NCBI GenBank assembly: GCA_017308375.1 | Contig: JAFKEW010000050.1 | Span: forward strand, 1-64,000 | From: Alphaproteobacteria bacterium | GTDB lineage: Bacteria > Pseudomonadota > Alphaproteobacteria > Micropepsales > Micropepsaceae | Length of the DNA: 64,000 nucleotides | Direction of reading: 5' to 3' | In this document: positions 1-64,000 of the stretch, piece after piece | How positions within the stretch are numbered: the stretch's first letter is position 1 | Layout: every line of letters starts with the position of its first letter | Position numbers and translations under genes: made by a program | The notes under the pieces: model-generated | Database searches by the model: none | What the model was told of the DNA's origin: nothing | What the model saw: the letters and a program-made list of their open reading frames with translations, nothing else

Positions 1-1999
1 TGTGGACCGTGGTGGCGCCGGTCGCGGAGACGTAGACGACGCGGGCGTTCGGTAACGCATGCTGGAGCCGCAAGCCCGCACGTCCTTGCTGCGACGGCGC
101 CTGATCGCCGCGCTCGCCCTTGCCGCCGACCGCGTTCTGCATCGCATGGGACTCGTCGAAAATGATCACTCCGTCGAAGTCGGAGTCCAACCATTCGACG
201 ATCTGTCGGACGCGCGAAAGCTTCTCGCCGCGCTCATCGGTGCGCAGCGTGGCATAGGTCGCAAATAGGATGCCCTCGCCAAGCCGGATCGGTGTGCCTT
301 GGCGGAAGCGGGAGAGCGGCGTCACGAGGAGCCGTTCCATGCCGAGCGCCGACCAGTCGCGCTGAGCATCTTCGATCAGCTTGTCGGACTTGCTGATCCA
401 GACGGCGCGCCGCCGGCCCTTCAGCCAGTTGTCGAGCAGGATGCCGGCGACCTGGCGGCCCTTGCCGGCGCCCGTGCCGTCGCCGAGAAACCAGCCACGG
501 CGAAAGCGGACCGCGTTCTCCGCATCGTCGCGCGCGGCGGTGACGAGGTCGAAAGTCTCATCGACCGTCCACCCCCCGGCGAGGAAACCGGCATGGGCCT
601 CGCCGGCGTAGATGACGCTTTCGAGCTGCGCGTCGGACAGCAGGCCATCGGTGATGAGAGTTGCCGGGAGATGCGGCCGATACGAGGGCTTGGGCAGCGC
701 GACCGAGGCCATCGCCGCGGACTGCACCAGCTTCGTCGGATGCGCCTGAGAGCCGGGAATACGGATCGACTGCAATCCGTATTCTTCATAAAGCGCATCC
801 GTGAGACGGGCGCCCTCGGGCGGCGTCCACTCGACGGTCTCATAAGAAAGCTCAACGCCTTCGGGCTCCGCAATCGCGGAAGTCGAACGCCGCGCCGCTG
901 TCTGTGCCAGATAACGGCGAACGGTCCGAGGCGTGGCGATACTGCTGATGGTCGGCCCGGCGAGCGATCTAGCGACCGGGCGGCGTGGCGGAACGTGTTC
1001 GCCGATCCAGGCAAGCAGCGTGGCCACGTCCGGCGCGATGCCAGCGGATGCCGGAAACCGCGCCGGGTCGGACGCGGGCACTTTGTCGATGACAGTAAGG
1101 CGCGTCTCGATCGTCGTGCCGTGCTTGGCATAGACCGCGCCGTCGATGGCCGCGGTGAAGACGACGGTGCCGCGCTCCTGCAGACGGGTGAAGGCGTCGC
1201 GCCAGGCCGGGGTCTCGGGGCCGAAGTTCGCGCCGGTAATCGCCACCAGCCGCCCGCCGTCGGCGAGACGCGCCAGCGCGGAGGCGATATGGCGGTAGGC
1301 GGCATCGGCCATCCGGCCGCTGACATTCGCCATCACTGAGAATGGCGGATTCATCAGCACGATGGTCGGCGTGATCGAGCGATCCAGGTGATCGTCGATC
1401 TGCGCCGCATCGAAGCGCATCACCGCGAGGTCGGGAAAGAGATGTGCGAGCAAATCAGCCCGGGTCTCGGCCAGCTCGTTGAGGACGAGCGCGCCGCCGG
1501 CGATCTCCGCGAGGATTGCCAGGAGGCCGGCGCCGGCTGACGGCTCCAGCACGCGATCGCCGGGCGCGATGGCGGCGGCGCGGAGCGCAGCGAGGCCGAG
1601 CGGGATCGGTGTCGAGAATTGCTGGAGCGCCTGGCTTTCCTCGGACCGCCGGGTGTGGGTGGGAAGAAGGCTCGCGACCTTGGTCAACTGCGGCAGCGCC
1701 GCGGCCGCAGAACCGGCTTTGCGGAAAAGCGCCTTTCCGTATTTGCGGAGAAACAGAACGGTCGTCGCCTCGCAGGCGTCATACGCGGTCTTCCAATCCC
1801 AGGCGCCCGCCGCATCGGAGGCGCCGAAGGACGCCTCCATCGCCGCGCGCAGGACGGCGGCATCAATGCGATGGCCTTGCTCGAGATGGGGAAGAAGGAG
1901 CCGCGCGGCCTCGGCGAGCTGCGGCGTTGGAGCACCCGTGCGGGCGCACGGGGTCGAAGCGACCGCTGGTGCGGCCGCCGTGGCGGAAGAATGTGACAT
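1..1999 (-). CDS. Strawberry-notch-type helicase/methyltransferase (C-terminus outside window)
   Basis: The frame opens at an ATG at 1999 and stays open to the window edge, so 666 codons are visible and the C-terminus is missing. Around residues 145-220 there is a methyltransferase-like fold signature (VLEPSAGAG, then VLMNPPFSV with the NPPF motif of N6-adenine methylases). Near residue 511 is a Walker A-like loop (GDGTGAGKGRQ) and near 616 a DExH box (VIIFDESHAM). This order fits the strawberry-notch-like helicase/methylase proteins found on alphaproteobacterial integrative elements. A role in DNA processing or protection of the transferred element is inference. A weak GAGG lies about 9 nt before the ATG, and a long leader hairpin lies just upstream at 2021-2078. 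Confidence 0.8.
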   Translation of the reverse strand, partial: MSHSSATAAAPAVASTPCARTGAPTPQLAEAARLLLPHLEQGHRIDAAVLRAAMEASFGASDAAGAWDWKTAYDACEATTVLFLRKYGKALFRKAGSAAAALPQLTKVASLLPTHTRRSEESQALQQFSTPIPLGLAALRAAAIAPGDRVLEPSAGAGLLAILAEIAGGALVLNELAETRADLLAHLFPDLAVMRFDAAQIDDHLDRSITPTIVLMNPPFSVMANVSGRMADAAYRHIASALARLADGGRLVAITGANFGPETPAWRDAFTRLQERGTVVFTAAIDGAVYAKHGTTIETRLTVIDKVPASDPARFPASAGIAPDVATLLAWIGEHVPPRRPVARSLAGPTISSIATPRTVRRYLAQTAARRSTSAIAEPEGVELSYETVEWTPPEGARLTDALYEEYGLQSIRIPGSQAHPTKLVQSAAMASVALPKPSYRPHLPATLITDGLLSDAQLESVIYAGEAHAGFLAGGWTVDETFDLVTAARDDAENAVRFRRGWFLGDGTGAGKGRQVAGILLDNWLKGRRRAVWISKSDKLIEDAQRDWSALGMERLLVTPLSRFRQGTPIRLGEGILFATYATLRTDERGEKLSRVRQIVEWLDSDFDGVIIFDESHAMQNAVGGKGERGDQAPSQQGRAGLRLQHALPNARVVYVSATGATTVH

Positions 2000-2020
2000 G
2001 GGAAGAGACCTCGGGAGAGC

Positions 2021-2078
2021 GGGACACGGGCGAGCCGGCCGGTGCTCTCTCTGAACCGCACCGGCTCAAACCCGTCCC
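2021..2078 (-). promoter_or_regulatory. Conserved leader hairpin upstream of the helicase gene
   Basis: Read on the minus strand, GGGACGGG at the 5' side pairs with CCCGTGTCCC at the 3' side, and inside it GCCGGTGC pairs perfectly with GCACCGGC. The helicase ATG follows about 20 nt later. The 5' arm GACGGGTT(T)GA is shared with leaders at 8852-8895 and 11136-11179, while the inner stem differs in sequence but still pairs. Confidence 0.55.
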
Positions 2079-2097
2079 GGCCACACTCTCCCTCTCG

Positions 2098-2406
2098 TCA
2101 TGCCGCCGCCTTCACGGCGCGCCACCACGCGATGCGTTCTTTGCGCGTCGCGTTCGCGAGCCGCAGAAACAGATCGCCGTTGCACGGCCGCGGCGCGCAG
2201 AAGCAGACGAGATCGCAACCGCGAAGCTCGTCGAGCGCGCGCAAGAGATGGTGCTGGTCGGCGAGCCAACGCTCGTGCTTCGCAATGACCGCGGCGCGGT
2301 CGCCGCCGGGGCCAATCCGGAACGGATTGCCCCACTTCGAGCCGCGCCCGATATAGACGGCGCCCGCCGGCACGCCTGAGTGATGCTTGTTGAGAACCCT
2401 GCACAT
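2098..2406 (-). CDS. DUF4326 domain protein
   Basis: A 102-residue protein. Residues 18-30 read YIGRGSKWGNPF, and the middle has CFCAPRPCNGD, both hallmarks of the DUF4326 family of small phage and plasmid proteins. The biochemical role of this family is not established. The ATG at 2406 is preceded by AGGAGG at good spacing. The gene lies between the helicase gene and a run of other small accessory genes on the same strand, so it is probably part of the element's accessory cargo. About 140 bases of GC-rich leader separate it from the next gene upstream, and no further ORF is convincing there. Confidence 0.75.
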   Translation of the reverse strand: MCRVLNKHHSGVPAGAVYIGRGSKWGNPFRIGPGGDRAAVIAKHERWLADQHHLLRALDELRGCDLVCFCAPRPCNGDLFLRLANATRKERIAWWRAVKAAA

Positions 2407-2550
2407 GACCGATCGCCTCCTGATTCCGTTGCGACGGGCCGGCGACCGGATGCGGTCCAGGCCTGGCGGTCACGCATCGCGAGCGATGCGGAAACGGCTG
2501 GTCCGTTGACCGATGGGCCGCCGCGTCCAGACAGGTCACGGCGCGAGAGG

Positions 2551-2793
2551 TCAGGAGGCTGGATCATCCCGCAGGGTTGGAGACGGAGGCATGTAGGCGT
2601 CGTAGGGATTGCCTTCGGCGAGATGACCGAACGGCGTGAACACGAAATCCGCGCCGTCGCGACCGACGGCGCAGATGACGTGGCGGGTCTCGCCGGTCGC
2701 TGCATCGGCACATTCCATGAGCGCGAGGTTACCGTCGGCCGCGGCGCGGAGCAGCGTCTGAAAGTTGGCGCGTGCGTGATCGGGAATGCTCAT
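2551..2793 (-). CDS. Small DUF6117-like protein
   Basis: An 80-residue protein beginning MSIPDHARANFQTLLRAA and containing GETRHVICAVGRDG and a conserved-looking FGHLAEGNPYDAY stretch. I recognise it as probably DUF6117, a family of small proteins on alphaproteobacterial mobile elements with no known function. The start at 2793 is chosen because ATGA there overlaps the stop of the upstream gene by 4 bases, a sign of translational coupling. A longer in-frame ATG further upstream would run deep into that gene and is less likely. Confidence 0.65.
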   Translation of the reverse strand: MSIPDHARANFQTLLRAAADGNLALMECADAATGETRHVICAVGRDGADFVFTPFGHLAEGNPYDAYMPPSPTLRDDPAS

Positions 2794-3215
2794 CGCGAGC
2801 CTCGCTTTCCGCGACCGGATGACAAAGTCCGCGCGAGCCAGCCGCCCGTGTCGGTCCACGCGACCGTCTCGTGGGTGGCGAGATCGAGAACATGGGCGCC
2901 GCCACCGAAGGCATCGATGCGGGGCCGGGAGCATGTGTTGGCCCATTGAAAGCCCCAGCGTCCCTTGAGGTCGAAGGCGTCCGCACAACGAAGGACGAAG
3001 GTGATGACCGTTTGCGGATCGCCAGTGACGTCATCGCGAATCCACAGCGCGGTGCCCCCGTGCTCGGGCTGGATGGAGAGAAGAAAAGCTGCCGAAGGCG
3101 GGTCTTCCTGCGCGTTCTCCTCCATCAGCGCATTGTAGAGATCGAGCGCGCGCGCCGCGTTGTCGGGTGTGCCGACATCGAGCAGGCATGAGAAGTGCGT
3201 GAAGAAATCAGCCAT
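2790..3215 (-). CDS. Hypothetical accessory protein of integrative element
   Basis: A 141-residue acidic, soluble protein starting MADFFTHFSCLLDVG. The C-terminal half has a run with NTCSRPRIDAFGGGAHV. I do not recognise a named family. The start at 3215 is chosen over an in-frame ATG about 115 bases upstream because AGGAGG sits 5 bases before it and the upstream stretch is the repeated hairpin unit seen before other small genes here. It is coupled to the downstream gene by a 4-base stop/start overlap. Function unknown. Confidence 0.7.
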   Translation of the reverse strand: MADFFTHFSCLLDVGTPDNAARALDLYNALMEENAQEDPPSAAFLLSIQPEHGGTALWIRDDVTGDPQTVITFVLRCADAFDLKGRWGFQWANTCSRPRIDAFGGGAHVLDLATHETVAWTDTGGWLARTLSSGRGKRGSR

Positions 3216-3235
3216 GATGGCCTCCTGAAACGACG

Positions 3236-3260
3236 AAGCCCGGCGCGAAGGCCGGGCTTT
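3236..3260 (-). repeat. Intergenic GC hairpin, copy 1
   Basis: A perfect stem (GCCCGGC / GCCGGGC) with a short loop, flanked on the minus strand by AAA before and TT after. It stands just upstream of TTTCAGGAGG and the ATG at 3215. Three similar copies precede other small genes at about 5024, 5505 and 6636. It could end transcription from the upstream gene or act as a processing or leader structure. Confidence 0.6.
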
Positions 3261-3285
3261 CTGGAATTGCGGTGATTGGGGGAGA

Positions 3286-3558
3286 TCAGCCGGTTGGGCC
3301 GTCGTGGATGCGGTCGTCGTCGAATTCGACATCCTCGATCACGGGGTGGCGGCCATCCGGGGCGACGCGATCGATGAAAGCAATCACGCCCTCTCGCCGC
3401 TCCTCGATGTCGATGTGCTCGGGATGGGCGCCGGACTCCATCGCGCGCTTTGCGGCGGCCTTGGCCTTGTCGATGGCGTCGGCATCCGACTCGGCTTCGA
3501 CGGTGAAGCCGTCATAGGCGCGCAGCCAGAAGCCGATCTTGACGAGGTACTCAGTCAT
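3286..3558 (-). CDS. Hypothetical accessory protein of integrative element
   Basis: A 90-residue protein starting MTEYLVKIGFWLRAYDGF, followed by a helical ADAIDKAKAAAKRAM segment and an acidic tail. The fold looks like a small alpha/beta protein. I do not recognise a named family. The start at 3558 has an AGGAGG about 5 bases upstream; longer in-frame starts would overlap the upstream gene heavily. It overlaps the end of that gene by 8 bases, so the two are probably co-translated. Confidence 0.65.
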   Translation of the reverse strand: MTEYLVKIGFWLRAYDGFTVEAESDADAIDKAKAAAKRAMESGAHPEHIDIEERREGVIAFIDRVAPDGRHPVIEDVEFDDDRIHDGPTG

Positions 3559-3997
3559 GGCGCGCCTCCTCGGTGTGTCTCGCCTCGCCATCGTCATCGT
3601 CTTCAAGGCGCGCGAACGCGATGCCTTCGGCGGCGGCGTATTCGACGGCAAGGTCGATCGCCCAGCGCCGGGCTTCGTAAAGCTCGTCGTTGAAGGACCC
3701 CCATTTGTGCCCAACCCGCGCGCAGCCGTCGCTGACGAGGCGCGGCAGTGCGAGATGATCGGCGAAGACCTCGCGCGCCTGTTCGAGCGTGTCCTCGACC
3801 GTTAGCACGAGGAGCGGATGCCAGCCTGCCGGATATTCGCAATCCAGCATGATACGCTGGGCGTCCTCGGCGTTCAGGTGCCCGCGAAGGTAGGCCCAGG
3901 CTCGCGACAGGCGCTCCAGACGATAGGCAGCGCGAAGGCGCCAATGGGCGGCGCGGCCCGCGACACTCCTGAAGACGACGTTGAATAGGTCAAACAC
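3551..3997 (-). CDS. Hypothetical accessory protein, GTG start
   Basis: A 148-residue protein starting at GTG (VFDLFNVVFRSVAG) with AGGGAGG 6 bases upstream. The middle is rich in Arg and Trp (YRLERLSRAWAYLRGHLNAE) and the end is acidic. No named family recognised. An ATG four bases upstream is in another frame, and an in-frame ATG further up would overlap the previous gene almost fully, so GTG is the better start. It overlaps its neighbours by 8 bases on each side, which marks a tightly packed operon. Confidence 0.6.
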   Translation of the reverse strand: MFDLFNVVFRSVAGRAAHWRLRAAYRLERLSRAWAYLRGHLNAEDAQRIMLDCEYPAGWHPLLVLTVEDTLEQAREVFADHLALPRLVSDGCARVGHKWGSFNDELYEARRWAIDLAVEYAAAEGIAFARLEDDDDGEARHTEEARHD

Positions 3998-4361
3998 GGC
4001 ATGCCTCCCTGATCCGAGACGCGAGATCCTGCGGGCGATTGAGCAGGTTGAGGGAGGCGAAGTTGTTGGGACCACCGTGGTAATCCCTGCGCCCCTCGCA
4101 GGTGCGGAACAGGATGCCGCTGTCATGGCCGGTGGCGGGCTGCGACGCCTGCACATAGAGACGATCGGTGTGTAGTGTCACCTCGCCGGACACGGCGACG
4201 CCGCCTTGGTTTGACCGCAGATCGTAGGCGCCAGGAGGCAGACCTAGCGCGGCGGCAAGCTGCTTGAGCTGGCGGCGGGCTCGGGTGTGAAACGCGCGCT
4301 TGGCGGGCGCGTCATAGGAAACGGGCCGCCGGAAATCGAAGGCGCCGGTGGGCTTGGACAT
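3990..4361 (-). CDS. Hypothetical accessory protein of integrative element
   Basis: A 123-residue basic protein: MSKPTGAFDFRRPVSYDAP, then a helical ARRQLKQLAAALGLP segment and a C-terminal half with SNQGGVAVSGEVTLHTDRLYVQ and GPNNFASLNLL. The second half looks beta-rich. Similar small proteins are common on alphaproteobacterial elements, but I cannot name a family. The ATG at 4361 follows a GC-rich leader that can fold into a hairpin (GGGTGAG with CTCGCCT). Confidence 0.6.
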   Translation of the reverse strand: MSKPTGAFDFRRPVSYDAPAKRAFHTRARRQLKQLAAALGLPPGAYDLRSNQGGVAVSGEVTLHTDRLYVQASQPATGHDSGILFRTCEGRRDYHGGPNNFASLNLLNRPQDLASRIREACRV

Positions 4362-4448
4362 GGTCGGAACTCCGAGAGCGGATCGCAGGCGAGTCCGGCG
4401 GCGCGCTCTCTTCCGACCTCCGGGCTCACCCGCCTCCCGGCCGGCCTC

Positions 4449-5003
4449 TCACTCTGATGCGGGCGGCACTGCCGCTGTGTTCGTGGTCTCCGCTTCCGGC
4501 TCCACGCCGCCGCTGAGCTCGGCTTCGGCGAGGAAGTCTTCCAGCAGGTCGTTGGTCGATTTGCCGACGATGGCGTCCCGCGTGATGAGGACGGCCATGC
4601 CGCCGAAGCCGTCGGGGCGCATCTTGCTGCAGGTGAAGGCAGCGACGACGCTGACATAGGCCAGAGTCGCGGAGCGCTTCACAATGTCTTGAAAGAAGAA
4701 CTCCCAGGATGTGCCGCTGAGATCGAGATCAATCTCCGTCGCCTCCGCATCGGATGCCGCCAGTTGCTCTGTCACATGGAGGTGTGCGGCGCTGTCAATG
4801 TCTGGCGATGACGCAAGGGCGTTCTTCAATTCCGCCCGGGTCACCAGGATCATGCTCGACGGGCTTTGTTCTGCGGAGAAGTACCAGCCGTCGCCGTCGG
4901 GCTCGCAGTCGAAAATGCGCGACAGAAGGAGCCGCTCCAGCGGCGTCATGTCGGCGGTGGGAATGGTTTGCTGAACAACGGTCTGTTCAAAGTAATCGGC
5001 CAT
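4449..5003 (-). CDS. Hypothetical accessory protein of integrative element
   Basis: A 184-residue acidic protein: MADYFEQTVVQQTIPTADM at the N-terminus, FSAEQSPSSMILVTRAEL in the middle and a Glu-rich, disordered-looking tail. No named family recognised. The start at 5003 has GGAGAC 6 bases upstream and lies just inside the second copy of the intergenic hairpin. An upstream in-frame ATG would add about 140 residues read through a neighbouring gene and is rejected. Confidence 0.65.
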   Translation of the reverse strand: MADYFEQTVVQQTIPTADMTPLERLLLSRIFDCEPDGDGWYFSAEQSPSSMILVTRAELKNALASSPDIDSAAHLHVTEQLAASDAEATEIDLDLSGTSWEFFFQDIVKRSATLAYVSVVAAFTCSKMRPDGFGGMAVLITRDAIVGKSTNDLLEDFLAEAELSGGVEPEAETTNTAAVPPASE

Positions 5004-5023
5004 GACGGGTCTCCAGAAATGAA

Positions 5024-5046
5024 AAAGCCCGACGCGAGGGCCGGGC
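5024..5046 (-). repeat. Intergenic GC hairpin, copy 2
   Basis: GCCCG and CGGGC arms around a GCGAG-type loop, then AAAAA on the plus strand side. Same position relative to the ribosome binding site and ATG (5003) as copy 1. Confidence 0.55.
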
Positions 5047-5085
5047 GTGGTGGGTGGATGCAGTGATGCGACGGAAGCGGGACGC

Positions 5086-5484
5086 TCAGTCCGGATCGCG
5101 TGCGCCGGCCAGGATAGCTTCGGCCTTGGCGATCGCGGCGTCGGCGCGCTGTCGCCAGGTTTCGCCGTCGGGCGGTCCGCCTTCGGGCGCGTGTGCGAAG
5201 AGCTTGAGGAGCCCGAGCAGTGTCTCGAAATGGTCGGCCCTACGCTGTACCGACTCGCCGAACTGCGACGGAACGGGAAGCGCAGTCGCGCGATAGGCGC
5301 TATCGGCTCCCGGCCAGGCACCGGTGACGTAGGTTTCGCCCGAGGATTCGAAGTCCTCCTTCTGATCGGACCAGTCGTCGTCCTCGATCGCGAGGCGGCA
5401 GGCCTGCGCGACCGTGTCGGCTTCATAGGTGCGCTGCCGATAGACGGGAAAGCGATAGGTAGCTTCGATGGTGAAGAACGGCAT
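5086..5484 (-). CDS. Hypothetical accessory protein of integrative element
   Basis: A 132-residue protein. The N-terminal part, MPFFTIEATYRFPVYRQRTY followed by EADTVAQACRLAIEDDDW, looks like a small beta-alpha fold in which a strand is followed by an Ala-rich helix. The C-terminal third is helical. No named family recognised. The start at 5484 has AGGAGG 5 bases upstream. It belongs to the series of single small genes each preceded by a near-identical hairpin. Confidence 0.65.
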   Translation of the reverse strand: MPFFTIEATYRFPVYRQRTYEADTVAQACRLAIEDDDWSDQKEDFESSGETYVTGAWPGADSAYRATALPVPSQFGESVQRRADHFETLLGLLKLFAHAPEGGPPDGETWRQRADAAIAKAEAILAGARDPD

Positions 5485-5504
5485 AGTGACCTCCTTGAAA
5501 TGCG

Positions 5505-5530
5505 AAAGCCAGGCGCGATGGCCGGGCTTC
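5505..5530 (-). repeat. Intergenic GC hairpin, copy 3
   Basis: The arms GCCAGGC and GCCGGGC pair with one mismatch around GCGAT. It lies just upstream of the AGGAGG and ATG of the gene starting at 5484. Confidence 0.55.
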
Positions 5531-5556
5531 GGGGTGAGCGGATCGGGTGAGCGGCG

Positions 5557-5751
5557 TCAGAGCCGCCAGGTGCGAACGAGGCGTTGTGCCTCGCGGTGAT
5601 GCGTCAGCATCTCGCGATAGAAGCGATGGCGAGCGTTCCGGTGTGCCGGGTCGCAGCGAGCACGCGGCGTCAACTTTTTTGCAGCGGCGCGGACGACGGC
5701 ACGCCAGCCGTCATGGACGGTGATGTCGAGGCGCAGATAGGTGCCGTACAT
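5557..5751 (-). CDS. Small hypothetical protein
   Basis: A 64-residue, very basic protein starting MYGTYLRLDITVHDGWRAVV and ending in a His/Arg-rich helix (FYREMLTHHREAQRLVRTW). The size and charge would suit a nucleic-acid contact, but that is inference. It starts at 5751, two bases after the stop of the upstream gene, so it is probably translationally coupled to it. No named family recognised. Confidence 0.6.
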   Translation of the reverse strand: MYGTYLRLDITVHDGWRAVVRAAAKKLTPRARCDPAHRNARHRFYREMLTHHREAQRLVRTWRL

Positions 5752-5753
5752 GA

Positions 5754-6128
5754 TCAGGCGCCTCCCGCTGCTTTGGTCGCGAAGGGACCGACCAGTTTGT
5801 GGATCGGTTGAGCCCGACCCATCCACGGTTCGGGCCGGATGCAGCGGACCCAATCGGCGAAGCTCGGGATGAAACCGAGATCCTCCATCACATGCTGTTC
5901 GCCGATCAGCCGCACGGGAACGACACGGCCAGTCGAGATGGTGATGGTCGCGCCAAAGAAGCGTTCGAGCATGAAGATGCCCTCGGCGTGGTGTCGGAGC
6001 GCTCGGTGTCGAAAGTCCGCCGTGATCGCTTTGGACTCGTCGAACCACTGATGCAATGGCAGGTAGTCTTCCGCAACCCCGCCCCATTTCTTCACTGAGG
6101 AGAGGGCGTGATGATAACAATGTCCCAT
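5754..6128 (-). CDS. DUF6915-like protein
   Basis: A 124-residue protein starting MGHCYHHALSSVKKWGG and continuing DYLPLHQWFDESKAI and FRHRALRHHAEGIF. These His-rich motifs match what I remember of DUF6915, a family of mobile-element proteins of unknown function; the His residues could bind a metal, which is inference. The start at 6128 has GAGGAGG about 6 bases upstream. An upstream in-frame ATG would read into the next gene. Confidence 0.65.
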   Translation of the reverse strand: MGHCYHHALSSVKKWGGVAEDYLPLHQWFDESKAITADFRHRALRHHAEGIFMLERFFGATITISTGRVVPVRLIGEQHVMEDLGFIPSFADWVRCIRPEPWMGRAQPIHKLVGPFATKAAGGA

Positions 6129-6138
6129 TGCTGCCTCC

Positions 6139-6615
6139 TCAGAATGTGTGGGTATAGTTTTCGGACGCGGTGTAGCGCTCGTTGTAATCGAGCGTGATCG
6201 TCCGCTCGGCGACATCGAAGGTGAAGTCGCCATAGGCGCCGTCATTGTTTTCCCAGCCGCAATGCGTGTCGGTGAGAAGGTCGTAGACGAGACGATCGAT
6301 CTCGTCGGCGACGCTGATGGTCGTGCGGTTGGGCGCCGGCTGGTCCCATACGGCTTCAGCAACCTCGATCATGGCTTCGGGCATGACGACAACGGTTTCG
6401 CCCGCCTTGACCTCGACGTTCTCGATCTGGCCGCTGTCGCCATAGCCATCGAAGCTGACGACGACGTGCGTGACTCGGGCGACCGCGAGCGCATCGAACA
6501 GGGCGGCCTTGTTGAGCGGTTGCAGCTCAGCATGCAGTTGCTCCTGGGCGGCACGTTTGGCCTCCCAGTCGGACTGGCAGCTGTCGGTAGCGGAACTATC
6601 GGAAGGATTCGTCAT
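6139..6615 (-). CDS. DUF6878-like protein
   Basis: A 158-residue acidic protein. It has VVVSFDGYGDSGQIENV near residue 52 and VYDLLTDTHCGWENNDGAYG near residue 110, which resemble the DUF6878 family. The family has no established activity. The start at 6615 has AGGAG 5 bases upstream, and the fourth intergenic hairpin lies just before that. Only 10 bases separate its end from the start of the next gene. Confidence 0.65.
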   Translation of the reverse strand: MTNPSDSSATDSCQSDWEAKRAAQEQLHAELQPLNKAALFDALAVARVTHVVVSFDGYGDSGQIENVEVKAGETVVVMPEAMIEVAEAVWDQPAPNRTTISVADEIDRLVYDLLTDTHCGWENNDGAYGDFTFDVAERTITLDYNERYTASENYTHTF

Positions 6616-6635
6616 GGTAGTCTCCTGAAACGAAA

Positions 6636-6658
6636 TCGCCCGGCGCGATGGCTGGGCG
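6636..6658 (-). repeat. Intergenic GC hairpin, copy 4
   Basis: GCCCGGC and GCTGGGC arms pair with one wobble around GCGAT, upstream of TTTCAGGAG and the ATG at 6615. Confidence 0.5.
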
Positions 6659-6714
6659 GAGTGAGGTGGATAGGGAGATGAGCGGGACGGCTCGTGCCGC
6701 CCCGCTCCTGGTCG

Positions 6715-8838
6715 TTACTCGGCGGCGACCACGGCCGGCTCGTCGGTCTCGTCCTCGCCGGCGCCGTCCTCGTCGTCGGCGAGAAAGGCGGGCAGTGCTT
6801 CGTCGTCGCCATCGGCGTCGGCATCGGTCGTATCGGCCGCCATCGCCTCAGAACCCCGGAGCGGCTCGGGCAGCCAGCCGGTGCCGTCGAGCAGCCGTTC
6901 GGCCTCCTTCGCCATGTCCGCCTTCTTCAGATGGTCGATGAGCTGCGCCGATTGCTCGCCCTTCGCCTCCCGCACCGCTTCGAGGATGCGAGGCTTGGTG
7001 ACGCGGCCGAGATAGTTGTCGACCGTCGGCCGCCAGCCCGCATCGACCATGTCGAGCCCGACGTCGCGCGCGAGCCGGTCAGCCTGGACTAGACGACGCT
7101 GGACGCCGTGAACGGAGACGCCGGGACCGCCGTAGCGATCGCCCTTTTCATAGAGGGCGTTGACGCCGAAGGAGACGCAGTGCGCCAGCAACGCGCCCCG
7201 GCTGGCATCGTCCAGCGCGACGAGCCAATCCCACAGCGCAGCCTCGTCCTTCGGCATGTCGACCTTCCAGGCGTCGTGCCGTTCCGCGATGGCCTTGGCG
7301 GACGGGCTGTCCTTGAGGTCGGCAGACTGAATCGAGAAAAACACCTGCCGCACCGACGCTTCGAGGCAGTTGCCCGCCGCGCTGTGCTGGAAGCTGTCGA
7401 GGCAAAGCTTGTGCAAGAGCGCCGTCATGGCGACGTGCGGATTGTTCGCCACGGCATCCCGAAGCGCCAGCGTGCGGTACGCAGTCAGCTCGCTCACCAG
7501 CCGGTCCGGCAGCGGTTTCACGACGTCGTCCTCGTCATCTTCCGGCTCGGCCTGACCGCCGATGGTGATGACGGCACGTTGAACGGTGTCGGTCCCGACC
7601 GGCTCGGCGGAAGGCTCGTCGTCTTCCTGACCGGGCTCGATGACAGGCGCCTCGTCCTCGGGACGGACATAGCCGCGATCGACCAGGAGCTGGCCGTCGT
7701 GGTCGATGCTCACAAATACGCCGGCGCGGGCGATGTCGGCCGGATCGAAGATCTGGGGCCGGGTCTCGAAGGCTTCGAATGCGGTTTCGATTTCGCCGAG
7801 CCGCTGGTCCACCTCGTCGGGCAACTCGTCGGCATCCTGATATTGTGCCTCGAGTTGGTCGTACTCAGTGCGCAGCGCCCCGCGCGTGGCCCGCTCCTCT
7901 TCGGTGAGATCGGCCGGCACACCGTCGAGTTGGCGCAAGCCGTGGTCATGGCCATAGGGAAACTCGATTCCTACTGCGATCCACTTCCAGCCCTCAGCCG
8001 CGATAGTCTCGGCTTCCGCCTTCAGCTTGTCGGTGACCAAGGTTTCGAGAAGCGCAACATTCTCCAGCCAGCCGCCATCGTCCTGCTGAAAGAGATCGCG
8101 CATCACGACCCCACCAGCATTCTCATAGGCGTCGATGCCGATGAACAGAACGCGCTTATCGGATGCTCGGACCGTCTTCTCCGTCAGCATGCGACGGATC
8201 TGATACGGCTCCTGGCCGTAGGAGCGCTGGAGCGCGTCCCAAACCTGCTCCTGGCGCGCGTGATCGGTCGTCACGGTGAACGCCATGAGCTGTTCGAGCG
8301 ACATGCCATCCTCGGCATAGATGTCGAGCAGCTTCTCGGAGACTGCAGCGAGGCGTAGCCGCTGCTTGACGACGTTCACGCCGACGAAATAAGCGGCGGC
8401 GATATCCTCATCCGACAAACCCTTCTCGCGCAGGGTCTGGAAGGCCCGGAACTGGTCGAGCGGATGCAGCGGCACGCGCTGGACATTCTCGGCGAGCGAA
8501 TCGTCCTCGGCGAGAATCTCGGTCGAGGGATCGCGGACGACGCAGGGGATCGGGGCGGTCTTCGTCAACCGCTTCTGCTTGACGAGAAGCTGCAGGGCCT
8601 GAAAGCGCCGGCCGCCGGCGGGTACTTCGAACATGCCGGTCTCGGCGCCGTCTGTGTCGAGCACGGGCCGGACATTGAGACTCTGGAGCAGACAGCCGCG
8701 GCGGGCGATGTCGGCAGCGAGGTCCTCGATCGAGACGCCGGCCTTCACGCGCCGGACGTTCGACTGGGAGAGGATCAGCTTGTTGAGGGGAATGTCGCGC
8801 GAGGACGACAAGGTGATCTTCTGAACGGCACTGGCCAT
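6715..8838 (-). CDS. ParB/RepB/Spo0J-family protein, large form
   Basis: A 707-residue protein. Residues 15-110 form the ParB/sulfiredoxin-like N-terminal domain (PLNKLILSQSNVRRVKAGVS; VPAGGRRFQALQLL; AEDDSLAENVQR), followed by an HTH-like region (GLSDEDIAAAYFVGVNVVKQ). The rest is long and acidic, ending in Asp/Glu-rich stretches. Such large ParB-like proteins are typical of integrative elements and plasmids; a partition or stabilisation role is the family expectation, and a CTPase activity is possible but not shown. Ordinary chromosomal ParB is about 300 residues, so this is an extended form. Its leader holds a conserved hairpin (8852-8895). The opposite strand has long open frames here, which are GC-driven shadows. 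Confidence 0.85.
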   Translation of the reverse strand: MASAVQKITLSSSRDIPLNKLILSQSNVRRVKAGVSIEDLAADIARRGCLLQSLNVRPVLDTDGAETGMFEVPAGGRRFQALQLLVKQKRLTKTAPIPCVVRDPSTEILAEDDSLAENVQRVPLHPLDQFRAFQTLREKGLSDEDIAAAYFVGVNVVKQRLRLAAVSEKLLDIYAEDGMSLEQLMAFTVTTDHARQEQVWDALQRSYGQEPYQIRRMLTEKTVRASDKRVLFIGIDAYENAGGVVMRDLFQQDDGGWLENVALLETLVTDKLKAEAETIAAEGWKWIAVGIEFPYGHDHGLRQLDGVPADLTEEERATRGALRTEYDQLEAQYQDADELPDEVDQRLGEIETAFEAFETRPQIFDPADIARAGVFVSIDHDGQLLVDRGYVRPEDEAPVIEPGQEDDEPSAEPVGTDTVQRAVITIGGQAEPEDDEDDVVKPLPDRLVSELTAYRTLALRDAVANNPHVAMTALLHKLCLDSFQHSAAGNCLEASVRQVFFSIQSADLKDSPSAKAIAERHDAWKVDMPKDEAALWDWLVALDDASRGALLAHCVSFGVNALYEKGDRYGGPGVSVHGVQRRLVQADRLARDVGLDMVDAGWRPTVDNYLGRVTKPRILEAVREAKGEQSAQLIDHLKKADMAKEAERLLDGTGWLPEPLRGSEAMAADTTDADADGDDEALPAFLADDEDGAGEDETDEPAVVAAE

Positions 8839-8851
8839 CGGGATTTACTCC

Positions 8852-8895
8852 GCGACGGGCGCCGGGAGACTCTCTCTCGGCTTTCAACCCGTCAC
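8852..8895 (-). promoter_or_regulatory. Conserved leader hairpin upstream of the ParB-like gene
   Basis: On the minus strand GTGACGGG at the 5' side pairs with CCCGTCGC at the 3' side, with a purine-rich inner region (GAGAGAGAGTCTC). It ends about 10 bases before the ATG at 8838. The same outer arms occur before the ArdC gene at 11136-11179. The rest of 8896-9024 holds no gene that I can see. Confidence 0.55.
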
Positions 8896-9024
8896 GCAGA
8901 CCGGCGCAGCCCTCTTCCTCTAGGCGACCGCAGAGTCGCACACCCGGGACTACGCCTTTGCGGGGATCAGGTTTTGCGTGACGGCCTTCCACCGCTGCGG
9001 ATCGGGGCGATTGCGATCCGTTCG

Positions 9025-9807
9025 TCAGGACCGCGGGTTCTCGCCGGGGCGTCGCGCGAGCACCGCGACTCGACGAACGACGACGGGCCGCGCATCGGCG
9101 TCGCGCGCCAGGCGCTCGATCAGGGCGAGATCGTCATCGGAGCATTCGCCGCGCACTTCGATGTCGACCCAGTGACCCGCACGCCCGACGTGAGAGTCAC
9201 GCAGGCGGTGATTGGAGCAGGTGTAGAAGCTCTCGTTCGGGTCGATGAGCCGAACCCGCGAGCGCAGAAAGAGCATCCCCGAGCCGAGATTGCCGCAGAA
9301 CAGCAGTTCGTCGGCGGCCGTGGTCTTTGGTCCGCCGCCGACCTTGCGCGCGCCGATCTTTCGGAACGCTTCGTCGAAGTGCCTTGGGTTCGGCGTGGTC
9401 CGTGCAGATATTTCCTGGTCAAAGACCCAGGGCGGCCGCTCCGGATCGAGGCGGCCGAGTTCGATCTGGTGCAAGAGATCGGCGAAATATGATGGGTCCG
9501 CCGGATAGGGGCAGCTCCGCCAGAGGCGACGGACCTTTGCTCGCAATGCGCCGTCCAACGCGAACAGACGCCGGCGCACGTCACGCCAGCGGGCGGCGCG
9601 GTCCCTGCGGCGCTCGCGTTGCGCGTCCATCCAACCGATGGCGCGTTCGTGCATGACCGCGTCGACGGCTGGCTGCTCGACGGCGATCTGATCGGAGAAG
9701 AGGGGCAGCGCCTCCCGTTCGAGGCGCTGCTTGCGAGTGAGGGCAGCACGCTTGCGCGTGGTGTCCTCGAACGGGGTCGGCCGTGGCGAGCGGCGAAAGC
9801 GCATCAT
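9025..9807 (-). CDS. Hypothetical protein of integrative element
   Basis: A 260-residue, strongly basic protein. The N-terminal half is Arg-rich and probably helical (ERRRDRAARWRDVRRRLF); the C-terminal half has PNESFYTCSNHRLRDSHV and a beta-rich ending. No named family recognised. It overlaps the upstream DUF2958 gene by 4 bases and is probably translated with it and the ArdC genes as one operon. A DNA-associated role would fit the charge but is inference. Confidence 0.65.
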   Translation of the reverse strand: MMRFRRSPRPTPFEDTTRKRAALTRKQRLEREALPLFSDQIAVEQPAVDAVMHERAIGWMDAQRERRRDRAARWRDVRRRLFALDGALRAKVRRLWRSCPYPADPSYFADLLHQIELGRLDPERPPWVFDQEISARTTPNPRHFDEAFRKIGARKVGGGPKTTAADELLFCGNLGSGMLFLRSRVRLIDPNESFYTCSNHRLRDSHVGRAGHWVDIEVRGECSDDDLALIERLARDADARPVVVRRVAVLARRPGENPRS

Positions 9808-10175
9808 CGCTCTCCCCGCAACGCCGCGTCAGCCGCGCGCAACAGACGGTCGCTGCACACGATGTTGCCCGCCTGTCGCGCCGCCTCGGCGTAGACCGAG
9901 AGCGGGAACAGGCTCTCGAACAGAATGTCGCGTTCGATGCCCATGCCGAACGGCAGCCGCAGCGACGCCATTTCCGCGAGGCTGAACGATCCAAGCTCGG
10001 GGTCGCCAAGATCGGCAAGACCGAACAGGGTGTCGCCATCAGGATCGAGCTCAGTGGCGAGCCAGGTGCCGATGCCCAGAGGGTTGAAGAACTTTACGAC
10101 GGGAACATGGTCGAGGCCGCTACGGCGACCGTTGGTGAGCAGACGCTCGCGCAACTCCGGGGTCAGGAGGATCAT
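9804..10175 (-). CDS. DUF2958 domain protein
   Basis: A 123-residue protein starting MILLTPELRERLLTNGR, with VVKFFNPLGIGTWLATEL and DGDTLFGLADLGDPELG. These are the defining motifs of DUF2958, a family found next to ArdC and ParB on conjugative elements. The start at 10175 is chosen because it has a GGAGG upstream and gives the usual family length. It overlaps the ArdC C-terminal piece by 4 bases and the downstream gene by 4 bases. Role unknown. Confidence 0.85.
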   Translation of the reverse strand: MILLTPELRERLLTNGRRSGLDHVPVVKFFNPLGIGTWLATELDPDGDTLFGLADLGDPELGSFSLAEMASLRLPFGMGIERDILFESLFPLSVYAEAARQAGNIVCSDRLLRAADAALRGER

Positions 10176-10387
10176 GCCGCCCTCCGTTCGCTGGAGTTCT
10201 CTGGGGCTGCCTTCTGATGCTCTGGCAGGAAGCCGAGCAGATAATCGGCGGCCTTGCTCGCCTGCGACGCGGCACGAACGATCGCGCGATTGTTTTCGCG
10301 GAGCACCTCGAGCCATGAGCCGATGTAGTCGGCGTGTCGTACGGTCGGGACGATGCCGAGCGAGGCGCAGCAGAACGCTGCGTTCAT
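10172..10387 (-). pseudogene. ArdC C-terminal piece, separated by a frameshift
   Basis: A 71-residue frame starting MNAAFCCASLGI and continuing VRHADYIGSWLEVLRENNRA, which is the normal C-terminal end of ArdC-type proteins. It begins exactly where the main ArdC frame stops, with an ATGA overlap (10384-10387). In intact relatives the two pieces are one protein reading EEL-VAE-MNAAF. Here about four bases seem to be missing at the join. It might be translated by re-initiation at the overlapping ATG, but it is more simply a broken end. Confidence 0.6.
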
Positions 10388-11124
10388 CTCCGCAATTCCT
10401 CGAAGGCGTACTTCTTCGAGCCGAACGAGCCTGAGAGATCGCGGTTGAGCCGCGAATGATGGCCGCTGGCGTGACCGAGCTCATGCAGAGCCGTGCGATG
10501 CCAATTGATCGGTTCGAAATAGGCTTGCGGGGGTGGGACCTGCACATAATCTTCGGTCGGCGCGTAGAAGGCGCGATTGCCGCCGATGCGGAAATCGATC
10601 GCGGTGGCCTTGATCAGCGTTTCGACCGTGGGTTCGATCAAGCCCGGTTCGGGCGGCGGCGCAATCATGGCGAGGTCTGCAGGCAGACCTTCGCATTGCA
10701 CGAGGTTGAAGACCGTGAAGCGCTTGAGAAATGGAATGGCCTGGGCTTCTTCGCCGGTCTCCTGCGACCGCTTCTTCTCGTCGTCGGGCACGAAGCGATC
10801 GGCATAGACGACGGTGGTGCCGTGCTCGCCTTTCCGCACATTGGCGCCGAGCGAGAGCGTCTGGCGAAAGGTCAGCCAGTTCTGGGCAGGGAAGCCATGC
10901 TCGATCACAGATCCCCAGAGGATCAGCACATTGATTCCGGAATATTGTCGCCCGCTGGCGGCGTTCTTCGGCATCGCGAGCGGCGCCTTGGCCGCTGCCG
11001 TTCCCCAAGGCTGGACCCAGGGGACGCGCCCGGCCTCCAGCTCGGTGATGATCTTGTTGGTGATCTCGTCATAGAGGCTCGCCCGATCCGGGCCGGTGCG
11101 AGCACGAGCGGTGTTTCTGGACAT
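10384..11124 (-). CDS. ArdC-like antirestriction protein, truncated by a frameshift
   Basis: A 246-residue product. Residues 1-120 form the ArdC N-terminal ssDNA-binding-like domain (LYDEITNKIITELEAGRVPW; NVLILWGSV; WLTFRQTLSLGANVRKGEHG). Near residue 215 is the zinc-protease-like motif HELGH (ALHELGHASGHH). ArdC proteins protect incoming DNA against host restriction, and the second domain resembles a metallopeptidase. The frame stops at ...FEELRR, just after the Glu-Glu expected to supply the third metal ligand; the last ~70 residues continue in another frame. A conserved leader hairpin precedes the gene. Whether the truncated product still acts is unknown. Confidence 0.75.
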   Translation of the reverse strand: MSRNTARARTGPDRASLYDEITNKIITELEAGRVPWVQPWGTAAAKAPLAMPKNAASGRQYSGINVLILWGSVIEHGFPAQNWLTFRQTLSLGANVRKGEHGTTVVYADRFVPDDEKKRSQETGEEAQAIPFLKRFTVFNLVQCEGLPADLAMIAPPPEPGLIEPTVETLIKATAIDFRIGGNRAFYAPTEDYVQVPPPQAYFEPINWHRTALHELGHASGHHSRLNRDLSGSFGSKKYAFEELRR

Positions 11125-11135
11125 CGCGGTTCTCC

Positions 11136-11179
11136 GCGACGGGCGCCGGAGGCCTCTCCTCCAGCCCTCAACCCGTCAC
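11136..11179 (-). promoter_or_regulatory. Conserved leader hairpin upstream of the ArdC gene
   Basis: On the minus strand GTGACGGG pairs with CCCGTCGC, and inside it GGAGG pairs with CCTCC. The ATG at 11124 follows 11 bases later with a separate GGAG. Outer arms are the same as at 8852-8895; the inner stem is different but still pairs. I see no gene in 11180-11294. Confidence 0.55.
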
Positions 11180-11294
11180 GGAAAACCCGGTCTGCACTCT
11201 CACTCTCGGGGCGTTGCGGGGTGTCCCCGCAGAAGGGGGTGTGCCGGCGACATCGGCGCCGGCCAGGGGGAAGGCATTCCCCATCAAAACGCTT

Positions 11295-11528
11295 TCAGGA
11301 TTGACGCAACTCCGCCTGCTGATTTTCGGCGCGGTCGAGCGCTATTAGGCGATCGGGCATGTCGAGCAGCTTTTTCGCGGCCGCGGTCATGGCCTCGCCG
11401 ATCGTTGGGTAGGTTTCAGCAGAACTCATCGAAACCCCGCCCGGAAAAGTTACTGTCGCTTGGTAGCCGTTGCCCTTGGGGGTGGCGGAAAGGACGATCG
11501 TGGGTCTGGCCGTGCTTTGCATCGTCAT
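11295..11528 (-). CDS. Small hypothetical protein linked to a toxin-antitoxin pair
   Basis: A 77-residue protein starting MTMQSTARPTIVLSATPKG, then YQATVTFPGG and a helical IGEAMTAAAKKLLDM. It overlaps the antitoxin gene by 4 bases and follows it in the same operon, so it is probably expressed with the toxin-antitoxin pair. The N-terminal half is beta-like and the rest helical. No named family recognised. Confidence 0.6.
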   Translation of the reverse strand: MTMQSTARPTIVLSATPKGNGYQATVTFPGGVSMSSAETYPTIGEAMTAAAKKLLDMPDRLIALDRAENQQAELRQS

Positions 11529-11911
11529 GAGGCCGCCGCGCGCTTCCGCCTGTGACCGTGCGGTCGGGAAGCCACGGCGCCTTCGCCAGCGACATCACCC
11601 AGGCTTTGCAGTGTAAGTGCGGGCCGCGAGGGTAGTCTGATGATCAGTTCAAGCTTCCCGCCGACTGCCTCGACATAACTGCGCAGTGTCGAGAGATACA
11701 TATCGGCTTGTTTTTCGATCTTCGAGACAGACGGCTGCTTGATATTGAGCGCAGCGGCGACGTCTAGCTGGGCCTTGCCGGCGATCTCCCGCAGTTGGCG
11801 CAAACTTTCGACTTCCTGCTTCAGTTCCTGATAGCGAGCCTCAATTGCTGCCTGCTCTTCCGCAGGCAACGAGGCAATGACTTCATCCAGCGTGCGGCCC
11901 ATCTCGATCAT
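11525..11911 (-). CDS. Antitoxin, HTH (XRE-like) type
   Basis: A 128-residue protein. The first half is a helical region (MIEMGRTLDEVIASLPAEEQ) and the middle carries a helix-turn-helix of the XRE/HigA kind (DVAAALNIKQPSVSKIEKQA). The tail is basic. It follows the toxin gene with a 4-base overlap; toxin-first order is the HigBA arrangement. The expected role is to bind and neutralise the toxin and to repress the operon. Neutralisation of this particular partner is inference from order. Confidence 0.8.
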   Translation of the reverse strand: MIEMGRTLDEVIASLPAEEQAAIEARYQELKQEVESLRQLREIAGKAQLDVAAALNIKQPSVSKIEKQADMYLSTLRSYVEAVGGKLELIIRLPSRPALTLQSLGDVAGEGAVASRPHGHRRKRAAAS

Positions 11912-12273
11912 TCCTTCCTTGCGGCTTTCAGGGTTTCCAGATGTGCGGAAAACCGTAAATCCGCCTTTGTGATAAGCTGCTGATAAAACCGCTTCTGGCT
12001 GCCGCCTGACTTGTCGCCGGCGACCAGCAGGATCGCCCTTCGTTCAGGATCGAATGCGAAGGCCGCGCGCCATTCGCCATCCGCGGCCTCAAAGCGCAGC
12101 TCTTTCATGTTGGGGTGCCTCGATCCCTTGAGTGTATCGACATAGGGCCGGCCAAGCTGCGGGCCGTACTCAATAAGCAGCTTGGCGGTGGCGGCCAACG
12201 CGACACGGACCCGTGGGTCGTACTCCAGCAACTCGACCTCAAAGGAGGCGTGCAGCCTGACTTCCCAAGTCAT
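11908..12273 (-). CDS. RelE/ParE-superfamily (HigB-like) toxin
   Basis: A 121-residue basic protein. HPNMKELRFEAADGEWR at residues 53-69, followed by AFAFDPERRAILLVAGDKSG and FYQQLI, is the typical core of RelE-like ribosome-dependent mRNA interferases, with basic residues in the expected strands. The gene is first in the operon, with the XRE-like antitoxin immediately after it. On an integrative element such a pair usually stabilises the element, which is inference here. Confidence 0.8.
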   Translation of the reverse strand: MTWEVRLHASFEVELLEYDPRVRVALAATAKLLIEYGPQLGRPYVDTLKGSRHPNMKELRFEAADGEWRAAFAFDPERRAILLVAGDKSGGSQKRFYQQLITKADLRFSAHLETLKAARKE

Positions 12274-12285
12274 ATAGCCTCCAAG

Positions 12286-12582
12286 CTATGTCAGGTCAAG
12301 GGTGCGTGGCGCCTCGGGTGAGGCCGCTGTGGACCGGCGACAGCATTCGGCCCAAGCGTCGAGGTCCTCGACGGCGTATCGCACCCACTTCCCGAACCTG
12401 TGGTAGGCCGGGCCGGTGTCGAGCGAGCGATAGCATTCCAGCGTATGCGCACTGAGCGCCAGGTAACGAGCCGCGGCCTCCGTGTCGACGAACCGGATCG
12501 GACCTGCGTCTTTCACGAACCTTGCGCGCCGAAGGATGTCCGGGCTTGGCCAGCGAGCTTGCGCCTTGTTCTGGCTAGACAT
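12286..12582 (-). CDS. Excisionase-like helix-turn-helix protein
   Basis: A 98-residue protein with a MerR/AlpA-like winged helix: VDTEAAARYLALSAHTLECY, then HRFGKWVRYAVEDLDAWAE. Small proteins of this type next to tyrosine integrases act as excisionases or as integrase regulators. The start at 12582 overlaps the end of the integrase gene by 8 bases, so the two are co-translated. A longer in-frame start would lie inside the integrase coding sequence and is rejected. Confidence 0.75.
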   Translation of the reverse strand: MSSQNKAQARWPSPDILRRARFVKDAGPIRFVDTEAAARYLALSAHTLECYRSLDTGPAYHRFGKWVRYAVEDLDAWAECCRRSTAASPEAPRTLDLT

Positions 12583-13993
12583 GGCTCGCCTCCGGCGCGG
12601 TCGCATGTTTTGTCCCCGGCGGTACTGCGCGGTTGTCGCCCTTGCGATGACGGAAGGGGCGATAATTGCCGAGCTTTGTCCGCGACGCATACTTGCCATC
12701 CTCGAGGCCGAGCGGCTTCTCGCGCACGCCCGCCGACGGCTCATGCAGCGCCTCGGGGGCAGTCGGCGGCGGCACAGGGGCTTGCGTTGGCACTGGCGGA
12801 GCCGAGGGTGAAAGAACGGCGCCCCCAACCAGCGATTGGCGGCGCTGCGTCACCGCCTCAGCCGCGGCCCTGATGGGATCGTCCTCGGTGTGGACGTATC
12901 GCATGAACATGGTCACCGTCTTATGGGCGGTCAGCGCCATACCGACTTTGACGGGGATGCCGGAGTTGGCGATGTCGGTCGCGGCCCTGTGACGAATGCC
13001 GTGCGTGCCGATGTGCGGCAGGCCTGCGCGCTCGAGGACGCGCCGCCAGCCGTGCCAATAGGTGTGCTTCGACATCGGAAGATTGGGATCAAAGATGGAC
13101 GGGCACACATAGGGAGAGTCCTCGAAGCGAGGAGCACTCTCGAAGAGGCGGACTGCCTCGGCACTCATCGGCTTCGACATTCCGCCGGTCTTGCTGTCCG
13201 GCCAAACGACGCGGCGGTTGTCGAGATCGACCCATGACCATTCCAGCATAAGGATCTCGGACATGCGGGCGGCAAACTCGAACTGCAGCCGGACCGCCAG
13301 GAGGAGGAACGGATGTTCGAGTCCCTCGGCTTCGGCTTGGTCGAGATAGGCGTAAAGCTGCCGAAGCTCGGCATCGGTGATCAGCCTTGTCTTCCCACGT
13401 TCCGGGAATTTGGGAATGTGCCGGCACGGGTTGGAGCCATCGGGCCGCATGCCCCAGACTTCGGCCATGTTGAACATCTTGCGGACGGCGGCCAGCACGC
13501 GGTTCGCGTTGGTGGGCGTCTTAGACATCTTCTTCATCAGGTTCGAGATGTCCGCGCGCGTGACGTCGGGCACCTTCATCTGCCCCAAATGGGGAATGAT
13601 GTAGAGCTTGCCGTAGCCGCGGTTGGATTTGACGGTCGACGGCTTGTTGCGCGACTCCGAGTAGTCCGTGATGAACCGCTCGAACAGCTCCTTCACGGTT
13701 GGCGCTTGACGGGCCGCGCTCTTTTCGGCGCTCGGGTCCTTGCCCTTGCGGACATCGGCAAGCCAGTCTTGCGCGATTGATCGTGCTTGCTCGACGGTGA
13801 TCTCGCCAAACTGGCCGACGGCGGGTTTGCGGCGTTGGCCGTTGTTGGCCACGTAGGCGAGCATGAAGATCTTGCGTCCGGTCGGCGTGACTTTCAGCAA
13901 GAAGCCGGGTATCACCGTGTCGCGCAGTTCGTAGGGCTCTTCCTCCTTCTGCGCCGCGTCGACAACGGTCTTCGTGAGCTTGAGTTTCGGCAT
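12575..13993 (-). CDS. Tyrosine-type site-specific integrase
   Basis: A 472-residue recombinase. Residues 1-90 are the arm-binding DUF4102-like domain (YELRDTVIPGFLLKVTPTG), 95-190 the core-binding SAM-like domain, and 210-380 the catalytic domain with the active Arg (FAARMSEILMLEW), the HxxR box (HGIRHRAATD), a second His (LTAHKTV) and the nucleophile Tyr (FMRYVHTEDD). About 90 further residues follow, Pro-rich and then KYASRTKLGNYRPFRHRKGD, an extension not needed for catalysis. The gene faces away from the tRNA-Leu remnant about 180 bases off, the usual layout for integration into a tRNA 3' end. Confidence 0.92.
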   Translation of the reverse strand: MPKLKLTKTVVDAAQKEEEPYELRDTVIPGFLLKVTPTGRKIFMLAYVANNGQRRKPAVGQFGEITVEQARSIAQDWLADVRKGKDPSAEKSAARQAPTVKELFERFITDYSESRNKPSTVKSNRGYGKLYIIPHLGQMKVPDVTRADISNLMKKMSKTPTNANRVLAAVRKMFNMAEVWGMRPDGSNPCRHIPKFPERGKTRLITDAELRQLYAYLDQAEAEGLEHPFLLLAVRLQFEFAARMSEILMLEWSWVDLDNRRVVWPDSKTGGMSKPMSAEAVRLFESAPRFEDSPYVCPSIFDPNLPMSKHTYWHGWRRVLERAGLPHIGTHGIRHRAATDIANSGIPVKVGMALTAHKTVTMFMRYVHTEDDPIRAAAEAVTQRRQSLVGGAVLSPSAPPVPTQAPVPPPTAPEALHEPSAGVREKPLGLEDGKYASRTKLGNYRPFRHRKGDNRAVPPGTKHATAPEASHV

Positions 13994-14030
13994 TCCTAAC
14001 CTCCGTTGAGGTCGGATTTCAGGTGCAGGA

Positions 14031-14049
14031 TAGGTGCAGCCAGAAAGCC
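14031..14049. repeat. Short direct repeat near the integrase promoter
   Basis: AGGTGCAG occurs twice, 3 bases apart, between the integrase start and the attachment site. It may be a pair of arm-type integrase sites. The rest of 13994-14171 is non-coding and contains a GC-rich near-palindrome (AGGCCC-TCT-GGGGCCT) next to the att core. Confidence 0.3.
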
Positions 14050-14171
14050 AACCGTGGCGTAAAACCGGCTAGGACAGGAACACCCAACTCAGCTAAAAGA
14101 CCAGAAGGATCAGTTAGTTAGAGGGCTGTGGCGGCCTACCGGACAGAGATAGGATAGGCCCTCTGGGGCCT

Positions 14172-14226
14172 CTCAAAATCCAGTTCTGGTGACAGAGTGT
14201 CGGTTCGATTCCGACCGCCCGCACCA
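14172..14226 (+). other. Attachment site: 3' part of tRNA-Leu(CAA)
   Basis: The sequence runs from an anticodon loop CTCAAAA (anticodon CAA) through a long variable arm, the T arm (GTCGG TTCGATT CCGAC), the acceptor strand CGCCCGC, discriminator A and CCA. No matching GCGGGCG 5' acceptor strand or D arm lies upstream, and the base before the loop does not pair with the 3' anticodon stem. So it is a tRNA 3' fragment of about 55 bases, the typical junction of an element integrated into a tRNA gene. The intact tRNA-Leu should lie at the far left junction, outside the window. Confidence 0.75.
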
Positions 14227-14269
14227 TCCAAAGGATTGCCGTTATCGTGCGGTTGAGGTGGTCGATCTG

Positions 14270-14998
14270 ATGAAGTCGGTTCTGGCCATTCGCCATGTGC
14301 ATTTCGAAGACCTCGGGGCCTTTGGGACTGCGCTCGAAACGGCGGGGTATACGATCCGCTATCGTGAAGCGGGGCTGGACTCAATCGAACCAACCGAGGC
14401 TGATGCGGCCGATCTTCTTGTTGTCCTCGGTGGACCGATTGGTGTCTACGACGATGGCCTGTATCCGTTCCTGCGCGAAACGGCCCGGCTACTGGAACGC
14501 CACCTGGCTGCTGGCCGCCGTACGCTTGGTATCTGTCTCGGCGCACAATTGATGGCGCATGTGCTGGGCGCCCGCGTTTATCCCGGAACGGCGAAGGAGA
14601 TCGGGTGGGCGCCGCTGTCCCTGACGCAGGCGGGTGAGCAAAGCCCTCTCAAACATCTGCGGGATATTTCCGTCCTCCACTGGCATGGCGACACCTTTGA
14701 CCTTCCTGCGGGCGCAGCGCGGCTGGCGTCTACCGCGCAAACCCTGAATCAGGCCTATGCGGTGGGCGATCACGCGCTGGGGTTGCAATTTCATCCGGAA
14801 GTCGAAGCGCGCAATTTCGAACGCTGGCTGATCGGCCATGCGTGCGAGATCGCAAGCGTACCGGGCTTGTCCGTGACCGGATTGCGCGAAGATGCCGCGC
14901 GCCATGCGGGAATAACGGTGGCACGGGCGGTGGACCTGCTTTCGGATTGGCTCGGCATCGGGCCGGGCGCCGGTATTCAACCGAAGGTGAACGCATAG
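14270..14998 (+). CDS. Class I glutamine amidotransferase
   Basis: A 242-residue protein with the class I amidotransferase triad: nucleophile Cys in GICLGAQLMAHVLGA and the His/Glu pair in LQFHPEVE. It resembles GMP-synthase-like amidotransferase domains that occur alone, and the acceptor substrate is unknown. The start MKSVLAIRHVHFEDLG at 14270 is preceded by GAGGTGG. It begins only 44 bases after the tRNA-Leu fragment, so its promoter region may have been altered by element insertion. It runs into dipZ tail to tail with a 22-base overlap. Confidence 0.85.
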   Translation: MKSVLAIRHVHFEDLGAFGTALETAGYTIRYREAGLDSIEPTEADAADLLVVLGGPIGVYDDGLYPFLRETARLLERHLAAGRRTLGICLGAQLMAHVLGARVYPGTAKEIGWAPLSLTQAGEQSPLKHLRDISVLHWHGDTFDLPAGAARLASTAQTLNQAYAVGDHALGLQFHPEVEARNFERWLIGHACEIASVPGLSVTGLREDAARHAGITVARAVDLLSDWLGIGPGAGIQPKVNA

Positions 14999-16692
14999 GC
15001 CTGCACGCCGGGATCGAGGAATTCGATCGTGAAGGTGTGATCCATGATCGGACCCTTTTGCCGGATCAGTTGATAGAGCCTTTGCTCGGTCACGCGTCCA
15101 TCTCCCGCACTGTTGCTGTCAACGCCGTGCGCGTTTCCGGGGGGCGCACTATCCAGTGTCACGCGGAAACGGACAGGGGTTTTTCCATCTGCGGACCCAA
15201 GTACCAGGTGAAGATCGCGGGCATGGAAGCGGAACGTGATTTTTCCTGGTGCGGTGTTGAGAACGGCCATTTGGCGGCCGATTGTCCAGCGCCCGTCAAG
15301 GCCCCATTGATTAAGCGTCAGTTGTGGTGGCAGCGCGTAAGAGAAGGGCGTGTCCTGCCGGATGGCGCCGGATGAAAAATTCTCTGCCCGTGCGTAGCCG
15401 ATATAGGTTTCTGGCGATGCCACATCCGATTGGCCGGATGCCTTTTCCGCGCCTGTGGCATTGGGGTTGACGATACCCGTTGGAACGTCGCGGTAACCTG
15501 CCTCCCGCAGGAGAGTCTGAACAATGCGTTCGGATTCGGCATAAGAACCTTCACCGAAATGGTGGGCACGAATACGCCCCTGCGCATCGACGAAATAGTG
15601 CGCTGGCCAGTATCTGTTGTCGAAGGCCCGCCAGATTGCGAGGTTGTCATCAATCGCAACCGGATAGGTAATGCCCAGATCGTACGTAGCGCGCCGCACA
15701 TTGGCGATGTCTTTTTCGAACGCGAATTCCGGCGCATGAACGCCAATCACCACCAGCCCGTGATCCTTGTATTTTTCCGCCCATGCACGCGTGTATGGCA
15801 GCGAACGCAGGCAATTGATGCAGGAATAGGTCCAGAAATCGATCAGGACGACTTTGCCGCGCAGGGCTTGCGGCGACAATGGTGGGGAGTTGAGCCACGC
15901 GGTTGCGCCGGCAAGCGAAGGCAGTTGACCCTCGACCGGCAAGCTGCTTCCCGCGATGCGGTAGGAATGCGTTGGCGCTGCGGGGCGAACCGTATCGACC
16001 AGGGCTTGCTCGACCTTTGATGTGCTGGCGAGCGACAGGCGCGTCAGCAATCCGGTGTCGAGGCCGGATGCGATGGCGGCAACGCCAAGCAAGACAGCAA
16101 TGCCAAGCCCCCGCCGCACCCACTCGCCGGCACCAAGGGATTGCTTCAGGGCCGCGAAAATCCGTCCCCCTGCCAGCAATGCGATAGCGAGAGAGCTTGC
16201 CGCGCCCGCTGCATAGGAAAGCAACAGCAATGTCGTATTTACACTGGCGCCCTGAATGGCTGCGCCCGTCAATACAAGGCCGAGTATGGGGCCGGCGCAT
16301 GGCGCCCAGAGCAGGCCGGTTGCAACACCTAAGACAAGCGAACCGCCCATGCCGCCGGACAAGGATGGATTTTGCGTCAGCCGGTTGCCGAGTGCGACCA
16401 GCGGGCGTGTCAGCCAATCTGACACTGTGCGCGACAAAAGCATGAGCGCGAACAACGCGAGCAGAACCAACGCGGCAATGCGCCCATATTGATTGGCGCG
16501 AACGGCCCATCCGCCACCGGCCGCCGCCAGCGTTGCTATAATCGCGAATGTCAGCGCCATGCCCGCGAGCAGCGGCAATCCGTTTTTCAGGAATGGCCTG
16601 TCGGCACGGGCAAAGACGAATGGCAGAACCGGAAGAATGCAGGGGCTCAGGATCGTCAGAACGCCGCCGAGATAGGAGAGAACGAAGAGCAT
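14977..16692 (-). CDS. dipZ: DipZ-like thiol-disulfide protein (CcdA plus thioredoxin domains)
   Basis: A 571-residue protein. Residues 1-230 are a CcdA-type membrane domain of about six segments, with the redox Cys residues in LSPCILPVLPF and LLWAPCAGPI. Residues 270-400 form a TlpA/redoxin-like thioredoxin domain with the motif FWTYSCINCLRSLPY (CxxC). The last 150 residues form the extra beta-rich domain typical of DipZ. It would carry electrons across the membrane to reduce periplasmic disulfides, as for cytochrome c maturation or oxidative repair. The gene is read away from rlmJ; the 160-base gap between them is the shared promoter region. Confidence 0.88.
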   Translation of the reverse strand: MLFVLSYLGGVLTILSPCILPVLPFVFARADRPFLKNGLPLLAGMALTFAIIATLAAAGGGWAVRANQYGRIAALVLLALFALMLLSRTVSDWLTRPLVALGNRLTQNPSLSGGMGGSLVLGVATGLLWAPCAGPILGLVLTGAAIQGASVNTTLLLLSYAAGAASSLAIALLAGGRIFAALKQSLGAGEWVRRGLGIAVLLGVAAIASGLDTGLLTRLSLASTSKVEQALVDTVRPAAPTHSYRIAGSSLPVEGQLPSLAGATAWLNSPPLSPQALRGKVVLIDFWTYSCINCLRSLPYTRAWAEKYKDHGLVVIGVHAPEFAFEKDIANVRRATYDLGITYPVAIDDNLAIWRAFDNRYWPAHYFVDAQGRIRAHHFGEGSYAESERIVQTLLREAGYRDVPTGIVNPNATGAEKASGQSDVASPETYIGYARAENFSSGAIRQDTPFSYALPPQLTLNQWGLDGRWTIGRQMAVLNTAPGKITFRFHARDLHLVLGSADGKTPVRFRVTLDSAPPGNAHGVDSNSAGDGRVTEQRLYQLIRQKGPIMDHTFTIEFLDPGVQAYAFTFG

Positions 16693-16853
16693 CTTGGCTC
16701 CCTGGGAGTCATGGCCGGAAACTACTCTGCCGAAGCCCTGCCCGTTCAGGCATCGGGGGTGCCACTACAATTAGCGCCCGGACAAGGCATTTCAATGCCG
16801 CGCATGGCGCTATCCCTTTCCCGTGCACGCATTTGTGATTATCAACGGCTTCG

Positions 16854-17690
16854 ATGAACTATCGTCATGCCTATCACGCCGGGAATTTCGCCGATGTGGT
16901 CAAGCATCTGGCCCTGTTGGCCGTGCTTCTCCATTTGCGCAAGAAGGCCTCGCCATTTGCCGTGATCGACAGTCATGCCGGGCGTGGGCTTTATGATCTG
17001 CGAGGCGAAGCCGCGCTGCGAACGGGTGAGGCCGCGGCGGGTATCGGGCGGTTGTTGCAGCAGCCGGCCGGTCTGCCACCCCTGCTGGAATATTATCTGG
17101 ATGTCGTGCGCGCCGCGGGTGATGGGCGCTATCCAGGATCGCCATGGCTCGCCGCACATCTTTTGCGAGACAGTGATCGGCTTATCGCTATCGAAAAGCA
17201 TCCCGAAGAACTTGCGGCGTTGGCGGATGTGCTTTCGGTATGTGCACACACGCGCGCGGTGGCGGGCGACGGCTATGCACGGTTACCGGGCCTTCTTCCA
17301 CCCAGGGAACGGCGTGGTACAATTCTGATCGATCCCCCCTTCGAAAAGGATGATGAGTTCGCGCGTGCCGCACAGACATTTGCGCATTGCTACAGCCGCT
17401 TTGCGACCGGCATCTATCTGCTCTGGTTTCCGCTCAAAACGTCAGCGCAGGCTGAATCTTTCATGGCAGAAATATTGAATTGCGGTGTTCGCAAGGCGCT
17501 GCGCCTGGATATCGAAGTGGCTGGCGCGGGTGATGGTGAAAAGAGCCGCCTGCGCAAGGCCGGGCTTGTGATCGTAAACCCGCCATTCGGGTTCGACGCT
17601 CAGATGCAGGAAGCGGGTGCCGCCTTGGCGGACCGTCTTGGTCCCGATGCGCGGCTTTCTCTGGTATGGCTGGCGGGCGAGGGGCTTTGA
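16854..17690 (+). CDS. rlmJ: 23S rRNA (adenine-2030-N6)-methyltransferase
   Basis: A 278-residue protein starting MNYRHAYHAGNFADVVKHLA, the signature start of RlmJ, followed by the SAM-binding region (AVIDSHAGRGLYDL) and the catalytic DPPF motif (ILIDPPFEKDDEF). It methylates A2030 of 23S rRNA on protein-free precursor. Length agrees with the family. Single-gene unit, divergent from dipZ. Confidence 0.93.
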   Translation: MNYRHAYHAGNFADVVKHLALLAVLLHLRKKASPFAVIDSHAGRGLYDLRGEAALRTGEAAAGIGRLLQQPAGLPPLLEYYLDVVRAAGDGRYPGSPWLAAHLLRDSDRLIAIEKHPEELAALADVLSVCAHTRAVAGDGYARLPGLLPPRERRGTILIDPPFEKDDEFARAAQTFAHCYSRFATGIYLLWFPLKTSAQAESFMAEILNCGVRKALRLDIEVAGAGDGEKSRLRKAGLVIVNPPFGFDAQMQEAGAALADRLGPDARLSLVWLAGEGL

Positions 17691-17845
17691 TCCAGCAGGC
17701 GCCTTGCATGGACCGGTCGGTCAAGCGCGCTATGCTTCTCTAAGCTATTGTAGAAAATAGATTATTTTCATAGCGAGTGCCGCCGTCTGGCTTTGGCGCA
17801 ACCGCTTGCAGCGGACGGGCACCGCGGATATGGTCCGGCCCCTTC

Positions 17846-17935
17846 GGACAGGTGGTCGAGTGGTTGAAGGCACCGCACTCGAAATGCGGCATACGGGCAA
17901 CCGTATCGTGGGTTCGAATCCCACCCTGTCCGCCA
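17846..17935 (+). tRNA. tRNA-Ser (anticodon CGA)
   Basis: Acceptor arms GGACAGG and CCTGTCC pair perfectly, followed by G and the encoded CCA. The anticodon stem CCGCA/TGCGG holds the loop CTCGAAA, giving anticodon CGA. The long variable arm (TACGG-GCAA-CCGTA) is of class II type and the T arm is GTGGG TTCGAAT CCCAC. Complete and probably functional. Confidence 0.95.
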
Positions 17936-18340
17936 GCCACCCCTGTAACTCGTCTCTGAAGTGATAGTTGGCCTGCAACGGGCGGCTGCGGCGGGGTTTT
18001 TGAGAGACATTCTTGTTCTGTCGGGCGTGACGGGCTGTTTCGGAGGCTGGTGTTAGGGGCCTACGGGGTAGCTGTCTCTTGCCTGCAGGAGCAAGGTTGG
18101 GTTTGGTGATAACAGGGAATTTTCTGCAGTTCTGGCCAAAAAACAGGGGTTCGAAAGGACCATGCCCGAAGGCTGATCTTCTTTGCCTTTGTGTTTTAAG
18201 GGCTTGTGAAGGCGTTCGGCACTTTCCTGTTATTGTGCAGAACAGGATGCACTGTCTGCAATATCAGGATGAGAACGCGCCGCAACAGGGGCTGTTCGAC
18301 GGAACAAGGGGGCGCGGGTGTGTTCGCGGTGATGTTGTGA
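17936..18340. other. Non-coding gap between tRNA-Ser and the recombinase module
   Basis: About 400 bases with no convincing gene. A GC-rich stretch followed by TTTTT (near 17985-18002) could be a terminator for the tRNA. A short GGGGTTCGAA near 18147 recalls a T loop but no tRNA can be folded around it. It may contain one end of the serine-recombinase module, but no clear duplicated site is visible. Confidence 0.4.
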
Positions 18341-19960
18341 TCAGGGATTGGCGGTGCATGCATACATGCCTTCGCCGGAAAGCTCTTCACCTCTAAGCAG
18401 AGCGGCTTGCGCATGCCATGAGAGCGGGATCGGATTTGCCATGAGCTGTGACAGCGTGAGGCCTGGTGGCTGGCGGCCGGCGAGAATGGCTTTTTGCAGA
18501 TCGGGAGCGAGGAATGCGAGGCGGAGCAGGCGGCGTTCATAGGGGGAAGCCGGAACGGCATCAAGAAACGGAAAGCCCTGTGCGCCATGCCTAACCAGGG
18601 TATGCGCTGCGCGCAGGGCCTTGATCAGCACGCGGTCGGGCCGTGCGGGGGAGGTCTTGCTAGCGATGATCCATGTGCGCCCACCCCTAAGCTGCACGCG
18701 AACAGGAACCACAAGGCGAAGTCTTGAAGGATCTGCGGGATCGACGGCGGCGTGCTCGTCATCGCCGATCCGGCTTTGGACTTCTGGAAGGTAATGAGCC
18801 GGCAACAGGATTTGCAGTGACCGGGGATGGACTTCGAGGCGAAGGATCAGTGTCAGCGGGTCGGTTTGTGCAGATCCAGTGGTGCGGTGGACAATATTGG
18901 TAAGCTGTGTCTCGAGTGCTACGGCGGCCACGCGGCGGATGACATTAGACTCTCCAGCCGGGCGGCGTCCCTGCTGCAGGGAGGCCGAGACATAGTAGCG
19001 ATAGCGCTTGCCACGTGCGCCTTTGGCGAAGGTTGGTGACATCGACTCGCCGTCGCAATCGAATATCCGACCGGTCAGCAGAGCGCCGGCAGTCTGGCGC
19101 GTGCTAGTGAAACGGCGGACGTTGGAGTCGAGCATTTGCTGCACGGCCTCAAACTGGTCCGCATTGACAATGGCCGGATGCATGCCGGGATAAACCTTGC
19201 CCTTATGGGCGATCATGCCGAGATAGGTGCGGTTGCGCAGCAAATGAAACAACGCGCCCCGGCTGAAGCGCTTGCCGCCAACCATCTTGCCTTTGCGCGT
19301 GAGGCGCGACTTGGATCGGATAGCGTGCGTGTCGAGCCAGCGTTCCAAGGCATGGACCGAACCAAGCTCGAGGTAGGTCCCAAAGATGAGGCGGACTGTA
19401 GCAGCTTCGGCTTCGTTGACGATCAATGCCCGGTCTTGAGCGGGGGCGTCATAGCCGAGTGGCAATGTTCCCCCCATCCACATGCCTTTGGCTTTCGAGG
19501 CTGCGATCTTGTCACGGATGCGTTCGCTGGTGACTTCGCGTTCGAACTGGGCAAAGGACAGGAGCACGTTGAGGGTCAGCCGCCCCATAGAAGTGGTGGT
19601 ATTGAAGGCCTGGGTGACGCTGACGAAGCTGACATTGTGACGATCGAATAGTTCGACCATGCGGGCAAAGTCGGCGAGAGAGCGGGTGAGTCGGTCAATC
19701 TTGTAGACGACCACGACGTCGATCTTGCCGGCGGCGATATCGGTCAGCAGGCGTTGCAAGGCGGGGCGTTCCATGGAGCCCCCGGAAAAGCCGCCATCGT
19801 CATAGGCGGTGGCGATGGTGCGCCAGCCTTCGCCGGTCTGGCTCACAACATAGGCGGCGCAGGCTTCCCGCTGGGCATCGAGGCTGTTGAACGCCTGTTC
19901 GAGGCCTTCTTCGGTCGATTTGCGGGTATAGAGGGCACAACGCCGCAGAGCTTTTGTCAT
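18341..19960 (-). CDS. Large serine recombinase
   Basis: A 539-residue recombinase. The N-terminal resolvase domain has the catalytic Ser in CALYTRKSTEEGLEQAF and the conserved YKIDRLTRSLADFARMVELF; then come the recombinase domain (LPLGYDAP; YLGMIAHKGKVYPGMH) and a basic C-terminal region. The Cys-rich zinc ribbon usual in this class is reduced to a single Cys (FDCDGESM). The start at 19960 is chosen because MTKALRRCALYTRKS is the typical start and it overlaps the DUF2924 gene by 4 bases (ATGA). It probably moves the module it belongs to. Confidence 0.88.
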   Translation of the reverse strand: MTKALRRCALYTRKSTEEGLEQAFNSLDAQREACAAYVVSQTGEGWRTIATAYDDGGFSGGSMERPALQRLLTDIAAGKIDVVVVYKIDRLTRSLADFARMVELFDRHNVSFVSVTQAFNTTTSMGRLTLNVLLSFAQFEREVTSERIRDKIAASKAKGMWMGGTLPLGYDAPAQDRALIVNEAEAATVRLIFGTYLELGSVHALERWLDTHAIRSKSRLTRKGKMVGGKRFSRGALFHLLRNRTYLGMIAHKGKVYPGMHPAIVNADQFEAVQQMLDSNVRRFTSTRQTAGALLTGRIFDCDGESMSPTFAKGARGKRYRYYVSASLQQGRRPAGESNVIRRVAAVALETQLTNIVHRTTGSAQTDPLTLILRLEVHPRSLQILLPAHYLPEVQSRIGDDEHAAVDPADPSRLRLVVPVRVQLRGGRTWIIASKTSPARPDRVLIKALRAAHTLVRHGAQGFPFLDAVPASPYERRLLRLAFLAPDLQKAILAGRQPPGLTLSQLMANPIPLSWHAQAALLRGEELSGEGMYACTANP

Positions 19961-20373
19961 CGGCGTGTTCCCCGCAATCCGAAGAAGCGCGGCCCGTTCC
20001 ATCGGCTGCCTGCGATCGCTGTCGCTGCGGCGGATAGGCTTCGGTAGACCTTGCCTTCGAGGTGGAAGCCGTCTTCGTGGACCACGACTTCGACAACCTT
20101 GCCCTGCCATTCGCGGCGAAGCCTTGCGCCCACACCCAATTCGAGGCCTTCGCTCTGGATACGTCCGCGCTTGCGCAGCTGACGGCAAAGATTGGGGTCG
20201 AGGCCTGCGGAACGCAGTGCCTGGATGCGCCAGGCGAGGGAGAGGCGCAGCAACGCGACTGATCTCAGTTTTGGTGGCGGACCGAACCGGGTCCGCCACG
20301 CGGCGCGCAGGCCCTCTAGATCGAGGTGACTGAGCTTCTCGATGTCTTCTTCGATGCCACTTGTGCACTCCAT
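19957..20373 (-). CDS. DUF2924 domain protein
   Basis: A 138-residue protein with the DUF2924 core: LEGLRAAWRTRFG, then LRLSLAWRIQAL, and a C-terminal SRWNGPRFFGLR. The Tyr/Trp-Asn-Gly-Pro ending recalls small nuclease- or DNA-binding-like proteins, but no activity is established. It is placed between a DUF3489 gene (1-base TGATG overlap) and the serine recombinase (4-base overlap), a three-gene order that I know recurs in Alphaproteobacteria. Confidence 0.82.
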   Translation of the reverse strand: MECTSGIEEDIEKLSHLDLEGLRAAWRTRFGPPPKLRSVALLRLSLAWRIQALRSAGLDPNLCRQLRKRGRIQSEGLELGVGARLRREWQGKVVEVVVHEDGFHLEGKVYRSLSAAATAIAGSRWNGPRFFGLRGTRR

Positions 20374-20657
20374 CAGGCGGCCTCGATGCGATAACGGCGT
20401 TCGCCATCGCTACGCTGGGAAAGAATCTGGTAGCCCTTCTTCTTGAGGGCACCGGCGAGTGCACCGCGAACCGAGTGATGCTGCCAGCCGGTTGCGGTGA
20501 CGAGTTCTGCGAGGCTTGCGCCTTCCGGCTTTTGCAGAAGCCTCACCATCCGATCAAGCTTGGTGGTTCGCGCCGCCTGTGTGGGCGGTTCTGGCGCGAG
20601 CAATGCGGTGTGTCCCTGCAGCTTGGTGCGGGTCCGCCTGGTTCTTTTGAGTGTCAT
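20373..20657 (-). CDS. DUF3489 domain protein
   Basis: A 94-residue basic protein. The C-terminal half has KLDRMVRLLQKPEGASLAEL, then VTATGWQHHSVRGALAGALK and KKGYQI, a winged-helix-like DUF3489 pattern. DNA binding is likely from the fold but the target is unknown. The start MTLKRTRRTRTKLQG at 20657 gives the usual family size. It is the first gene of the recombinase operon and faces the methylase gene across a 170-base divergent promoter region. Confidence 0.82.
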   Translation of the reverse strand: MTLKRTRRTRTKLQGHTALLAPEPPTQAARTTKLDRMVRLLQKPEGASLAELVTATGWQHHSVRGALAGALKKKGYQILSQRSDGERRYRIEAA

Positions 20658-20827
20658 GGATCTCTCCCGGGTTGGTGCGACGCTCCTCTGCGCCGCTACC
20701 AGGAAAGGCCCGGAAGCCGGGCAGCAGCAGCAACGCTCTTCCTGTGGGTGAAGTCCAGTCATGGTGGAGGATGTATTGCCGGAGGCGGTATCATTCCGGG
20801 TAGGGACCCAGACTTGGAGCCGTAGTA

Positions 20828-22097
20828 ATGCTGACAGCTGCCACATCTTCGACAGAACTCGTGATTGTCTATCGGTGCCCTGACGATCTGGTTCCTGACC
20901 CGCGCAACGCCCGCACCCATCCGAAGCGGCAGATCGAGCAGATCATCGCTTCCATCCGTGAGTTCGGCTTTACTAATCCCATTTTGGCCGATCCTGACGG
21001 TACCATCATTGCAGGGCATGGGCGGCTGCTGGCGGCCAGATCGATGGCGCTGGAGCAAGTTCCCGTGATTGAGCTGGCGAACCTCTCTGACGACCAGAAG
21101 CGGGCGCTGCGGATCGCCGATAACAAGATCGCGCTTGGTGCGGGCTGGGATCTGGATCTGCTCAAGGTGGAGTTGTCCGATCTGTCCATCAATCTCGATC
21201 TGACACTCACCGGTTTTTCCACCGGCGAGATTGATGTTCTACTCAATGACAACGAGGATCCGGCCGATGACGTCATTCCGGCGGTTCCGGCCACGCCCCG
21301 CACCAGGCCGGGCGATATCTGGATATTGGGTGAGCATCGTATCGGTTGTGGTGATGGCCGCGATTCTACCTTCCTCAGGGCAGTCGTGGGAGGGGACAGG
21401 AGTGTGGATGTTGCGTTCCTCGACCCGCCATACAATGTCCGCATCAATGGCCATGCCAATGCGAAGGGACGCCATCGCGAGTTTGCGATGGCCTCTGGCG
21501 AGATGAGCGGGGAAGCATTCCGGACCCTTCCTTGTCGATACGTTGGGGGCATGCGCAGGCGTTTCCCGCGATGGTGCCGTCCACTTCGTGTGCATGGACT
21601 GGCGGCACATGGATGACGTCAGTGCCGCTGGCCGGACGATTTATGGTGATCTTCTGAACCTCTGCATCTGGCACAAGTCCAACGCCGGGATGGGTTCGCT
21701 CTATCGCTCCAGGCATGAACTCATCTTTGTCTACAGGGTCGGCAAGACGCAGCACTTTAACGCAGTTGAACTTGGCCGGCATGGGCGCAACCGGACCAAC
21801 GTCTGGGACTATGCCTCGGTCAACTCGCTCAAGGGCAGCCGGCGTGAGGATTTGGCGCTGCATCCGACGGTCAAGCCGACGGCGCTAGTTGCCGATGCAA
21901 TCCAGGATGTGACGCGGCGCGGAGATATGGTGCTCGATATCTTCCTAGGCTCGGGAACCACCCTGATTGCAGCCGAGCGTGTCGGACGGCGGTGCCGCGG
22001 AATCGATATCGACCCTGGCTATGTCGATGTCGCGATCGATCGTTGGGTGGCGATGACCGGCAAGGAGCCGCAGCTTGTGGGGGATAGAGACCAATGA
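20828..22097 (+). pseudogene. ParB-domain DNA methyltransferase, broken by a one-base insertion
   Basis: Residues 1-100 are a ParB-like domain (YRCPDDLVPDPRNARTHPKR; IIAGHGRLLAARSMAL). A beta-class N6/N4 methylase follows with motif IV DPPY (VAFLDPPYNV). The frame is lost near 21525: ACCCTTCCTT in place of ACCTTCCTT puts the rest (21543-22097) in another frame, where it continues LGACAGVSRDGAVHFV and ends with HPTVKPTALVADAI and the SAM motif FLGSGTT. Without the extra C it would be one protein of about 420 residues. It is a real frameshift or a sequencing error; as read, the first product ends at 21616. Confidence 0.8.
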
Positions 22098-22666
22098 GCG
22101 GGGCCGGCGCGAAAGGCCCGCCGGTTGCACACCGTTTCCGGAAAGGTACGAGTGGCAATCCGAAGGGCCGTCCCAGAGAAAGTACCCCTGAAACTGCCCG
22201 GTCAGCCTTTGATATCGTTGTCGAGAGGACGCTGACCATCACGCGTGGCGGAGTGGAACGTGACGTAACCCTGGAAGAGGCCCTGCAACACCGCACCTAT
22301 CAGGATGCACTGGCAGGCAATCGTCCTGCACGTCGGGAAATCCTTAGAATGATTGCGAAGCGCGAGAAATGGCTTTCCAGAAAACATACTAAGGTGAACA
22401 AGCTGGTTGAGCGCAAAATTGTATCATCCGATCCGGACAACGCCCATCAAGCTCTGCTTCTTCTCGGTATAGCGAGGCTTGACCCCAAATGGGCTGGCGA
22501 CAAGCACGATGAGTATGAGCGACTGCTGCTTGAGCCTTGGGCCGTACAAGCGGCCCTCCGCCGCCGCAGGGGTGGCCACCGCCTCACGGACAAGGAGAAG
22601 GCCGAGATCATCCGTTGCACGTCTGATGCGGGCACCTTGCGCTGGCCCCGAGGCACCACACCATGA
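22094..22666 (+). CDS. DUF5681 domain protein, first copy
   Basis: A 190-residue basic protein with the DUF5681 signature FRKGTSGNPKGRPRES near residue 16. The rest is helical (VTLEEALQHRTYQDALAGNR; ILRMIAKREKW). DUF5681 proteins usually sit beside methylases and terminase-like genes on prophage-related elements; their role is unknown. It overlaps the end of the methylase frame by 4 bases and the second copy by 4 bases. Confidence 0.82.
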   Translation: MSGAGAKGPPVAHRFRKGTSGNPKGRPRESTPETARSAFDIVVERTLTITRGGVERDVTLEEALQHRTYQDALAGNRPARREILRMIAKREKWLSRKHTKVNKLVERKIVSSDPDNAHQALLLLGIARLDPKWAGDKHDEYERLLLEPWAVQAALRRRRGGHRLTDKEKAEIIRCTSDAGTLRWPRGTTP

Positions 22667-23229
22667 AGTCGAGCAATCCGCCCAGCAGGCATAGCACCGG
22701 CTATCGCAAGCCCCCCGCTACCTGCCGCTTCCCCAAAGGCCGGAGCGGCAATCCAAAGGGCCGCCCCCGTGGCCGACACAGTGAGGCGCCTTACGAGGCC
22801 GTTCTTGGTCAGCTGGTGACACTGCGGGAGTGTGGCGTCGAACGCCGGGTTACGGCAGCGGAAGCTTTCCTGCTGCACATGGCTAAGCGCGGTCTCGAGG
22901 GCGATGGTGCTGCTGCGCGGGCAGCTATGACCGCAATCGAGGAGGCACGTGCGAGACGATCGGACCAGGATGATTCAGGAATAGAAATGATCGAGGTTGT
23001 TGCCGTTGCACCTGGCAGCGTCAACACGGCGCTCCAACCACTCCGCATGGCGCGAATGCTCGACCGCTATCGCGACACCGCGCACATGGCTCTGGAGCCC
23101 TGGATCGTCGAAGCAGCGCTCGTTCGTCTTGACAGGCATCTCTCCATCACGGAGCAAGTCATCGTGTTGCGCGCCACCCGCACACCCGCAAAGGTCAAAT
23201 GGCCAGATTGGTGGAAGGCCAAGGCGTAA
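22663..23229 (+). CDS. DUF5681 domain protein, second copy
   Basis: A 188-residue paralogue of the preceding gene: CRFPKGRSGNPKGRPRGR near residue 20, RVTAAEAFLLHMAKRGLEGD in the middle and EPWIVEAALVRLDRHLS near the end (compare LEPWAVQAALRRRRG in copy 1). The two differ enough that duplication is old. The tail VKWPDWWKAKA parallels the first copy's TLRWPRG, so the C-termini align. No terminase follows, as would be expected in a full prophage. Confidence 0.82.
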   Translation: MKSSNPPSRHSTGYRKPPATCRFPKGRSGNPKGRPRGRHSEAPYEAVLGQLVTLRECGVERRVTAAEAFLLHMAKRGLEGDGAAARAAMTAIEEARARRSDQDDSGIEMIEVVAVAPGSVNTALQPLRMARMLDRYRDTAHMALEPWIVEAALVRLDRHLSITEQVIVLRATRTPAKVKWPDWWKAKA

Positions 23230-23264
23230 AGTTCAGGTCATGACCATCCGCCATCACGCGCTAA

Positions 23265-23297
23265 GCTCCAGTGTCGTTCCCGCGAAGGCGGAAATCC
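23265..23297. repeat. REP-like inverted repeat fragment
   Basis: TTCCCGCGAAGGCGGAA is a short palindrome of the dispersed kind seen in many Alphaproteobacteria (TTCCCGCG...CGGGAA). Only one copy is in this window. The stretch 23230-23451 has no other recognisable feature. Confidence 0.4.
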
Positions 23298-23451
23298 ATT
23301 TTATCCTCCTCGTATGCCGCCGGAATACGGGCAGTACGGGACGTCCGGGCGATTTTATCATGATAATATACACTATAGATATTTGCTTTATGCCATCGGC
23401 AATCAGGCTGTATCTTTCTGGGCGGTTGCTGGCACGGTAGGAGGTATTGCT

Positions 23452-23874
23452 ATGCCGCTCTGGCAGATTCGGCCCGTGGCGAGTCAGAACGATCCGCGCT
23501 GGCAGGGACGCCGGATTTGGAAAGAGGTTATTGTCCAGGCAAAAAGTGCGGCTTTCGCGCGACTGATCGCATCCGAGCTGGATAAGCCGGCAGTTCCGTA
23601 TCGAAGCGGTAATGAATCATTGTGTTTTCGTAGTGGCTTCGAAGATGAAAGGCTTTATTGGGTTCGCCGATTGGATGCGGCGGATGCGGCGAGTTACGAA
23701 ACCCCGAGCGGGCGTGATGGTGTACTCATAGCGGTGCAACGGACACACCAAGCTGAATCAGAGGTTAATGGCGAAATCGGCGAGCGCGTGGCGAAAGCGG
23801 CTGGCATTTATACTAGGACGCGCTATCCCGATGAGAAAACGCGCAGGCAGTGGGAAGGGGGAGTACGGGCATGA
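23452..23874 (+). CDS. Hypothetical protein
   Basis: A 140-residue protein starting MPLWQIRPVASQNDPRWQGR, with VIVQAKSAAFARLIASELD and a Tyr/Trp-rich middle (FEDERLYWVRRLD). No named family recognised. The start at 23452 is strongly supported by AGGAGG 8 bases upstream; a longer in-frame version reads through AT-rich non-coding sequence. It follows the DUF5681 genes by 220 bases on the same strand but has its own leader, and may be cargo of the module. Confidence 0.65.
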   Translation: MPLWQIRPVASQNDPRWQGRRIWKEVIVQAKSAAFARLIASELDKPAVPYRSGNESLCFRSGFEDERLYWVRRLDAADAASYETPSGRDGVLIAVQRTHQAESEVNGEIGERVAKAAGIYTRTRYPDEKTRRQWEGGVRA

Positions 23875-23930
23875 ACGCGATGAGAGCTCTACTCTTCATC
23901 CGGTGGCGGTGGACTAGAGAAACGGCGGCA

Positions 23931-24290
23931 CGATCAAGGCTATTAGCGTGGCTGTGAGCCAAACCAAACTCCGAAGTCATGCCGGAAGATCAAAGAATCG
24001 ATGGCCGCGCACACTCGGAACGAACACCGCTATTGCAAACATCAGAGGGACCGCAATCACTCGGTTGATGACGACGGCTAAAACAGCATCGCAGTAGGAT
24101 CGATGTTACTTGCAGCTAGGAGCGTGTCGTCCAATGTTACGGCACTAATTGTGCCACAAAATCCAGTAGCGCGGCTGGTAATTCTAAACTATCGCGCAAA
24201 CCGAAAGCTTTTGCCACTGCATAGATCTGGCGAGCGCGAGAACGGCCAGCAATCCTGTGCTGGTAACGCTTTGCTCTTACCACTTCGCAA
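23931..24290 (-). pseudogene. Decayed C-terminal fragment of an Nramp-like transporter
   Basis: The DNA aligns base by base, with many substitutions and small indels, to 41661-42020, the C-terminal end of the intact Nramp-like gene (shared strings include CATGCCGGAAG, GCAAACCGAAAGCTT and CGCAAACCGAAAGC). On the minus strand it still reads as a distant relative of that C-terminus but with in-frame stops. So it is the remains of a paralogue. It does not extend to the N-terminal two thirds. The few short open frames here are not genes. Confidence 0.7.
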
Positions 24291-24364
24291 CCGCCAGTTG
24301 GACCCCGCTGGGATGGTGCGTTAGGGCGTCATGCTCACGGCGGAATAGAGCCGCGCCCGATCGT

Positions 24365-24751
24365 CTAGGAACTTAGGGCGATGCGCAAAGTTGCGAGAAT
24401 GCCCGTGACACCAAGCGCGAAACAGCCGAGCCGCACCACGACCAACGCGACGAATTTTGCGCCGGAATGGACATAGTCCTCGATAATCACCTGCAAACCG
24501 AGCGCGGCGTGATAGAATAATCCGATAAGCAACAACGTCATCAGGATGCTGGTGACGGGATTTCGCATCCACGCGGTGAAGGTTAGGTAATCCGCTCCAG
24601 TGTGCGCGATGATCGCGGCGACGAACCACAGCGTAAGCGGAACAAGCCCGATCGCCGAAAGACGCTGTGTCCACCAATGTTGGACACCATTGCGAGCAGA
24701 ACCTAGTCCGATTGCGCGCGCGAGGGGTGTACGCATGACTTGGCGTTCCAT
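24365..24751 (-). CDS. sdhD: Succinate dehydrogenase membrane anchor, SdhD
   Basis: A 128-residue protein with three hydrophobic segments (VPLTLWFVAAIIAHTG; ILMTLLLIGLFYHAALGLQV; VALVVVRLGCFALGVTGIL). The region WWTQRLSAIGLVPL and FYHAALGLQVIIEDYV (heme-ligand-type His and quinone-site features) fit SdhD of complex II. The start at 24751 has AGGAGGG 7 bases upstream; a GTG 3 bases earlier is possible. It is the last gene of sdhB-sdhC-sdhD. No sdhA is present here. Confidence 0.85.
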   Translation of the reverse strand: MERQVMRTPLARAIGLGSARNGVQHWWTQRLSAIGLVPLTLWFVAAIIAHTGADYLTFTAWMRNPVTSILMTLLLIGLFYHAALGLQVIIEDYVHSGAKFVALVVVRLGCFALGVTGILATLRIALSS

Positions 24752-24755
24752 CACA

Positions 24756-25154
24756 CTACCCTCCTATATAGAGGCTCGCGATCCAAACAACCGCCGTTAC
24801 GACGACGCTGGCGACCACGACTGTCCATCCCGACAGATAGATCGTCCGGAGTTCAAATCCGTGTACGGTGTCCCATACGAGGTGACGGATGCCGCCGAGA
24901 AAATGCAGAAAAAAGGCGAACGTACACCCGAGCAGTATGACCTGCCCTACCCAGGAGGCGAACGCACTGTGCACTACCACATAGGATTGTGGCCCGGCGG
25001 CCGCAGCGAGCAGCCAGAGTACGAGTCCAACGGCGGCGACGCTCAGGAGCCCACCGGTAAGCCGGTTAAGGATCGAAAGGACCGATGTCAACTGAGGCCG
25101 ATACAACTGGATGTTGGGCGAGAGCGGACGCTGCCGCGATGAACTGGATACCAT
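24756..25154 (-). CDS. sdhC: Succinate dehydrogenase cytochrome b556 subunit, SdhC
   Basis: A 132-residue membrane protein starting MVSSSSRQRPLSPNIQLYRP, the usual SdhC opening, then SVLSILNRLTGGLLSVAAVG and FFLHFLGGIRHLVWDTVHGF, which holds the heme-ligand His and the quinone-site Ser/Arg region. Three membrane segments. It lies between sdhB and sdhD with gaps of 20 and 4 bases, so the three genes form one operon. Confidence 0.88.
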   Translation of the reverse strand: MVSSSSRQRPLSPNIQLYRPQLTSVLSILNRLTGGLLSVAAVGLVLWLLAAAAGPQSYVVVHSAFASWVGQVILLGCTFAFFLHFLGGIRHLVWDTVHGFELRTIYLSGWTVVVASVVVTAVVWIASLYIGG

Positions 25155-25174
25155 TGGGCTACCTCTCGCAGCGC

Positions 25175-26014
25175 TCAGCTTTGACGTTCGATCATCATTT
25201 TCTTGATTTGCGCTATCGCCTTGCCGGGATTCAAGCCCTTCGGGCAAGTGCGTGTGCAATTGAGAATTGTATGACAACGGTAGAGGCGGAAGGGGTCTTC
25301 AAGCTTATCGAGGCGCTCTGCTGTTGCTTCGTCTCTGCTGTCCGCCAACCAACGCCAGGCTTGGAGTAGAACGGCAGGTCCGAGAAAGCGATCACCGTTC
25401 CACCAATGACTCGGGCATCCAGAGGTGCAGCAGAAGCACAGGATGCACTCGGAATAACCATCGATTTGGCTGCGCTCCTCGGGTGATTGGAGGTGCTCAC
25501 GCTCAGGCGGAGGGGTCTTGGTCTGAAGCCATGGTTCGATGGCAGCGTACTGCGCAAAGACGTGCGTTTGATCGGGGATCAGATCCTTGATGATTTTCAT
25601 GTTGGCAAGCGGGTAAATCTTTGCAGGGCTTTCCATGTCGGAAATAAACCTTGTGCAGGCAAGCCAATTCGTACCGTCCAGGTTCATTGCACAGGACCCG
25701 CAGACCCCCTCGCGACAGGAGCGCCGAAAGGTTAGCGTCGTGTCGATCTTATTTTTGATCCAGATCAGCGCGTCGAGCACCATCGGCCCACAATCGTCGC
25801 GATCGACCTCATAGGTGTCCAGACGCGGTCCGCGTCCTGAATCCGGATCGTATCGATAGATTTCAAAGGTCTTCGTGTGCTTTGCGCCGATGGGTGCGCG
25901 CCAATTCTTACCCCGCTCAATTTTCGACCCTGCCGTAACACCAAAGTTCGCGGGCATCGGGAATCGCTTGAACAGATGGTTGCGCGAGACTTGGCTGGAT
26001 GACTTGATGATCAT
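25175..26014 (-). CDS. sdhB: Succinate dehydrogenase iron-sulfur subunit, SdhB
   Basis: A 279-residue protein with all three cluster motifs: [2Fe-2S] [16 protein letters not shown], [4Fe-4S] [12 protein letters not shown] and [3Fe-4S] [17 protein letters not shown]. It passes electrons from the flavoprotein to quinone in complex II. The N-terminus ([18 protein letters not shown]) is a little longer than the usual. It is first in the sdhBCD operon, whereas the common order is sdhCDAB with sdhA present. The partner SdhA must be encoded elsewhere. Confidence 0.92.
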
Positions 26015-26067
26015 CGTTTTCTCACCCCTGAGCACATGACGCAAATCACAAAAGTGACGTATATGGC

Positions 26068-27294
26068 TTAGTAATTCAAATTACGGAAACGAATGAGGTT
26101 TCGTCCGATCAGATTACGATGGATTTCGTTGGCTCCAGAATAAATACTCGCAGCCCGGCTTGCGAAGTATTTTTCTGTAGCAAACCGATCCAGCTCATAT
26201 GTGTCGCCCCCATGCTCCGTACAATCCATCTTGGCAGTACGATACTGCCCCGAAAAGTCAAAAAGTAATTGCGCAATACGCTGATGGAGCTCTGTTGCAG
26301 TAACTTTCATTAAAGATGATGCAGCCTCATCATCACCAGAAAGGCGGTTAGCGTCTAAAAGGCTTAGTTCTAGGCTTTCGAACGCGGTAAGTTGAATCTC
26401 GACCTCCGCCTTCTGTATCGCTAACGCAGTTTTTCTCCAGCCCTCTTGAGATTCACATTGGCGTTCAACCGCTCGCCATGCGCGGCGCAGTAACCCGGAA
26501 TTCGTGTTGTTTGAGCGTGCCATGCGCATTAGATGCTTCGCAACCGACCATCCCTTATGCTCTTCCCCGACCCGGTCCATCACTGACACCGCGACGTCAT
26601 CGAGGATCACCTCATTGAATTCATGCTGTCCATCAATCGTCATGATGGGTTGAACTGAAATACCTGGTGTCTTCATATCGATAAGCAAGAACGTGATACC
26701 TTCCTGCGGCTGCGGAAACGTACCTGTGCGGACGAGTGCGAACATATGACTCGCGATATGCGCACCCGTTGTCCAAAGTTTTCTGCCATTCACAATGTAG
26801 AAAGTGTCATTGTGTCTTGCGCGCGTTGTCAACGCCGCAAGGTCAGAGCCTGCGGCAGATTCGGAAAATCCCTGGCACCATAGATGATCTCCGGAAAGAA
26901 TAGGCGCAAGGTAACGCTCTTTCTGTTCGGCTGTACCCATAGTCATGAGGAGCGGCCCAATACTGCGCAAGCCAGCCGCGAATAAAATGGGCGCGTCTGC
27001 TTTTGCGCATTCCCGATCGAAAAAGAGACGTTGAGCGACACTCCATCCTGTGCCACCAAATTCGACAGGCCACGCAGGAGCTATCCACCCCTGCCTGAAG
27101 AGGCGTTTGTGCCAGAAGCGGCAAGCGGTGATTTCAGAATAGACGCCCGTTGTCCGCCGTCCGGCTTCGCGCAGCTCATCGGTGAGATTTAAGTCAAGAA
27201 AATTACGAACATCGCGTGCGAAATCAGCACTGACCTCCGTATGTCGGGTGCCTGCAAGAGGCACGTCTACCGACAGGAGCCTGTTATGCATCAT
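26068..27294 (-). CDS. Acyl-CoA dehydrogenase
   Basis: A 408-residue flavoprotein: [20 protein letters not shown] near residue 75, [17 protein letters not shown] near 140, and the C-terminal core [19 protein letters not shown]. The motifs are those of acyl-CoA dehydrogenases that introduce the alpha-beta double bond using FAD. The substrate is unknown. The start at 27294 is chosen because of AGAGGAGAG 4 bases upstream. Codon use is clearly more AT-rich than neighbours, suggesting separate origin. It precedes sdhB on the same strand with a 53-base gap. Confidence 0.88.
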
Positions 27295-27720
27295 AGCTCT
27301 CCTCTGAGGATCGTATATTCGAACAGCGCTAGTCACAACTGCAATAGGCTGAACTCGCAACGGGCTAATAGTTATTGCAATTCAAGTTATTGAAATTACA
27401 TCATCCATGAAATTAAAGGGTCGTTGATAATTTGGGATGGTAGGAGACATCGCTATGCTGCTCTTGGGGGTTCTCCTTCGGTAGACCGGAATAATTCCCC
27501 GCTTGGTGAACTCTGCGGCTTTAAGAGGTACGTATCCGCGTGCTGCCGGAATCCCGATCGCGAGATTTTTCCTATCTCTCTTCATCTGAAATTTATCGTG
27601 GGTAACGCGCACATATGTCGTGGCCTTTAGGGCTTTGGCCTCGAAGATTGCGTGTATCCAAGATGACCGGCGAACGCTTTTCGTGCGCCCTTGCTGCCAC
27701 GAACTGACCGAGGCCAAACA
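27295..27720. other. Non-coding, AT-rich gap
   Basis: About 425 bases without a gene I can support. Short open frames on both strands (for example 27382-27717 minus) have no recognisable motif and no ribosome binding site. An AT-rich stretch just upstream of the acyl-CoA dehydrogenase (27366-27400) may be its promoter. Confidence 0.4.
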
Positions 27721-27924
27721 CTACTGAAATGCATTGCCCGGCTTGAATCCCAGTTTGCGGAACACGATGGCGGCTGGGCAGAATCCTGTGAACGCCGCCT
27801 GCAACATGTTGAGACCCGCAAAGGCGCTGAGCAGAAGCCACCAAGGCGAATACGTTTGCGCCAGCGCCAGCCCAGCCAGGACGACCACGCCGGCAAATGC
27901 AAGTACTGCTTTATCGATATTCAT
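27721..27924 (-). CDS. DUF2892 membrane protein
   Basis: A 67-residue protein with two hydrophobic segments (KAVLAFAGVVVLAGLALAQT; WWLLLSAFAGLNMLQAAFTG) and the conserved ending FTGFCPAAIVFRKLGFK that defines DUF2892, the YgaP-type membrane domain. These small proteins often accompany sulfur or rhodanese genes. It overlaps the sulfide oxidoreductase gene by 4 bases and is co-translated. Two Cys-Pro type residues at its end may take part in sulfur transfer, which is inference. Confidence 0.85.
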   Translation of the reverse strand: MNIDKAVLAFAGVVVLAGLALAQTYSPWWLLLSAFAGLNMLQAAFTGFCPAAIVFRKLGFKPGNAFQ

Positions 27925-29216
27925 TGCGGTTCGCCTTTTTCCTGCACCATTGTCAGGCGGTGTATTCCCAACCCTTTCATGAGCCAGCGCTCGTAGAATG
28001 GCTCGCTTTCACCGTGCCGAAGCTTGTGCAGGAAATATTTCTCGAAAGCGATTTTGGCATAGTGAACCCATCTGCCTTCCGCGGCCCAATTCACGTTGCG
28101 CGGCGGAATCTGCGGCTCGGCTATGAAGGCGACGCCGCCGTCCCCGAAATCGGCAAGGCAGACCGCGTTCCACGTCGCTTCGGCTTTAGCTGGCTTGCCG
28201 TGCAACAGCGCGCCGATATTCTGTGCCGTCGCTGTCACCATGGATTCAATCATGAACCCGGTTTTGGGCACGCCGACCGGCACTAATGTCGACCCGACAG
28301 GCGCGATGGCAACACAGACACCGATAGCAAAGACATTGGAATACTTTGGATTGCGCTGGTTTTTATCGATGACAATGAATCCGCGTGGATTGGTAAGGCC
28401 CTCGATGCCACGCACCGCTTCCACGCCACGGAAGGCTGGCAGCATCATGGAATAGGAAAAGGGCAGTTCGTGCGTTTTTTTCAACGCGCCATCTTCGCCG
28501 ATTTCATCGACGGTCATCTTGCCGGCTTCGATGTGCCGCACCTTTGCGTTGGTGATCCACTTGATGTGCCGCTGCCGCAACTCGCTTTCCATCAGGCCTT
28601 TCGTGTCGCCGACGCCATCGAGGCCGAGATGTCCTATATAGGGTTCCGGCGTAACGAAAATCATCGGCACCTTATCGCGAATTTTGCGCTTGCGAAGTTC
28701 GGTATCCAGGATAAAGGCGAATTCGTAAGCCGGTCCGAAGCAGGATGCGCCCTGAACCGCGCCGACCACGATCGGGCCCGGAGTTTTCGCAAACACTTCA
28801 AGCGCCGCGTTGGCTTTCTCCGCATGATCCACATGACAGACGGATTGGGTGAATCCTTCCGGGCCGAGGCCATCGACCTCGTCGAAGGCAAGTTCCGGTC
28901 CGGTTGCGATCACGAGATAGTCATAGGTCAGCGAACTGCCGTCACTCAGTTCGATCCGGCTTTCCGCCGGGTGCACACGCTTGCAGCCCTGTGTCATGTA
29001 TGTGATGCGCTTCTTCGCCATCGCTTCGGTCAGATCGATTTCGATTTCGTCGCGTTCGCGCCAACCGGCTGCAACCCATGGGTTGGAGGGCACGAAGTGA
29101 TAGCGCGGCTCCCGGCCAATCAAGATTAGTTGATCGCCGGGCCTCATGACAGGCGCCAATTCATAGGCCACAAGGCTGCCGCCCAGGCCCGCCCCCAGAA
29201 CAATGATGCTTGCCAT
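27921..29216 (-). CDS. sqr: Sulfide:quinone oxidoreductase-like flavoprotein
   Basis: A 431-residue FAD protein. The N-terminus IIVLGAGLGGSLVAYEL is the FAD-binding Rossmann motif. A Cys occurs at GASCFGPAYEF (middle) and at FAIGVCVAIAPVGST (about residue 325), the positions of the redox cysteines of sulfide:quinone oxidoreductases, and VGVPKTGFMIESM follows as in that family. It would oxidise sulfide to polysulfide and pass electrons to quinone. The start at 29216 has AGGAGGG 7 bases before it. A FixK-type box (29264) and the sqrR-like gene lie just upstream, so control by both oxygen and sulfide is likely. Confidence 0.85.
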   Translation of the reverse strand: MASIIVLGAGLGGSLVAYELAPVMRPGDQLILIGREPRYHFVPSNPWVAAGWRERDEIEIDLTEAMAKKRITYMTQGCKRVHPAESRIELSDGSSLTYDYLVIATGPELAFDEVDGLGPEGFTQSVCHVDHAEKANAALEVFAKTPGPIVVGAVQGASCFGPAYEFAFILDTELRKRKIRDKVPMIFVTPEPYIGHLGLDGVGDTKGLMESELRQRHIKWITNAKVRHIEAGKMTVDEIGEDGALKKTHELPFSYSMMLPAFRGVEAVRGIEGLTNPRGFIVIDKNQRNPKYSNVFAIGVCVAIAPVGSTLVPVGVPKTGFMIESMVTATAQNIGALLHGKPAKAEATWNAVCLADFGDGGVAFIAEPQIPPRNVNWAAEGRWVHYAKIAFEKYFLHKLRHGESEPFYERWLMKGLGIHRLTMVQEKGEPQ

Positions 29217-29263
29217 AGAAGTCCCTCCTCTTTTGCATTTTGGCATGGCCAGCGGGCTTTACC

Positions 29264-29277
29264 TTGATCGACCTCAA
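29264..29277. promoter_or_regulatory. FixK/FNR-type box, sulfide oxidoreductase promoter
   Basis: TTGATCGACCTCAA fits TTGA-N6-TCAA exactly. Its centre is about 54 bases upstream of the sulfide oxidoreductase start and 82 bases upstream of the regulator start. The FixK-like protein encoded at 50677-51357 is the likely binder. Confidence 0.6.
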
Positions 29278-29322
29278 TGAATGCGCAGACCTGGCGATGT
29301 TTTATGGTTGAGTCCATTGATT

Positions 29323-29342
29323 ATACATATGAAATTATGTAT
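29323..29342. promoter_or_regulatory. Candidate operator of the SqrR/BigR-like regulator
   Basis: An inverted repeat, ATACATA-TGAAAT-TATGTAT, 10 bases before the regulator start. AT-rich inverted repeats of this kind are the known sites of BigR/SqrR-type ArsR regulators. A second CATATG lies just after it. Confidence 0.5.
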
Positions 29343-29352
29343 ATACGAACAT

Positions 29353-29706
29353 ATGAATATAAAATTTAATCAGATGCGCGAACGAGCCGCAGATGCGGAA
29401 GAGATGCTGAAGGCGCTCGCCAATCGCCACCGCCTGATGATCCTCTGCCAGCTCATTGTGGAGGAGCGGTCGGTGCGTGATCTCGCGAACTTCCTCAATC
29501 TGCGGGATTCCACCGTTTCCCAGCATCTCGCGCTATTGCGCAAGGACGGGTTCGTTTTCACACGCCGCGAGGGGCAGACAATCTGGTACGCGCTTGCGAG
29601 CGAGCCCGCCCGCCGGCTGATTGAAACGCTTTACGACATCTATTGCGGCCCTCAATCCGTTCACGCGCAGAAGTCCGCATCCAGGCGCGGGAGGAGATCT
29701 GTTTGA
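29353..29706 (+). CDS. ArsR-family persulfide-sensing regulator, SqrR/BigR type
   Basis: A 117-residue winged-helix repressor (VRDLANFLNLRDSTVSQHLA is the recognition region). Two Cys, at residues 32 (RLMILCQL) and 98 (LYDIYC), are 66 residues apart, as are Cys41 and Cys107 of SqrR, where sulfide-derived species link them and release DNA. There is no ordinary ArsR metal site. An earlier in-frame ATG at 29329 would add 8 residues but would put the operator inside the gene, so 29353 is preferred. It is divergent from the sulfide oxidoreductase and followed by the RND genes. Confidence 0.82.
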   Translation: MNIKFNQMRERAADAEEMLKALANRHRLMILCQLIVEERSVRDLANFLNLRDSTVSQHLALLRKDGFVFTRREGQTIWYALASEPARRLIETLYDIYCGPQSVHAQKSASRRGRRSV

Positions 29707-29786
29707 TCGTGCTTCGGAATACCGGCTCGAAAGACATCGCCCGCCAGCCGGCCGGGAAGGTTCGCGAAAGGCGCTGACGTGATATC

Positions 29787-30794
29787 ATGTGGAATTGGGT
29801 GACAGGCTTTCTCGTCCAACTCGGTCTGATGTCGCAGCCTGCGGCCCATCCTGCGTTACAGCCGCCACACGCCTATATCGTACATCAAATGCAGATCGCC
29901 GATGAGAAATCGGTTTTTGCAACGGTGGAGTCTGCTTATGTCGTTCCCGCGCGGGTGCGTACCGGCGGCACGATCCTCGAACTGAAGGTCCGCCAGGGTG
30001 ATCATGTCGAACAGGGGCGCGTGATTGCTCTGATCGGCGACCGGAAGCTGGCGCTGGAAGTCAATTCCTATCAGGCGCAGCTCCAGGCCGCGCAGGCGCA
30101 GCTGGCACAGGCCAAAACCGAACTCGAACGCGCGCAGCGGCTCATCGCCACTGGCGCTATCGCACGCAATCAATATGATCAGGCCCGCACCGCCTATAAT
30201 GTGGCCCAGAGCAATGTGAAATCCATGGTCGCACAGCGTGCCGTGGTGCAACAACAGCAGATGGAAGGGGAGGTGCTGGCGCCCACATCCGGCCGCGTCA
30301 TCACCGTGCCGGTGACGGCAGGCACCGTTGTCATGCCGGGCGACACGGTAGCCACGGTCGCCGAACAGAATTTCGTGCTCCGCCTGCAAATCCCCGAACG
30401 CCACGCACGCTATCTCCATGTCGGCGATCCCGTGCGGCTGGATGGCGCCGATCTCGGTTTGGACGGCCCACATTTCGGAACCATCAAGCTCGTCTATCCG
30501 CAGGTCGATAGCGGTCATGTCGTGGCGGATGCCGCGGTCCCGGGCCTGTCGGATTATTTCGTCGGCCAGCGCGTGCGCGTCTGGATATCTGCTGGCAGGC
30601 GCGAGGCGATCGTTGTTCCTGCAAAGCTCATCACCACCCGCTTTGGCATCGATTATGCGAAAGTCTGGGCGAAATCCACGGGCGCGATGGATGTTCCGGT
30701 CCAACGCGGTCAGCCGTCGCTCACGCCCCAAATGCCGGACGGCCTTGAAATCCTTTCCGGCCTGAAACCCGGAGACCGGCTGCTGGCGCCATGA
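29787..30794 (+). CDS. RND efflux periplasmic adaptor
   Basis: A 335-residue membrane-fusion protein: a barrel-sandwich domain (GTILELKVRQGDHVEQGRVI), a long coiled hairpin (QAQLQAAQAQLAQAKTELER), and a beta-barrel (APTSGRVITVPVTAGTVVMP). It links the inner-membrane RND pump to an outer-membrane channel. The N-terminus has no lipobox and only a short hydrophobic stretch. It starts 80 bases after the SqrR-like gene on the same strand and overlaps the pump gene by 4 bases. The ribosome binding site is weak. Confidence 0.85.
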   Translation: MWNWVTGFLVQLGLMSQPAAHPALQPPHAYIVHQMQIADEKSVFATVESAYVVPARVRTGGTILELKVRQGDHVEQGRVIALIGDRKLALEVNSYQAQLQAAQAQLAQAKTELERAQRLIATGAIARNQYDQARTAYNVAQSNVKSMVAQRAVVQQQQMEGEVLAPTSGRVITVPVTAGTVVMPGDTVATVAEQNFVLRLQIPERHARYLHVGDPVRLDGADLGLDGPHFGTIKLVYPQVDSGHVVADAAVPGLSDYFVGQRVRVWISAGRREAIVVPAKLITTRFGIDYAKVWAKSTGAMDVPVQRGQPSLTPQMPDGLEILSGLKPGDRLLAP

Positions 30795-33700
30795 ATCTCG
30801 GGCTTTCCGGCCGCCTGACGCGCGCCACCATCAAATCGCCGCTGACGCCACTGTTCCTGCTTGCCGCTATTGTATTCGGCATTGTCGCGCTGATGGCGAT
30901 CCCGCGCGAAGAAGAACCGCAGATCAGCGTGCCGATGGTGGACATCATCGTGCAGGCGAATGGGCTAAAAGCACCCGACGCGGCCGAACTCGTCACCAAG
31001 CCGCTCGAGGAAATCGTCAAGGGCATCAACGGCGTCGAACACGTCTACAGCCAAACGCAGGACGACCGCGTCATGGTGACCGCGCGTTTCTTCACCGGCA
31101 CCAGCGAAGACGACGCGATCCTGCGCATCCATGCGAAGCTGCGCGCCAACTATAACCGCATCCCGATCGGCATTCCCGAGCCGCTGATAGTTGGTCGCGG
31201 CATCAACGATGTGGCGATCGTCACGATGACGTTGTCCCCAAAGCCAAAAGCCGCCAATCGCTGGAACGAGAAGGACCTCTACGAACTCGCGGGCAAGCTG
31301 CAGGCCGAACTGGTGAAGGTCGACGATGTCGGCCTCACTTATATATCCGGCGGCACGCCCAACGAGATTAGTGTCGAGCCCGATCCCGATAAACTCGCTT
31401 TGTTCGGCGTCACGCTTCAGCAGCTCGAAGCCAAGATCCAGGGCGCCAACCGCTCTTTCCTGGTCGGACAACTGCGCGAGCACGGCAGGATGTACGAGGC
31501 GATAGCGGGCCACACGCTTTCCGGCGTTCCAGATATCGGTCTGCTGCTCGTCACCACGCGCGATGGCAGGCCCGTCTATGTACGCGATCTCGCCAGGATC
31601 GTCATCGGCCCCAGCCCGGCCGAACACCATGCCTGGTCGATGGCACGCAGCGATCATTGGGCCGCCGTTCCCGCCGTCACCGTCGCATTTGCCAAGCGCG
31701 CAGGCGCGAACGCGGTGGTGGTGTCCGATGCGCTGGTCAAGCGCGCCGATGCGTTGAAAGGCACGCTCGTACCGTCCGATGTCAACGTTGAAGTTACGCG
31801 CGACTACGGCAAAACGGCGAACGACAAGGCCAACGAGCTTCTGTTCCACCTGGGGCTCGCCACCGTCTCCATCGTTCTTCTGATCTGGTTTGCCATCGGC
31901 TGGCGCGAGGCGGGCGTCACCCTTATCGTCATCCCCACAACGATTCTGCTCACGCTTTTTGCCGCCGATGTGATGGGCTACACCATCAACCGTGTCAGCT
32001 TGTTCGCGCTCATCTTCTCCATCGGCATATTGGTGGATGATGCGATTGTCGTAGTGGAAAACATCGCGCGGCATTGGGCGATGAACGATGGCCGCGACCA
32101 CATGACCGCAGCCATTGAGGCTGTGGCCGAAGTTGGCAATCCCACCATTGTCGCAACGCTCACCGTTGTCACCGCGCTACTGCCCATGTTGTTCGTTTCC
32201 GGCATGATGGGGCCGTATATGGCGCCAATTCCGGCCAACGCTTCGGTAGCGATGCTGTTCTCCTTCCTCGTCGCCATGGTCGTTGCACCGTGGGCGTTGC
32301 TCAAATTCTCCGGAAAGCTGCGTAAGCGCCATGCACAGGAACATCATGGCGAGGGCAGGCTGGGCGCATTCTATCGCTGGCTCGCCAACCCCGTCGTGCG
32401 TTCGCGCCGGGATGCCAAGCGCTTCCTTGCTTATGTCGCGGGCGCCACCGTTCTCGTCTGCATGCTGTTCATAACCCAGAACGTCACCGTCAAACTGCTT
32501 CCCTTCGACAACAAATCCGAACTTCAGGTCCTTGTCGATCTGCGCGAAGGCGCGACGCCGGAAGACACAGCCCGTGTCCTGTTCCAGACCGCGCGCGTGA
32601 CAGAAACCCTGCCGGAAGTGAATTCGATCCAGGCCTATGCCGGCACCGCCGCCCCGTTCAACTTCAATGGTCTCGTTCGTCATTATTATCTGCGCTCCCA
32701 GCCGGAGATGGGCGATCTGCAGGTCAATCTCATCGACAAATCGAACCGCAGCCGCGAAAGTCATGCGATCGCGCTCGACCTGCGCAAGAAACTCGATGCG
32801 CAAACCTTCCCCAAAGGTACGGTCGTGAAGGTGGTCGAAGTTCCGCCCGGCCCACCGGTGCTTTCCACCCTGCTTGCCGAAATCTACGGCCCCGACACCA
32901 AAACCCGCCGCGCCGTTGCCGAAGAAACCGAAAAGCTGTTCAAATTGGTGCCCTACATCGTCGATATCGACAATTCCTGGGGTGAGCCTCGCCCGCGCCT
33001 GCGCATCTCCATCGACCAGGACAAGCTTGAATATTTCGGTGTCGAACAGAGCGATGTATACGACACGCTGAATGCGCTTCTTGGCGGCCAGCGCGTCGGT
33101 TATTCACACCGTGGTGCCGACCGCGATCCGATTGAGATTGTGGTGCGCGAACCCAAAACCGATCTTTCCTGGTCGCAGAAGCTCGCCTCCACGCCTGTTC
33201 CTGCCAACGCCCAGCCCGGCAATAAGGCCGTAGTCGAATTGGGCGATGTGGTGAGCGTGACGGAAGAAAAGGGCTCACCTGTGATCTTCAGGCGGGATGG
33301 CCACTATGCCGACATGGTCACAGCCGAACTCGCAGGCGAGTTTGAATCGCCCATCTACGGCATGTTTGCTGTCGACAAGCTGGTGAAGAGCCATGATTGG
33401 GGTGAGCTTCGGCGGCCCGCTATTCTGTTCCACGGCCAGCCAACCGACGAAGCCAAACCCTCGCTTCTGTGGGACGGCGAATGGGAAGTCACCTACGTCA
33501 CCTTTCGCGATATGGGCGCGGCGTTCCTGGTCGCAATCCTCGGTATTTATGTACTGGTGGTGGCGCAGTTCGGTAGCTTCAAGCTGCCGCTGGTCATTCT
33601 CACCCCCATACCGCTCACCCTAATCGGCATCATCTTGGGTCATTGGTTGTTCAGCGCGCCATTCACCGCGACATCGATGATTGGATTCATTGCGCTCGCA

Positions 33701-34012
33701 GGCATCATCGTGCGCAATTCGATCCTGCTGGTCGATTTCATCCGCCATGGCGCAAAGGAAAGTGGCAAGACCTTGCGCGAAGTATTGCTCGATGCGGGCG
33801 CCACGCGGTTCCGCCCGATCCTACTCACGGCCCTCGCCGCCATGATTGGCGCGGCCACGATCCTTGGTGATCCTATCTTTCAGGGCCTAGCGATCTCACT
33901 CCTGTTCGGCCTCGCGTCGTCGACAGTCTTGACGGTGCTCGTCATCCCGGCGATCTATGTCTGGCTGCGCGATGCGGACCGTTCGATAACGGCGAGGCGA
34001 TGGGATGAATGA
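30791..34012 (+). CDS. RND-family efflux permease
   Basis: A 1073-residue pump of the AcrB/MexB size with twelve membrane segments and two large periplasmic loops. TM4 carries the paired Asp proton relay (GILVDDAIVVVENIARH). An early PREEEPQISVP and a late TSMIGFIALAGIIVRNSIL are typical of the family. The substrate cannot be told from sequence. It shares an operon with the adaptor and probably the SqrR-like regulator, so induction by sulfide or persulfide is likely; no outer-membrane channel gene follows. Confidence 0.9.
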   Translation: MNLGLSGRLTRATIKSPLTPLFLLAAIVFGIVALMAIPREEEPQISVPMVDIIVQANGLKAPDAAELVTKPLEEIVKGINGVEHVYSQTQDDRVMVTARFFTGTSEDDAILRIHAKLRANYNRIPIGIPEPLIVGRGINDVAIVTMTLSPKPKAANRWNEKDLYELAGKLQAELVKVDDVGLTYISGGTPNEISVEPDPDKLALFGVTLQQLEAKIQGANRSFLVGQLREHGRMYEAIAGHTLSGVPDIGLLLVTTRDGRPVYVRDLARIVIGPSPAEHHAWSMARSDHWAAVPAVTVAFAKRAGANAVVVSDALVKRADALKGTLVPSDVNVEVTRDYGKTANDKANELLFHLGLATVSIVLLIWFAIGWREAGVTLIVIPTTILLTLFAADVMGYTINRVSLFALIFSIGILVDDAIVVVENIARHWAMNDGRDHMTAAIEAVAEVGNPTIVATLTVVTALLPMLFVSGMMGPYMAPIPANASVAMLFSFLVAMVVAPWALLKFSGKLRKRHAQEHHGEGRLGAFYRWLANPVVRSRRDAKRFLAYVAGATVLVCMLFITQNVTVKLLPFDNKSELQVLVDLREGATPEDTARVLFQTARVTETLPEVNSIQAYAGTAAPFNFNGLVRHYYLRSQPEMGDLQVNLIDKSNRSRESHAIALDLRKKLDAQTFPKGTVVKVVEVPPGPPVLSTLLAEIYGPDTKTRRAVAEETEKLFKLVPYIVDIDNSWGEPRPRLRISIDQDKLEYFGVEQSDVYDTLNALLGGQRVGYSHRGADRDPIEIVVREPKTDLSWSQKLASTPVPANAQPGNKAVVELGDVVSVTEEKGSPVIFRRDGHYADMVTAELAGEFESPIYGMFAVDKLVKSHDWGELRRPAILFHGQPTDEAKPSLLWDGEWEVTYVTFRDMGAAFLVAILGIYVLVVAQFGSFKLPLVILTPIPLTLIGIILGHWLFSAPFTATSMIGFIALAGIIVRNSILLVDFIRHGAKESGKTLREVLLDAGATRFRPILLTALAAMIGAATILGDPIFQGLAISLLFGLASSTVLTVLVIPAIYVWLRDADRSITARRWDE

Positions 34013-34057
34013 AATGACAGTTTGGAGATCAATCGTGTGAGGTTTTTGAGATAACGC

Positions 34058-34075
34058 CTTCCGCTGCTTCGGAAG
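34058..34075. terminator. Hairpin between convergent genes
   Basis: CTTCCG-CTGCTT-CGGAAG forms a 6-bp stem between the end of the RND gene (34012) and the end of the P-type ATPase gene (34141). No strong poly-T follows on either side, so termination is only probable. Confidence 0.4.
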
Positions 34076-34140
34076 ACAGATAAACGCCAGCGTCCTACCA
34101 AATTTCAGCTCGCTACGTTCAGCCGTTTCTTGGTACGATA

Positions 34141-36654
34141 TTACAAGACCACATGCACTCTACACTTGCCGATTTCCAATGCCACGGTGAAAGTGACGCC
34201 AATTGCAAGGCAGATAGCGAGATCGCTGAAAAGAAGCGGGGCAAAACGGAATAGGGTCTGTGCTGGCGGCCAATAGAGCGCTGTCACTAGAACTATGAGC
34301 ACCGCCAAGACCAAAATCCACAAAGCGCGATTGGGTCTCAGAAGTGCATCCATGAGCGATGAACTGAAGGAGCGGTTCACCAAAATCAGTCCGATATTGG
34401 TTAGCACCAGAGTCACGAAGACGAAAGCGCGTAAATCCGCCTCCGGCATCGCGGTACATGCGCCCAAAAGCAGCGCCGATGCTACGGCCACCAGTGCCAT
34501 CACACCTTGTGCGGCGGCCCATAGCACTGCCGCGCGCGACAGAACTGATGCATCGGGGCGGCGCGGCGGACGCCGCATCACATTCGCCTCTGCATTTTCA
34601 GATTCGAAGACCACCGAGCAGGCGGGGTCGATCACCATCTCGAGAAGTGCAATTTGTAGAGGCATAAGAATGAGCGGCAGGCCGAGCAGGAGCGGTAAAA
34701 TCGCCAACCCCGCTATCGGAATGTGCACGGCCACTATGTACTCGATCGCTTTGCGCAAATTGTCGTAAATTCGCCGCCCGAGCCTGATCGTGGTGACGAT
34801 GGATGCGAAGTCGTCATCCATGAGAACGATACTCGCAGCCTCGCGTGCCACATCGGTGCCACGGCCGCCCATCGCGATGCCGATATGTGCGGCTTTCATT
34901 GCCGGCGCGTCGTTCACGCCGTCGCCCGTCATAGCGACCACCTCGCCATTGCGTTTCAGAATTTCCACAATGCGCAGTTTCTGTTGCGGGCGAATGCGCG
35001 CCAGGACGGAGGTCGTACGAATGCGGCCGGCGAGTTGGGCATCGGAAAGCGTGTCCATTTCCGCGCCAGTGATGACAGAGAGGGCATCTATTCCGGCGGC
35101 TTTCGCGATCGCGCATGCGGTTGCCGGATAATCTCCGGTAATCATGATGACGCGAATACCCGCCCTGCGGCATTCTGCAACCGCAACGGGCACCGTTGCG
35201 CGAAGCGGGTCGACAAAACCGATAAGCCCCACATAATGAAACGGGATGTCGCGCTGCGATTGCGGAAGGGGTCTGTCGGCTGCCGTGAACGGATATTCTG
35301 CCACGGCCAATACGCGCAGGCCTTCAGCGGCCAGTTCATCGACCTGCTTCAGTAGCTGCGCGTGGGCTTCTTTCGGCAAATGGCATAGCTCTGCAATCGC
35401 CTCCGGCGCGCCTTTGGCGTACGCAATCACGGATGCGCCAGTATCCCAGGCGTTGGTGGTGGCGAAGAGTTCGGGTCCGATACCGTAAGTTCGTAGCAGA
35501 TTGCAGTGTTTCGCTATCCCGTAAGCGAGTGCCATCTCGTGAATGGCACGATCCATGGGATCGATGGGTATTGGTGCACTGGCACCCGATGCTGCGTGCA
35601 CAATGGCCTGCAGTTCCTCCGGCGGTGCTACGTTCAATCTTTTGTACCAGCCTATGCCTTTTGCAGCGAGAAATTCCACGCGCATGTTGTTCTCGGTCAG
35701 CGTGCCGGTTTTGTCCGTGCAGAGAACGGTTGCCGCACCCAAACTCTCGATGGCAGGCGCGCGGCGCGTGAGCACACGGGCGCGCGAGATTCGCCAGGCC
35801 CCCATTGCCATGAACACAGCAAGCACCAGTGGGATCTCTTCTGGCATTACAGACATGCCAATGGCGATTCCACCTAGAGCCGCGTTCAGCCAGGATCGGC
35901 GTAACAACCCAAACAGGAGAACGACGAGACTGGCGACTATGAGCCCGGTTAGGGCGAAGCCGCGCACGAAACGGGAGAGCTGGGCTTGCAATCTCGGCTG
36001 CTCAAAATCGATTGATTGCAGCGAGCGGCCAATTTTTCCCATTTCGGACGAGAGGCCTGTTGCTGTAACGCGCGCCAAAGCGCTACCGTGAACGACAAGC
36101 GTGCCTGCGAAGATGAATGGCAGATCGTCGCCGCCCGGCGCCGGCGCCTGCTGCTCGTCCGCGGCGGCACTCTTGCGCACCGGCACGGATTCTCCAGTGA
36201 GCAAGGACTCGTCCGCAAGAATCTCGCTGCATTCCAGAATCGTGGCATCGGCTGGAATGCGGTCACCTTCGGAGAGGATGAGGATATCGCCCGGCACGAG
36301 TTCGCGGCCGGAGATGCGTTGTTGTGTCCCCTCGCGAAGGACGAGTGCGCGCGGACTCGCCAGATTGCGCAAGGATTCCAGAATGCGTTCGCTACGCATT
36401 TCCTGAACGATGCCGATAGAGACCGACAGCGTGGCAAAGGCGGCGAGGACGATCGCGTCAAGCGGTTCGCCGATTGCAAAATAGATTACACCGCCGGAAA
36501 GCAAGAGCGCGAACATCGGCTGGCGCACCATGCCCAACGCGATGCGCATGAAGTTGCGCCTGTCTGGCGATGGGAGTTCGTTTGGGCCAAAACGGCGCAG
36601 ACGCGCCGCTGCTTCAGCATTTGTCAGCCCCATATGGGGTATTTTCGCCATCAT
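34141..36654 (-). CDS. Cation-transporting P-type ATPase
   Basis: An 837-residue P-type ATPase. The phosphorylation site is CTDKTGTLTENN near residue 315; TGES (LLTGESVPV) marks the actuator and TGDGVNDAPAMKAAHIGIAM the hinge. The TM4 motif is MPEEIPLVLAV, in place of the PEGLP of calcium pumps, so the ion is uncertain (calcium-type P2 is my best guess; a heavy-metal CPx motif and metal-binding domains are absent). Two ATGs are adjacent at the start and no clear ribosome binding site is seen, so the start could be a later one. The 257 bases upstream show no FixK box. Confidence 0.85.
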   Translation of the reverse strand: MMAKIPHMGLTNAEAAARLRRFGPNELPSPDRRNFMRIALGMVRQPMFALLLSGGVIYFAIGEPLDAIVLAAFATLSVSIGIVQEMRSERILESLRNLASPRALVLREGTQQRISGRELVPGDILILSEGDRIPADATILECSEILADESLLTGESVPVRKSAAADEQQAPAPGGDDLPFIFAGTLVVHGSALARVTATGLSSEMGKIGRSLQSIDFEQPRLQAQLSRFVRGFALTGLIVASLVVLLFGLLRRSWLNAALGGIAIGMSVMPEEIPLVLAVFMAMGAWRISRARVLTRRAPAIESLGAATVLCTDKTGTLTENNMRVEFLAAKGIGWYKRLNVAPPEELQAIVHAASGASAPIPIDPMDRAIHEMALAYGIAKHCNLLRTYGIGPELFATTNAWDTGASVIAYAKGAPEAIAELCHLPKEAHAQLLKQVDELAAEGLRVLAVAEYPFTAADRPLPQSQRDIPFHYVGLIGFVDPLRATVPVAVAECRRAGIRVIMITGDYPATACAIAKAAGIDALSVITGAEMDTLSDAQLAGRIRTTSVLARIRPQQKLRIVEILKRNGEVVAMTGDGVNDAPAMKAAHIGIAMGGRGTDVAREAASIVLMDDDFASIVTTIRLGRRIYDNLRKAIEYIVAVHIPIAGLAILPLLLGLPLILMPLQIALLEMVIDPACSVVFESENAEANVMRRPPRRPDASVLSRAAVLWAAAQGVMALVAVASALLLGACTAMPEADLRAFVFVTLVLTNIGLILVNRSFSSSLMDALLRPNRALWILVLAVLIVLVTALYWPPAQTLFRFAPLLFSDLAICLAIGVTFTVALEIGKCRVHVVL

Positions 36655-36911
36655 ATTTGAGCATATCGTTCAGTTGGATAATCCATAAGTGTCGTAAGAT
36701 AAGCCGCAATTCGGGTAGCGCGTGCCGGAAAGCCGTTGAAACCAAAAACAATCTCAAACCGCAGCTTGCGCTTGCGCGTCAGATTGGCCGAGGTTCCGCG
36801 ATGGCCGGACGCCCCTTCATTCTTGAAACCTGATCATGCAATTGCCTGTGAGCGCGCCAAAATGCGTCGTTCACGGCAAATATGAGGTCGCATTGCCGCC
36901 TATCGAGCGTT

Positions 36912-39275
36912 TTAGCGGGCACCGTCGATAACCTCAGGCATATCTTCCCCGTGGACGCGGACGTAATCGTGATGCGCGTTGAGCCTGTCACGCAGAAACT
37001 GGCGGAGATAGGCGGCGCGAGAGCCCAGATGCGGAACGTAATCGAGCACCGCCTTGGCCAGATGATAGCGGTCGAGACGGTTGCGCACCGCCATGTCGAA
37101 TGGGGTCGTCGTGGTTCCTTCCTCTTCAAATCCATGGACATGGAAGTTTTCGTGTCCTGCACGTCGATAAGTCAGGCGATGGATCAAGGCTGGATAGCCA
37201 TGGAAAGCGAAGATCACCGGCTTACCGGTCGCGAATAGTATGCCGAACTCTGCATCAGCCATTCCATGCGGATGTTGGCTCGGCGATTGCAGCGCCATCA
37301 GGTCGATCACATTGACCATGCGAATCTTCAGGCTGGGTATGTATCTACGCAGAAGGTTGACGGCGGCGATCGTTTCTATCGTCGGCACATCGCCGGCTGA
37401 TGCCATCACCACATCCGGCTCAGCATCGTGATCGTTGCTCGCCCATTCCCAAATGCCCATACCGGCGCGGCAATGGGCAATGGCCTGATCCATTGTCAGC
37501 CATTGCGGGGCTGGTTGTTTCCCCGCGACAATCACATTGATCCGGTCCCAGGTACGCAAGCAATGGTCTGTGACCCAAAGCAATGTGTTGGCGTCCGGTG
37601 GCAGATAAACCCGGACCGTGTCAGCCTTTTTGTTGGTCACATAATCGAGGAAGCCCGGGTCCTGATGGCTGAAGCCGTTATGGTCCTGGCGCCAGACATG
37701 GGAGGTGAGAAGATAGTTGAGCGAGGAGATCGGCCGCCGCCAGGCCAGTTCGCGCGAGACCTTCAGCCATTTTGCATGCTGATTCACCATTGAATCGACA
37801 ATGTGGATGAAGGCTTCGTAACAGGCGAACAATCCGTGCCGTCCGGTCAGCAGATAGCCTTCGAGCCATCCCTGGCAAAGATGCTCGCTTAATACCTCCA
37901 CTACCCGACCCTCAGGGGCGAGATGGACGTCCTCGGGGATAATCTTCTCTTGCCATACCCGGTTGGTGGCCTCGAAGACGGCATCGAGCCGGTTGGAGGA
38001 TGTCTCATCGGGCCCCATCAGGCGGAAGTTTTTGGTTTCGGCATTTGCGCGGATCACGTCGCGAAGATACATCCCGAGAACGCGTGTTGCCTCGGCGGTC
38101 GTTTCGCCGGGCTTTGCCGCAGCGACCGCATATTTGCGAAAATCCGGCAGCTGCAGCGCGCGCCGCAGCCGTCCGCCATTGGCATGCGGATTGGCTCCCA
38201 TGCGGCGTTCGCCTTGCGGCGCCAGTGCCGCTAAGTGAGGCTGAAACCGGCCCTTCGCGTCGAACAATTCTTCCGGACGGTAGCTGCGCATCCAGGCTTC
38301 GAGTTGGGCGAGGTGCGCTGGGTTTTCTCGAACCTTTGGCAGGGGGACCTGATGGGCGCGCCAGAAACCCTCAACTTTCAATCCATCGACTTCTTTGGGG
38401 CCGGTCCAGCCTTTGGGCGTGCGCAGCACGATCATCGGCCAGCGTGGACGCTGGACAGCGGTGCCGCCTGTTCGAGCGGCATGTTGGATAGCTGCGATCT
38501 TGTCGAGTACGGTGCCGAGCACTGCCGCCATCTGCCGGTGAACCGCAGCGGGCTCAGAACCTTCGACGAAATGCGCCTCATAACCGTAGCCGGTAAAGAG
38601 CGCTTCGATCGCGGCATCAGGAAGCCGCCCAAGGACAGTTGGATTGGCGATCTTGTAGCCATTGAGGTGGAGGATCGGCAGCACCGCGCCATCGTTTTTC
38701 GGATCGAGGAATGTGTTGGAATGCCAGGATGCAGCAAGCGGTCCGGTCTCTGCCTCGCCGTCACCGATCACGCAGGCGGCAATTAGATCGGGGTTGTCGA
38801 ACACGGCGCCATAGGCATGGGCAAGCGCATAGCCGAGTTCGCCGCCTTCGTGGATCGAGCCCGGGGTTTCCGGTGCGGCATGGCTCGGGATGCCACCAGG
38901 GAAGGAAAACTGCCGGAACAGTTTCTGTAATCCCTCTTCGTCCTTGGTGATGTCCGGGTAAATCTCGCTGTAGGTCCCCTCAAGATAAGTGTTGGCGACC
39001 ATTGCGGGCCCGCCGTGACCAGGGCCGCAAATATAGATCATGTTCAAGCCGCGCTGCTTGATCGCTCTGTTCAAGTGAACATAGATGAAGTTCAGCCCGG
39101 GAGTTGTTCCCCAGTGGCCAAGCAGCCGCGGCTTGATGTGTTCGGGACGGATGGGTTCGCGCAATAGCGGGTTTGCAAGAAGATAAATCTGCCCAACAGC
39201 GAGATAATTTGCGGCGCGCCAATAGGCATCCATCGCGGCAAGTTCGTTGTCGTTGACCGAGACTGCATCGTTCAT
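36912..39275 (-). CDS. xfp: Phosphoketolase (xylulose-5-P / fructose-6-P)
   Basis: A 787-residue thiamine-diphosphate enzyme. The N-terminus has [20 protein letters not shown] and [12 protein letters not shown]; the ThDP motif [17 protein letters not shown] follows at about residue 175. Later come [14 protein letters not shown] and [12 protein letters not shown]. It cleaves xylulose-5-phosphate (and perhaps fructose-6-phosphate) to acetyl phosphate. The start at 39275 has GGAGG 8 bases upstream. It follows ackA by 23 bases; together they make acetate and ATP from sugar phosphate, without a phosphotransacetylase. Confidence 0.93.
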
Positions 39276-39298
39276 GGTCAGTCCTCCAGATGAATATG

Positions 39299-40495
39299 CT
39301 ACGCGGCATGCTCCCGCAGGCAGGCAAGCGTGCCGCGTGCGATCACCTGTTCCTCGTCTGTCGGGATCACCCAAACCGAAACGCGGCTCGCTGGTGTACT
39401 GATGCAGGGGCCACCCGAAAGATTTGCTGCTTCGTCGGTCTCGATACCGAGCCAGCCCAACCGCGCACATACCGCCGCGCGTATTGCGGACGCGTTCTCG
39501 CCAACACCCGCTGTGAAGATAAAATTGTCGAGTCCTGACAGCGTGCTTGTCAGCGCGCCAGCTTCGCGTGCAATGCGCCAAATATAGAGATCGAGGGCTT
39601 CACGCGCGCGTGGATCTTCGCTTTCAAGAAGTATCTGCATATCACCGCCGATGCCGGAGAGCCCAGCGAGGCCAGAGCGATGATAAAGTACATCCTCAAT
39701 TTCGCTGATCGCCATGCCGCGTTCGCGTGCGAGATAAAGAATGACCCCAGGATCGAGCGCGCCGCAGCGCGTAGCCATGACAAGGCCATCCAGCACAGAG
39801 AAGCCCATTGTCGTCTCGATACTGCGGCCGTTATGCACCGCACAGAGGCTGGCGCCAGCCCCAAGATGGGCAATAATCGTCCGCCCCGCAGCCTTAGCCG
39901 GGTTGAGTTCCCGCAATCGTCCAGTGATATATTCATAAGAGAGACCGTGAAAGCCAAAGCGGCGCAAACCTGTCTGCTCGGTAAGAGAACGTGGCAGGGC
40001 GATTCGCGTGAGCATTGCGTCCTGACCGGCATGAAATGCCGTGTCGAAACAGCCGATTTGTGGCAGTCCGGGCCGCATTTGCGCTAAGGCTCGCACAGCA
40101 CTCAAATTATGCGGCTGGTGCAGCGGTGCAAAGGGGCATAGCGCCTCCAGCTTTTCCATAACGCCGGAATCGAGCCTTGTGGGAGCGATAAGTTCCATGC
40201 CGCCATGAACGATACGGTGGCCGATGGCGGCCAAGGACACCGTTCCGGAATGGCCGGTTACAAATTCAAGCAATTTGTCGAGCAACTGGATATCGCTGGG
40301 GCATTCAGGTCCCGTCCAGCGGTGTTCCCAGATCAAATTTCCGGACGTATCGTGAGCGGCGCCTTCCGGTGCATTTCCATCCAGATTGACGACCTTGCCA
40401 CCAAGGAGCCGCTTCAGACCATCCGGGAGCAGCTGGAACAAAGCGAACTTCAGGCTCGAGGAACCCCGATTCAATGTCAGCAATGTATCCGGCAT
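39299..40495 (-). CDS. ackA: Acetate kinase
   Basis: A 398-residue kinase starting [20 protein letters not shown] (N-terminal ASKHA phosphate motif), with [16 protein letters not shown] and the catalytic region [11 protein letters not shown], ending [16 protein letters not shown]. It converts acetyl phosphate and ADP to acetate and ATP. Reading from TTG at 40498 adds one residue; ATG at 40495 is taken. First gene of the xfp operon. An exact FixK box lies about 130 bases upstream (40618), so low-oxygen induction is likely. Confidence 0.92.
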
Positions 40496-40617
40496 CAAGC
40501 TATCCTGTATCCGGCCATAAGCGTTTCATAGAGCCAAAGGTTTCACTGCGGGCATTAGCCCTGCACCCTGTGCCCGGCACTACGTGGGAATTAAACCACT
40601 CTGATTTCGCTGTGTTC

Positions 40618-40631
40618 TTGAGCCTGATCAA
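40618..40631. promoter_or_regulatory. FixK/FNR-type box, ackA-xfp promoter
   Basis: TTGAGCCTGATCAA fits TTGA-N6-TCAA exactly. It lies in the 374-base gap 40496-40869, which otherwise has no gene I can support. Its centre is about 130 bases from the ackA start, so the leader would be long. Confidence 0.55.
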
Positions 40632-40869
40632 AGCGTGCGCCAAACATTCCGCAGCCCAACCAAGGGCATTGGCAAAAAGCCGGGCCACTTCATAGCTCCG
40701 CGCGAGTGCCCGACTCGCGCGGGAGGGCGCCACTGCGCCCGCCATCTGCTGCGGGGTGAGGTCACGAAGAATTTTTCCACCGGGTCGAACGGTTCGGTGC
40801 GCTCGCCGTCAGGGCGACGCTTGCGGGGTCAATTATTTTGCTACGGCGATGTGCGATCTGCTCCGAGAT

Positions 40870-41403
40870 TCACGCCCGCGTGCGAAGCATCTGCAGAAGC
40901 ACGTCATCGCGCCGGATGAAGTGGTGGTAGAGTGCGGCAAGTGCATGGCCCACAGCCAATGCGATCAGTGCATAAGCCGCAAGTTCGTGCACCTCTGTCA
41001 ATGGGCCATAAATTTCGCGTGTCCGCGCGAAGGGAGACCCAATCTGGAAAATGCCGAAATCGAGTCCCCGCCCACGAAACAGAAGCGTGGGAATACCGAT
41101 CAGTGGAATCAGAATCATCAGCAGATAAAGCACAGCGTGCGTAACCGCCGCCGCTCGCCGCATCAGCGGCCCAACTTCCGGCGGCATGGGCGGGACAGTG
41201 TGGCCAAGGCGCCATCCAAGGCGAGCAAAGCTCAATAGCAGGACCGCAATGCCGGTCAGTGCGTGAATGTTAACGACGGCGTGCTCCCACGCTTTCGGAA
41301 ACGCGTCCAGCGTCAGCCCAAGACTGAACGCGATTACAATCAGGGCCGCAATCGTCCAATGTAAGAAAATCGCGACAGTGTCGAAATGGACTGCCTGTAC
41401 CAC
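40870..41403 (-). CDS. Cytochrome b561-type membrane protein
   Basis: A 177-residue protein with four hydrophobic segments. His residues that could ligate two hemes occur in IFLHWTIAALIV, VVNIHALTGIAVLL, HAVLYLLMILIPL and VHELAAYALIALAVGHALA. This is the cytochrome b561/b(N-terminal) fold, moving electrons between quinol and periplasmic or cytoplasmic partners. The GTG at 41403 is chosen because AGGAG lies 7 bases upstream; an in-frame ATG earlier lacks one. A FixK box is centred about 60 bases upstream of it. Confidence 0.8.
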   Translation of the reverse strand: MVQAVHFDTVAIFLHWTIAALIVIAFSLGLTLDAFPKAWEHAVVNIHALTGIAVLLLSFARLGWRLGHTVPPMPPEVGPLMRRAAAVTHAVLYLLMILIPLIGIPTLLFRGRGLDFGIFQIGSPFARTREIYGPLTEVHELAAYALIALAVGHALAALYHHFIRRDDVLLQMLRTRA

Positions 41404-41455
41404 AAGAAATCTCCTAGCCGTCCGGCGCATTCTGACAGAACGAGATTGTGTTTGT

Positions 41456-41469
41456 TTGATGCTGATCAA
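41456..41469. promoter_or_regulatory. FixK/FNR-type box, cytochrome b promoter
   Basis: TTGATGCTGATCAA is an exact TTGA-N6-TCAA. The centre is about 60 bases upstream of the cytochrome start at 41403. Confidence 0.65.
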
Positions 41470-41626
41470 AATCGGTGGCAGCCTGCTTGCGAGGCAAGAT
41501 GCCGCACTATCCGATGCACATCATTCGCAAGATCATTCAGGTTCGAGGCGATTTCAGATACTGAATCGCTTTACGATCAATCACCCAAATCGAACCACAT
41601 ATAGTGAGTTAGAAGTGCTCGGCCCT

Positions 41627-42889
41627 TCATCCCATGGCAATGGACCAGCCGAACAGCAGCACAGTCACTGCCATTAGCATGGCTGCGATCCAGCCCAGCA
41701 CCAGAAGCCATGCCGGAAGTCCGTAAGATCGCCGGCCATGTTCACTCGACACGATCACCACCGTTGCGAACATAATCGGGACCGCAACCACGCCGTTTAT
41801 GACGGCGGCCCAAAAGAGCATCGCTATGGGGTCAATATTGCTTGCGGCCAGAAGTGCGCCACCCAATGTTGCCGCGCTGATGATGCCGTAAAATCCAATG
41901 GCGCGATTGGCTGGCAGTTCCAGGCTACCACGCAAACCGAAAGCTTCCGACACCGCATAGGCCGCCGATCCGGCAAGCACAGGAACGGCCAGTAATCCGG
42001 TGCCGATGATGCCCGCTGCAAACAATGCGAAGGTGAATTCGCCTGCTATGGGGCGGAGAGATTCCGCTGCCTGGGAAGCGGTGTTGATCTTTGTTATCCC
42101 GTGTGAATGCAGGGTTGCAGCCGTCGTCACAACGATGAACCAGGCAACGATATTCGAAAGAAGCATGCCGGACCATGTGTCTATCGAGATATGGCGGAAT
42201 GCACCTTTCGAAAGGGTCTGTGTGCCATGCTTCCGCTTATGACTAAGCCATGATTCCTCCGCCTCTTGGGAAGCTTGCCAGAAAAACAGATATGGACTGA
42301 TGGTGGTCCCAAAGATGGCCACAACAGTGAGCAGAAGGTCCTTGTCGAGCGATACTGTCGGAACGACGGTATCGCGAAGAACTTGAGGCCATGGGATCGA
42401 GACTGTGAATGCTGCCGCAACATAGGCAAATAGAACCATTGTCAGCAGCTTCAAATAGCCCGCATAGCGATGATATGGAACGAACACTTCAATCACGAGA
42501 CAGGTTAGTCCGAACGCCACCGCATATCCAACCGCGGGACCACCAAGGACGAGACGTAAAGAATCGCCCATCGCTGCAAGATCGGCCGCAATATTGATGG
42601 TATTGGCGGTAACCAAAAATCCCACAAGTCCGTACATGACGGACTTCGGAAGCTGTGCTGCAATATTGCGAGACAGTCCGCTCTGTGCGCTCCACCCGAT
42701 GCAGGCGCTGATGATCTGAATGGCCGCCATAAACGGCAGCGTCAGCAGCAAGGTCCAGGTGAGCGCGTATCCGAACTGTGCTCCGGCCTGTGAGTATGTG
42801 GCAATCCCGCTCGGATCGTCGTCAGCGGCACCGGTGGTCAGACCAGGGCCAAATATCCGCCACGTTCGCTTAAGTGCCGAGCCCAGCAT
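41627..42889 (-). CDS. Nramp-like metal transporter
   Basis: A 420-residue protein with about eleven membrane segments. TM1 has GAADDDPSGIATYSQAGAQF (the DPGN position is DPSG), and the position where classic Nramp proteins have the MPH motif reads GTTISPYLFFWQASQ. So it is a divergent branch that lacks the Met ligand usual for manganese and iron, and the substrate may differ (Mg is one option). The downstream C-terminus is duplicated as a decayed copy at 23931-24290. A 32-residue membrane peptide gene and the alcohol dehydrogenase gene lie upstream on the same strand. Confidence 0.82.
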   Translation of the reverse strand: MLGSALKRTWRIFGPGLTTGAADDDPSGIATYSQAGAQFGYALTWTLLLTLPFMAAIQIISACIGWSAQSGLSRNIAAQLPKSVMYGLVGFLVTANTINIAADLAAMGDSLRLVLGGPAVGYAVAFGLTCLVIEVFVPYHRYAGYLKLLTMVLFAYVAAAFTVSIPWPQVLRDTVVPTVSLDKDLLLTVVAIFGTTISPYLFFWQASQEAEESWLSHKRKHGTQTLSKGAFRHISIDTWSGMLLSNIVAWFIVVTTAATLHSHGITKINTASQAAESLRPIAGEFTFALFAAGIIGTGLLAVPVLAGSAAYAVSEAFGLRGSLELPANRAIGFYGIISAATLGGALLAASNIDPIAMLFWAAVINGVVAVPIMFATVVIVSSEHGRRSYGLPAWLLVLGWIAAMLMAVTVLLFGWSIAMG

Positions 42890-42940
42890 TGATAGGTCTT
42901 CCCACTCGCTTGCCGGGGGACGTTTCGCAGCGCGACCCGC

Positions 42941-43039
42941 TCAAGAAGTTTCGCGAATAGTCATAATCAATGGAAATATGATGATCCAGCCAAGCCGAAT
43001 CGCAACAGAGCTTATCCCATCATCGGTATCGCGGTTCAT
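42941..43039 (-). CDS. Candidate 32-residue membrane peptide
   Basis: A short open frame too small for standard gene finding. The ATG at 43039 has GGGGGGAT a few bases before it. The product is MNRDTDDGISSVAIRLGWII followed by IFPLIMTIRETS: an acidic start, a single hydrophobic segment and a basic end, which suits a one-span inner-membrane peptide with its N-terminus either side. It lies between the alcohol dehydrogenase stop (43066) and the Nramp-like start (42889), so it would be co-transcribed with both. It could be an accessory subunit, but no family is known to me. Confidence 0.4.
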   Translation of the reverse strand: MNRDTDDGISSVAIRLGWIIIFPLIMTIRETS

Positions 43040-43065
43040 AGATCCCCCCGTCTAGCGCGCCTCCA

Positions 43066-44103
43066 CTACACCTCAATCAGGACCTTTAAGGCCCGAGTTT
43101 CCGAGGCTCGGACGAAGGTGTCATAGGCTATTTGGATATCATCCAGCTTGAAGCGATGGCTGATCAGTTTGAGGGGATCGAGTTTTCCGGTTTCGACGGT
43201 CTTAAGCAACATGGGTGTCGTTATCGTATCGACGAGCCGGGTGGTGATGGCGATGTTCCTGGACCATAACCGTTCGAGATGAAGATCGACCTTTGTGCCA
43301 TGGACACCCACGTTGGCGATCGTGCCGCCCACTGCAACGATTTCCTGGCAGAGTTCGAATGTAGCGGGAATGCCGACAGCCTCAATCGCCGTGTCTACGC
43401 CTTGGCCGTTCGTAGCCATCATTATGGATTTGACTGTGTCGGCCCCGTTGACTGCTATCGTGCCTGTGGCGCCAAGGCGGCGCGCAACCGCGAGCCGGGT
43501 TTCATCGGTGTCAATCATAATGATTTGCGCCGGTGAATAGAATTGCGCGGTTAGAAGGGCAGCCAGACCGATTGGGCCCGACCCTACGATTGCCACAGTG
43601 CTCCCTGGTTTGACCCTGCCGTTGAGTACACCGCACTCGAATCCGGTCGGAAGAATATCGCTCAACATCACGAGCGCATCTTCATTGGCGTCGTCCGGAA
43701 TTTTGTAGAGGCTCGTATTGGCATGAGGGATGCGCACATATTCAGCCTGGGTACCATCGATGGTATTGCCCAGTATCCAGCCGCCGCTCTGGCAATGCGA
43801 ATACATGCCTTTGCGGCAGGCTTCGCAGATTGCGCATGCCGATATGCAGGAAATCAGAACGTGGTCGCCCTTCTTGAAGGCGGTAATACCAGTGCCGGTT
43901 TCATGCACGATGCCGACCCCTTCATGACCGAGAATTCGGCCCGGCACGCAGGTCGGAACATCGCCTTTGAGAATGTGCAGGTCGGTGCCACAGATCGTCG
44001 TCTGGGTCATTTTCACGATGGCATCACCGGGGGCGGAGATGACTGGCATCGGGCGATCCTGGAGGGTTTTCTTACCGGGACCATGGTATACAAGCGCTTT
44101 CAT
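43066..44103 (-). CDS. Zinc-dependent alcohol dehydrogenase
   Basis: A 345-residue medium-chain dehydrogenase. Catalytic zinc ligands are the Cys in QTTICGTDLHIL, the His-Glu of GRILGHEGVG and the Cys region near residue 145; structural-zinc Cys residues are in SCISACAICEACRKGMYSHC. The NAD(P)-binding motif is VAIVGSGPIGLAALL. The substrate is not known. The start MKALVYHGPGKKTLQ has GGAGG 6 bases before it. A variant FixK box is centred 60 bases upstream, consistent with fermentative induction. The gene is divergent from a universal stress protein. Confidence 0.9.
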   Translation of the reverse strand: MKALVYHGPGKKTLQDRPMPVISAPGDAIVKMTQTTICGTDLHILKGDVPTCVPGRILGHEGVGIVHETGTGITAFKKGDHVLISCISACAICEACRKGMYSHCQSGGWILGNTIDGTQAEYVRIPHANTSLYKIPDDANEDALVMLSDILPTGFECGVLNGRVKPGSTVAIVGSGPIGLAALLTAQFYSPAQIIMIDTDETRLAVARRLGATGTIAVNGADTVKSIMMATNGQGVDTAIEAVGIPATFELCQEIVAVGGTIANVGVHGTKVDLHLERLWSRNIAITTRLVDTITTPMLLKTVETGKLDPLKLISHRFKLDDIQIAYDTFVRASETRALKVLIEV

Positions 44104-44155
44104 GGCGGCCTCCACAATAACGGATGAAATGTGGTCCAGGCAGTCCGCTTTGTCC

Positions 44156-44169
44156 TTGATCTTGCGCAA
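44156..44169. promoter_or_regulatory. FixK-type box (variant), alcohol dehydrogenase promoter
   Basis: TTGATCTTGCGCAA fits the relaxed FixK consensus TTG(A/C)-N6-(T/G)CAA. The centre is about 60 bases from the alcohol dehydrogenase start at 44103. Confidence 0.5.
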
Positions 44170-44228
44170 GAGCCGGGCCGGTTCATTTCGACGACCGCGG
44201 TTCGCTGAGACGCCAAATTCGACGCGCG

Positions 44229-44242
44229 TTGATTGAAATCAA
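44229..44242. promoter_or_regulatory. FixK/FNR-type box, universal stress protein promoter
   Basis: TTGATTGAAATCAA is an exact TTGA-N6-TCAA, centred 66 bases upstream of the universal stress protein start at 44302. With the box at 44156 each divergent gene has its own site. Confidence 0.65.
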
Positions 44243-44301
44243 GGTCGCCAGTGTGTGCGGATTATAACATTCTGTTTTCCGGCTGAACCAGGACAACCAT
44301 C

Positions 44302-45165
44302 ATGACTTTCCACCATATTCTCGTTCCGTTGAATGGAAGTGATCGCGATGCGGTCGCGCTCGAAACCGCCTTTGTGCTTGCGCCACAATTCGGCGCACAT
44401 GTTTCGGCCCTTCTGGTGCGGCCGGATACACGGGCCGTAATGCCGATCATTGGCATTTCGCTTTTTCCGGACGTGATCGCTGACATCGCGAATTCGGCAA
44501 AGCAGGCGGCGGACCGGGCAGCAGGAATTGCCCGGGATACCTTTTCCGCGATCGCGGCCAGGGCCGGGATGACGGTGGTGGAACGGCCCGAAAGGAGAGA
44601 CACGGCGACTACCTCGTTTGAGGAGGTTGAAGGCTTCTTCTTCGATTGTGTTTCCCGAGCCGCGCGCTTTGCCGATCTGGTGGCGTTCGGGTCGCTGGGC
44701 GAGCCGACGGATTATCAACTGTCAGCGGGTTTCTCGGATGTTTTGATGGCTGTGGGGCGGCCCGTTCTGGTCAGTCCGAAACCTCTGGTGCGGTTACCGG
44801 AAAAAGTGGTCATCGGATGGGACGGCCGTTACGCGGCAGCGCGGGCTGTCTGCATGGCGCTTCCGTTGCTGGCACAGGCCAAGGAGGTCGTGGCCATCAC
44901 AGCCCGCCATCCGCGCCGTGACCTGCCCAGCCTGGAGGGGCTGCAGGGGTATCTGGCATTGTCCGGCATCCGCGTGACGGAAAGCATTGTGGAAAGAGGA
45001 GAGAGATCTACCGGTGAGGCGCTGTTCGATGCCGCGGGCAATGCCGGGGCTGAACTGGTAGTAATGGGTGGGTATAGCCGCAGCCCGTTGCGCGAAGCGC
45101 TTCTGGGCGGCACCACGGCCTATGCTGTTGAGGAGGCGTCACTCCCCGTTTTTCTTATGCATTGA
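44302..45165 (+). CDS. Universal stress protein, tandem UspA domains
   Basis: A 287-residue protein of two UspA folds. The N-terminal domain begins ILVPLNGSDRDAVALE; the second begins near residue 167 (KVVIGWDGRYAAARAV) and ends with the ATP-binding type motif VMGGYSRSPLREALLGGTT. Proteins of this class are commonly induced by hypoxia and stress. The exact FixK box upstream supports that here. Its end overlaps the end of the kinase gene by 11 bases (convergent). Confidence 0.9.
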   Translation: MTFHHILVPLNGSDRDAVALETAFVLAPQFGAHVSALLVRPDTRAVMPIIGISLFPDVIADIANSAKQAADRAAGIARDTFSAIAARAGMTVVERPERRDTATTSFEEVEGFFFDCVSRAARFADLVAFGSLGEPTDYQLSAGFSDVLMAVGRPVLVSPKPLVRLPEKVVIGWDGRYAAARAVCMALPLLAQAKEVVAITARHPRRDLPSLEGLQGYLALSGIRVTESIVERGERSTGEALFDAAGNAGAELVVMGGYSRSPLREALLGGTTAYAVEEASLPVFLMH

Positions 45166-46729
45166 CCTGACATTTGCGAGATAGAACCCGCAGGGCTTGC
45201 GCTGCCATCTCCTCGGCATCGGTATCTGCCGCGATGATGGCCCATGTCTGTGGGGCCACAATGGTTTCAAGCTGGCGGTGCAGCACGGCCACAGTCGCGT
45301 CCGATGCATCGCCCTTACGGTTCTCGATGCGCTTTTCGAGTGTTTCCACCGGGGCTTCGAGCCACAGGCCGGTGAAGGCGGTTTGCGTGCGTGCAGCAAC
45401 CGATTGAAGTACTTCGCGTTCTCCAAGCTGACCATACACCGCATCGGCAATCACACTGTGACCCGTGCGCAGGATCGCTTCCGCCCGTGTGGCGATGGTC
45501 CGGAAAACACTGTCGGAAAAGGATGGCGTATAGGCCGCCGCAGGCAATGCCGTGGTTTCAGCGACGCCCCACAATTCCTTGCGTATGACATCGCTGCGAA
45601 GAATTACAGCACCTGGTGTCGCCCCAATGATGGGGGCAAGGTTTCTTGCCAGTGTGGATTTACCCGTACCGGAGACGCCGCCGGTGGCGATCAGCCACGG
45701 TTTGGGGGGTTCAAGGTATTGCAGCGCGTGTTTCAGAAAGCCGATGGCTCTTTTCTCAGAGCTGGCTGGATCGCTCGCGCCTGTCATCGCCATCGTCACG
45801 TGGGCGCGAATAGCGGCCCGGCATGAAAGGAAAAGCGGCAAACCGACAAGCCCGTCATAATCCCGGCAGGTTTCAAGATAGGAATTCAGAACCGTGTTGG
45901 CGCCCCGGCAAAGCCCATGGCAGTCAAGATCCATCAACAGAAACGCCAGATCGTAAAAGGTATCGATCTCAGCGAAATCCTCGCGGAATTCGATGGCATC
46001 GAAGGGAACCGGTTTTCCATCGAGCACGCAGATATTGTTCAGATGCAGGTCGCCATGCACGCGACGCACATGGCCCTGTGCGCGCCGCTGCTCCAGAACG
46101 TCACGCAAGCTCTGCAGATGTGCAGCCGACGCTTCGTGAAGTCTCGCAACGTCGATACCGGAAAAGGGTTTGCCGATCATCCGGCTCAGGATGGCGTGGT
46201 TTCCCTGCTCGACGGCGGCGATTCCGGCATGACCGCCGGATTGTGGTGTGGGGTCCGCTTCCTTATGGAAATGAGCAACACGGCGGCCCGTCTTGCGCAA
46301 TATACCGGTGGTCAGCGTTCCGGATTTGCGCATGTTTTCAAGCAGCGCGCTCTGCGCGAAGCGGTTCATAACCACAAGCCAATCGATGGCATGTGCACCG
46401 GACGCCTCCCCCAATAGCAGTTCACCCGAAGCAAGTCGGGAGACCGGCGTGACACCCAGATAGATTTCGGGCGCCATCCGGCGGTTTACCGCAAGTTCGT
46501 GCAGGCACATCTGGTGCCGGCGTTCGCTGGTCGAATAATCAAGGTAGGGCAGGCGAACGGCCCGTTTCAGCTTGTAGGCTTTATCACCCGCGAGAAAGAC
46601 GATCGCGCCATGGGTTTTGTGGCATTCAACGTCGCCGGAAATTCCATAGGTTTCCGCATGCGACAGAAAGGCGACCGTGGCGCGCTGGCCATCTTCGGCA
46701 TCGGAAGGATCAGAGGGATGTTCGACCAT
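45155..46729 (-). CDS. Two-domain APH-like / P-loop kinase protein
   Basis: About 525 residues. Residues 60-320 are an aminoglycoside phosphotransferase-like kinase (RRVHGDLHLNNICVL gives HGDxxxxN; DAIEFREDFAEIDTFYDLAF gives the metal Asp). The C-terminal third is a separate P-loop domain (IATGGVSGTGKSTLARNLAP). Such fusions are often induced with universal stress proteins and their substrate is unknown. An earlier ATG at 46756 is in frame but without a ribosome binding site; 46729 has an AGG 7 bases before. A near-match FixK box lies upstream at 46810-46823. Confidence 0.8.
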   Translation of the reverse strand: MVEHPSDPSDAEDGQRATVAFLSHAETYGISGDVECHKTHGAIVFLAGDKAYKLKRAVRLPYLDYSTSERRHQMCLHELAVNRRMAPEIYLGVTPVSRLASGELLLGEASGAHAIDWLVVMNRFAQSALLENMRKSGTLTTGILRKTGRRVAHFHKEADPTPQSGGHAGIAAVEQGNHAILSRMIGKPFSGIDVARLHEASAAHLQSLRDVLEQRRAQGHVRRVHGDLHLNNICVLDGKPVPFDAIEFREDFAEIDTFYDLAFLLMDLDCHGLCRGANTVLNSYLETCRDYDGLVGLPLFLSCRAAIRAHVTMAMTGASDPASSEKRAIGFLKHALQYLEPPKPWLIATGGVSGTGKSTLARNLAPIIGATPGAVILRSDVIRKELWGVAETTALPAAAYTPSFSDSVFRTIATRAEAILRTGHSVIADAVYGQLGEREVLQSVAARTQTAFTGLWLEAPVETLEKRIENRKGDASDATVAVLHRQLETIVAPQTWAIIAADTDAEEMAAQALRVLSRKCQVNA

Positions 46730-46839
46730 AAGATACCTGAGAACGTTCCTTAGCATAGCCGTTGGCCATGGCGGATGTTTCAGAGTTCACCACTTTGTCT
46801 GGCACCGCCTTGATTCAGGACAAACCCGGCTGGCGATGC

Positions 46840-47379
46840 TTACCAACGCCGCACCCGGCCGACATCGACATGCACGAAGTCGGAGCTGGGATAATAGCCG
46901 ACACCGCCCGCTTTGAGGGCCAGTGCGGCACCACGCAGGTTGGAAAGGGCTGTACCTGCCAGGCGGATGTCGATCGCCATCCCTTGCATATGGAGGCTAC
47001 GGCTTGCGACGCCACTGCTGTGTTCGTGAAGCATCGCGTTAGTTCGAGGCGAGCGATAGCCGGAAATCACCTGGAAGGGTTCGTGGCTGCCGAGCTTTTC
47101 GTGCAATCGCGATAGCAGATCGAGGAGACCGGGCGCGATCGGATGAATGTCGCCAGTGCGGAAATCCCGCAGAGCGCGATTGACGGCGGTCATCGCATCG
47201 GGAAGATATCGCCCACTATCCCAATACTCGACTGCGAGTTTTTCCCCGGTATGAAGACAGTCGAATGCAATTTTTCGGACGCTCTCCAGCGGCGTCGCCA
47301 ATGCCCGGCCGGCTGAACCGGCAATAAAGAATGCGCCGCTGCCCGCGAGGACCCTGCGGCGCGATAATATGGGGCTCAT
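46840..47379 (-). CDS. DUF882 / YcbK-like murein peptidase
   Basis: A 179-residue exported protein. The N-terminus SRRRVLAGSGAFFIAGSAGR is a signal peptide with a twin-arginine-like start. The M15-type zinc motif is present: SLHMQGMAIDIRL (SxHxxGxAxD) and HVDVG. It is expected to trim cross-linked peptidoglycan peptides in the periplasm. TTG at 47382 adds one residue, but the ATG at 47379 with AGAGAG upstream is taken. It follows the L,D-transpeptidase by 57 bases on the same strand, a matched murein pair. Confidence 0.85.
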   Translation of the reverse strand: MSPILSRRRVLAGSGAFFIAGSAGRALATPLESVRKIAFDCLHTGEKLAVEYWDSGRYLPDAMTAVNRALRDFRTGDIHPIAPGLLDLLSRLHEKLGSHEPFQVISGYRSPRTNAMLHEHSSGVASRSLHMQGMAIDIRLAGTALSNLRGAALALKAGGVGYYPSSDFVHVDVGRVRRW

Positions 47380-47436
47380 CAATCTCTCTTGTCGCTGTGC
47401 AGCAGGACTGTACCGAATTTGTCCTTGCCTGAAAAG

Positions 47437-48996
47437 CTAGGCACTACATTCGGTTTGTGATGGCTTGGAAAGGGTGATGCGCTTGTTCGAAAGCGCGGCG
47501 ATCAGTTGCGCATCGCGTCCGTAAACGTCGTTCCGGAAAGCCACCGCTCCATCCTCACCACGAAATGCGGTCCAATAAAGGACATAGACCTTCAATGGTT
47601 TTTCCAATGGCAGGCGTCTTGTATCGCTGCCTGGCTGGATAAGGCGAGCGACGTCCGACGCCGGATCGCCAGTCAGTGCATATTGCGCAAGTGCCGTTAC
47701 CTTTTGCACGCGGATACAGCCATGGCTGAAGAACCGCTCGGGTTGTGAGAATAGCGCCTTCGCCGGTGTGTCGTGCAGATAGACCTGAAGCCGGTTGGGC
47801 ATCTCCAATTTCAGCCGGCCGAGGGCATTCTTCTCACCCGGCACCTGCTGAATGCGGAACGGAAAGCTGGATGCTGAAATGTGCTGCCAATCAACGGTCA
47901 GCCCGTGCGGATCGTTGGGTGGTCCGTTCTGCAAAATCATGTTTTGGCGCGTCAGATAGGTGGGATCGCGCCGTAGTTTTGGCAGGATTTCTCCCGCGGC
48001 AATGGAATAGGGGACGTTCCACGGCGGATTCACCGTTACCGCTGTGACCGTCGCGGAAAGAAGCGGCGTTGGGGTTTTGGGCTTCCCCGTCACCACCCGC
48101 GAGGCAAGTACAACTTTGCCGCCCTCAACCACGGTCAGTGTCGTGTCGGCTGTATTGACGGCGATATAGCGATCCTCTGGCTGGTGCGGAAGCCAACGCC
48201 AGCGCTCCATATTGGCTTCTATCTGCTGGACACGGTATGCTGCGGAAATGTTCAGCGCTTGCATGGTTTTCGGCCCCAACTTCCCGTCGGGCACAAGGCC
48301 ATTGCTTGTCTGAAAAGCCTTGAGTGCTATGGCGAGGCTGCCTGTCGTGCTCTCTGCCGAGTTGCCGGCAAAACCCTCCCATTCAAGGCGTTGCCGCAAG
48401 GCATGCTGTTCGGCTGGCGTCAGATCGGCCACACTCCCCTTCATCGCGGCCAAAGGAACGACTGCCCCTTGGGCGGCCAGTGACCGGTATCGGGATAGCG
48501 CCTGCCGCAGGAAAGCGTAGTCGGCATATTGTGGAGGGAGGGCGGCCACAAAAGCCGCAAGCGTTCCCGTTTGTAATGCCGTTACAAGAGCGGGTACCGG
48601 GTTGAAGGGAGGGGCCGGAAGATCGGCGTCCCCATACACCGCGCCCGGCAAAAGCCGACCGTTGTGCAAATCCCTAGCATAGCGCAAAAGGGTTGCGGTC
48701 AGGGCGATATCCTGCCGGGCGGCCGCATCCACTGTCGATGGACGCGGATTGTAGGCGATATGGTAATCGCTCGGGTTGAGCCCCTCTTTGTCTGCCTGCG
48801 CCAAGGCCGTGATTGCAATGCCGCGCTCCCGGTCAGCCCATGCGGGCGCGAAATCGCGGGCCACATAGAATTCTCGCAATTCTGCCGAATCGTTGTGTTC
48901 AACCTGATCGCGGATAGCTGGGGCAATCTCAGTCGCTGATGCCGCCGATACGCAAGCGATCAGCGAAAGAAGAAAAACTGCGCTCGGAAGTTTCAT
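47437..48996 (-). CDS. L,D-transpeptidase (YcbB-like)
   Basis: A 519-residue exported enzyme: an N-terminal signal (MKLPSAVFLLSLIACVSAAS), a scaffold region, a peptidoglycan-binding-like repeat (LKAFQTSNGLVPDGKLGP), and the YkuD catalytic domain with the nucleophile Cys in FFSHGCIRVQKVTAL. It forms 3-3 cross-links in murein, which are favoured in slow or non-growing cells. The start at 48996 was chosen for the signal peptide; a much longer in-frame version would read into the upstream genes. It begins 5 bases after the preceding gene's stop. Confidence 0.88.
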   Translation of the reverse strand: MKLPSAVFLLSLIACVSAASATEIAPAIRDQVEHNDSAELREFYVARDFAPAWADRERGIAITALAQADKEGLNPSDYHIAYNPRPSTVDAAARQDIALTATLLRYARDLHNGRLLPGAVYGDADLPAPPFNPVPALVTALQTGTLAAFVAALPPQYADYAFLRQALSRYRSLAAQGAVVPLAAMKGSVADLTPAEQHALRQRLEWEGFAGNSAESTTGSLAIALKAFQTSNGLVPDGKLGPKTMQALNISAAYRVQQIEANMERWRWLPHQPEDRYIAVNTADTTLTVVEGGKVVLASRVVTGKPKTPTPLLSATVTAVTVNPPWNVPYSIAAGEILPKLRRDPTYLTRQNMILQNGPPNDPHGLTVDWQHISASSFPFRIQQVPGEKNALGRLKLEMPNRLQVYLHDTPAKALFSQPERFFSHGCIRVQKVTALAQYALTGDPASDVARLIQPGSDTRRLPLEKPLKVYVLYWTAFRGEDGAVAFRNDVYGRDAQLIAALSNKRITLSKPSQTECSA

Positions 48997-49001
48997 GCCG
49001 G

Positions 49002-49412
49002 TTACTGTTTTGGTGTGATGATCTGGGGTGTCATCCGGTCGATACCGGAGAAATATTTCCGGGCAAGTTCGACGAGCTGGGCATCGCTGGGGTGGTCGGC
49101 ATCGACCACCGCCATCACGTGCCGGGCGATTTCCGGATCCTGCAGTTTGAGATGGGCATGCAGCTGCCATTTGGCATGTCCCGGTCCCACGATGAGGATT
49201 TCGTATGGACCGTGAAGTGCTTCCACAACAGCACGCAGGTAGGCTTCATCCTCCACGATATGGCCGGAACCAACGCTGCCCGCCTTATGGTGTATTTGTT
49301 TCTCTGCATGCCAATGGTGGATGATCTGCCCTTCGGCATCTTCGCGATTGAAATCGAATATCTTCGCCACCCTGTGATCGATCCACACCACAGCATGCGC
49401 GTGCTGTGTCAT
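49002..49412 (-). CDS. Conserved small protein, eRF1/Pelota-like
   Basis: A 136-residue protein starting MTQHAHAVVWIDHRVAKIFD, with LIVGPGHAKWQLHAHLK and MAVVDADHPSDAQLVELARK. The pattern fits proteins annotated as "translational machinery protein" with an eRF1-like fold that are common beside universal stress genes. Ribosome-related activity is inferred only from that family. It overlaps the upstream gene by 4 bases. Confidence 0.65.
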   Translation of the reverse strand: MTQHAHAVVWIDHRVAKIFDFNREDAEGQIIHHWHAEKQIHHKAGSVGSGHIVEDEAYLRAVVEALHGPYEILIVGPGHAKWQLHAHLKLQDPEIARHVMAVVDADHPSDAQLVELARKYFSGIDRMTPQIITPKQ

Positions 49413-49798
49413 AGCATTTTCTCATAGTTATCAACGGGTTCTATGGAAACGATCCTGAATGGCCGCTGGATGCCGTCCTGCTCGGTAACGGACACGTAGT
49501 TTCCGGGCTCGAGGGCATGCCGGTCGAGCTTGAAAAAAGGTTCGTCATCCTCGTCCGTATTTGCATCGTAATCGAAGCGCCAGCCGCGCCCCACGCGGCG
49601 AAGCATGCCATGCTGGATAGGCTCATCGCCCCAGAAACGATTGACGAAACACTTCTCTTTTACCGCGTTCCATCGTTCGGAATCGATATAGCCGTCCTCG
49701 CTCAGTGGTACCACGAAGACATAACCGTGATCGCGGCTTCCTTCCGGGAAGCCATCGGTCCTCGCAAGTTCCATACGGATTCGGAAAAGGCCACTCAT
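49409..49798 (-). CDS. Hypothetical protein in stress operon
   Basis: A 129-residue acidic protein (MSGLFRIRMELARTDGFPEG; WRFDYDANTDEDDEPFFKLD). No named family recognised. It is translationally coupled (4-base overlap) to the eRF1-like gene and starts 9 bases after the universal stress protein gene, so it belongs to the same operon. Confidence 0.65.
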   Translation of the reverse strand: MSGLFRIRMELARTDGFPEGSRDHGYVFVVPLSEDGYIDSERWNAVKEKCFVNRFWGDEPIQHGMLRRVGRGWRFDYDANTDEDDEPFFKLDRHALEPGNYVSVTEQDGIQRPFRIVSIEPVDNYEKML

Positions 49799-49807
49799 GG
49801 GTGTCCC

Positions 49808-50671
49808 CTAATGCGCCATTAATGTGGGTACGGCCGGGTTCCAGCGCGTTTCGGCGGTAACACCACCGAACAGGCTTTCACGCAAATGGCCACGGCCGTA
49901 ACCACCCATGACCAGAAGATCCGTATTCCGTTGCCGTACGTGCTCCGTTATCACTTGTGCGATGGGCTTTCCTTCTGCGGGAACCCGGTGCTCCGTACAG
50001 GAAAAGCCGTGGAGAGAGATGAAATCGGAGACCGCCGCGATATCGTGATCGCGACCTGTCACGGTGAGAACAGTAAAGACTTCAACTTTCTCTGCATGTG
50101 ACAGAAACGGAATCGCCGCAATTAAGGCTTGTGCGGCAGCGGTGCCGCCGTCCCAGGCGATAGAAATCGTGCGGATCATGCGGTTTGGTGCCTCTTCGGC
50201 GATGATCACAGGGCGGTCAATCCGCAGGAGCGTATCGACAAACGCTTGGTTGATATCAACGCCGCCAGGCGAGGAAAGGGGGCCGAAGACGACCAGATCG
50301 GCCAAGAGGGATGCTTGCGTGACCACATGCGCAAAATACCCCTGCGTTTCATGAAAGGAGCAGGAGCAACCCGGCATTCGCTGCGGTTTGGGGAGCACCT
50401 GCGCACCTGCTTTTCCAGCTTCGTTCTCGAGCGTCTTGCGGGCGTGGTTGGCGGATTCCTTGGCGAACGCCACAGCATCGTCGATCAGTTGTTGGGTAAC
50501 AGAGCTTGGATATGGCGTGGCCGTGTAAACCAGCGCTTCCCAGGGATTGGGTCGGACGAATAGCGCTACAATGTGGGCGCTGAAGGGTTTCGCAATGGAG
50601 AAGGCCGTTGCTAGCGCGATGGAATCGCGCGGTGCACCAGTGACTGGAACAAGTATCTTTGCCATTGTCAT
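49808..50671 (-). CDS. Universal stress protein, tandem UspA domains
   Basis: A 287-residue protein of the same two-domain plan as the one at 44302: ILVPVTGAPRDSIALATAF at the start, TISIAWDGGTAAAQALI opening the second domain and VMGGYGRGHLRESLFGGVT at the end. Pairwise they are clearly paralogues. The start at 50671 has GGAG 9 bases upstream; a longer frame upstream would read into the FixK-like gene. It starts 5 bases after the FixK-like stop and is probably co-transcribed with it. Confidence 0.9.
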   Translation of the reverse strand: MTMAKILVPVTGAPRDSIALATAFSIAKPFSAHIVALFVRPNPWEALVYTATPYPSSVTQQLIDDAVAFAKESANHARKTLENEAGKAGAQVLPKPQRMPGCSCSFHETQGYFAHVVTQASLLADLVVFGPLSSPGGVDINQAFVDTLLRIDRPVIIAEEAPNRMIRTISIAWDGGTAAAQALIAAIPFLSHAEKVEVFTVLTVTGRDHDIAAVSDFISLHGFSCTEHRVPAEGKPIAQVITEHVRQRNTDLLVMGGYGRGHLRESLFGGVTAETRWNPAVPTLMAH

Positions 50672-50676
50672 GCTCG

Positions 50677-51357
50677 TTACTCCTCTCCCGTTGTCATGGT
50701 TTCGAGACTGTTCACGTCTTTGATGACGATTCTGTGCCGGCTGGGAATGTCTATGACATGCGCCCGGCGTAATTCGCTTAATGAGCGGCACACTGTTTCG
50801 ATGGTCAGACAGAGATGGTCCGCGATGTCTTGCCGGCTCATGGGCAAATCAATGGTGTGCGGATGGCCTGCAGAAAGCCGCCGGATCATGGACATCAAGA
50901 AAGCTGCTACCCGCGCCCGCGCTTCTGGATGGCCCAATATGACGACATGCGCTTGTGCGGCTGAAAGGTCGCGCCGAAGTGCGTCTACGATATTGTCGTG
51001 GAACTCCGTTTGTTCCTGTTGCATGGGAGGGCAGCGGCGCGTGCGCAGAAGAACGGTCGGTCCAATGGTTTCTGCCGTCACTTTATGGTGTGCGTCCAAT
51101 TCCAAGCCGAATTGGTCGTCCTTGAATGCGAAGTCGGTGATCAGGCGACGCCCGCCCGGTAAAATCTTGCAGAGGCGAACCGCCCCAGCCATGACCCGAT
51201 AGAGGCTTTGGGCGTCGTCACCCTCCATGAACACAGTCTCGTGCGTTGCGAGGCGAACGATGCTGCCAATGGTTTGGGAGGTGGGCGAACGATCTATCGG
51301 CTGCCTTATGGGCGGGATGAAGTTTTCCGTCATTACAGCACGGGGCGTCGAGATCAT
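50677..51357 (-). CDS. FixK-like Crp/Fnr regulator
   Basis: A 226-residue protein with a cyclic-nucleotide-like beta-roll and C-terminal winged helix. The recognition helix reads HLCLTIETVCRSLSEL: Glu and Arg contacts of the FNR class are present, so a TTGA-type site is expected. There is no N-terminal Cys cluster, so it is FixK-like and does not sense oxygen itself. Cys190, next to the recognition residues, is placed as the redox-sensitive Cys183 of Bradyrhizobium FixK2. A FixJ-type site is 75 bases upstream. Start 51357 has GAGG 7 bases before; 51333 is possible. Confidence 0.85.
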   Translation of the reverse strand: MISTPRAVMTENFIPPIRQPIDRSPTSQTIGSIVRLATHETVFMEGDDAQSLYRVMAGAVRLCKILPGGRRLITDFAFKDDQFGLELDAHHKVTAETIGPTVLLRTRRCPPMQQEQTEFHDNIVDALRRDLSAAQAHVVILGHPEARARVAAFLMSMIRRLSAGHPHTIDLPMSRQDIADHLCLTIETVCRSLSELRRAHVIDIPSRHRIVIKDVNSLETMTTGEE

Positions 51358-51430
51358 CGGGAAGCCTCATCGCCTCAGTTTCAACAAGAGGGTATGTGGT
51401 TGGCGCCGCGGGGAAAATCCGTGCGAATAC

Positions 51431-51448
51431 CTAAGTAGATTTGCTTAG
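51431..51448. promoter_or_regulatory. FixJ-type site upstream of the FixK-like gene
   Basis: CTAAGTAGATTTGCTTAG is an imperfect inverted repeat (CTAAG / CTTAG) about 75 bases before the FixK-like start. It resembles FixJ-binding sequences with TAAGTA and TTA half-sites. The identity is inferred from memory of such sites, not from a matrix. The rest of 51358-51540 has no gene. Confidence 0.45.
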
Positions 51449-51540
51449 ATATTTGGGTTGTTGCACCACCTATCGTGCGTGGAAACTATTATTCGCGATA
51501 CCAGACAGGGGGCTATGCGCTGCAACAATGTTGCCTACTC

Positions 51541-51960
51541 TTATTTTGCGTGAGCGCGTCCGATGTGGTTGATCCAGGATAGTAGTTCGTCGTGTTGGAT
51601 AGGCTTGATTAGGAATGCCACAACACCCGCGCGCCGGATGCGATCCGCAAGTGTGGAGGCTGGTCGTTCAGCTATCAGGATAACGGGGGTTGCGATGCCC
51701 TGTGCGTGTAGGCGCTCCACAAGCTCTAACCCCGTGACATCCGGTATCTGCTGATCAACCACCAGGCACGATAGGTGCGGGCAGAGTGGCGATTCGAGCA
51801 ATGCCGTCGCGGATTCAAACTCATCCGCCAAGAATCCGTGGACTTCCAGAAGCATGCGTGTTGAATGCCGCACAGCGCTGTCACTATCAACGATGCCAAT
51901 CCGGTCTGGCACTGATTTCTCATACTCCCAGTCAATTCCTGGATCGCGCTGAGCCGACAT
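51541..51960 (-). CDS. Single-domain receiver, degenerate (FixT-like candidate)
   Basis: A 139-residue receiver domain with no output domain. The acidic pair (VDSD), phosphoacceptor Asp69 (CLVVDQQIPD) and Lys119 (FLIKP) are present, but Ala97 (VILIAERP) replaces the conserved Thr/Ser, so switching would be weak. Two Cys lie close together (SPLCPHLSC). The gene follows fixJ and has a FixK-type box 28-41 bases upstream. FixT, the feedback inhibitor of FixL, is also a single receiver-like protein under FixK control. The comparison is inference. Confidence 0.8.
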   Translation of the reverse strand: MSAQRDPGIDWEYEKSVPDRIGIVDSDSAVRHSTRMLLEVHGFLADEFESATALLESPLCPHLSCLVVDQQIPDVTGLELVERLHAQGIATPVILIAERPASTLADRIRRAGVVAFLIKPIQHDELLSWINHIGRAHAK

Positions 51961-51987
51961 CTTCGCGCTGATGCGGAGATCCGCACA

Positions 51988-52001
51988 TTGATCTGACGCA
52001 A
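51988..52001. promoter_or_regulatory. FixK-type box (variant), receiver promoter
   Basis: TTGATCTGACGCAA fits TTG(A/C)-N6-(T/G)CAA. It lies in the short gap between the fixJ stop and the receiver start, centred about 35 bases upstream of that start. Confidence 0.5.
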
Positions 52002-52023
52002 ATTGGCAATCTCTTATAGCCGA

Positions 52024-52635
52024 TTACGTGGGCGCAGATCGTGCCGACAGCACCATCCGTACCAGATCGGCAAGATTGTCGGCGCGCATCTTTTCCATAA
52101 CGTGGGCGCGATGGATATCCACAGTCCGGGGCGAAATCTCGAGAATTCTTGCGATTTCTTTCGTGGTTTTGCCTTCGACCACGAGATCAAGAACTTCCTT
52201 TTCCCGTATGGTGAGAGCCGTGAGCCGTGCTGTGATGTTCCGGTCAACGCCCGTGCGATGCATGTTCCGCAGCCGCATCCCCTTGCGAATGCAATCCAGC
52301 AGAGTTTCTTCCCGGAAGGGTTTTTCCAGGAAATCAATGGCGCCTGCCCGCATGGCGCGCACAGCCAGCGGTACGTCGCCATGGCCGGTGATGATGATGA
52401 CGGGTAACCCAAGGTTACGACGGTGAAGTTCGTCTTGAAGCTGTAACCCATCCATATCCGGCATGCGGATATCGACCACAAGGCACCCGTCCATCCCATG
52501 GATATCCGCTGACAGGAATTTCAGGGCCGACTCGAATGTCTCAACCTTGAAACCTGAAATTTCCAGAAGGATCTGAAGCGAATTGCGGACGTCGGCATCA
52601 TCGTCCACCACATAGACCGTGCCCGCGTTTGTCAT
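52024..52635 (-). CDS. fixJ: FixJ response regulator
   Basis: A 203-residue LuxR-type regulator. Receiver residues are complete: VVDDDADV, phosphoacceptor Asp55 (CLVVDIRMPD), Thr (IIITGHGDVP) and Lys (FLEKPF). The output HTH is ALTIREKEVLDLVVEGKTTK, followed by IARILEISPRTVDIHR, as in FixJ. It would be phosphorylated by FixL and activate the FixK-like gene. The start MTNAGTVYVVDDDAD at 52635 overlaps fixL by 4 bases. Confidence 0.92.
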   Translation of the reverse strand: MTNAGTVYVVDDDADVRNSLQILLEISGFKVETFESALKFLSADIHGMDGCLVVDIRMPDMDGLQLQDELHRRNLGLPVIIITGHGDVPLAVRAMRAGAIDFLEKPFREETLLDCIRKGMRLRNMHRTGVDRNITARLTALTIREKEVLDLVVEGKTTKEIARILEISPRTVDIHRAHVMEKMRADNLADLVRMVLSARSAPT

Positions 52636-53771
52636 GGGGCCGGTTCTGGTGCCGGTACCGGCAGGCGCAGAATGAAGGTCGCGCCTTCTTCGCTGTTTGC
52701 TGCCAGCCATAGCCGCCCGCCATGTGCTTCCGCGATTTTGCGGCAGATGCTCAGCCCCATGCCCATGCCATGAGCCTTGGTGGTGACGAAGGGGTGAAAC
52801 AGGCGGCTTTCGACCTCTGCGGGAATTCCCGTGCCGGTGTCGGCGACGGCGATTTCGACAGCATCGCCATTCTTGTGCGTCGTGATGGTCACTGCGCCGC
52901 GGGGAAGGCCGCTTGTGGCTTCGACGGCATTGCGAATCAAATTGACCAGAATTTGCTGGATCTGAACCTTGTCGATCAACAGGGCCGGCAAACCGGGCTC
53001 CAACCCCAATCGCCGCTTGATGTCACCACCCCGCATGCCGGCGAGACCCAGTTCGACCGCCTCTTCCACGGCCTTGTTGATGTCCTCCGGCGCACGAATG
53101 GACTCCCGTTTTTCAATAAAGTTGCGCAGGCGCCGGATAATAAGACCCGCGCGCTCAGCTTGTTCAGCGATGCGATCGAGTACTTCGGCCAATTTGGCTG
53201 CCGGCTCACCAAGGTGTCCCGTCATATGCCGGGCTGCGCCCGTATAGTTCAGAAGAGCCGTCAACGGCTGGTTCAACTCATGCGCCAATGCTGATGCCAT
53301 CTCACCCATCAGGGTCATTCGCGTCACGTGGAGAAGTTCGCCTTGCAGTTCCCGGATGCGGTTGTCGCGGGCGCGTGTTTCCGACATATCGTTGATGATG
53401 CCAACGAAAATGCGGCTGCCTTTCAGCATCCCTTCGCCGACCGACAGATACATCGGGAACGTCGTACCATCCCTGCGCTGGCCGACGACCTCGCGACCGA
53501 TACCGATAATATGCGGGATTTGTGTTTCCAGATACCGCGCCAGATAGGCATCATGCTGACTGCGGTAGGGTTCCGGCATCAGCATGTTTATGTTGCAGTC
53601 CAATACCTCTTCGGGGGCATATCCAAAGAGCCGTTCACAGGCCGGGCTGAAGACTTGGACAATGCCTTGCTCATTGATGACGACAATACCGTCGATTGCC
53701 GTATTGATCAGGGCGTGGAAAAGCGCGTCCTCATCGGCTGCTTGGGCGATTGTTCTTCCCGCTTCCTGCAT
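52632..53771 (-). CDS. fixL: FixL oxygen-sensing histidine kinase
   Basis: A 379-residue soluble kinase with no membrane segment. The heme PAS domain (residues 20-130) has HDAYLARYLETQIPHIIGIG then R: His73, Arg79, His87 and Arg93 keep the spacing of heme ligand His200 and Arg206, His214, Arg220 in Bradyrhizobium FixL. So heme binding and oxygen sensing are strongly expected. The kinase His is 164 (ASALAHELNQPL) and the ATP site has NLIRNAVEA, DTGTGIP and GMGLSI. It is the first gene of fixL-fixJ. An inverted repeat TTGTC-N11-GACAA lies just upstream (53798-53818). Confidence 0.93.
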   Translation of the reverse strand: MQEAGRTIAQAADEDALFHALINTAIDGIVVINEQGIVQVFSPACERLFGYAPEEVLDCNINMLMPEPYRSQHDAYLARYLETQIPHIIGIGREVVGQRRDGTTFPMYLSVGEGMLKGSRIFVGIINDMSETRARDNRIRELQGELLHVTRMTLMGEMASALAHELNQPLTALLNYTGAARHMTGHLGEPAAKLAEVLDRIAEQAERAGLIIRRLRNFIEKRESIRAPEDINKAVEEAVELGLAGMRGGDIKRRLGLEPGLPALLIDKVQIQQILVNLIRNAVEATSGLPRGAVTITTHKNGDAVEIAVADTGTGIPAEVESRLFHPFVTTKAHGMGMGLSICRKIAEAHGGRLWLAANSEEGATFILRLPVPAPEPAP

Positions 53772-53982
53772 CGTCAGATATCGCGTGGAGGGCGAAATTG
53801 TCTAACATTTTTCGACAATGGTTTCTAGAAGTGGGGCAGGCGGACTCGAGCAGACTGGGACACGCGATATACGGCCTCTGCAGAGGTCTACATGCGCAGA
53901 GGGTGATTACCCAGACTTTTTACCTGGAGAACGATCGAGGCGCGGCGGGCTGTCGTGACTCGGTGGGTTTTGCGGCACACTT

Positions 53983-54141
53983 TTAGGCATTCAATCTGTC
54001 GAGAGGCTCGGAAGTCATTTTGACAATAAGTTTGCCCTCATTGCTGCCGTCAAACAATTTGGCAAAGGCCGCCGGTGCAATCTCGATGCCAGTTTCCATA
54101 TGCTCCCGAACTTTCAGGTGACCTTCGGAGAGAGCCGGCCG
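53983..54141 (-). pseudogene. Remnant of an NADP-dependent oxidoreductase
   Basis: The minus strand still reads LSEGHLKVREHMETGIEIAP then AAFAKLFDGSNEGKLIVKM, which is the C-terminal end of YncB/CurA-like zinc-free medium-chain oxidoreductases. The rest of the gene is missing: the reading frame runs into the nitric oxide reductase gene. So it is a truncated remnant directly beside norZ. I see nothing else in 53772-53982. Confidence 0.65.
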
Positions 54142-54157
54142 CGCAGGCGAGGATGCC

Positions 54158-56422
54158 TTATCGCGCAGCGGTGGGTTTTCTCCAGAGCGAGAGATAGCCC
54201 CAGCCCATGGCCAGTGCGAGAGGCAAGGCACCCGCAAACATGAACACGAGGTCGCCCGGCATGCGCAGCCATTCAAGCGTGCGGGCCAAGGGAGTGGCGG
54301 TATAGGTCAACCCGCGCGCATGCCAATAGCCGTGTTCGACCACATCGAGGACCTGCAGAACCCCACCTGGAAACAGACTCAGAAAGACCATCATGGCAAG
54401 GCCGATATTCAGGCCCCAGAAGGCTACCCGCACCAGTCCGGCAAGCTTTTGCCAAACCTCTTCGCGCACAACTTCGCGTAGGACGAACACCATCAAACCA
54501 GCACCTAGCATACCGAACACGCCCATCATGGCGGCATGGCCATGATTTGGCGTGAGGATGGTGCCGACTTCGTAATAGCTGACGATCGGTGTGTTGATCA
54601 GGAAGCCGAACACACCGGCGCCCAGGAAATTCCAAAAGCCTACCGCCATCAGGAAATAGAATGTCCAGCGATGTCGGTTGACGACGTTGTCGCTACCGCG
54701 CGTGACCCTTACGAAATCCCACGCATCAAGCGTGATTAAGGTCAACGGCACGACTTCCAAGGCGGAAAACGTGGCGGAAAGTGCCATGTTCATTTCAGTC
54801 TGCCCGGTCCAGTACCAATGATGGCCAGTGCCGATCAGCCCGCCGCCAAAATAAAGAATAGCATCGAGATAGATGGTCCGCAGCGCCGTAATCCGCCGCA
54901 CCAGACCCATACGATAGAAAATAACGGCGACGATGACAGTGACAAAGAACTCGAAGAAGCCTTCGACCCAGAGATGAATGATCCAGAAGCGCCAAGCATC
55001 GACGATCGTGTAATTGGTCTGTGAGCCGTAGAAGAGTGCCGGCAGATAAAACAATGGAATGGCGAAAGCCGCGATGAGGAAGAAGTTCGCGAAGCCGCGA
55101 CGTTCCGGATCGCGCCGTGCGGGGGCGATCGCGCGCCACACCAAGAAGAACCAGAACAACAGTCCGATAGCGAGCAGGATTTGCCAGAAGCGCCCAAGCT
55201 CCAGATATTCCCATCCCTGATCGCCGAACCAGAACCAGGTCTTCGGCAACCATTGCAGAATGCCAGCCCATTCGCCGAACATGCTGCCGATAATGACAAT
55301 GGCGACGGCGCTGAACAGCAAATGAATACCTAGTCGCTGACGCGGCGGGCTTGCACGGCCTAGTAATTCGGCCACAAACAATGCGCCCGCGACGTAAGAT
55401 GTAGCGATCCAGAAAATCGCAGATTGCAAATGCCAGGTTCGCAACAGATTGCTGGGGAACCAGGCCGCCAAATCTAACCCATAGAACGTGCCCGGATCGG
55501 CCCGGTAATGCGCGATGCCCGCACCAAAGAAGGTCTGCCCCAGAAGCAGAATTGATGCGACCGCCATGTATTTGAGCGTCGCCTTTTGGGAGGGGCTCAG
55601 AACCCATGGTTCGGCCGGCGTTGGCGCGCCATGCCAGCCAAGATAATCGAACTTGCCGAAGGCCAGCAAAACGATGGCGATGCCACCCAGCAGGAAAACG
55701 AAACTGATGGCCGTCCACAAAAGTGCGGCGCCCGTGGGATGATTGCCAGCGAGCGGGTCATAGGGAAAATTGTTCGTATAGGAATGCGCCGTTCCCGGCC
55801 TTTGGGCAACAGAGCCCCAGGCCGCCCAGGTGAAGAAGGCGGTAAGATCGTGCAGCTCTTTCGGATCGGTAATGAGGTTAGCCGCTAAGCCGCCATTGAG
55901 CGCCGGATTCTGGAAGTAGGTTTTCCAGCGGTCCACCTCGTTTGCGAATGTCTGCGCGCCCGCCGGCAGAAGCGTCAACGTACCCGTACCGGAATCGTAA
56001 CGATTGGTTTTCAACAGGCTTGCAACTTCGCCATCAACAGCGGCACGTTGTTCGCCCGAAAGCGTCCCATAGTCTTTTGCAAAACGGGCCCGCGCGCGGG
56101 CCTGCGCCAGGTCGAGTGCCCAATGATGCAGCACGGCCGCGCCGAAATCAGGCCCCAGGTAGCCGCCGTGGCCCCAGATGGTGCCATTGTCCATCAAGCC
56201 ATATTTGAGAAACACCTCCTGCCCGGCACGAATGTCGTCGCCGGTGAAAACGACGTGACCCGCTGTATCAACTGCGCGTTCAGGTATGGGAGGCGCATTT
56301 TGGTAGGCCTTGAAGGTCAGAAGAAGCAAAACGCCCAGGCCGAAAACAAACACGACAAGGACGGCACGAGCCCACCACGGGGAGAGTTGCTCAATCGGCT
56401 CGGGTGATTCTACGGTTGTCAT
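54158..56422 (-). CDS. norZ: Quinol-dependent nitric oxide reductase (qNor)
   Basis: A 754-residue membrane protein with the single-chain qNor layout: an N-terminal extension replacing NorC (residues 20-220, with GQEVFLKYGLMDNGTIWGHG), then a heme-copper oxidase core of about 12 segments. Heme and iron ligand His residues occur in LRTWHLQSAIFWIATSY, IHLWVEGFFEFF, GTGHHWYWTGQTEM and TPNHGHAAMMGVF. It reduces NO to N2O with electrons from quinol, as detoxification or respiration. The start at 56422 has GGGGGCGT before it. No obvious NO-regulator box is seen upstream. Confidence 0.93.
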   Translation of the reverse strand: MTTVESPEPIEQLSPWWARAVLVVFVFGLGVLLLLTFKAYQNAPPIPERAVDTAGHVVFTGDDIRAGQEVFLKYGLMDNGTIWGHGGYLGPDFGAAVLHHWALDLAQARARARFAKDYGTLSGEQRAAVDGEVASLLKTNRYDSGTGTLTLLPAGAQTFANEVDRWKTYFQNPALNGGLAANLITDPKELHDLTAFFTWAAWGSVAQRPGTAHSYTNNFPYDPLAGNHPTGAALLWTAISFVFLLGGIAIVLLAFGKFDYLGWHGAPTPAEPWVLSPSQKATLKYMAVASILLLGQTFFGAGIAHYRADPGTFYGLDLAAWFPSNLLRTWHLQSAIFWIATSYVAGALFVAELLGRASPPRQRLGIHLLFSAVAIVIIGSMFGEWAGILQWLPKTWFWFGDQGWEYLELGRFWQILLAIGLLFWFFLVWRAIAPARRDPERRGFANFFLIAAFAIPLFYLPALFYGSQTNYTIVDAWRFWIIHLWVEGFFEFFVTVIVAVIFYRMGLVRRITALRTIYLDAILYFGGGLIGTGHHWYWTGQTEMNMALSATFSALEVVPLTLITLDAWDFVRVTRGSDNVVNRHRWTFYFLMAVGFWNFLGAGVFGFLINTPIVSYYEVGTILTPNHGHAAMMGVFGMLGAGLMVFVLREVVREEVWQKLAGLVRVAFWGLNIGLAMMVFLSLFPGGVLQVLDVVEHGYWHARGLTYTATPLARTLEWLRMPGDLVFMFAGALPLALAMGWGYLSLWRKPTAAR

Positions 56423-56599
56423 ACGCCCCCGCTGCTTAAAAAGTCATCGCGGCACGATTTTCTGCACCGGCCAAAGAAAACGACTCGCTATGCAGCTAGG
56501 ATACCATCCTGAGTGCATACCTGCTATTGTGAAATCAAGCGATATTATGGCGCAAACGCTACTGGACGCGGTGACGGCCTAGCCCCAAATCGAGAGCAT

Positions 56600-57034
56600 G
56601 AATGGGACCCGGCAACAAGCATGTGCCGCTCTTCGTCGTGGCCGATATTGAAGAGAATTTGCGACGCAAGGCAGCTGGCAGAAAGAAAATCTCTCTGTCG
56701 TCGATCGCGATCGGGATGGTGCGCCGGACCGATCCGCTATTCGAGATCGAGCGCTCCGCGTGTGTCCCTCCAACAATGCCGCTGAAAGAGGCTTGCGCGG
56801 TATCGCTCTTGGCGGGAAAGCATGGCTGCTCTGGGGCTCTGATCGCAGAGGACGGCGTGCCGCGGCCATGTACAGCCTGATCGTGACAGCCAAAATGAAT
56901 GGCGTCGATGCGCAACCGCGGCTGGCCGGCGTCCTCGCACGCATCGCCGCTAATCCGGCCCATCGGCTGGACGAATTACTCCCGCGGAATTGCGCCGGCA
57001 TCGGTGAACTCCTCTCTTGCGGCACGGCGTCATG
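56600..57034 (+). pseudogene. IS66-family transposase remnant, internally deleted
   Basis: One frame reads HVPLFVVADIEENLRRKAAG then EIERSA, and a second reads SNNAAERGLRGIALGGKAWL then AMYSLIVTAKMNGVD. Both are from IS66-family TnpC transposases, which have a long stretch between these parts. So the middle is lost and the frame has changed. The C-terminus ends at 57034. It is not functional. Confidence 0.75.
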
Positions 57035-57609
57035 AACTCCGTGCGCCAATCGCCAACGCCTTCAGCGGACAGCCGGGAAGCTTGCGATGCTCCCGCGGGC
57101 TCAAATCGGTACTCTTCCACGCCTCATGATGCGCGCGCCAGAACGGCCCCGTAAATCGTATCCGGCGTAGGGGATTTCCCTGCATGCGTGAGAAAATTCC
57201 CTGTTATGGGGGTAGAAATTCCCCGTTCCGGACATCCAGACTCCCAGTTATTTTTGCACATATGCGATCAATTGACTATCACAAAGTGCTTATTTTATCG
57301 CGTTCCCGTATATGCCCTGGTCTCGGTAATCAGATTCGAAAGTATAAAAAATCCCCTGTACTTTCCCTGTTCCCGCCCAAAATCAGCCTAGAGACCGGTT
57401 CGCTCAAGACTACAAACACCGCCATTTCACCGCGAATTGTTCTCCATGGCGCGTATTGCCGCCGATCACCGCATCGCCACCATATGACGTGGAGGACCGC
57501 CGATCCTGCGCTACAACCTCGCTGTAGACGCTCGCGCCGGCCGCAAGCGCGTCCGCTTTAATCACTCGCCCCCGGCTTCAGGAGCCAGTGCCATTGCCGA
57601 AAAGAGGGA
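57035..57609. other. Non-coding gap with repeated CCCTG-type strings
   Basis: About 575 bases without a supported gene. Between 57169 and 57380 strings such as GATTTCCCTG, AATTCCCTG, AATTCCCCG, AATCCCCTG and TTTCCCTG recur, which suggests the end of a mobile element or a degraded dispersed repeat. Short open frames here are not convincing. Confidence 0.4.
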
Positions 57610-58041
57610 TCAGTTTCCCTCTGGCAGCATTTGGGGATTCCAGACAATTTCCCAGAGATGTCCGTCAGGATCACGAAAATACCCGGCGTAACCGCCGTAG
57701 AACGTATCCTGCGGGGCCTTGATGATCTCGGCGCCGGCACGTTGTGCCATATCCATTGTTTCGTCCACGTCCTGCCGGCGCAGAACGTTGTGTCCGATCG
57801 TTACCGCAGTCGAAGAGACTGGGTGTTTGGGCAGGCCGGTGTCGTATGAAATATCGTCTTGCGCCCAAATGGCGAGCTTCAGCCCACCCGAGAGATCGAA
57901 AAAGGCGACTGCGCCATGCTCGAACTCACGACCGACAATGCCCTTAGTGACGAGGCCAAGACCGTCCCGATAGAAGGAAAGCGACCGTTCAAGATCGGCC
58001 ACGCCAAGTGTGATGACGGAAATTCTGGGTTTCATGTCCAT
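57610..58041 (-). CDS. VOC (glyoxalase-like) family protein
   Basis: A 143-residue protein of two beta-alpha-beta-beta-beta units: MKPRISVITLGVADLERSLS at the start and FRDPDGHLWEIVWNPQM at the end, where His and Glu could bind metal. Similar to lactoylglutathione lyase-like proteins, but the substrate is unknown. The start at 58041 (MDMKPR) is chosen for its AAAGG. It begins the cluster on the right side. Confidence 0.85.
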   Translation of the reverse strand: MDMKPRISVITLGVADLERSLSFYRDGLGLVTKGIVGREFEHGAVAFFDLSGGLKLAIWAQDDISYDTGLPKHPVSSTAVTIGHNVLRRQDVDETMDMAQRAGAEIIKAPQDTFYGGYAGYFRDPDGHLWEIVWNPQMLPEGN

Positions 58042-58444
58042 GCCCTTTCTATCGGCGCCTGCATCATGCATGCGCCTTGACAGTCTTGGGCCGCTGATAA
58101 CCTGGCGGAAGGACCCGGCGGGCGGGGGCCGGGCCAACCTTCCCGAGCCTAACCTGTTTCAGACACGTGGAGGAGTACCAGTCCGCAAATTGAGCGTCAA
58201 TTTCTCCTTCTTTCGAAAATTGACACCGTGAGACATGGCCGGAAATAGCCGCAGGCAACCAGTTGTAGCCATTCGCTTCCGCCTCAATTTTGGAGGGCTA
58301 CCGCGTAGGCGTAGGTCTCCGTTTTGCCGGCTTCGGCCCGCCAATTCATCATCTACCAATTCATCGCTGCGGCCGCGGAGGAGGATACTCCCTTCGTAAC
58401 GGCGGTAAGAACTGTGCGGTCCGTGCACTCGCAGTGATGGGCGC
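58042..58444. other. Non-coding gap
   Basis: About 400 bases. Open frames on both strands are short and lack motifs or ribosome binding sites. I see no tRNA or repeat. Confidence 0.4.
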
Positions 58445-58702
58445 TCAGCCGCCTTTTGGTGGCGTGACCCTATCCATTTCCTCGATAGCCAGCGCAGAAT
58501 GGGCATAGGCGCCGCCGGCGCGCATTTCGGCCGCCACCCAGATGGCCTCCATCAGCTCTTCGCGTGTGGCTCCGCTGCGTAACGCGGCTTTGGTGTGGCC
58601 TTTGATGCAGTAAGGGCATTGCGTGACGTGTGCTACGGCAACCGCAATTAGCTGTTTGGTTTTCCCCGGCAGGGCACCGTCATCCTTTCCCATCATTTGC
58701 AT
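58445..58702 (-). CDS. Carboxymuconolactone decarboxylase / AhpD-like protein
   Basis: An 85-residue protein with the AhpD-type redox motif CPYCIKGHTKAA and the helix KTKQLIAVAVAHVTQ. Members act as alkylhydroperoxidase partners or decarboxylases. It is short by about 30 residues at the N-terminus compared with the family; the frame upstream stays open to a TAA but has no good start, so it may be a trimmed or GTG-started version. Read away from the phosphotransferase cluster. Confidence 0.8.
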   Translation of the reverse strand: MQMMGKDDGALPGKTKQLIAVAVAHVTQCPYCIKGHTKAALRSGATREELMEAIWVAAEMRAGGAYAHSALAIEEMDRVTPPKGG

Positions 58703-58867
58703 GGCACCCGGTCCGCTTTCGCTCCTGCGTAAGGGGTTGCTGACGCCGGCACCTGCAGCTTCTTACATAGTCATGCTGATTTGATATTGCCAATTTTGCC
58801 ATCGGACACTCAAATCCGTTGTTCGACGCAACACGCGTTGCCGCTTTGAGGCATGGGAGTGGTCGCT

Positions 58868-59929
58868 ATGGCAGATGCGCAATCGGTGGAAGATATTGTT
58901 CCGTTGGGGCGTCTTGCCGATTGGATGGATGCTCAGGGCCTCGGCACTGGCCCCGTCCGCAATCCGCAGCTTCTGGCCGGGGGGACGCAAAACATCCTGC
59001 TGCGTTTCCAGCGCGCAGAGAAAAGCGGTGCCCGTGAATACGTCTTGCGCCGCCCGCCGCGTTTTCTACGCAAGAACAGCAATGACACCATGCGGCGTGA
59101 GGCGCGCGTGCTGAAGGCGCTTGCCGGAAGTGATGTTCCCCACCCCGGCCTGATCGCGGCCTGTGAATCGGAAGATGTTCTGGGTGTTGCCTTTTATCTG
59201 ATGGAGCCGATCAACGGTTTCAATGCCACGGTCGGCTTGCCGCCGCTTCATGCCGGGGCGCCTGAAATACGCCGCCAGATGGGCTTTGCGCTGATGGACG
59301 GGATTGCCGCGCTCAGCCGGATCGATCCTTTTGCGGCCGGGTTGGAGGGGTTTGGCAAGCTGGACAATTATCTGGAGCGTCAGGCGTCACGATGGTTGTC
59401 GCAGCTTGAGAGCTATAAGGAGCTTCCGGGCTGGCCGGGTTTCAAAGGGCTTCCGGCCGTGGCGCCGATTGTGCAGTGGCTGGAGGCGAACCGGCCCTCT
59501 TCCTTCCAGCCCGGCATCATTCATGGCGACTATCACCTCGCCAATGTCCTCTACAGCCCGGATTCGGCGGTGCTTGCCGCGATTGTGGATTGGGAATTGT
59601 GCACGCTGGGTGATCCGTTGCTGGATCTGGCCTGGGTTTTGGCCGGCTGGCCGGATGAAACCGAAATTGCCGCGGGCGAGACCAGCGTGAAACCGTGGGC
59701 GGGGTTTCCCACCGCTGATGAGCTTGTGCATCATTATTCGGTGCGGACGGGCCGGGATATGTTGGCGCTGGACTGGTACAAGGTTCTGGCCTGTTTCAAG
59801 CTGGGCGCCATTCTGGAAGGCAGCCACGCGCGCGCATTTTCCGGCAAAACACCCAAGGATATCGGTGACCGCCTGCACGCCACCACTGTGCGCCTGTTCA
59901 CCCGCGCCCATCGGCTGATCGGGCTTTAG
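58868..59929 (+). CDS. APH-like phosphotransferase family protein
   Basis: A 353-residue kinase-like protein: GGTQNILLRFQRA near residue 38, the catalytic IIHGDYHLANVLYSPD and the metal site IVDWELCTLGDPLLDLAW. Family members of this type usually lie beside acyl-CoA dehydrogenases or dioxygenases and their substrate is unknown. The start at 58868 is chosen because GGGAG lies 8 bases before; another ATG is 15 bases upstream. It is followed after about 140 bases by the dioxygenase-like gene. Confidence 0.85.
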   Translation: MADAQSVEDIVPLGRLADWMDAQGLGTGPVRNPQLLAGGTQNILLRFQRAEKSGAREYVLRRPPRFLRKNSNDTMRREARVLKALAGSDVPHPGLIAACESEDVLGVAFYLMEPINGFNATVGLPPLHAGAPEIRRQMGFALMDGIAALSRIDPFAAGLEGFGKLDNYLERQASRWLSQLESYKELPGWPGFKGLPAVAPIVQWLEANRPSSFQPGIIHGDYHLANVLYSPDSAVLAAIVDWELCTLGDPLLDLAWVLAGWPDETEIAAGETSVKPWAGFPTADELVHHYSVRTGRDMLALDWYKVLACFKLGAILEGSHARAFSGKTPKDIGDRLHATTVRLFTRAHRLIGL

Positions 59930-60067
59930 CATCCGCGCCCGCACTTGGCTCTTGACCGGGCGGGGTGGAGTCCCTGAAAATTAGAACGCGTTCCGTTTCT
60001 GCCGGGCGCCCGTTCGGGCTGTCACGGCAAAAGCCACAACAATATGCGGGCGCGAGGGAGAGAGCCG

Positions 60068-61324
60068 ATGATCACCCTGCCACACCATTGTGAATTTCTG
60101 TCGGACGCTTGGCTTCAGGAGACCAAAAATTTTCTCGAAAGAGAGGTGGCAGTACGGAAGGACCGGCTGACCGGATCGTTTTCGGTGAGTGAACGGTTTG
60201 GCGATGCACCGCCGCATATGAAATTCGCGGACAATGTTGCGGCATGGCGCATGCGCTTCGATGGCGAGACGGTTTCCGTCTCGCGCGATTTCGATGACAG
60301 GGTGGATCAGATTGTCGAAGGCGACTATCAGGCTGCGCTAACGGCTGCGCAATGCGTTGGCATTCTTGCACCCGGCGCGACAGAGGCGATGTTGCGCGAC
60401 GTTGCGGCCATGTTCGGCAAGGACGCGATCCGCGTGAAGGGGAAACTCGAAGACGGGCAGGCGCGTGAGATCATGGCGCTGCTGCACGATCATATGGGCC
60501 GCCGCACCGTCGAAAATCCCGATCTTGCGCACCGGGCTGCGCGTCAGGGTCTCTCGGGGAAAATCCGCGAGATGGAAGAGCAGGGCTTCACCATTCTTGA
60601 GCACGCCATCGCGCCTGAATTTGCGGACGAGGTGCGTGCCGCCACCTTGCGTGCGCTGCTGCCGCATCAAAGTGTGTCCATGAACTGGATGCTTTATCAC
60701 GGCCGCGAGTTCGAGCGGCTGGTACAGAATCCGCTGCTGATGACCTTGATCGACGCCTCGCTCGGCCGTGGCGCCGTCATCGCGTCGCTCAGCTCGATCA
60801 AGCGCGGCCCCGGCCCCGGTTTTATTCCGATGCACACCGATTATGCGCATGTGCCGGAGCCTTATCCCGAATTCGCTTTGACCGGTGTCGGCGTCTGGGC
60901 GCTGGAGGACTGGCGTGTGGAATCCGGCCCAACATGGCTTGTACCCGGCAGCCATAAAATGCGCCGTCCGCCGCGCCCGGGCGAAGGGCACAATGGCGCG
61001 GTGCCGATCGAAATGCCCAAGGGGTCGGTGGTGTTCTTCACCCATGGCGTCTGGCATTGGCAGGGTGACCGGACAGAGCCGGGCGATCGCATCACGCTTC
61101 ACATGCATTTCAATCGCGGCATCCTGCGCAGTCTTGAGCCGAAGAAGGTCGATGTGCAGATGCTGCACCGGAATGCGCCGCGCTTGGGCGAAATGCTGGG
61201 GGAAGACGACTGGTTCGACAAGATGTCGGCGTCCGGCCGCGATCACGTCCGCTTCGCCTATATGCAGCAATTGCTGGCCTTCAACGAGCAGCAGAAGAAG
61301 CAGATTCTGGCAGGGGCGGCCTGA
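60068..61324 (+). CDS. Phytanoyl-CoA dioxygenase-like protein
   Basis: A 418-residue protein with a double-stranded beta-helix domain in its C-terminal half. Iron ligands are likely the HxD of PMHTDYAHVPEP and the His of FFTHGVWHWQGDR; a 2-oxoglutarate-binding Arg follows (DRITLHMH). This is the non-heme Fe(II)/2-oxoglutarate-dependent oxygenase class, and the N-terminal half has no recognised domain. The start MITLPHHCEFLSDAWL at 60068 has GGGAGAGAG 5 bases before. It sits between a kinase-like gene and a monooxygenase gene. Confidence 0.82.
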   Translation: MITLPHHCEFLSDAWLQETKNFLEREVAVRKDRLTGSFSVSERFGDAPPHMKFADNVAAWRMRFDGETVSVSRDFDDRVDQIVEGDYQAALTAAQCVGILAPGATEAMLRDVAAMFGKDAIRVKGKLEDGQAREIMALLHDHMGRRTVENPDLAHRAARQGLSGKIREMEEQGFTILEHAIAPEFADEVRAATLRALLPHQSVSMNWMLYHGREFERLVQNPLLMTLIDASLGRGAVIASLSSIKRGPGPGFIPMHTDYAHVPEPYPEFALTGVGVWALEDWRVESGPTWLVPGSHKMRRPPRPGEGHNGAVPIEMPKGSVVFFTHGVWHWQGDRTEPGDRITLHMHFNRGILRSLEPKKVDVQMLHRNAPRLGEMLGEDDWFDKMSASGRDHVRFAYMQQLLAFNEQQKKQILAGAA

Positions 61325-61429
61325 ACCGGGCATACCCCGGATTCGAAAATTTGGCTGGCGCTTGAAACACGCCGTGTGCATACTGACAATAAGTCAGAAC
61401 CGAAAATTCACGCAACAGGGGCTTTCTCG

Positions 61430-63262
61430 ATGGCACGCGAAACCGATACCGCAACGGCACCGCAATCCGTGGATAACGATCTGGGGTTCGATCCCGATGC
61501 GCTGCACGCCAAATATCAGGCAGAGCGGGATAAGCGGCTGCGCACGGATGGTAACGAGCAGTATGTGGAGATCGCAGGCCGCTTTGCGCATTACCTCGAT
61601 GATCCCTACGTCGCGCCGCTGAACCGCGCACCGCTCCATGACGATGTGGAGGTGCTGATCGTTGGCGGTGGTTTCGGCGGATTGCTGGCGGGTGCGCGGC
61701 TGCGGCAGGCCGGTGTGGAAGATATCCGCATCATTGAAAAGGGCGGCGACTTCGGTGGCACCTGGTATTGGAACCGGTATCCGGGGGCTGCCTGCGATAT
61801 CGAATCCTACATCTATCTGCCGCTGCTGGAAGAAATCGGCTACATGCCGGTCGAGAAATATTCGCGCGCGCCCGAAATTCTGAAGCATAGCCGTGCGATC
61901 GGAAAGAAATTCGATCTCTATCGCAATGCCTGTTTCCAGACGGAAGTCACGGAAATGCGGTGGGATGAGAACGCCGCACGATGGATCGTTCGGACCAATC
62001 GCGATGATGCCATGCGGGCCCGGTTCATCGTGATGGCCAATGGTCCGCTGCATCGCCCGAAGCTACCCGGTATTCCCGGTATTGAAAGTTTCAAGGGCCA
62101 TTCCTTCCACACCAGCCGGTGGGATTATGCCTATACCGGCGGCGACTCGACGGGAAATCTCGCAAAGCTGTCGGACAAGCGTGTTGGGATTATCGGCACC
62201 GGTGCGACGGCGGTGCAATGCGTGCCGCATTTGGGGCAGGCGGCGAAACATCTTTATGTGTTTCAGCGCACCCCGTCTTCGATTGACGTCCGCGCCAACC
62301 GGCCGACCGATGCGCAATGGGCAGAAGGTTTGGAGCCGGGCTGGCAAAAGCGGCGCATGGACAATTTCAATGTCCTCGTCTCAGGCGGTTTTCAGGACGA
62401 AGACCTCGTTAATGACGGATGGACCGACATTATTGGCAACATCCTGTTTCTGGCCCGCAAGCGCCAGCAGGATGGCGCCCCGGCAGAAGATGCCGCAACC
62501 CTGATGCAGTTGGCCGACTTCAAAAAGATGGAACAGGTCCGCGCCCGTGTCGATTCCATTGTGGCGGATCAGAAAACGGCTGAAGCCCTGAAACCGTATT
62601 ACAATCAGTTCTGCAAGCGTCCATGCTTTCACGATGAGTATCTTCAGACCTTCAATCGTCCCAATGTGACGCTGGTCGACACGGCCGGTCAGGGTGTGGA
62701 GCGGATCACCGAACACGGCATCGTCGCCAATGGGCGGGAATATGAAATCGACTGTCTGATCTATGCCACGGGGTTTGAAGTCGGCACCAGTTACACGCGC
62801 CGGTCCGGGTATGAACTCTATGGCCGGGGCGGCCTCGCGCTTTCTGAAAAATGGAAGGATGGCGTTGCCACCTTGCATGGCATGCACACGCGCGGTTTTC
62901 CGAACGTATTCATTATGAGCAATGCACAATCCGGTTTTACGGCCAATTTTCCCCACATGCTGGATGAGCAGAGCCGGCACCTGGCCTACATCGTCAGGCA
63001 CGCCGCCTCTCACCAGATAAGAGTGGTGGAAGCCGCGCAGGAGGCGGAGAGCGCCTGGGTCGAAACCATCGCGTCGCTTGCGATCATGCGGCAGAAATTC
63101 TTCGAGGAGTGTACGCCGGGTTACTATAACAATGAGGGAAAGCTGTCGCCGTTGGCGGCACGAAGCGGTCCCTACGGTGCCGGCCCGATCGCCTTCGTCC
63201 AGGTTCTGGAGGATTGGCGCTCCGATGGAACGCTCAAGGGCCTTGAACTGACGGCTTCCTAG
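61430..63262 (+). CDS. Baeyer-Villiger-type flavin monooxygenase
   Basis: A 610-residue enzyme. The FAD motif is [18 protein letters not shown] near residue 75, the Baeyer-Villiger fingerprint is [13 protein letters not shown] (FxGxxxHxxxW) and the NADP-binding motif is [20 protein letters not shown]. It would insert oxygen next to a carbonyl using NADPH; the substrate (cyclic ketone, steroid or other) is unknown. The start at 61430 is the first good ATG after the phytanoyl-like gene. The TetR gene on the other strand ends 6 bases after it. Confidence 0.9.
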
Positions 63263-63268
63263 GGCGTT

Positions 63269-63886
63269 TCAGCGTAACCGGTTCAATGCGTTTGCGATGG
63301 CCTGCTGATGGGTTCGCGACATCTGCTGGGCGAGCGCTTTTGGCATTGTCCTGTTTAAGTGGCTTGCCGTTGCGGAGAGTTGCAAGGCAAAGACACAGGA
63401 CGCCATCAGCGCATCATCGTCGGCGCTGGGAAAGTGCTTTCTTGCTTCCACAAGAAGATGCGCGGCATTTGTCAGCGTTGCCTGCGCTTCCAGGGTCTGA
63501 AGGTTGGAATCCCCCTGAACAATGGACCAAAGGCTTCCGAACATGGGCTCACGGGATCGCAATTCATCGTACATTTGGTAGATCGACAGCATCGCATGAA
63601 TGAAGGCATCCGCGTCGGCAATGTTCGCCAGATGGCGTTGGATGCGTTCCTCCATATAGGAATTGTGCTGCTGAAGGATCGCCCTGTTAATGGCGGATTT
63701 GTCCTCGAAATAGCGGTAAACAGCTCCGATGACGATATCGGCCCGTTGGGCGATTTCCGTCATTGTTACGGTTTCTGCCCCTTTTTCGATCGTCAGGGCA
63801 ATGGTGGAATCGATAATGCGTTGAACCGTTGCCCTTGAACGGGTTTGGGTTGCCGTGCTCCTGCCGGGTCGTGCCGTTGCGCTCAT
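63269..63886 (-). CDS. TetR-family regulator
   Basis: A 205-residue protein with an N-terminal TetR helix-turn-helix (TVTMTEIAQRADIVIGAVYR then YFEDKSAI) and an all-helical ligand domain. It is probably the local repressor of the monooxygenase cluster, judging by position. The start at 63886 (MSATARPGRSTATQTR) has AGAGG 4 bases before; an ATG at 63913 is also possible. The last 87 bases of the window upstream of it show no gene. Confidence 0.85.
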   Translation of the reverse strand: MSATARPGRSTATQTRSRATVQRIIDSTIALTIEKGAETVTMTEIAQRADIVIGAVYRYFEDKSAINRAILQQHNSYMEERIQRHLANIADADAFIHAMLSIYQMYDELRSREPMFGSLWSIVQGDSNLQTLEAQATLTNAAHLLVEARKHFPSADDDALMASCVFALQLSATASHLNRTMPKALAQQMSRTHQQAIANALNRLR

Positions 63887-64000
63887 GGGCCTCTGCCGCG
63901 CGTCTGGAAGCATCGCCTGTCGTGCGGGGCAGTCTTCGCCCCGGGGGCGAATCTCACCGGCGTTGCGGATTGCAAGAACGCGCTGTGATATCGTGCCGGC

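Follow-up and report, generated by a model that had tools for sequence, protein, structure and literature searches.

The gene that lies between fixJ and fixK in the window (the whole stretch of 64,000 nucleotides analyzed here) appears to encode a FixT-type antikinase, a brake on the oxygen-sensor kinase FixL, and from the sequence we put the probability of this reading at roughly two in three. Under low oxygen, the heme-PAS kinase FixL would phosphorylate FixJ, phosphorylated FixJ would turn on fixK through the box in front of it, and FixK would in turn switch on the receiver gene through the box in the fixJ-receiver gap (Table 1). The receiver would then dock with its α1 face on the dimerization helices of FixL, a site also used by FixJ, and lower FixL autophosphorylation, which would make the response self-limiting. 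This reading builds on gene order, the two boxes, an altered active site, membership in a group of fixJ-adjacent receivers, and an α1 helix that resembles that of the neighboring FixJ.

Table 1. Features of the fixL-fixJ-receiver-fixK locus in the window.
Feature	Position	Strand	Remarks
fixK-type CRP/FNR regulator	50677..51357	(-)	nearest solved relative FixK2 (4i2o)
FixJ-type box TAAGTAGATTTGCTTA 5' of fixK	51432..51447	(.)	2 mismatches against the S. meliloti-derived pattern
single-domain receiver, FixT-type (candidate)	51541..51960	(-)	ORF from ATG 51960, 139 aa; likely start GTG 51912, 123 aa
FixK-type box TTGCGTCAGATCAA (coding-strand reading), near-palindromic	51988..52001	(-)	fixJ-receiver gap
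fixJ response regulator: receiver + LuxR-type HTH	52024..52635	(-)	all phosphorylation residues intact
fixL oxygen-sensor kinase: heme-PAS with RSxHDxY histidine, HisKA, HATPase	52632..53771	(-)	domain matches

On the minus strand the genes run in the order fixL, fixJ, receiver gene, and fixK-type CRP/FNR gene, and the FixT-like placement proposed in the original prediction thereby holds, for the annotated fixT of Sinorhizobium meliloti pSymA sits between fixJ and fixK in the same way (fixL-fixJ-fixT-fixK). The same order is found for the fixT relatives of S. garamanticum and S. fredii, and the receiver of Methylobacterium currus likewise lies between fixJ and fixK. Judged by its sequence, FixL of the window is a heme-PAS kinase, as its PAS domain aligns with the crystal structures of Bradyrhizobium japonicum FixL through RSxHDxY, PHIIGIGR and beyond; the histidine of RSxHDxY is the heme ligand of FixL. 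Directly upstream of fixL stands a gene for nitric oxide reductase (NorB with a cytochrome c-like domain, 54158-56422 on the minus strand). The recognition helix of the window FixK (ETVCRSLS) carries Cys190, which aligns with position 183 of FixK2 from B. diazoefficiens, a redox-sensitive cysteine there (the FixK2 crystal is of the C183S form), and a cysteine at the equivalent position is also present in FixK of four other loci (L054, L074, L075, and L094).

As had been predicted, the open reading frame next to fixJ encodes a lone receiver (residues 22-130, matched by Pfam Response_reg at E 4.8e-16), and its predicted fold is intact (pLDDT 84). Among NCBIfam models FixJ comes nearest (E 7.9e-21), matched over the N-terminal half only and far under the cut-off, and no FixT family was named for the protein by the Pfam and NCBIfam scans. 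Its phosphoacceptor Asp69 and Lys119 are present and Ala97 occupies the Thr/Ser position, in agreement with the original prediction. In addition, the acidic pair, canonically Asp-Asp, reads Asp25-Ser26, a loss of the second acidic residue that the prediction did not mention, and with two catalytic positions altered (Ser26 and Ala97) the canonical phospho-accepting set of Asp-Asp pair, Asp, Thr/Ser, and Lys is incomplete. Loss of the second acidic residue and loss of Thr/Ser are each expected to slow receiver phosphorylation. Because both have been lost, the window receiver is probably a poor phosphate acceptor, if it is one at all, and would act by binding rather than as a phosphate sink.

The retention of Asp69 and Lys119, on the other hand, weakens the antikinase reading and speaks for an alternative, an unlikely one, in which the protein is a competing receiver that takes phosphate from phosphorylated FixL and drains the signal from FixJ. 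A complete phosphorylation site is found in most of its relatives, and with an α1 helix like that of FixJ the protein could accept phosphate from FixL; however, Ser26 and Ala97 of the window receiver stand against this, and FixT blocks FixL autophosphorylation without being phosphorylated or serving as a sink (PMC7078487), its non-phosphorylation having been linked to the loss of the acidic pair (PMC9430884).

The start of the receiver likely lies downstream of the first ATG. ATG 51960 is only 34 bases downstream of the center of the FixK-type box, and a FixK promoter with its box at -41.5 would place the start of transcription inside the frame that begins there. The distance from box to start is 61-64 in most box-bearing relatives and 82 in S. 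meliloti fixT, and GTG 51912 gives the window a distance of 82, equal to the latter. The M. currus relative starts exactly at window residue 17, and residues 1-15 are of low confidence in the structure model and predicted to be disordered. Box spacing, the M. currus start, and the disordered N-terminus thus make GTG 51912 (123 aa) the likelier true start, with ATG 51960 probably too far upstream.

A FixK-type box had been noted just before the receiver gene, and the fixJ-receiver gap indeed carries TTGATCTGACGCAA, which is TTGCGTCAGATCAA on the coding strand and perfectly matches the published FixK2 consensus TTG(A/C)-N6-(T/G)CAA (PMC9104804). Over the whole window, matches to this consensus are near chance (9 vs. 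5.6 expected), and since the window count alone proves little, the corresponding gaps were compared across 39 loci, of which 16 carry a perfect box, compared to 0.5 expected from dinucleotide-preserving shuffles. Annotated fixT relatives of Sinorhizobium are among these 16, the box in this gap of S. meliloti fixT and its relatives in S. garamanticum and S. fredii being TTGATCTCGCGCAA. By inspection of the sequence, no clear -10 element was seen at the expected distance from the window box, which weakens the antikinase reading, as does the presence of a single receiver straight after fixJ in only 20 of the 45 FixL loci of a class-level sample (loci picked by FixL alone). The palindrome TTGAT-N4-ATCAA was tried as a FixK pattern and rejected, as the box departs from it at 2 positions and its sites in the window are at chance (27 vs. 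20). Two perfect FNR/FixK palindromes occur elsewhere in the window, TTGATGCTGATCAA at 41456-41469 near an Nramp transporter gene (41627-42889, minus strand) and TTGATTGAAATCAA at 44229-44242 immediately ahead of the gene for a universal stress protein (44302-45165, plus strand).

A second box, the FixJ-type TAAGTAGATTTGCTTA, stands before the window fixK in the same place as TAAGTAGTTCCCCTTA in S. meliloti (the FixJ site sequence behind the pattern is given in PMC4999443). With a putative FixK-type box before the receiver gene and a putative FixJ-type box before fixK, a chain leading from FixL through FixJ and fixK to the receiver would be written in the DNA, and the wiring of the predicted negative feedback loop within one locus is borne out to that extent. 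In four loci of the same genus (L056, L064, L065, and L070), the gap before the receiver lacks a FixK box but contains FixJ-like motifs, TACGTAGAAATTACGGA in L056 being one, which may reflect direct control of the receiver by FixJ there. A link between the FixK box and a degenerate active site was also considered, at first with p 0.0009, but it weakened when boxes that overlap the fixJ stop codon were included (8/16 vs. 2/22, p 0.008; 7/14 vs. 2/19, p 0.02 after thinning; phylogeny uncorrected) and is not relied on.

If receiver and FixJ share FixL as their kinase, their kinase-facing residues should change together across loci, and this is the premise of the docking test. Helix α1 of the receiver is closer to that of the FixJ from its own locus than to that of other FixJs (z 5.1 in 35 loci, z 5.3 in 31 thinned loci), a cognate score that none of 4000 permutations reached, whereas the rest of the domain gives z 0.4-0.8. 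Sliding windows of 15 residues place the cognate-FixJ peak at α1 and nowhere else, and the signal persists within the nine degenerate receivers, that of the window included (z 3.1, p 0.0007). For α1 of the window receiver, the window FixJ ranks 1 of 31, although it also comes first for the remainder of the domain. Across the loci the cognate match is thus a feature of α1, the kinase-docking face, and not of the remaining domain, so docking of the receiver on FixL, the kinase that FixJ also uses, is probable. Shared ancestry alone should not give such a pattern, because the paralog groups apparently split before the loci did; gene conversion limited to α1 is possible but far-fetched. Covariation between receiver α1 and FixL points to a size-matching pair, the only one quoted here as the columns come from 30 loci only and lack phylogenetic control: in the receiver, the position 11 residues beyond the first Asp, occupied by Met36 in the window, is strongly matched to the FixL residue 10 after the His, with Phe at the former found only where the latter is small (14/14 Phe receivers vs. 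3/16 others) and Ala only where it is large. By our mapping, this α1 face was also the target of rewiring in structures 4ja2 and 4jav of HK853-RR468.

The α1 signal speaks for docking and not for its outcome, and would equally suit an adaptor or output receiver that binds FixL or FixJ and, rather than simply inhibiting, passes the signal on to another partner or brings in a second signal from one. Protein contacts are a common mode of single receivers, and S. meliloti FixT needs asnO (PMC7078487); nevertheless, FixT proteins, the only characterized ones of this kind, are inhibitors, and control through a FixK box fits feedback best, making an adaptor rather improbable.

In a maximum-likelihood tree, a single branch with support 98/98 divides 35 fixJ-adjacent receivers from 25 FixJ receiver domains. 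Named FixT falls on the receiver side of this branch, in a tree that is unrooted and in which the FixT branches are long, and the receivers as a whole sit on longer branches than FixJ. A single origin of the fixJ-adjacent receivers is the simplest reading of this tree, not proof. The protein can be called FixT-like in that it lies on the same side of this branch as named FixT, but the likeness does not extend to pairwise similarity: BLASTP gave no match between the window receiver and S. meliloti FixT, and the two are about 25% identical in the multiple alignment. This weakens the antikinase reading, though FixT of Caulobacter crescentus and FixT of S. meliloti, the two species whose FixT has been studied biochemically, share only 21.5% identity (PMC7078487). 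A direct scan of genome contigs returned three receivers only, from distant organisms. The fixT frame of S. meliloti strain R28 (L009 6873-7112) is shortened to 79 aa, compared to 115 aa in ABS7. Among 38 scorable receivers, 28 keep the acidic residue, Asp, Thr/Ser, and Lys, and inhibition without phosphorylation is therefore not plainly the common mode of the group. As a tentative scenario, which we hold to be doubtful, the receivers between fixJ and fixK could form an old and widespread alphaproteobacterial family of FixL-docking proteins with S. meliloti FixT at one extreme, in which most members, having a complete site, may be phosphate-tuned brakes, while the window protein and other degenerate ones would have separately become independent of phosphate.

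The two close cysteines noted in the original prediction are Cys60 and Cys65, just before Asp69, and their Cys-x4-Cys spacing equals that of C59 and C64 in Caulobacter FixT, of which C64 matters for inhibition (PMC7078487); the spacing also recurs in S. meliloti FixT. On this likeness the window protein might be an iron-sulfur or redox-sensing receiver of the Caulobacter kind, an iron-sulfur cluster being a possibility that the prediction had also raised, but the four-Cys motif is largely confined to Caulobacter and reported absent from FixT outside it (PMC7078487), and the window receiver has two cysteines only. Moreover, Cys65 is a general feature of FixJ-type receivers: all 39 receivers have it, as do 60 of 66 FixJ proteins. 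Cys60 is unconserved, being found in only 2 of the 39 receivers. By sequence there is thus no case for an iron-sulfur cluster, and such a sensor is very unlikely, although a disulfide, or a cluster bridging two subunits, may exist. Hardly credible is a decaying FixJ-type duplicate without function, in spite of two lost catalytic positions and branches longer than those of FixJ, given the open frame, the intact predicted fold, the retained Asp, Lys, and Cys65, the kept control box, and an α1 still matched to its own FixJ.

The antikinase reading places the window protein among regulators of a type already known; what is new is comparative, namely how widely the box occurs, the α1 match, and the non-degenerate state of most members. 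With FixT biochemistry drawn from two species, a set of some 39 receivers next to fixJ that share a box and whose α1 tracks their own FixJ provides a comparative frame for the passage from receiver to kinase inhibitor, and names docking residues for mutation. Among the nearest known proteins are RPA4249 of Rhodopseudomonas palustris, called a FixT homolog in a FixLJ model (PMC13327599), and Bll2758 of B. diazoefficiens, whose response-regulator gene was cloned along with fixJ and fixK2 (PMC9104804) and whose product is among the microoxia-responsive proteins (PMC6515984); the sequences of both were not identified among the loci compared, and no published activity was found for either in the literature searched.

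Like the window protein, S. meliloti FixT (CP073679 pSymA, L048) is a single receiver with the same gene order, a FixK-type box in the same gap, a damaged acidic pair, Asp and Lys kept, and Cys-x4-Cys before the Asp, but both of its acidic residues are gone, compared to one in the window, and Val instead of Ala replaces Thr/Ser. C. crescentus FixT is likewise a single receiver in a FixLJ system, and its C64 would be the counterpart of Cys65, as judged from the published description; it differs in its four-Cys iron-sulfur motif (PMC7078487). Osp of Rhodobacter sphaeroides is a single receiver without acidic residues that is unphosphorylated and inhibits a kinase in a feedback loop, its target being CckA, not FixL (PMC9430884). 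By analogy with FixT and Osp, the window receiver most likely serves as a feedback brake that docks on FixL and inhibits its autophosphorylation.
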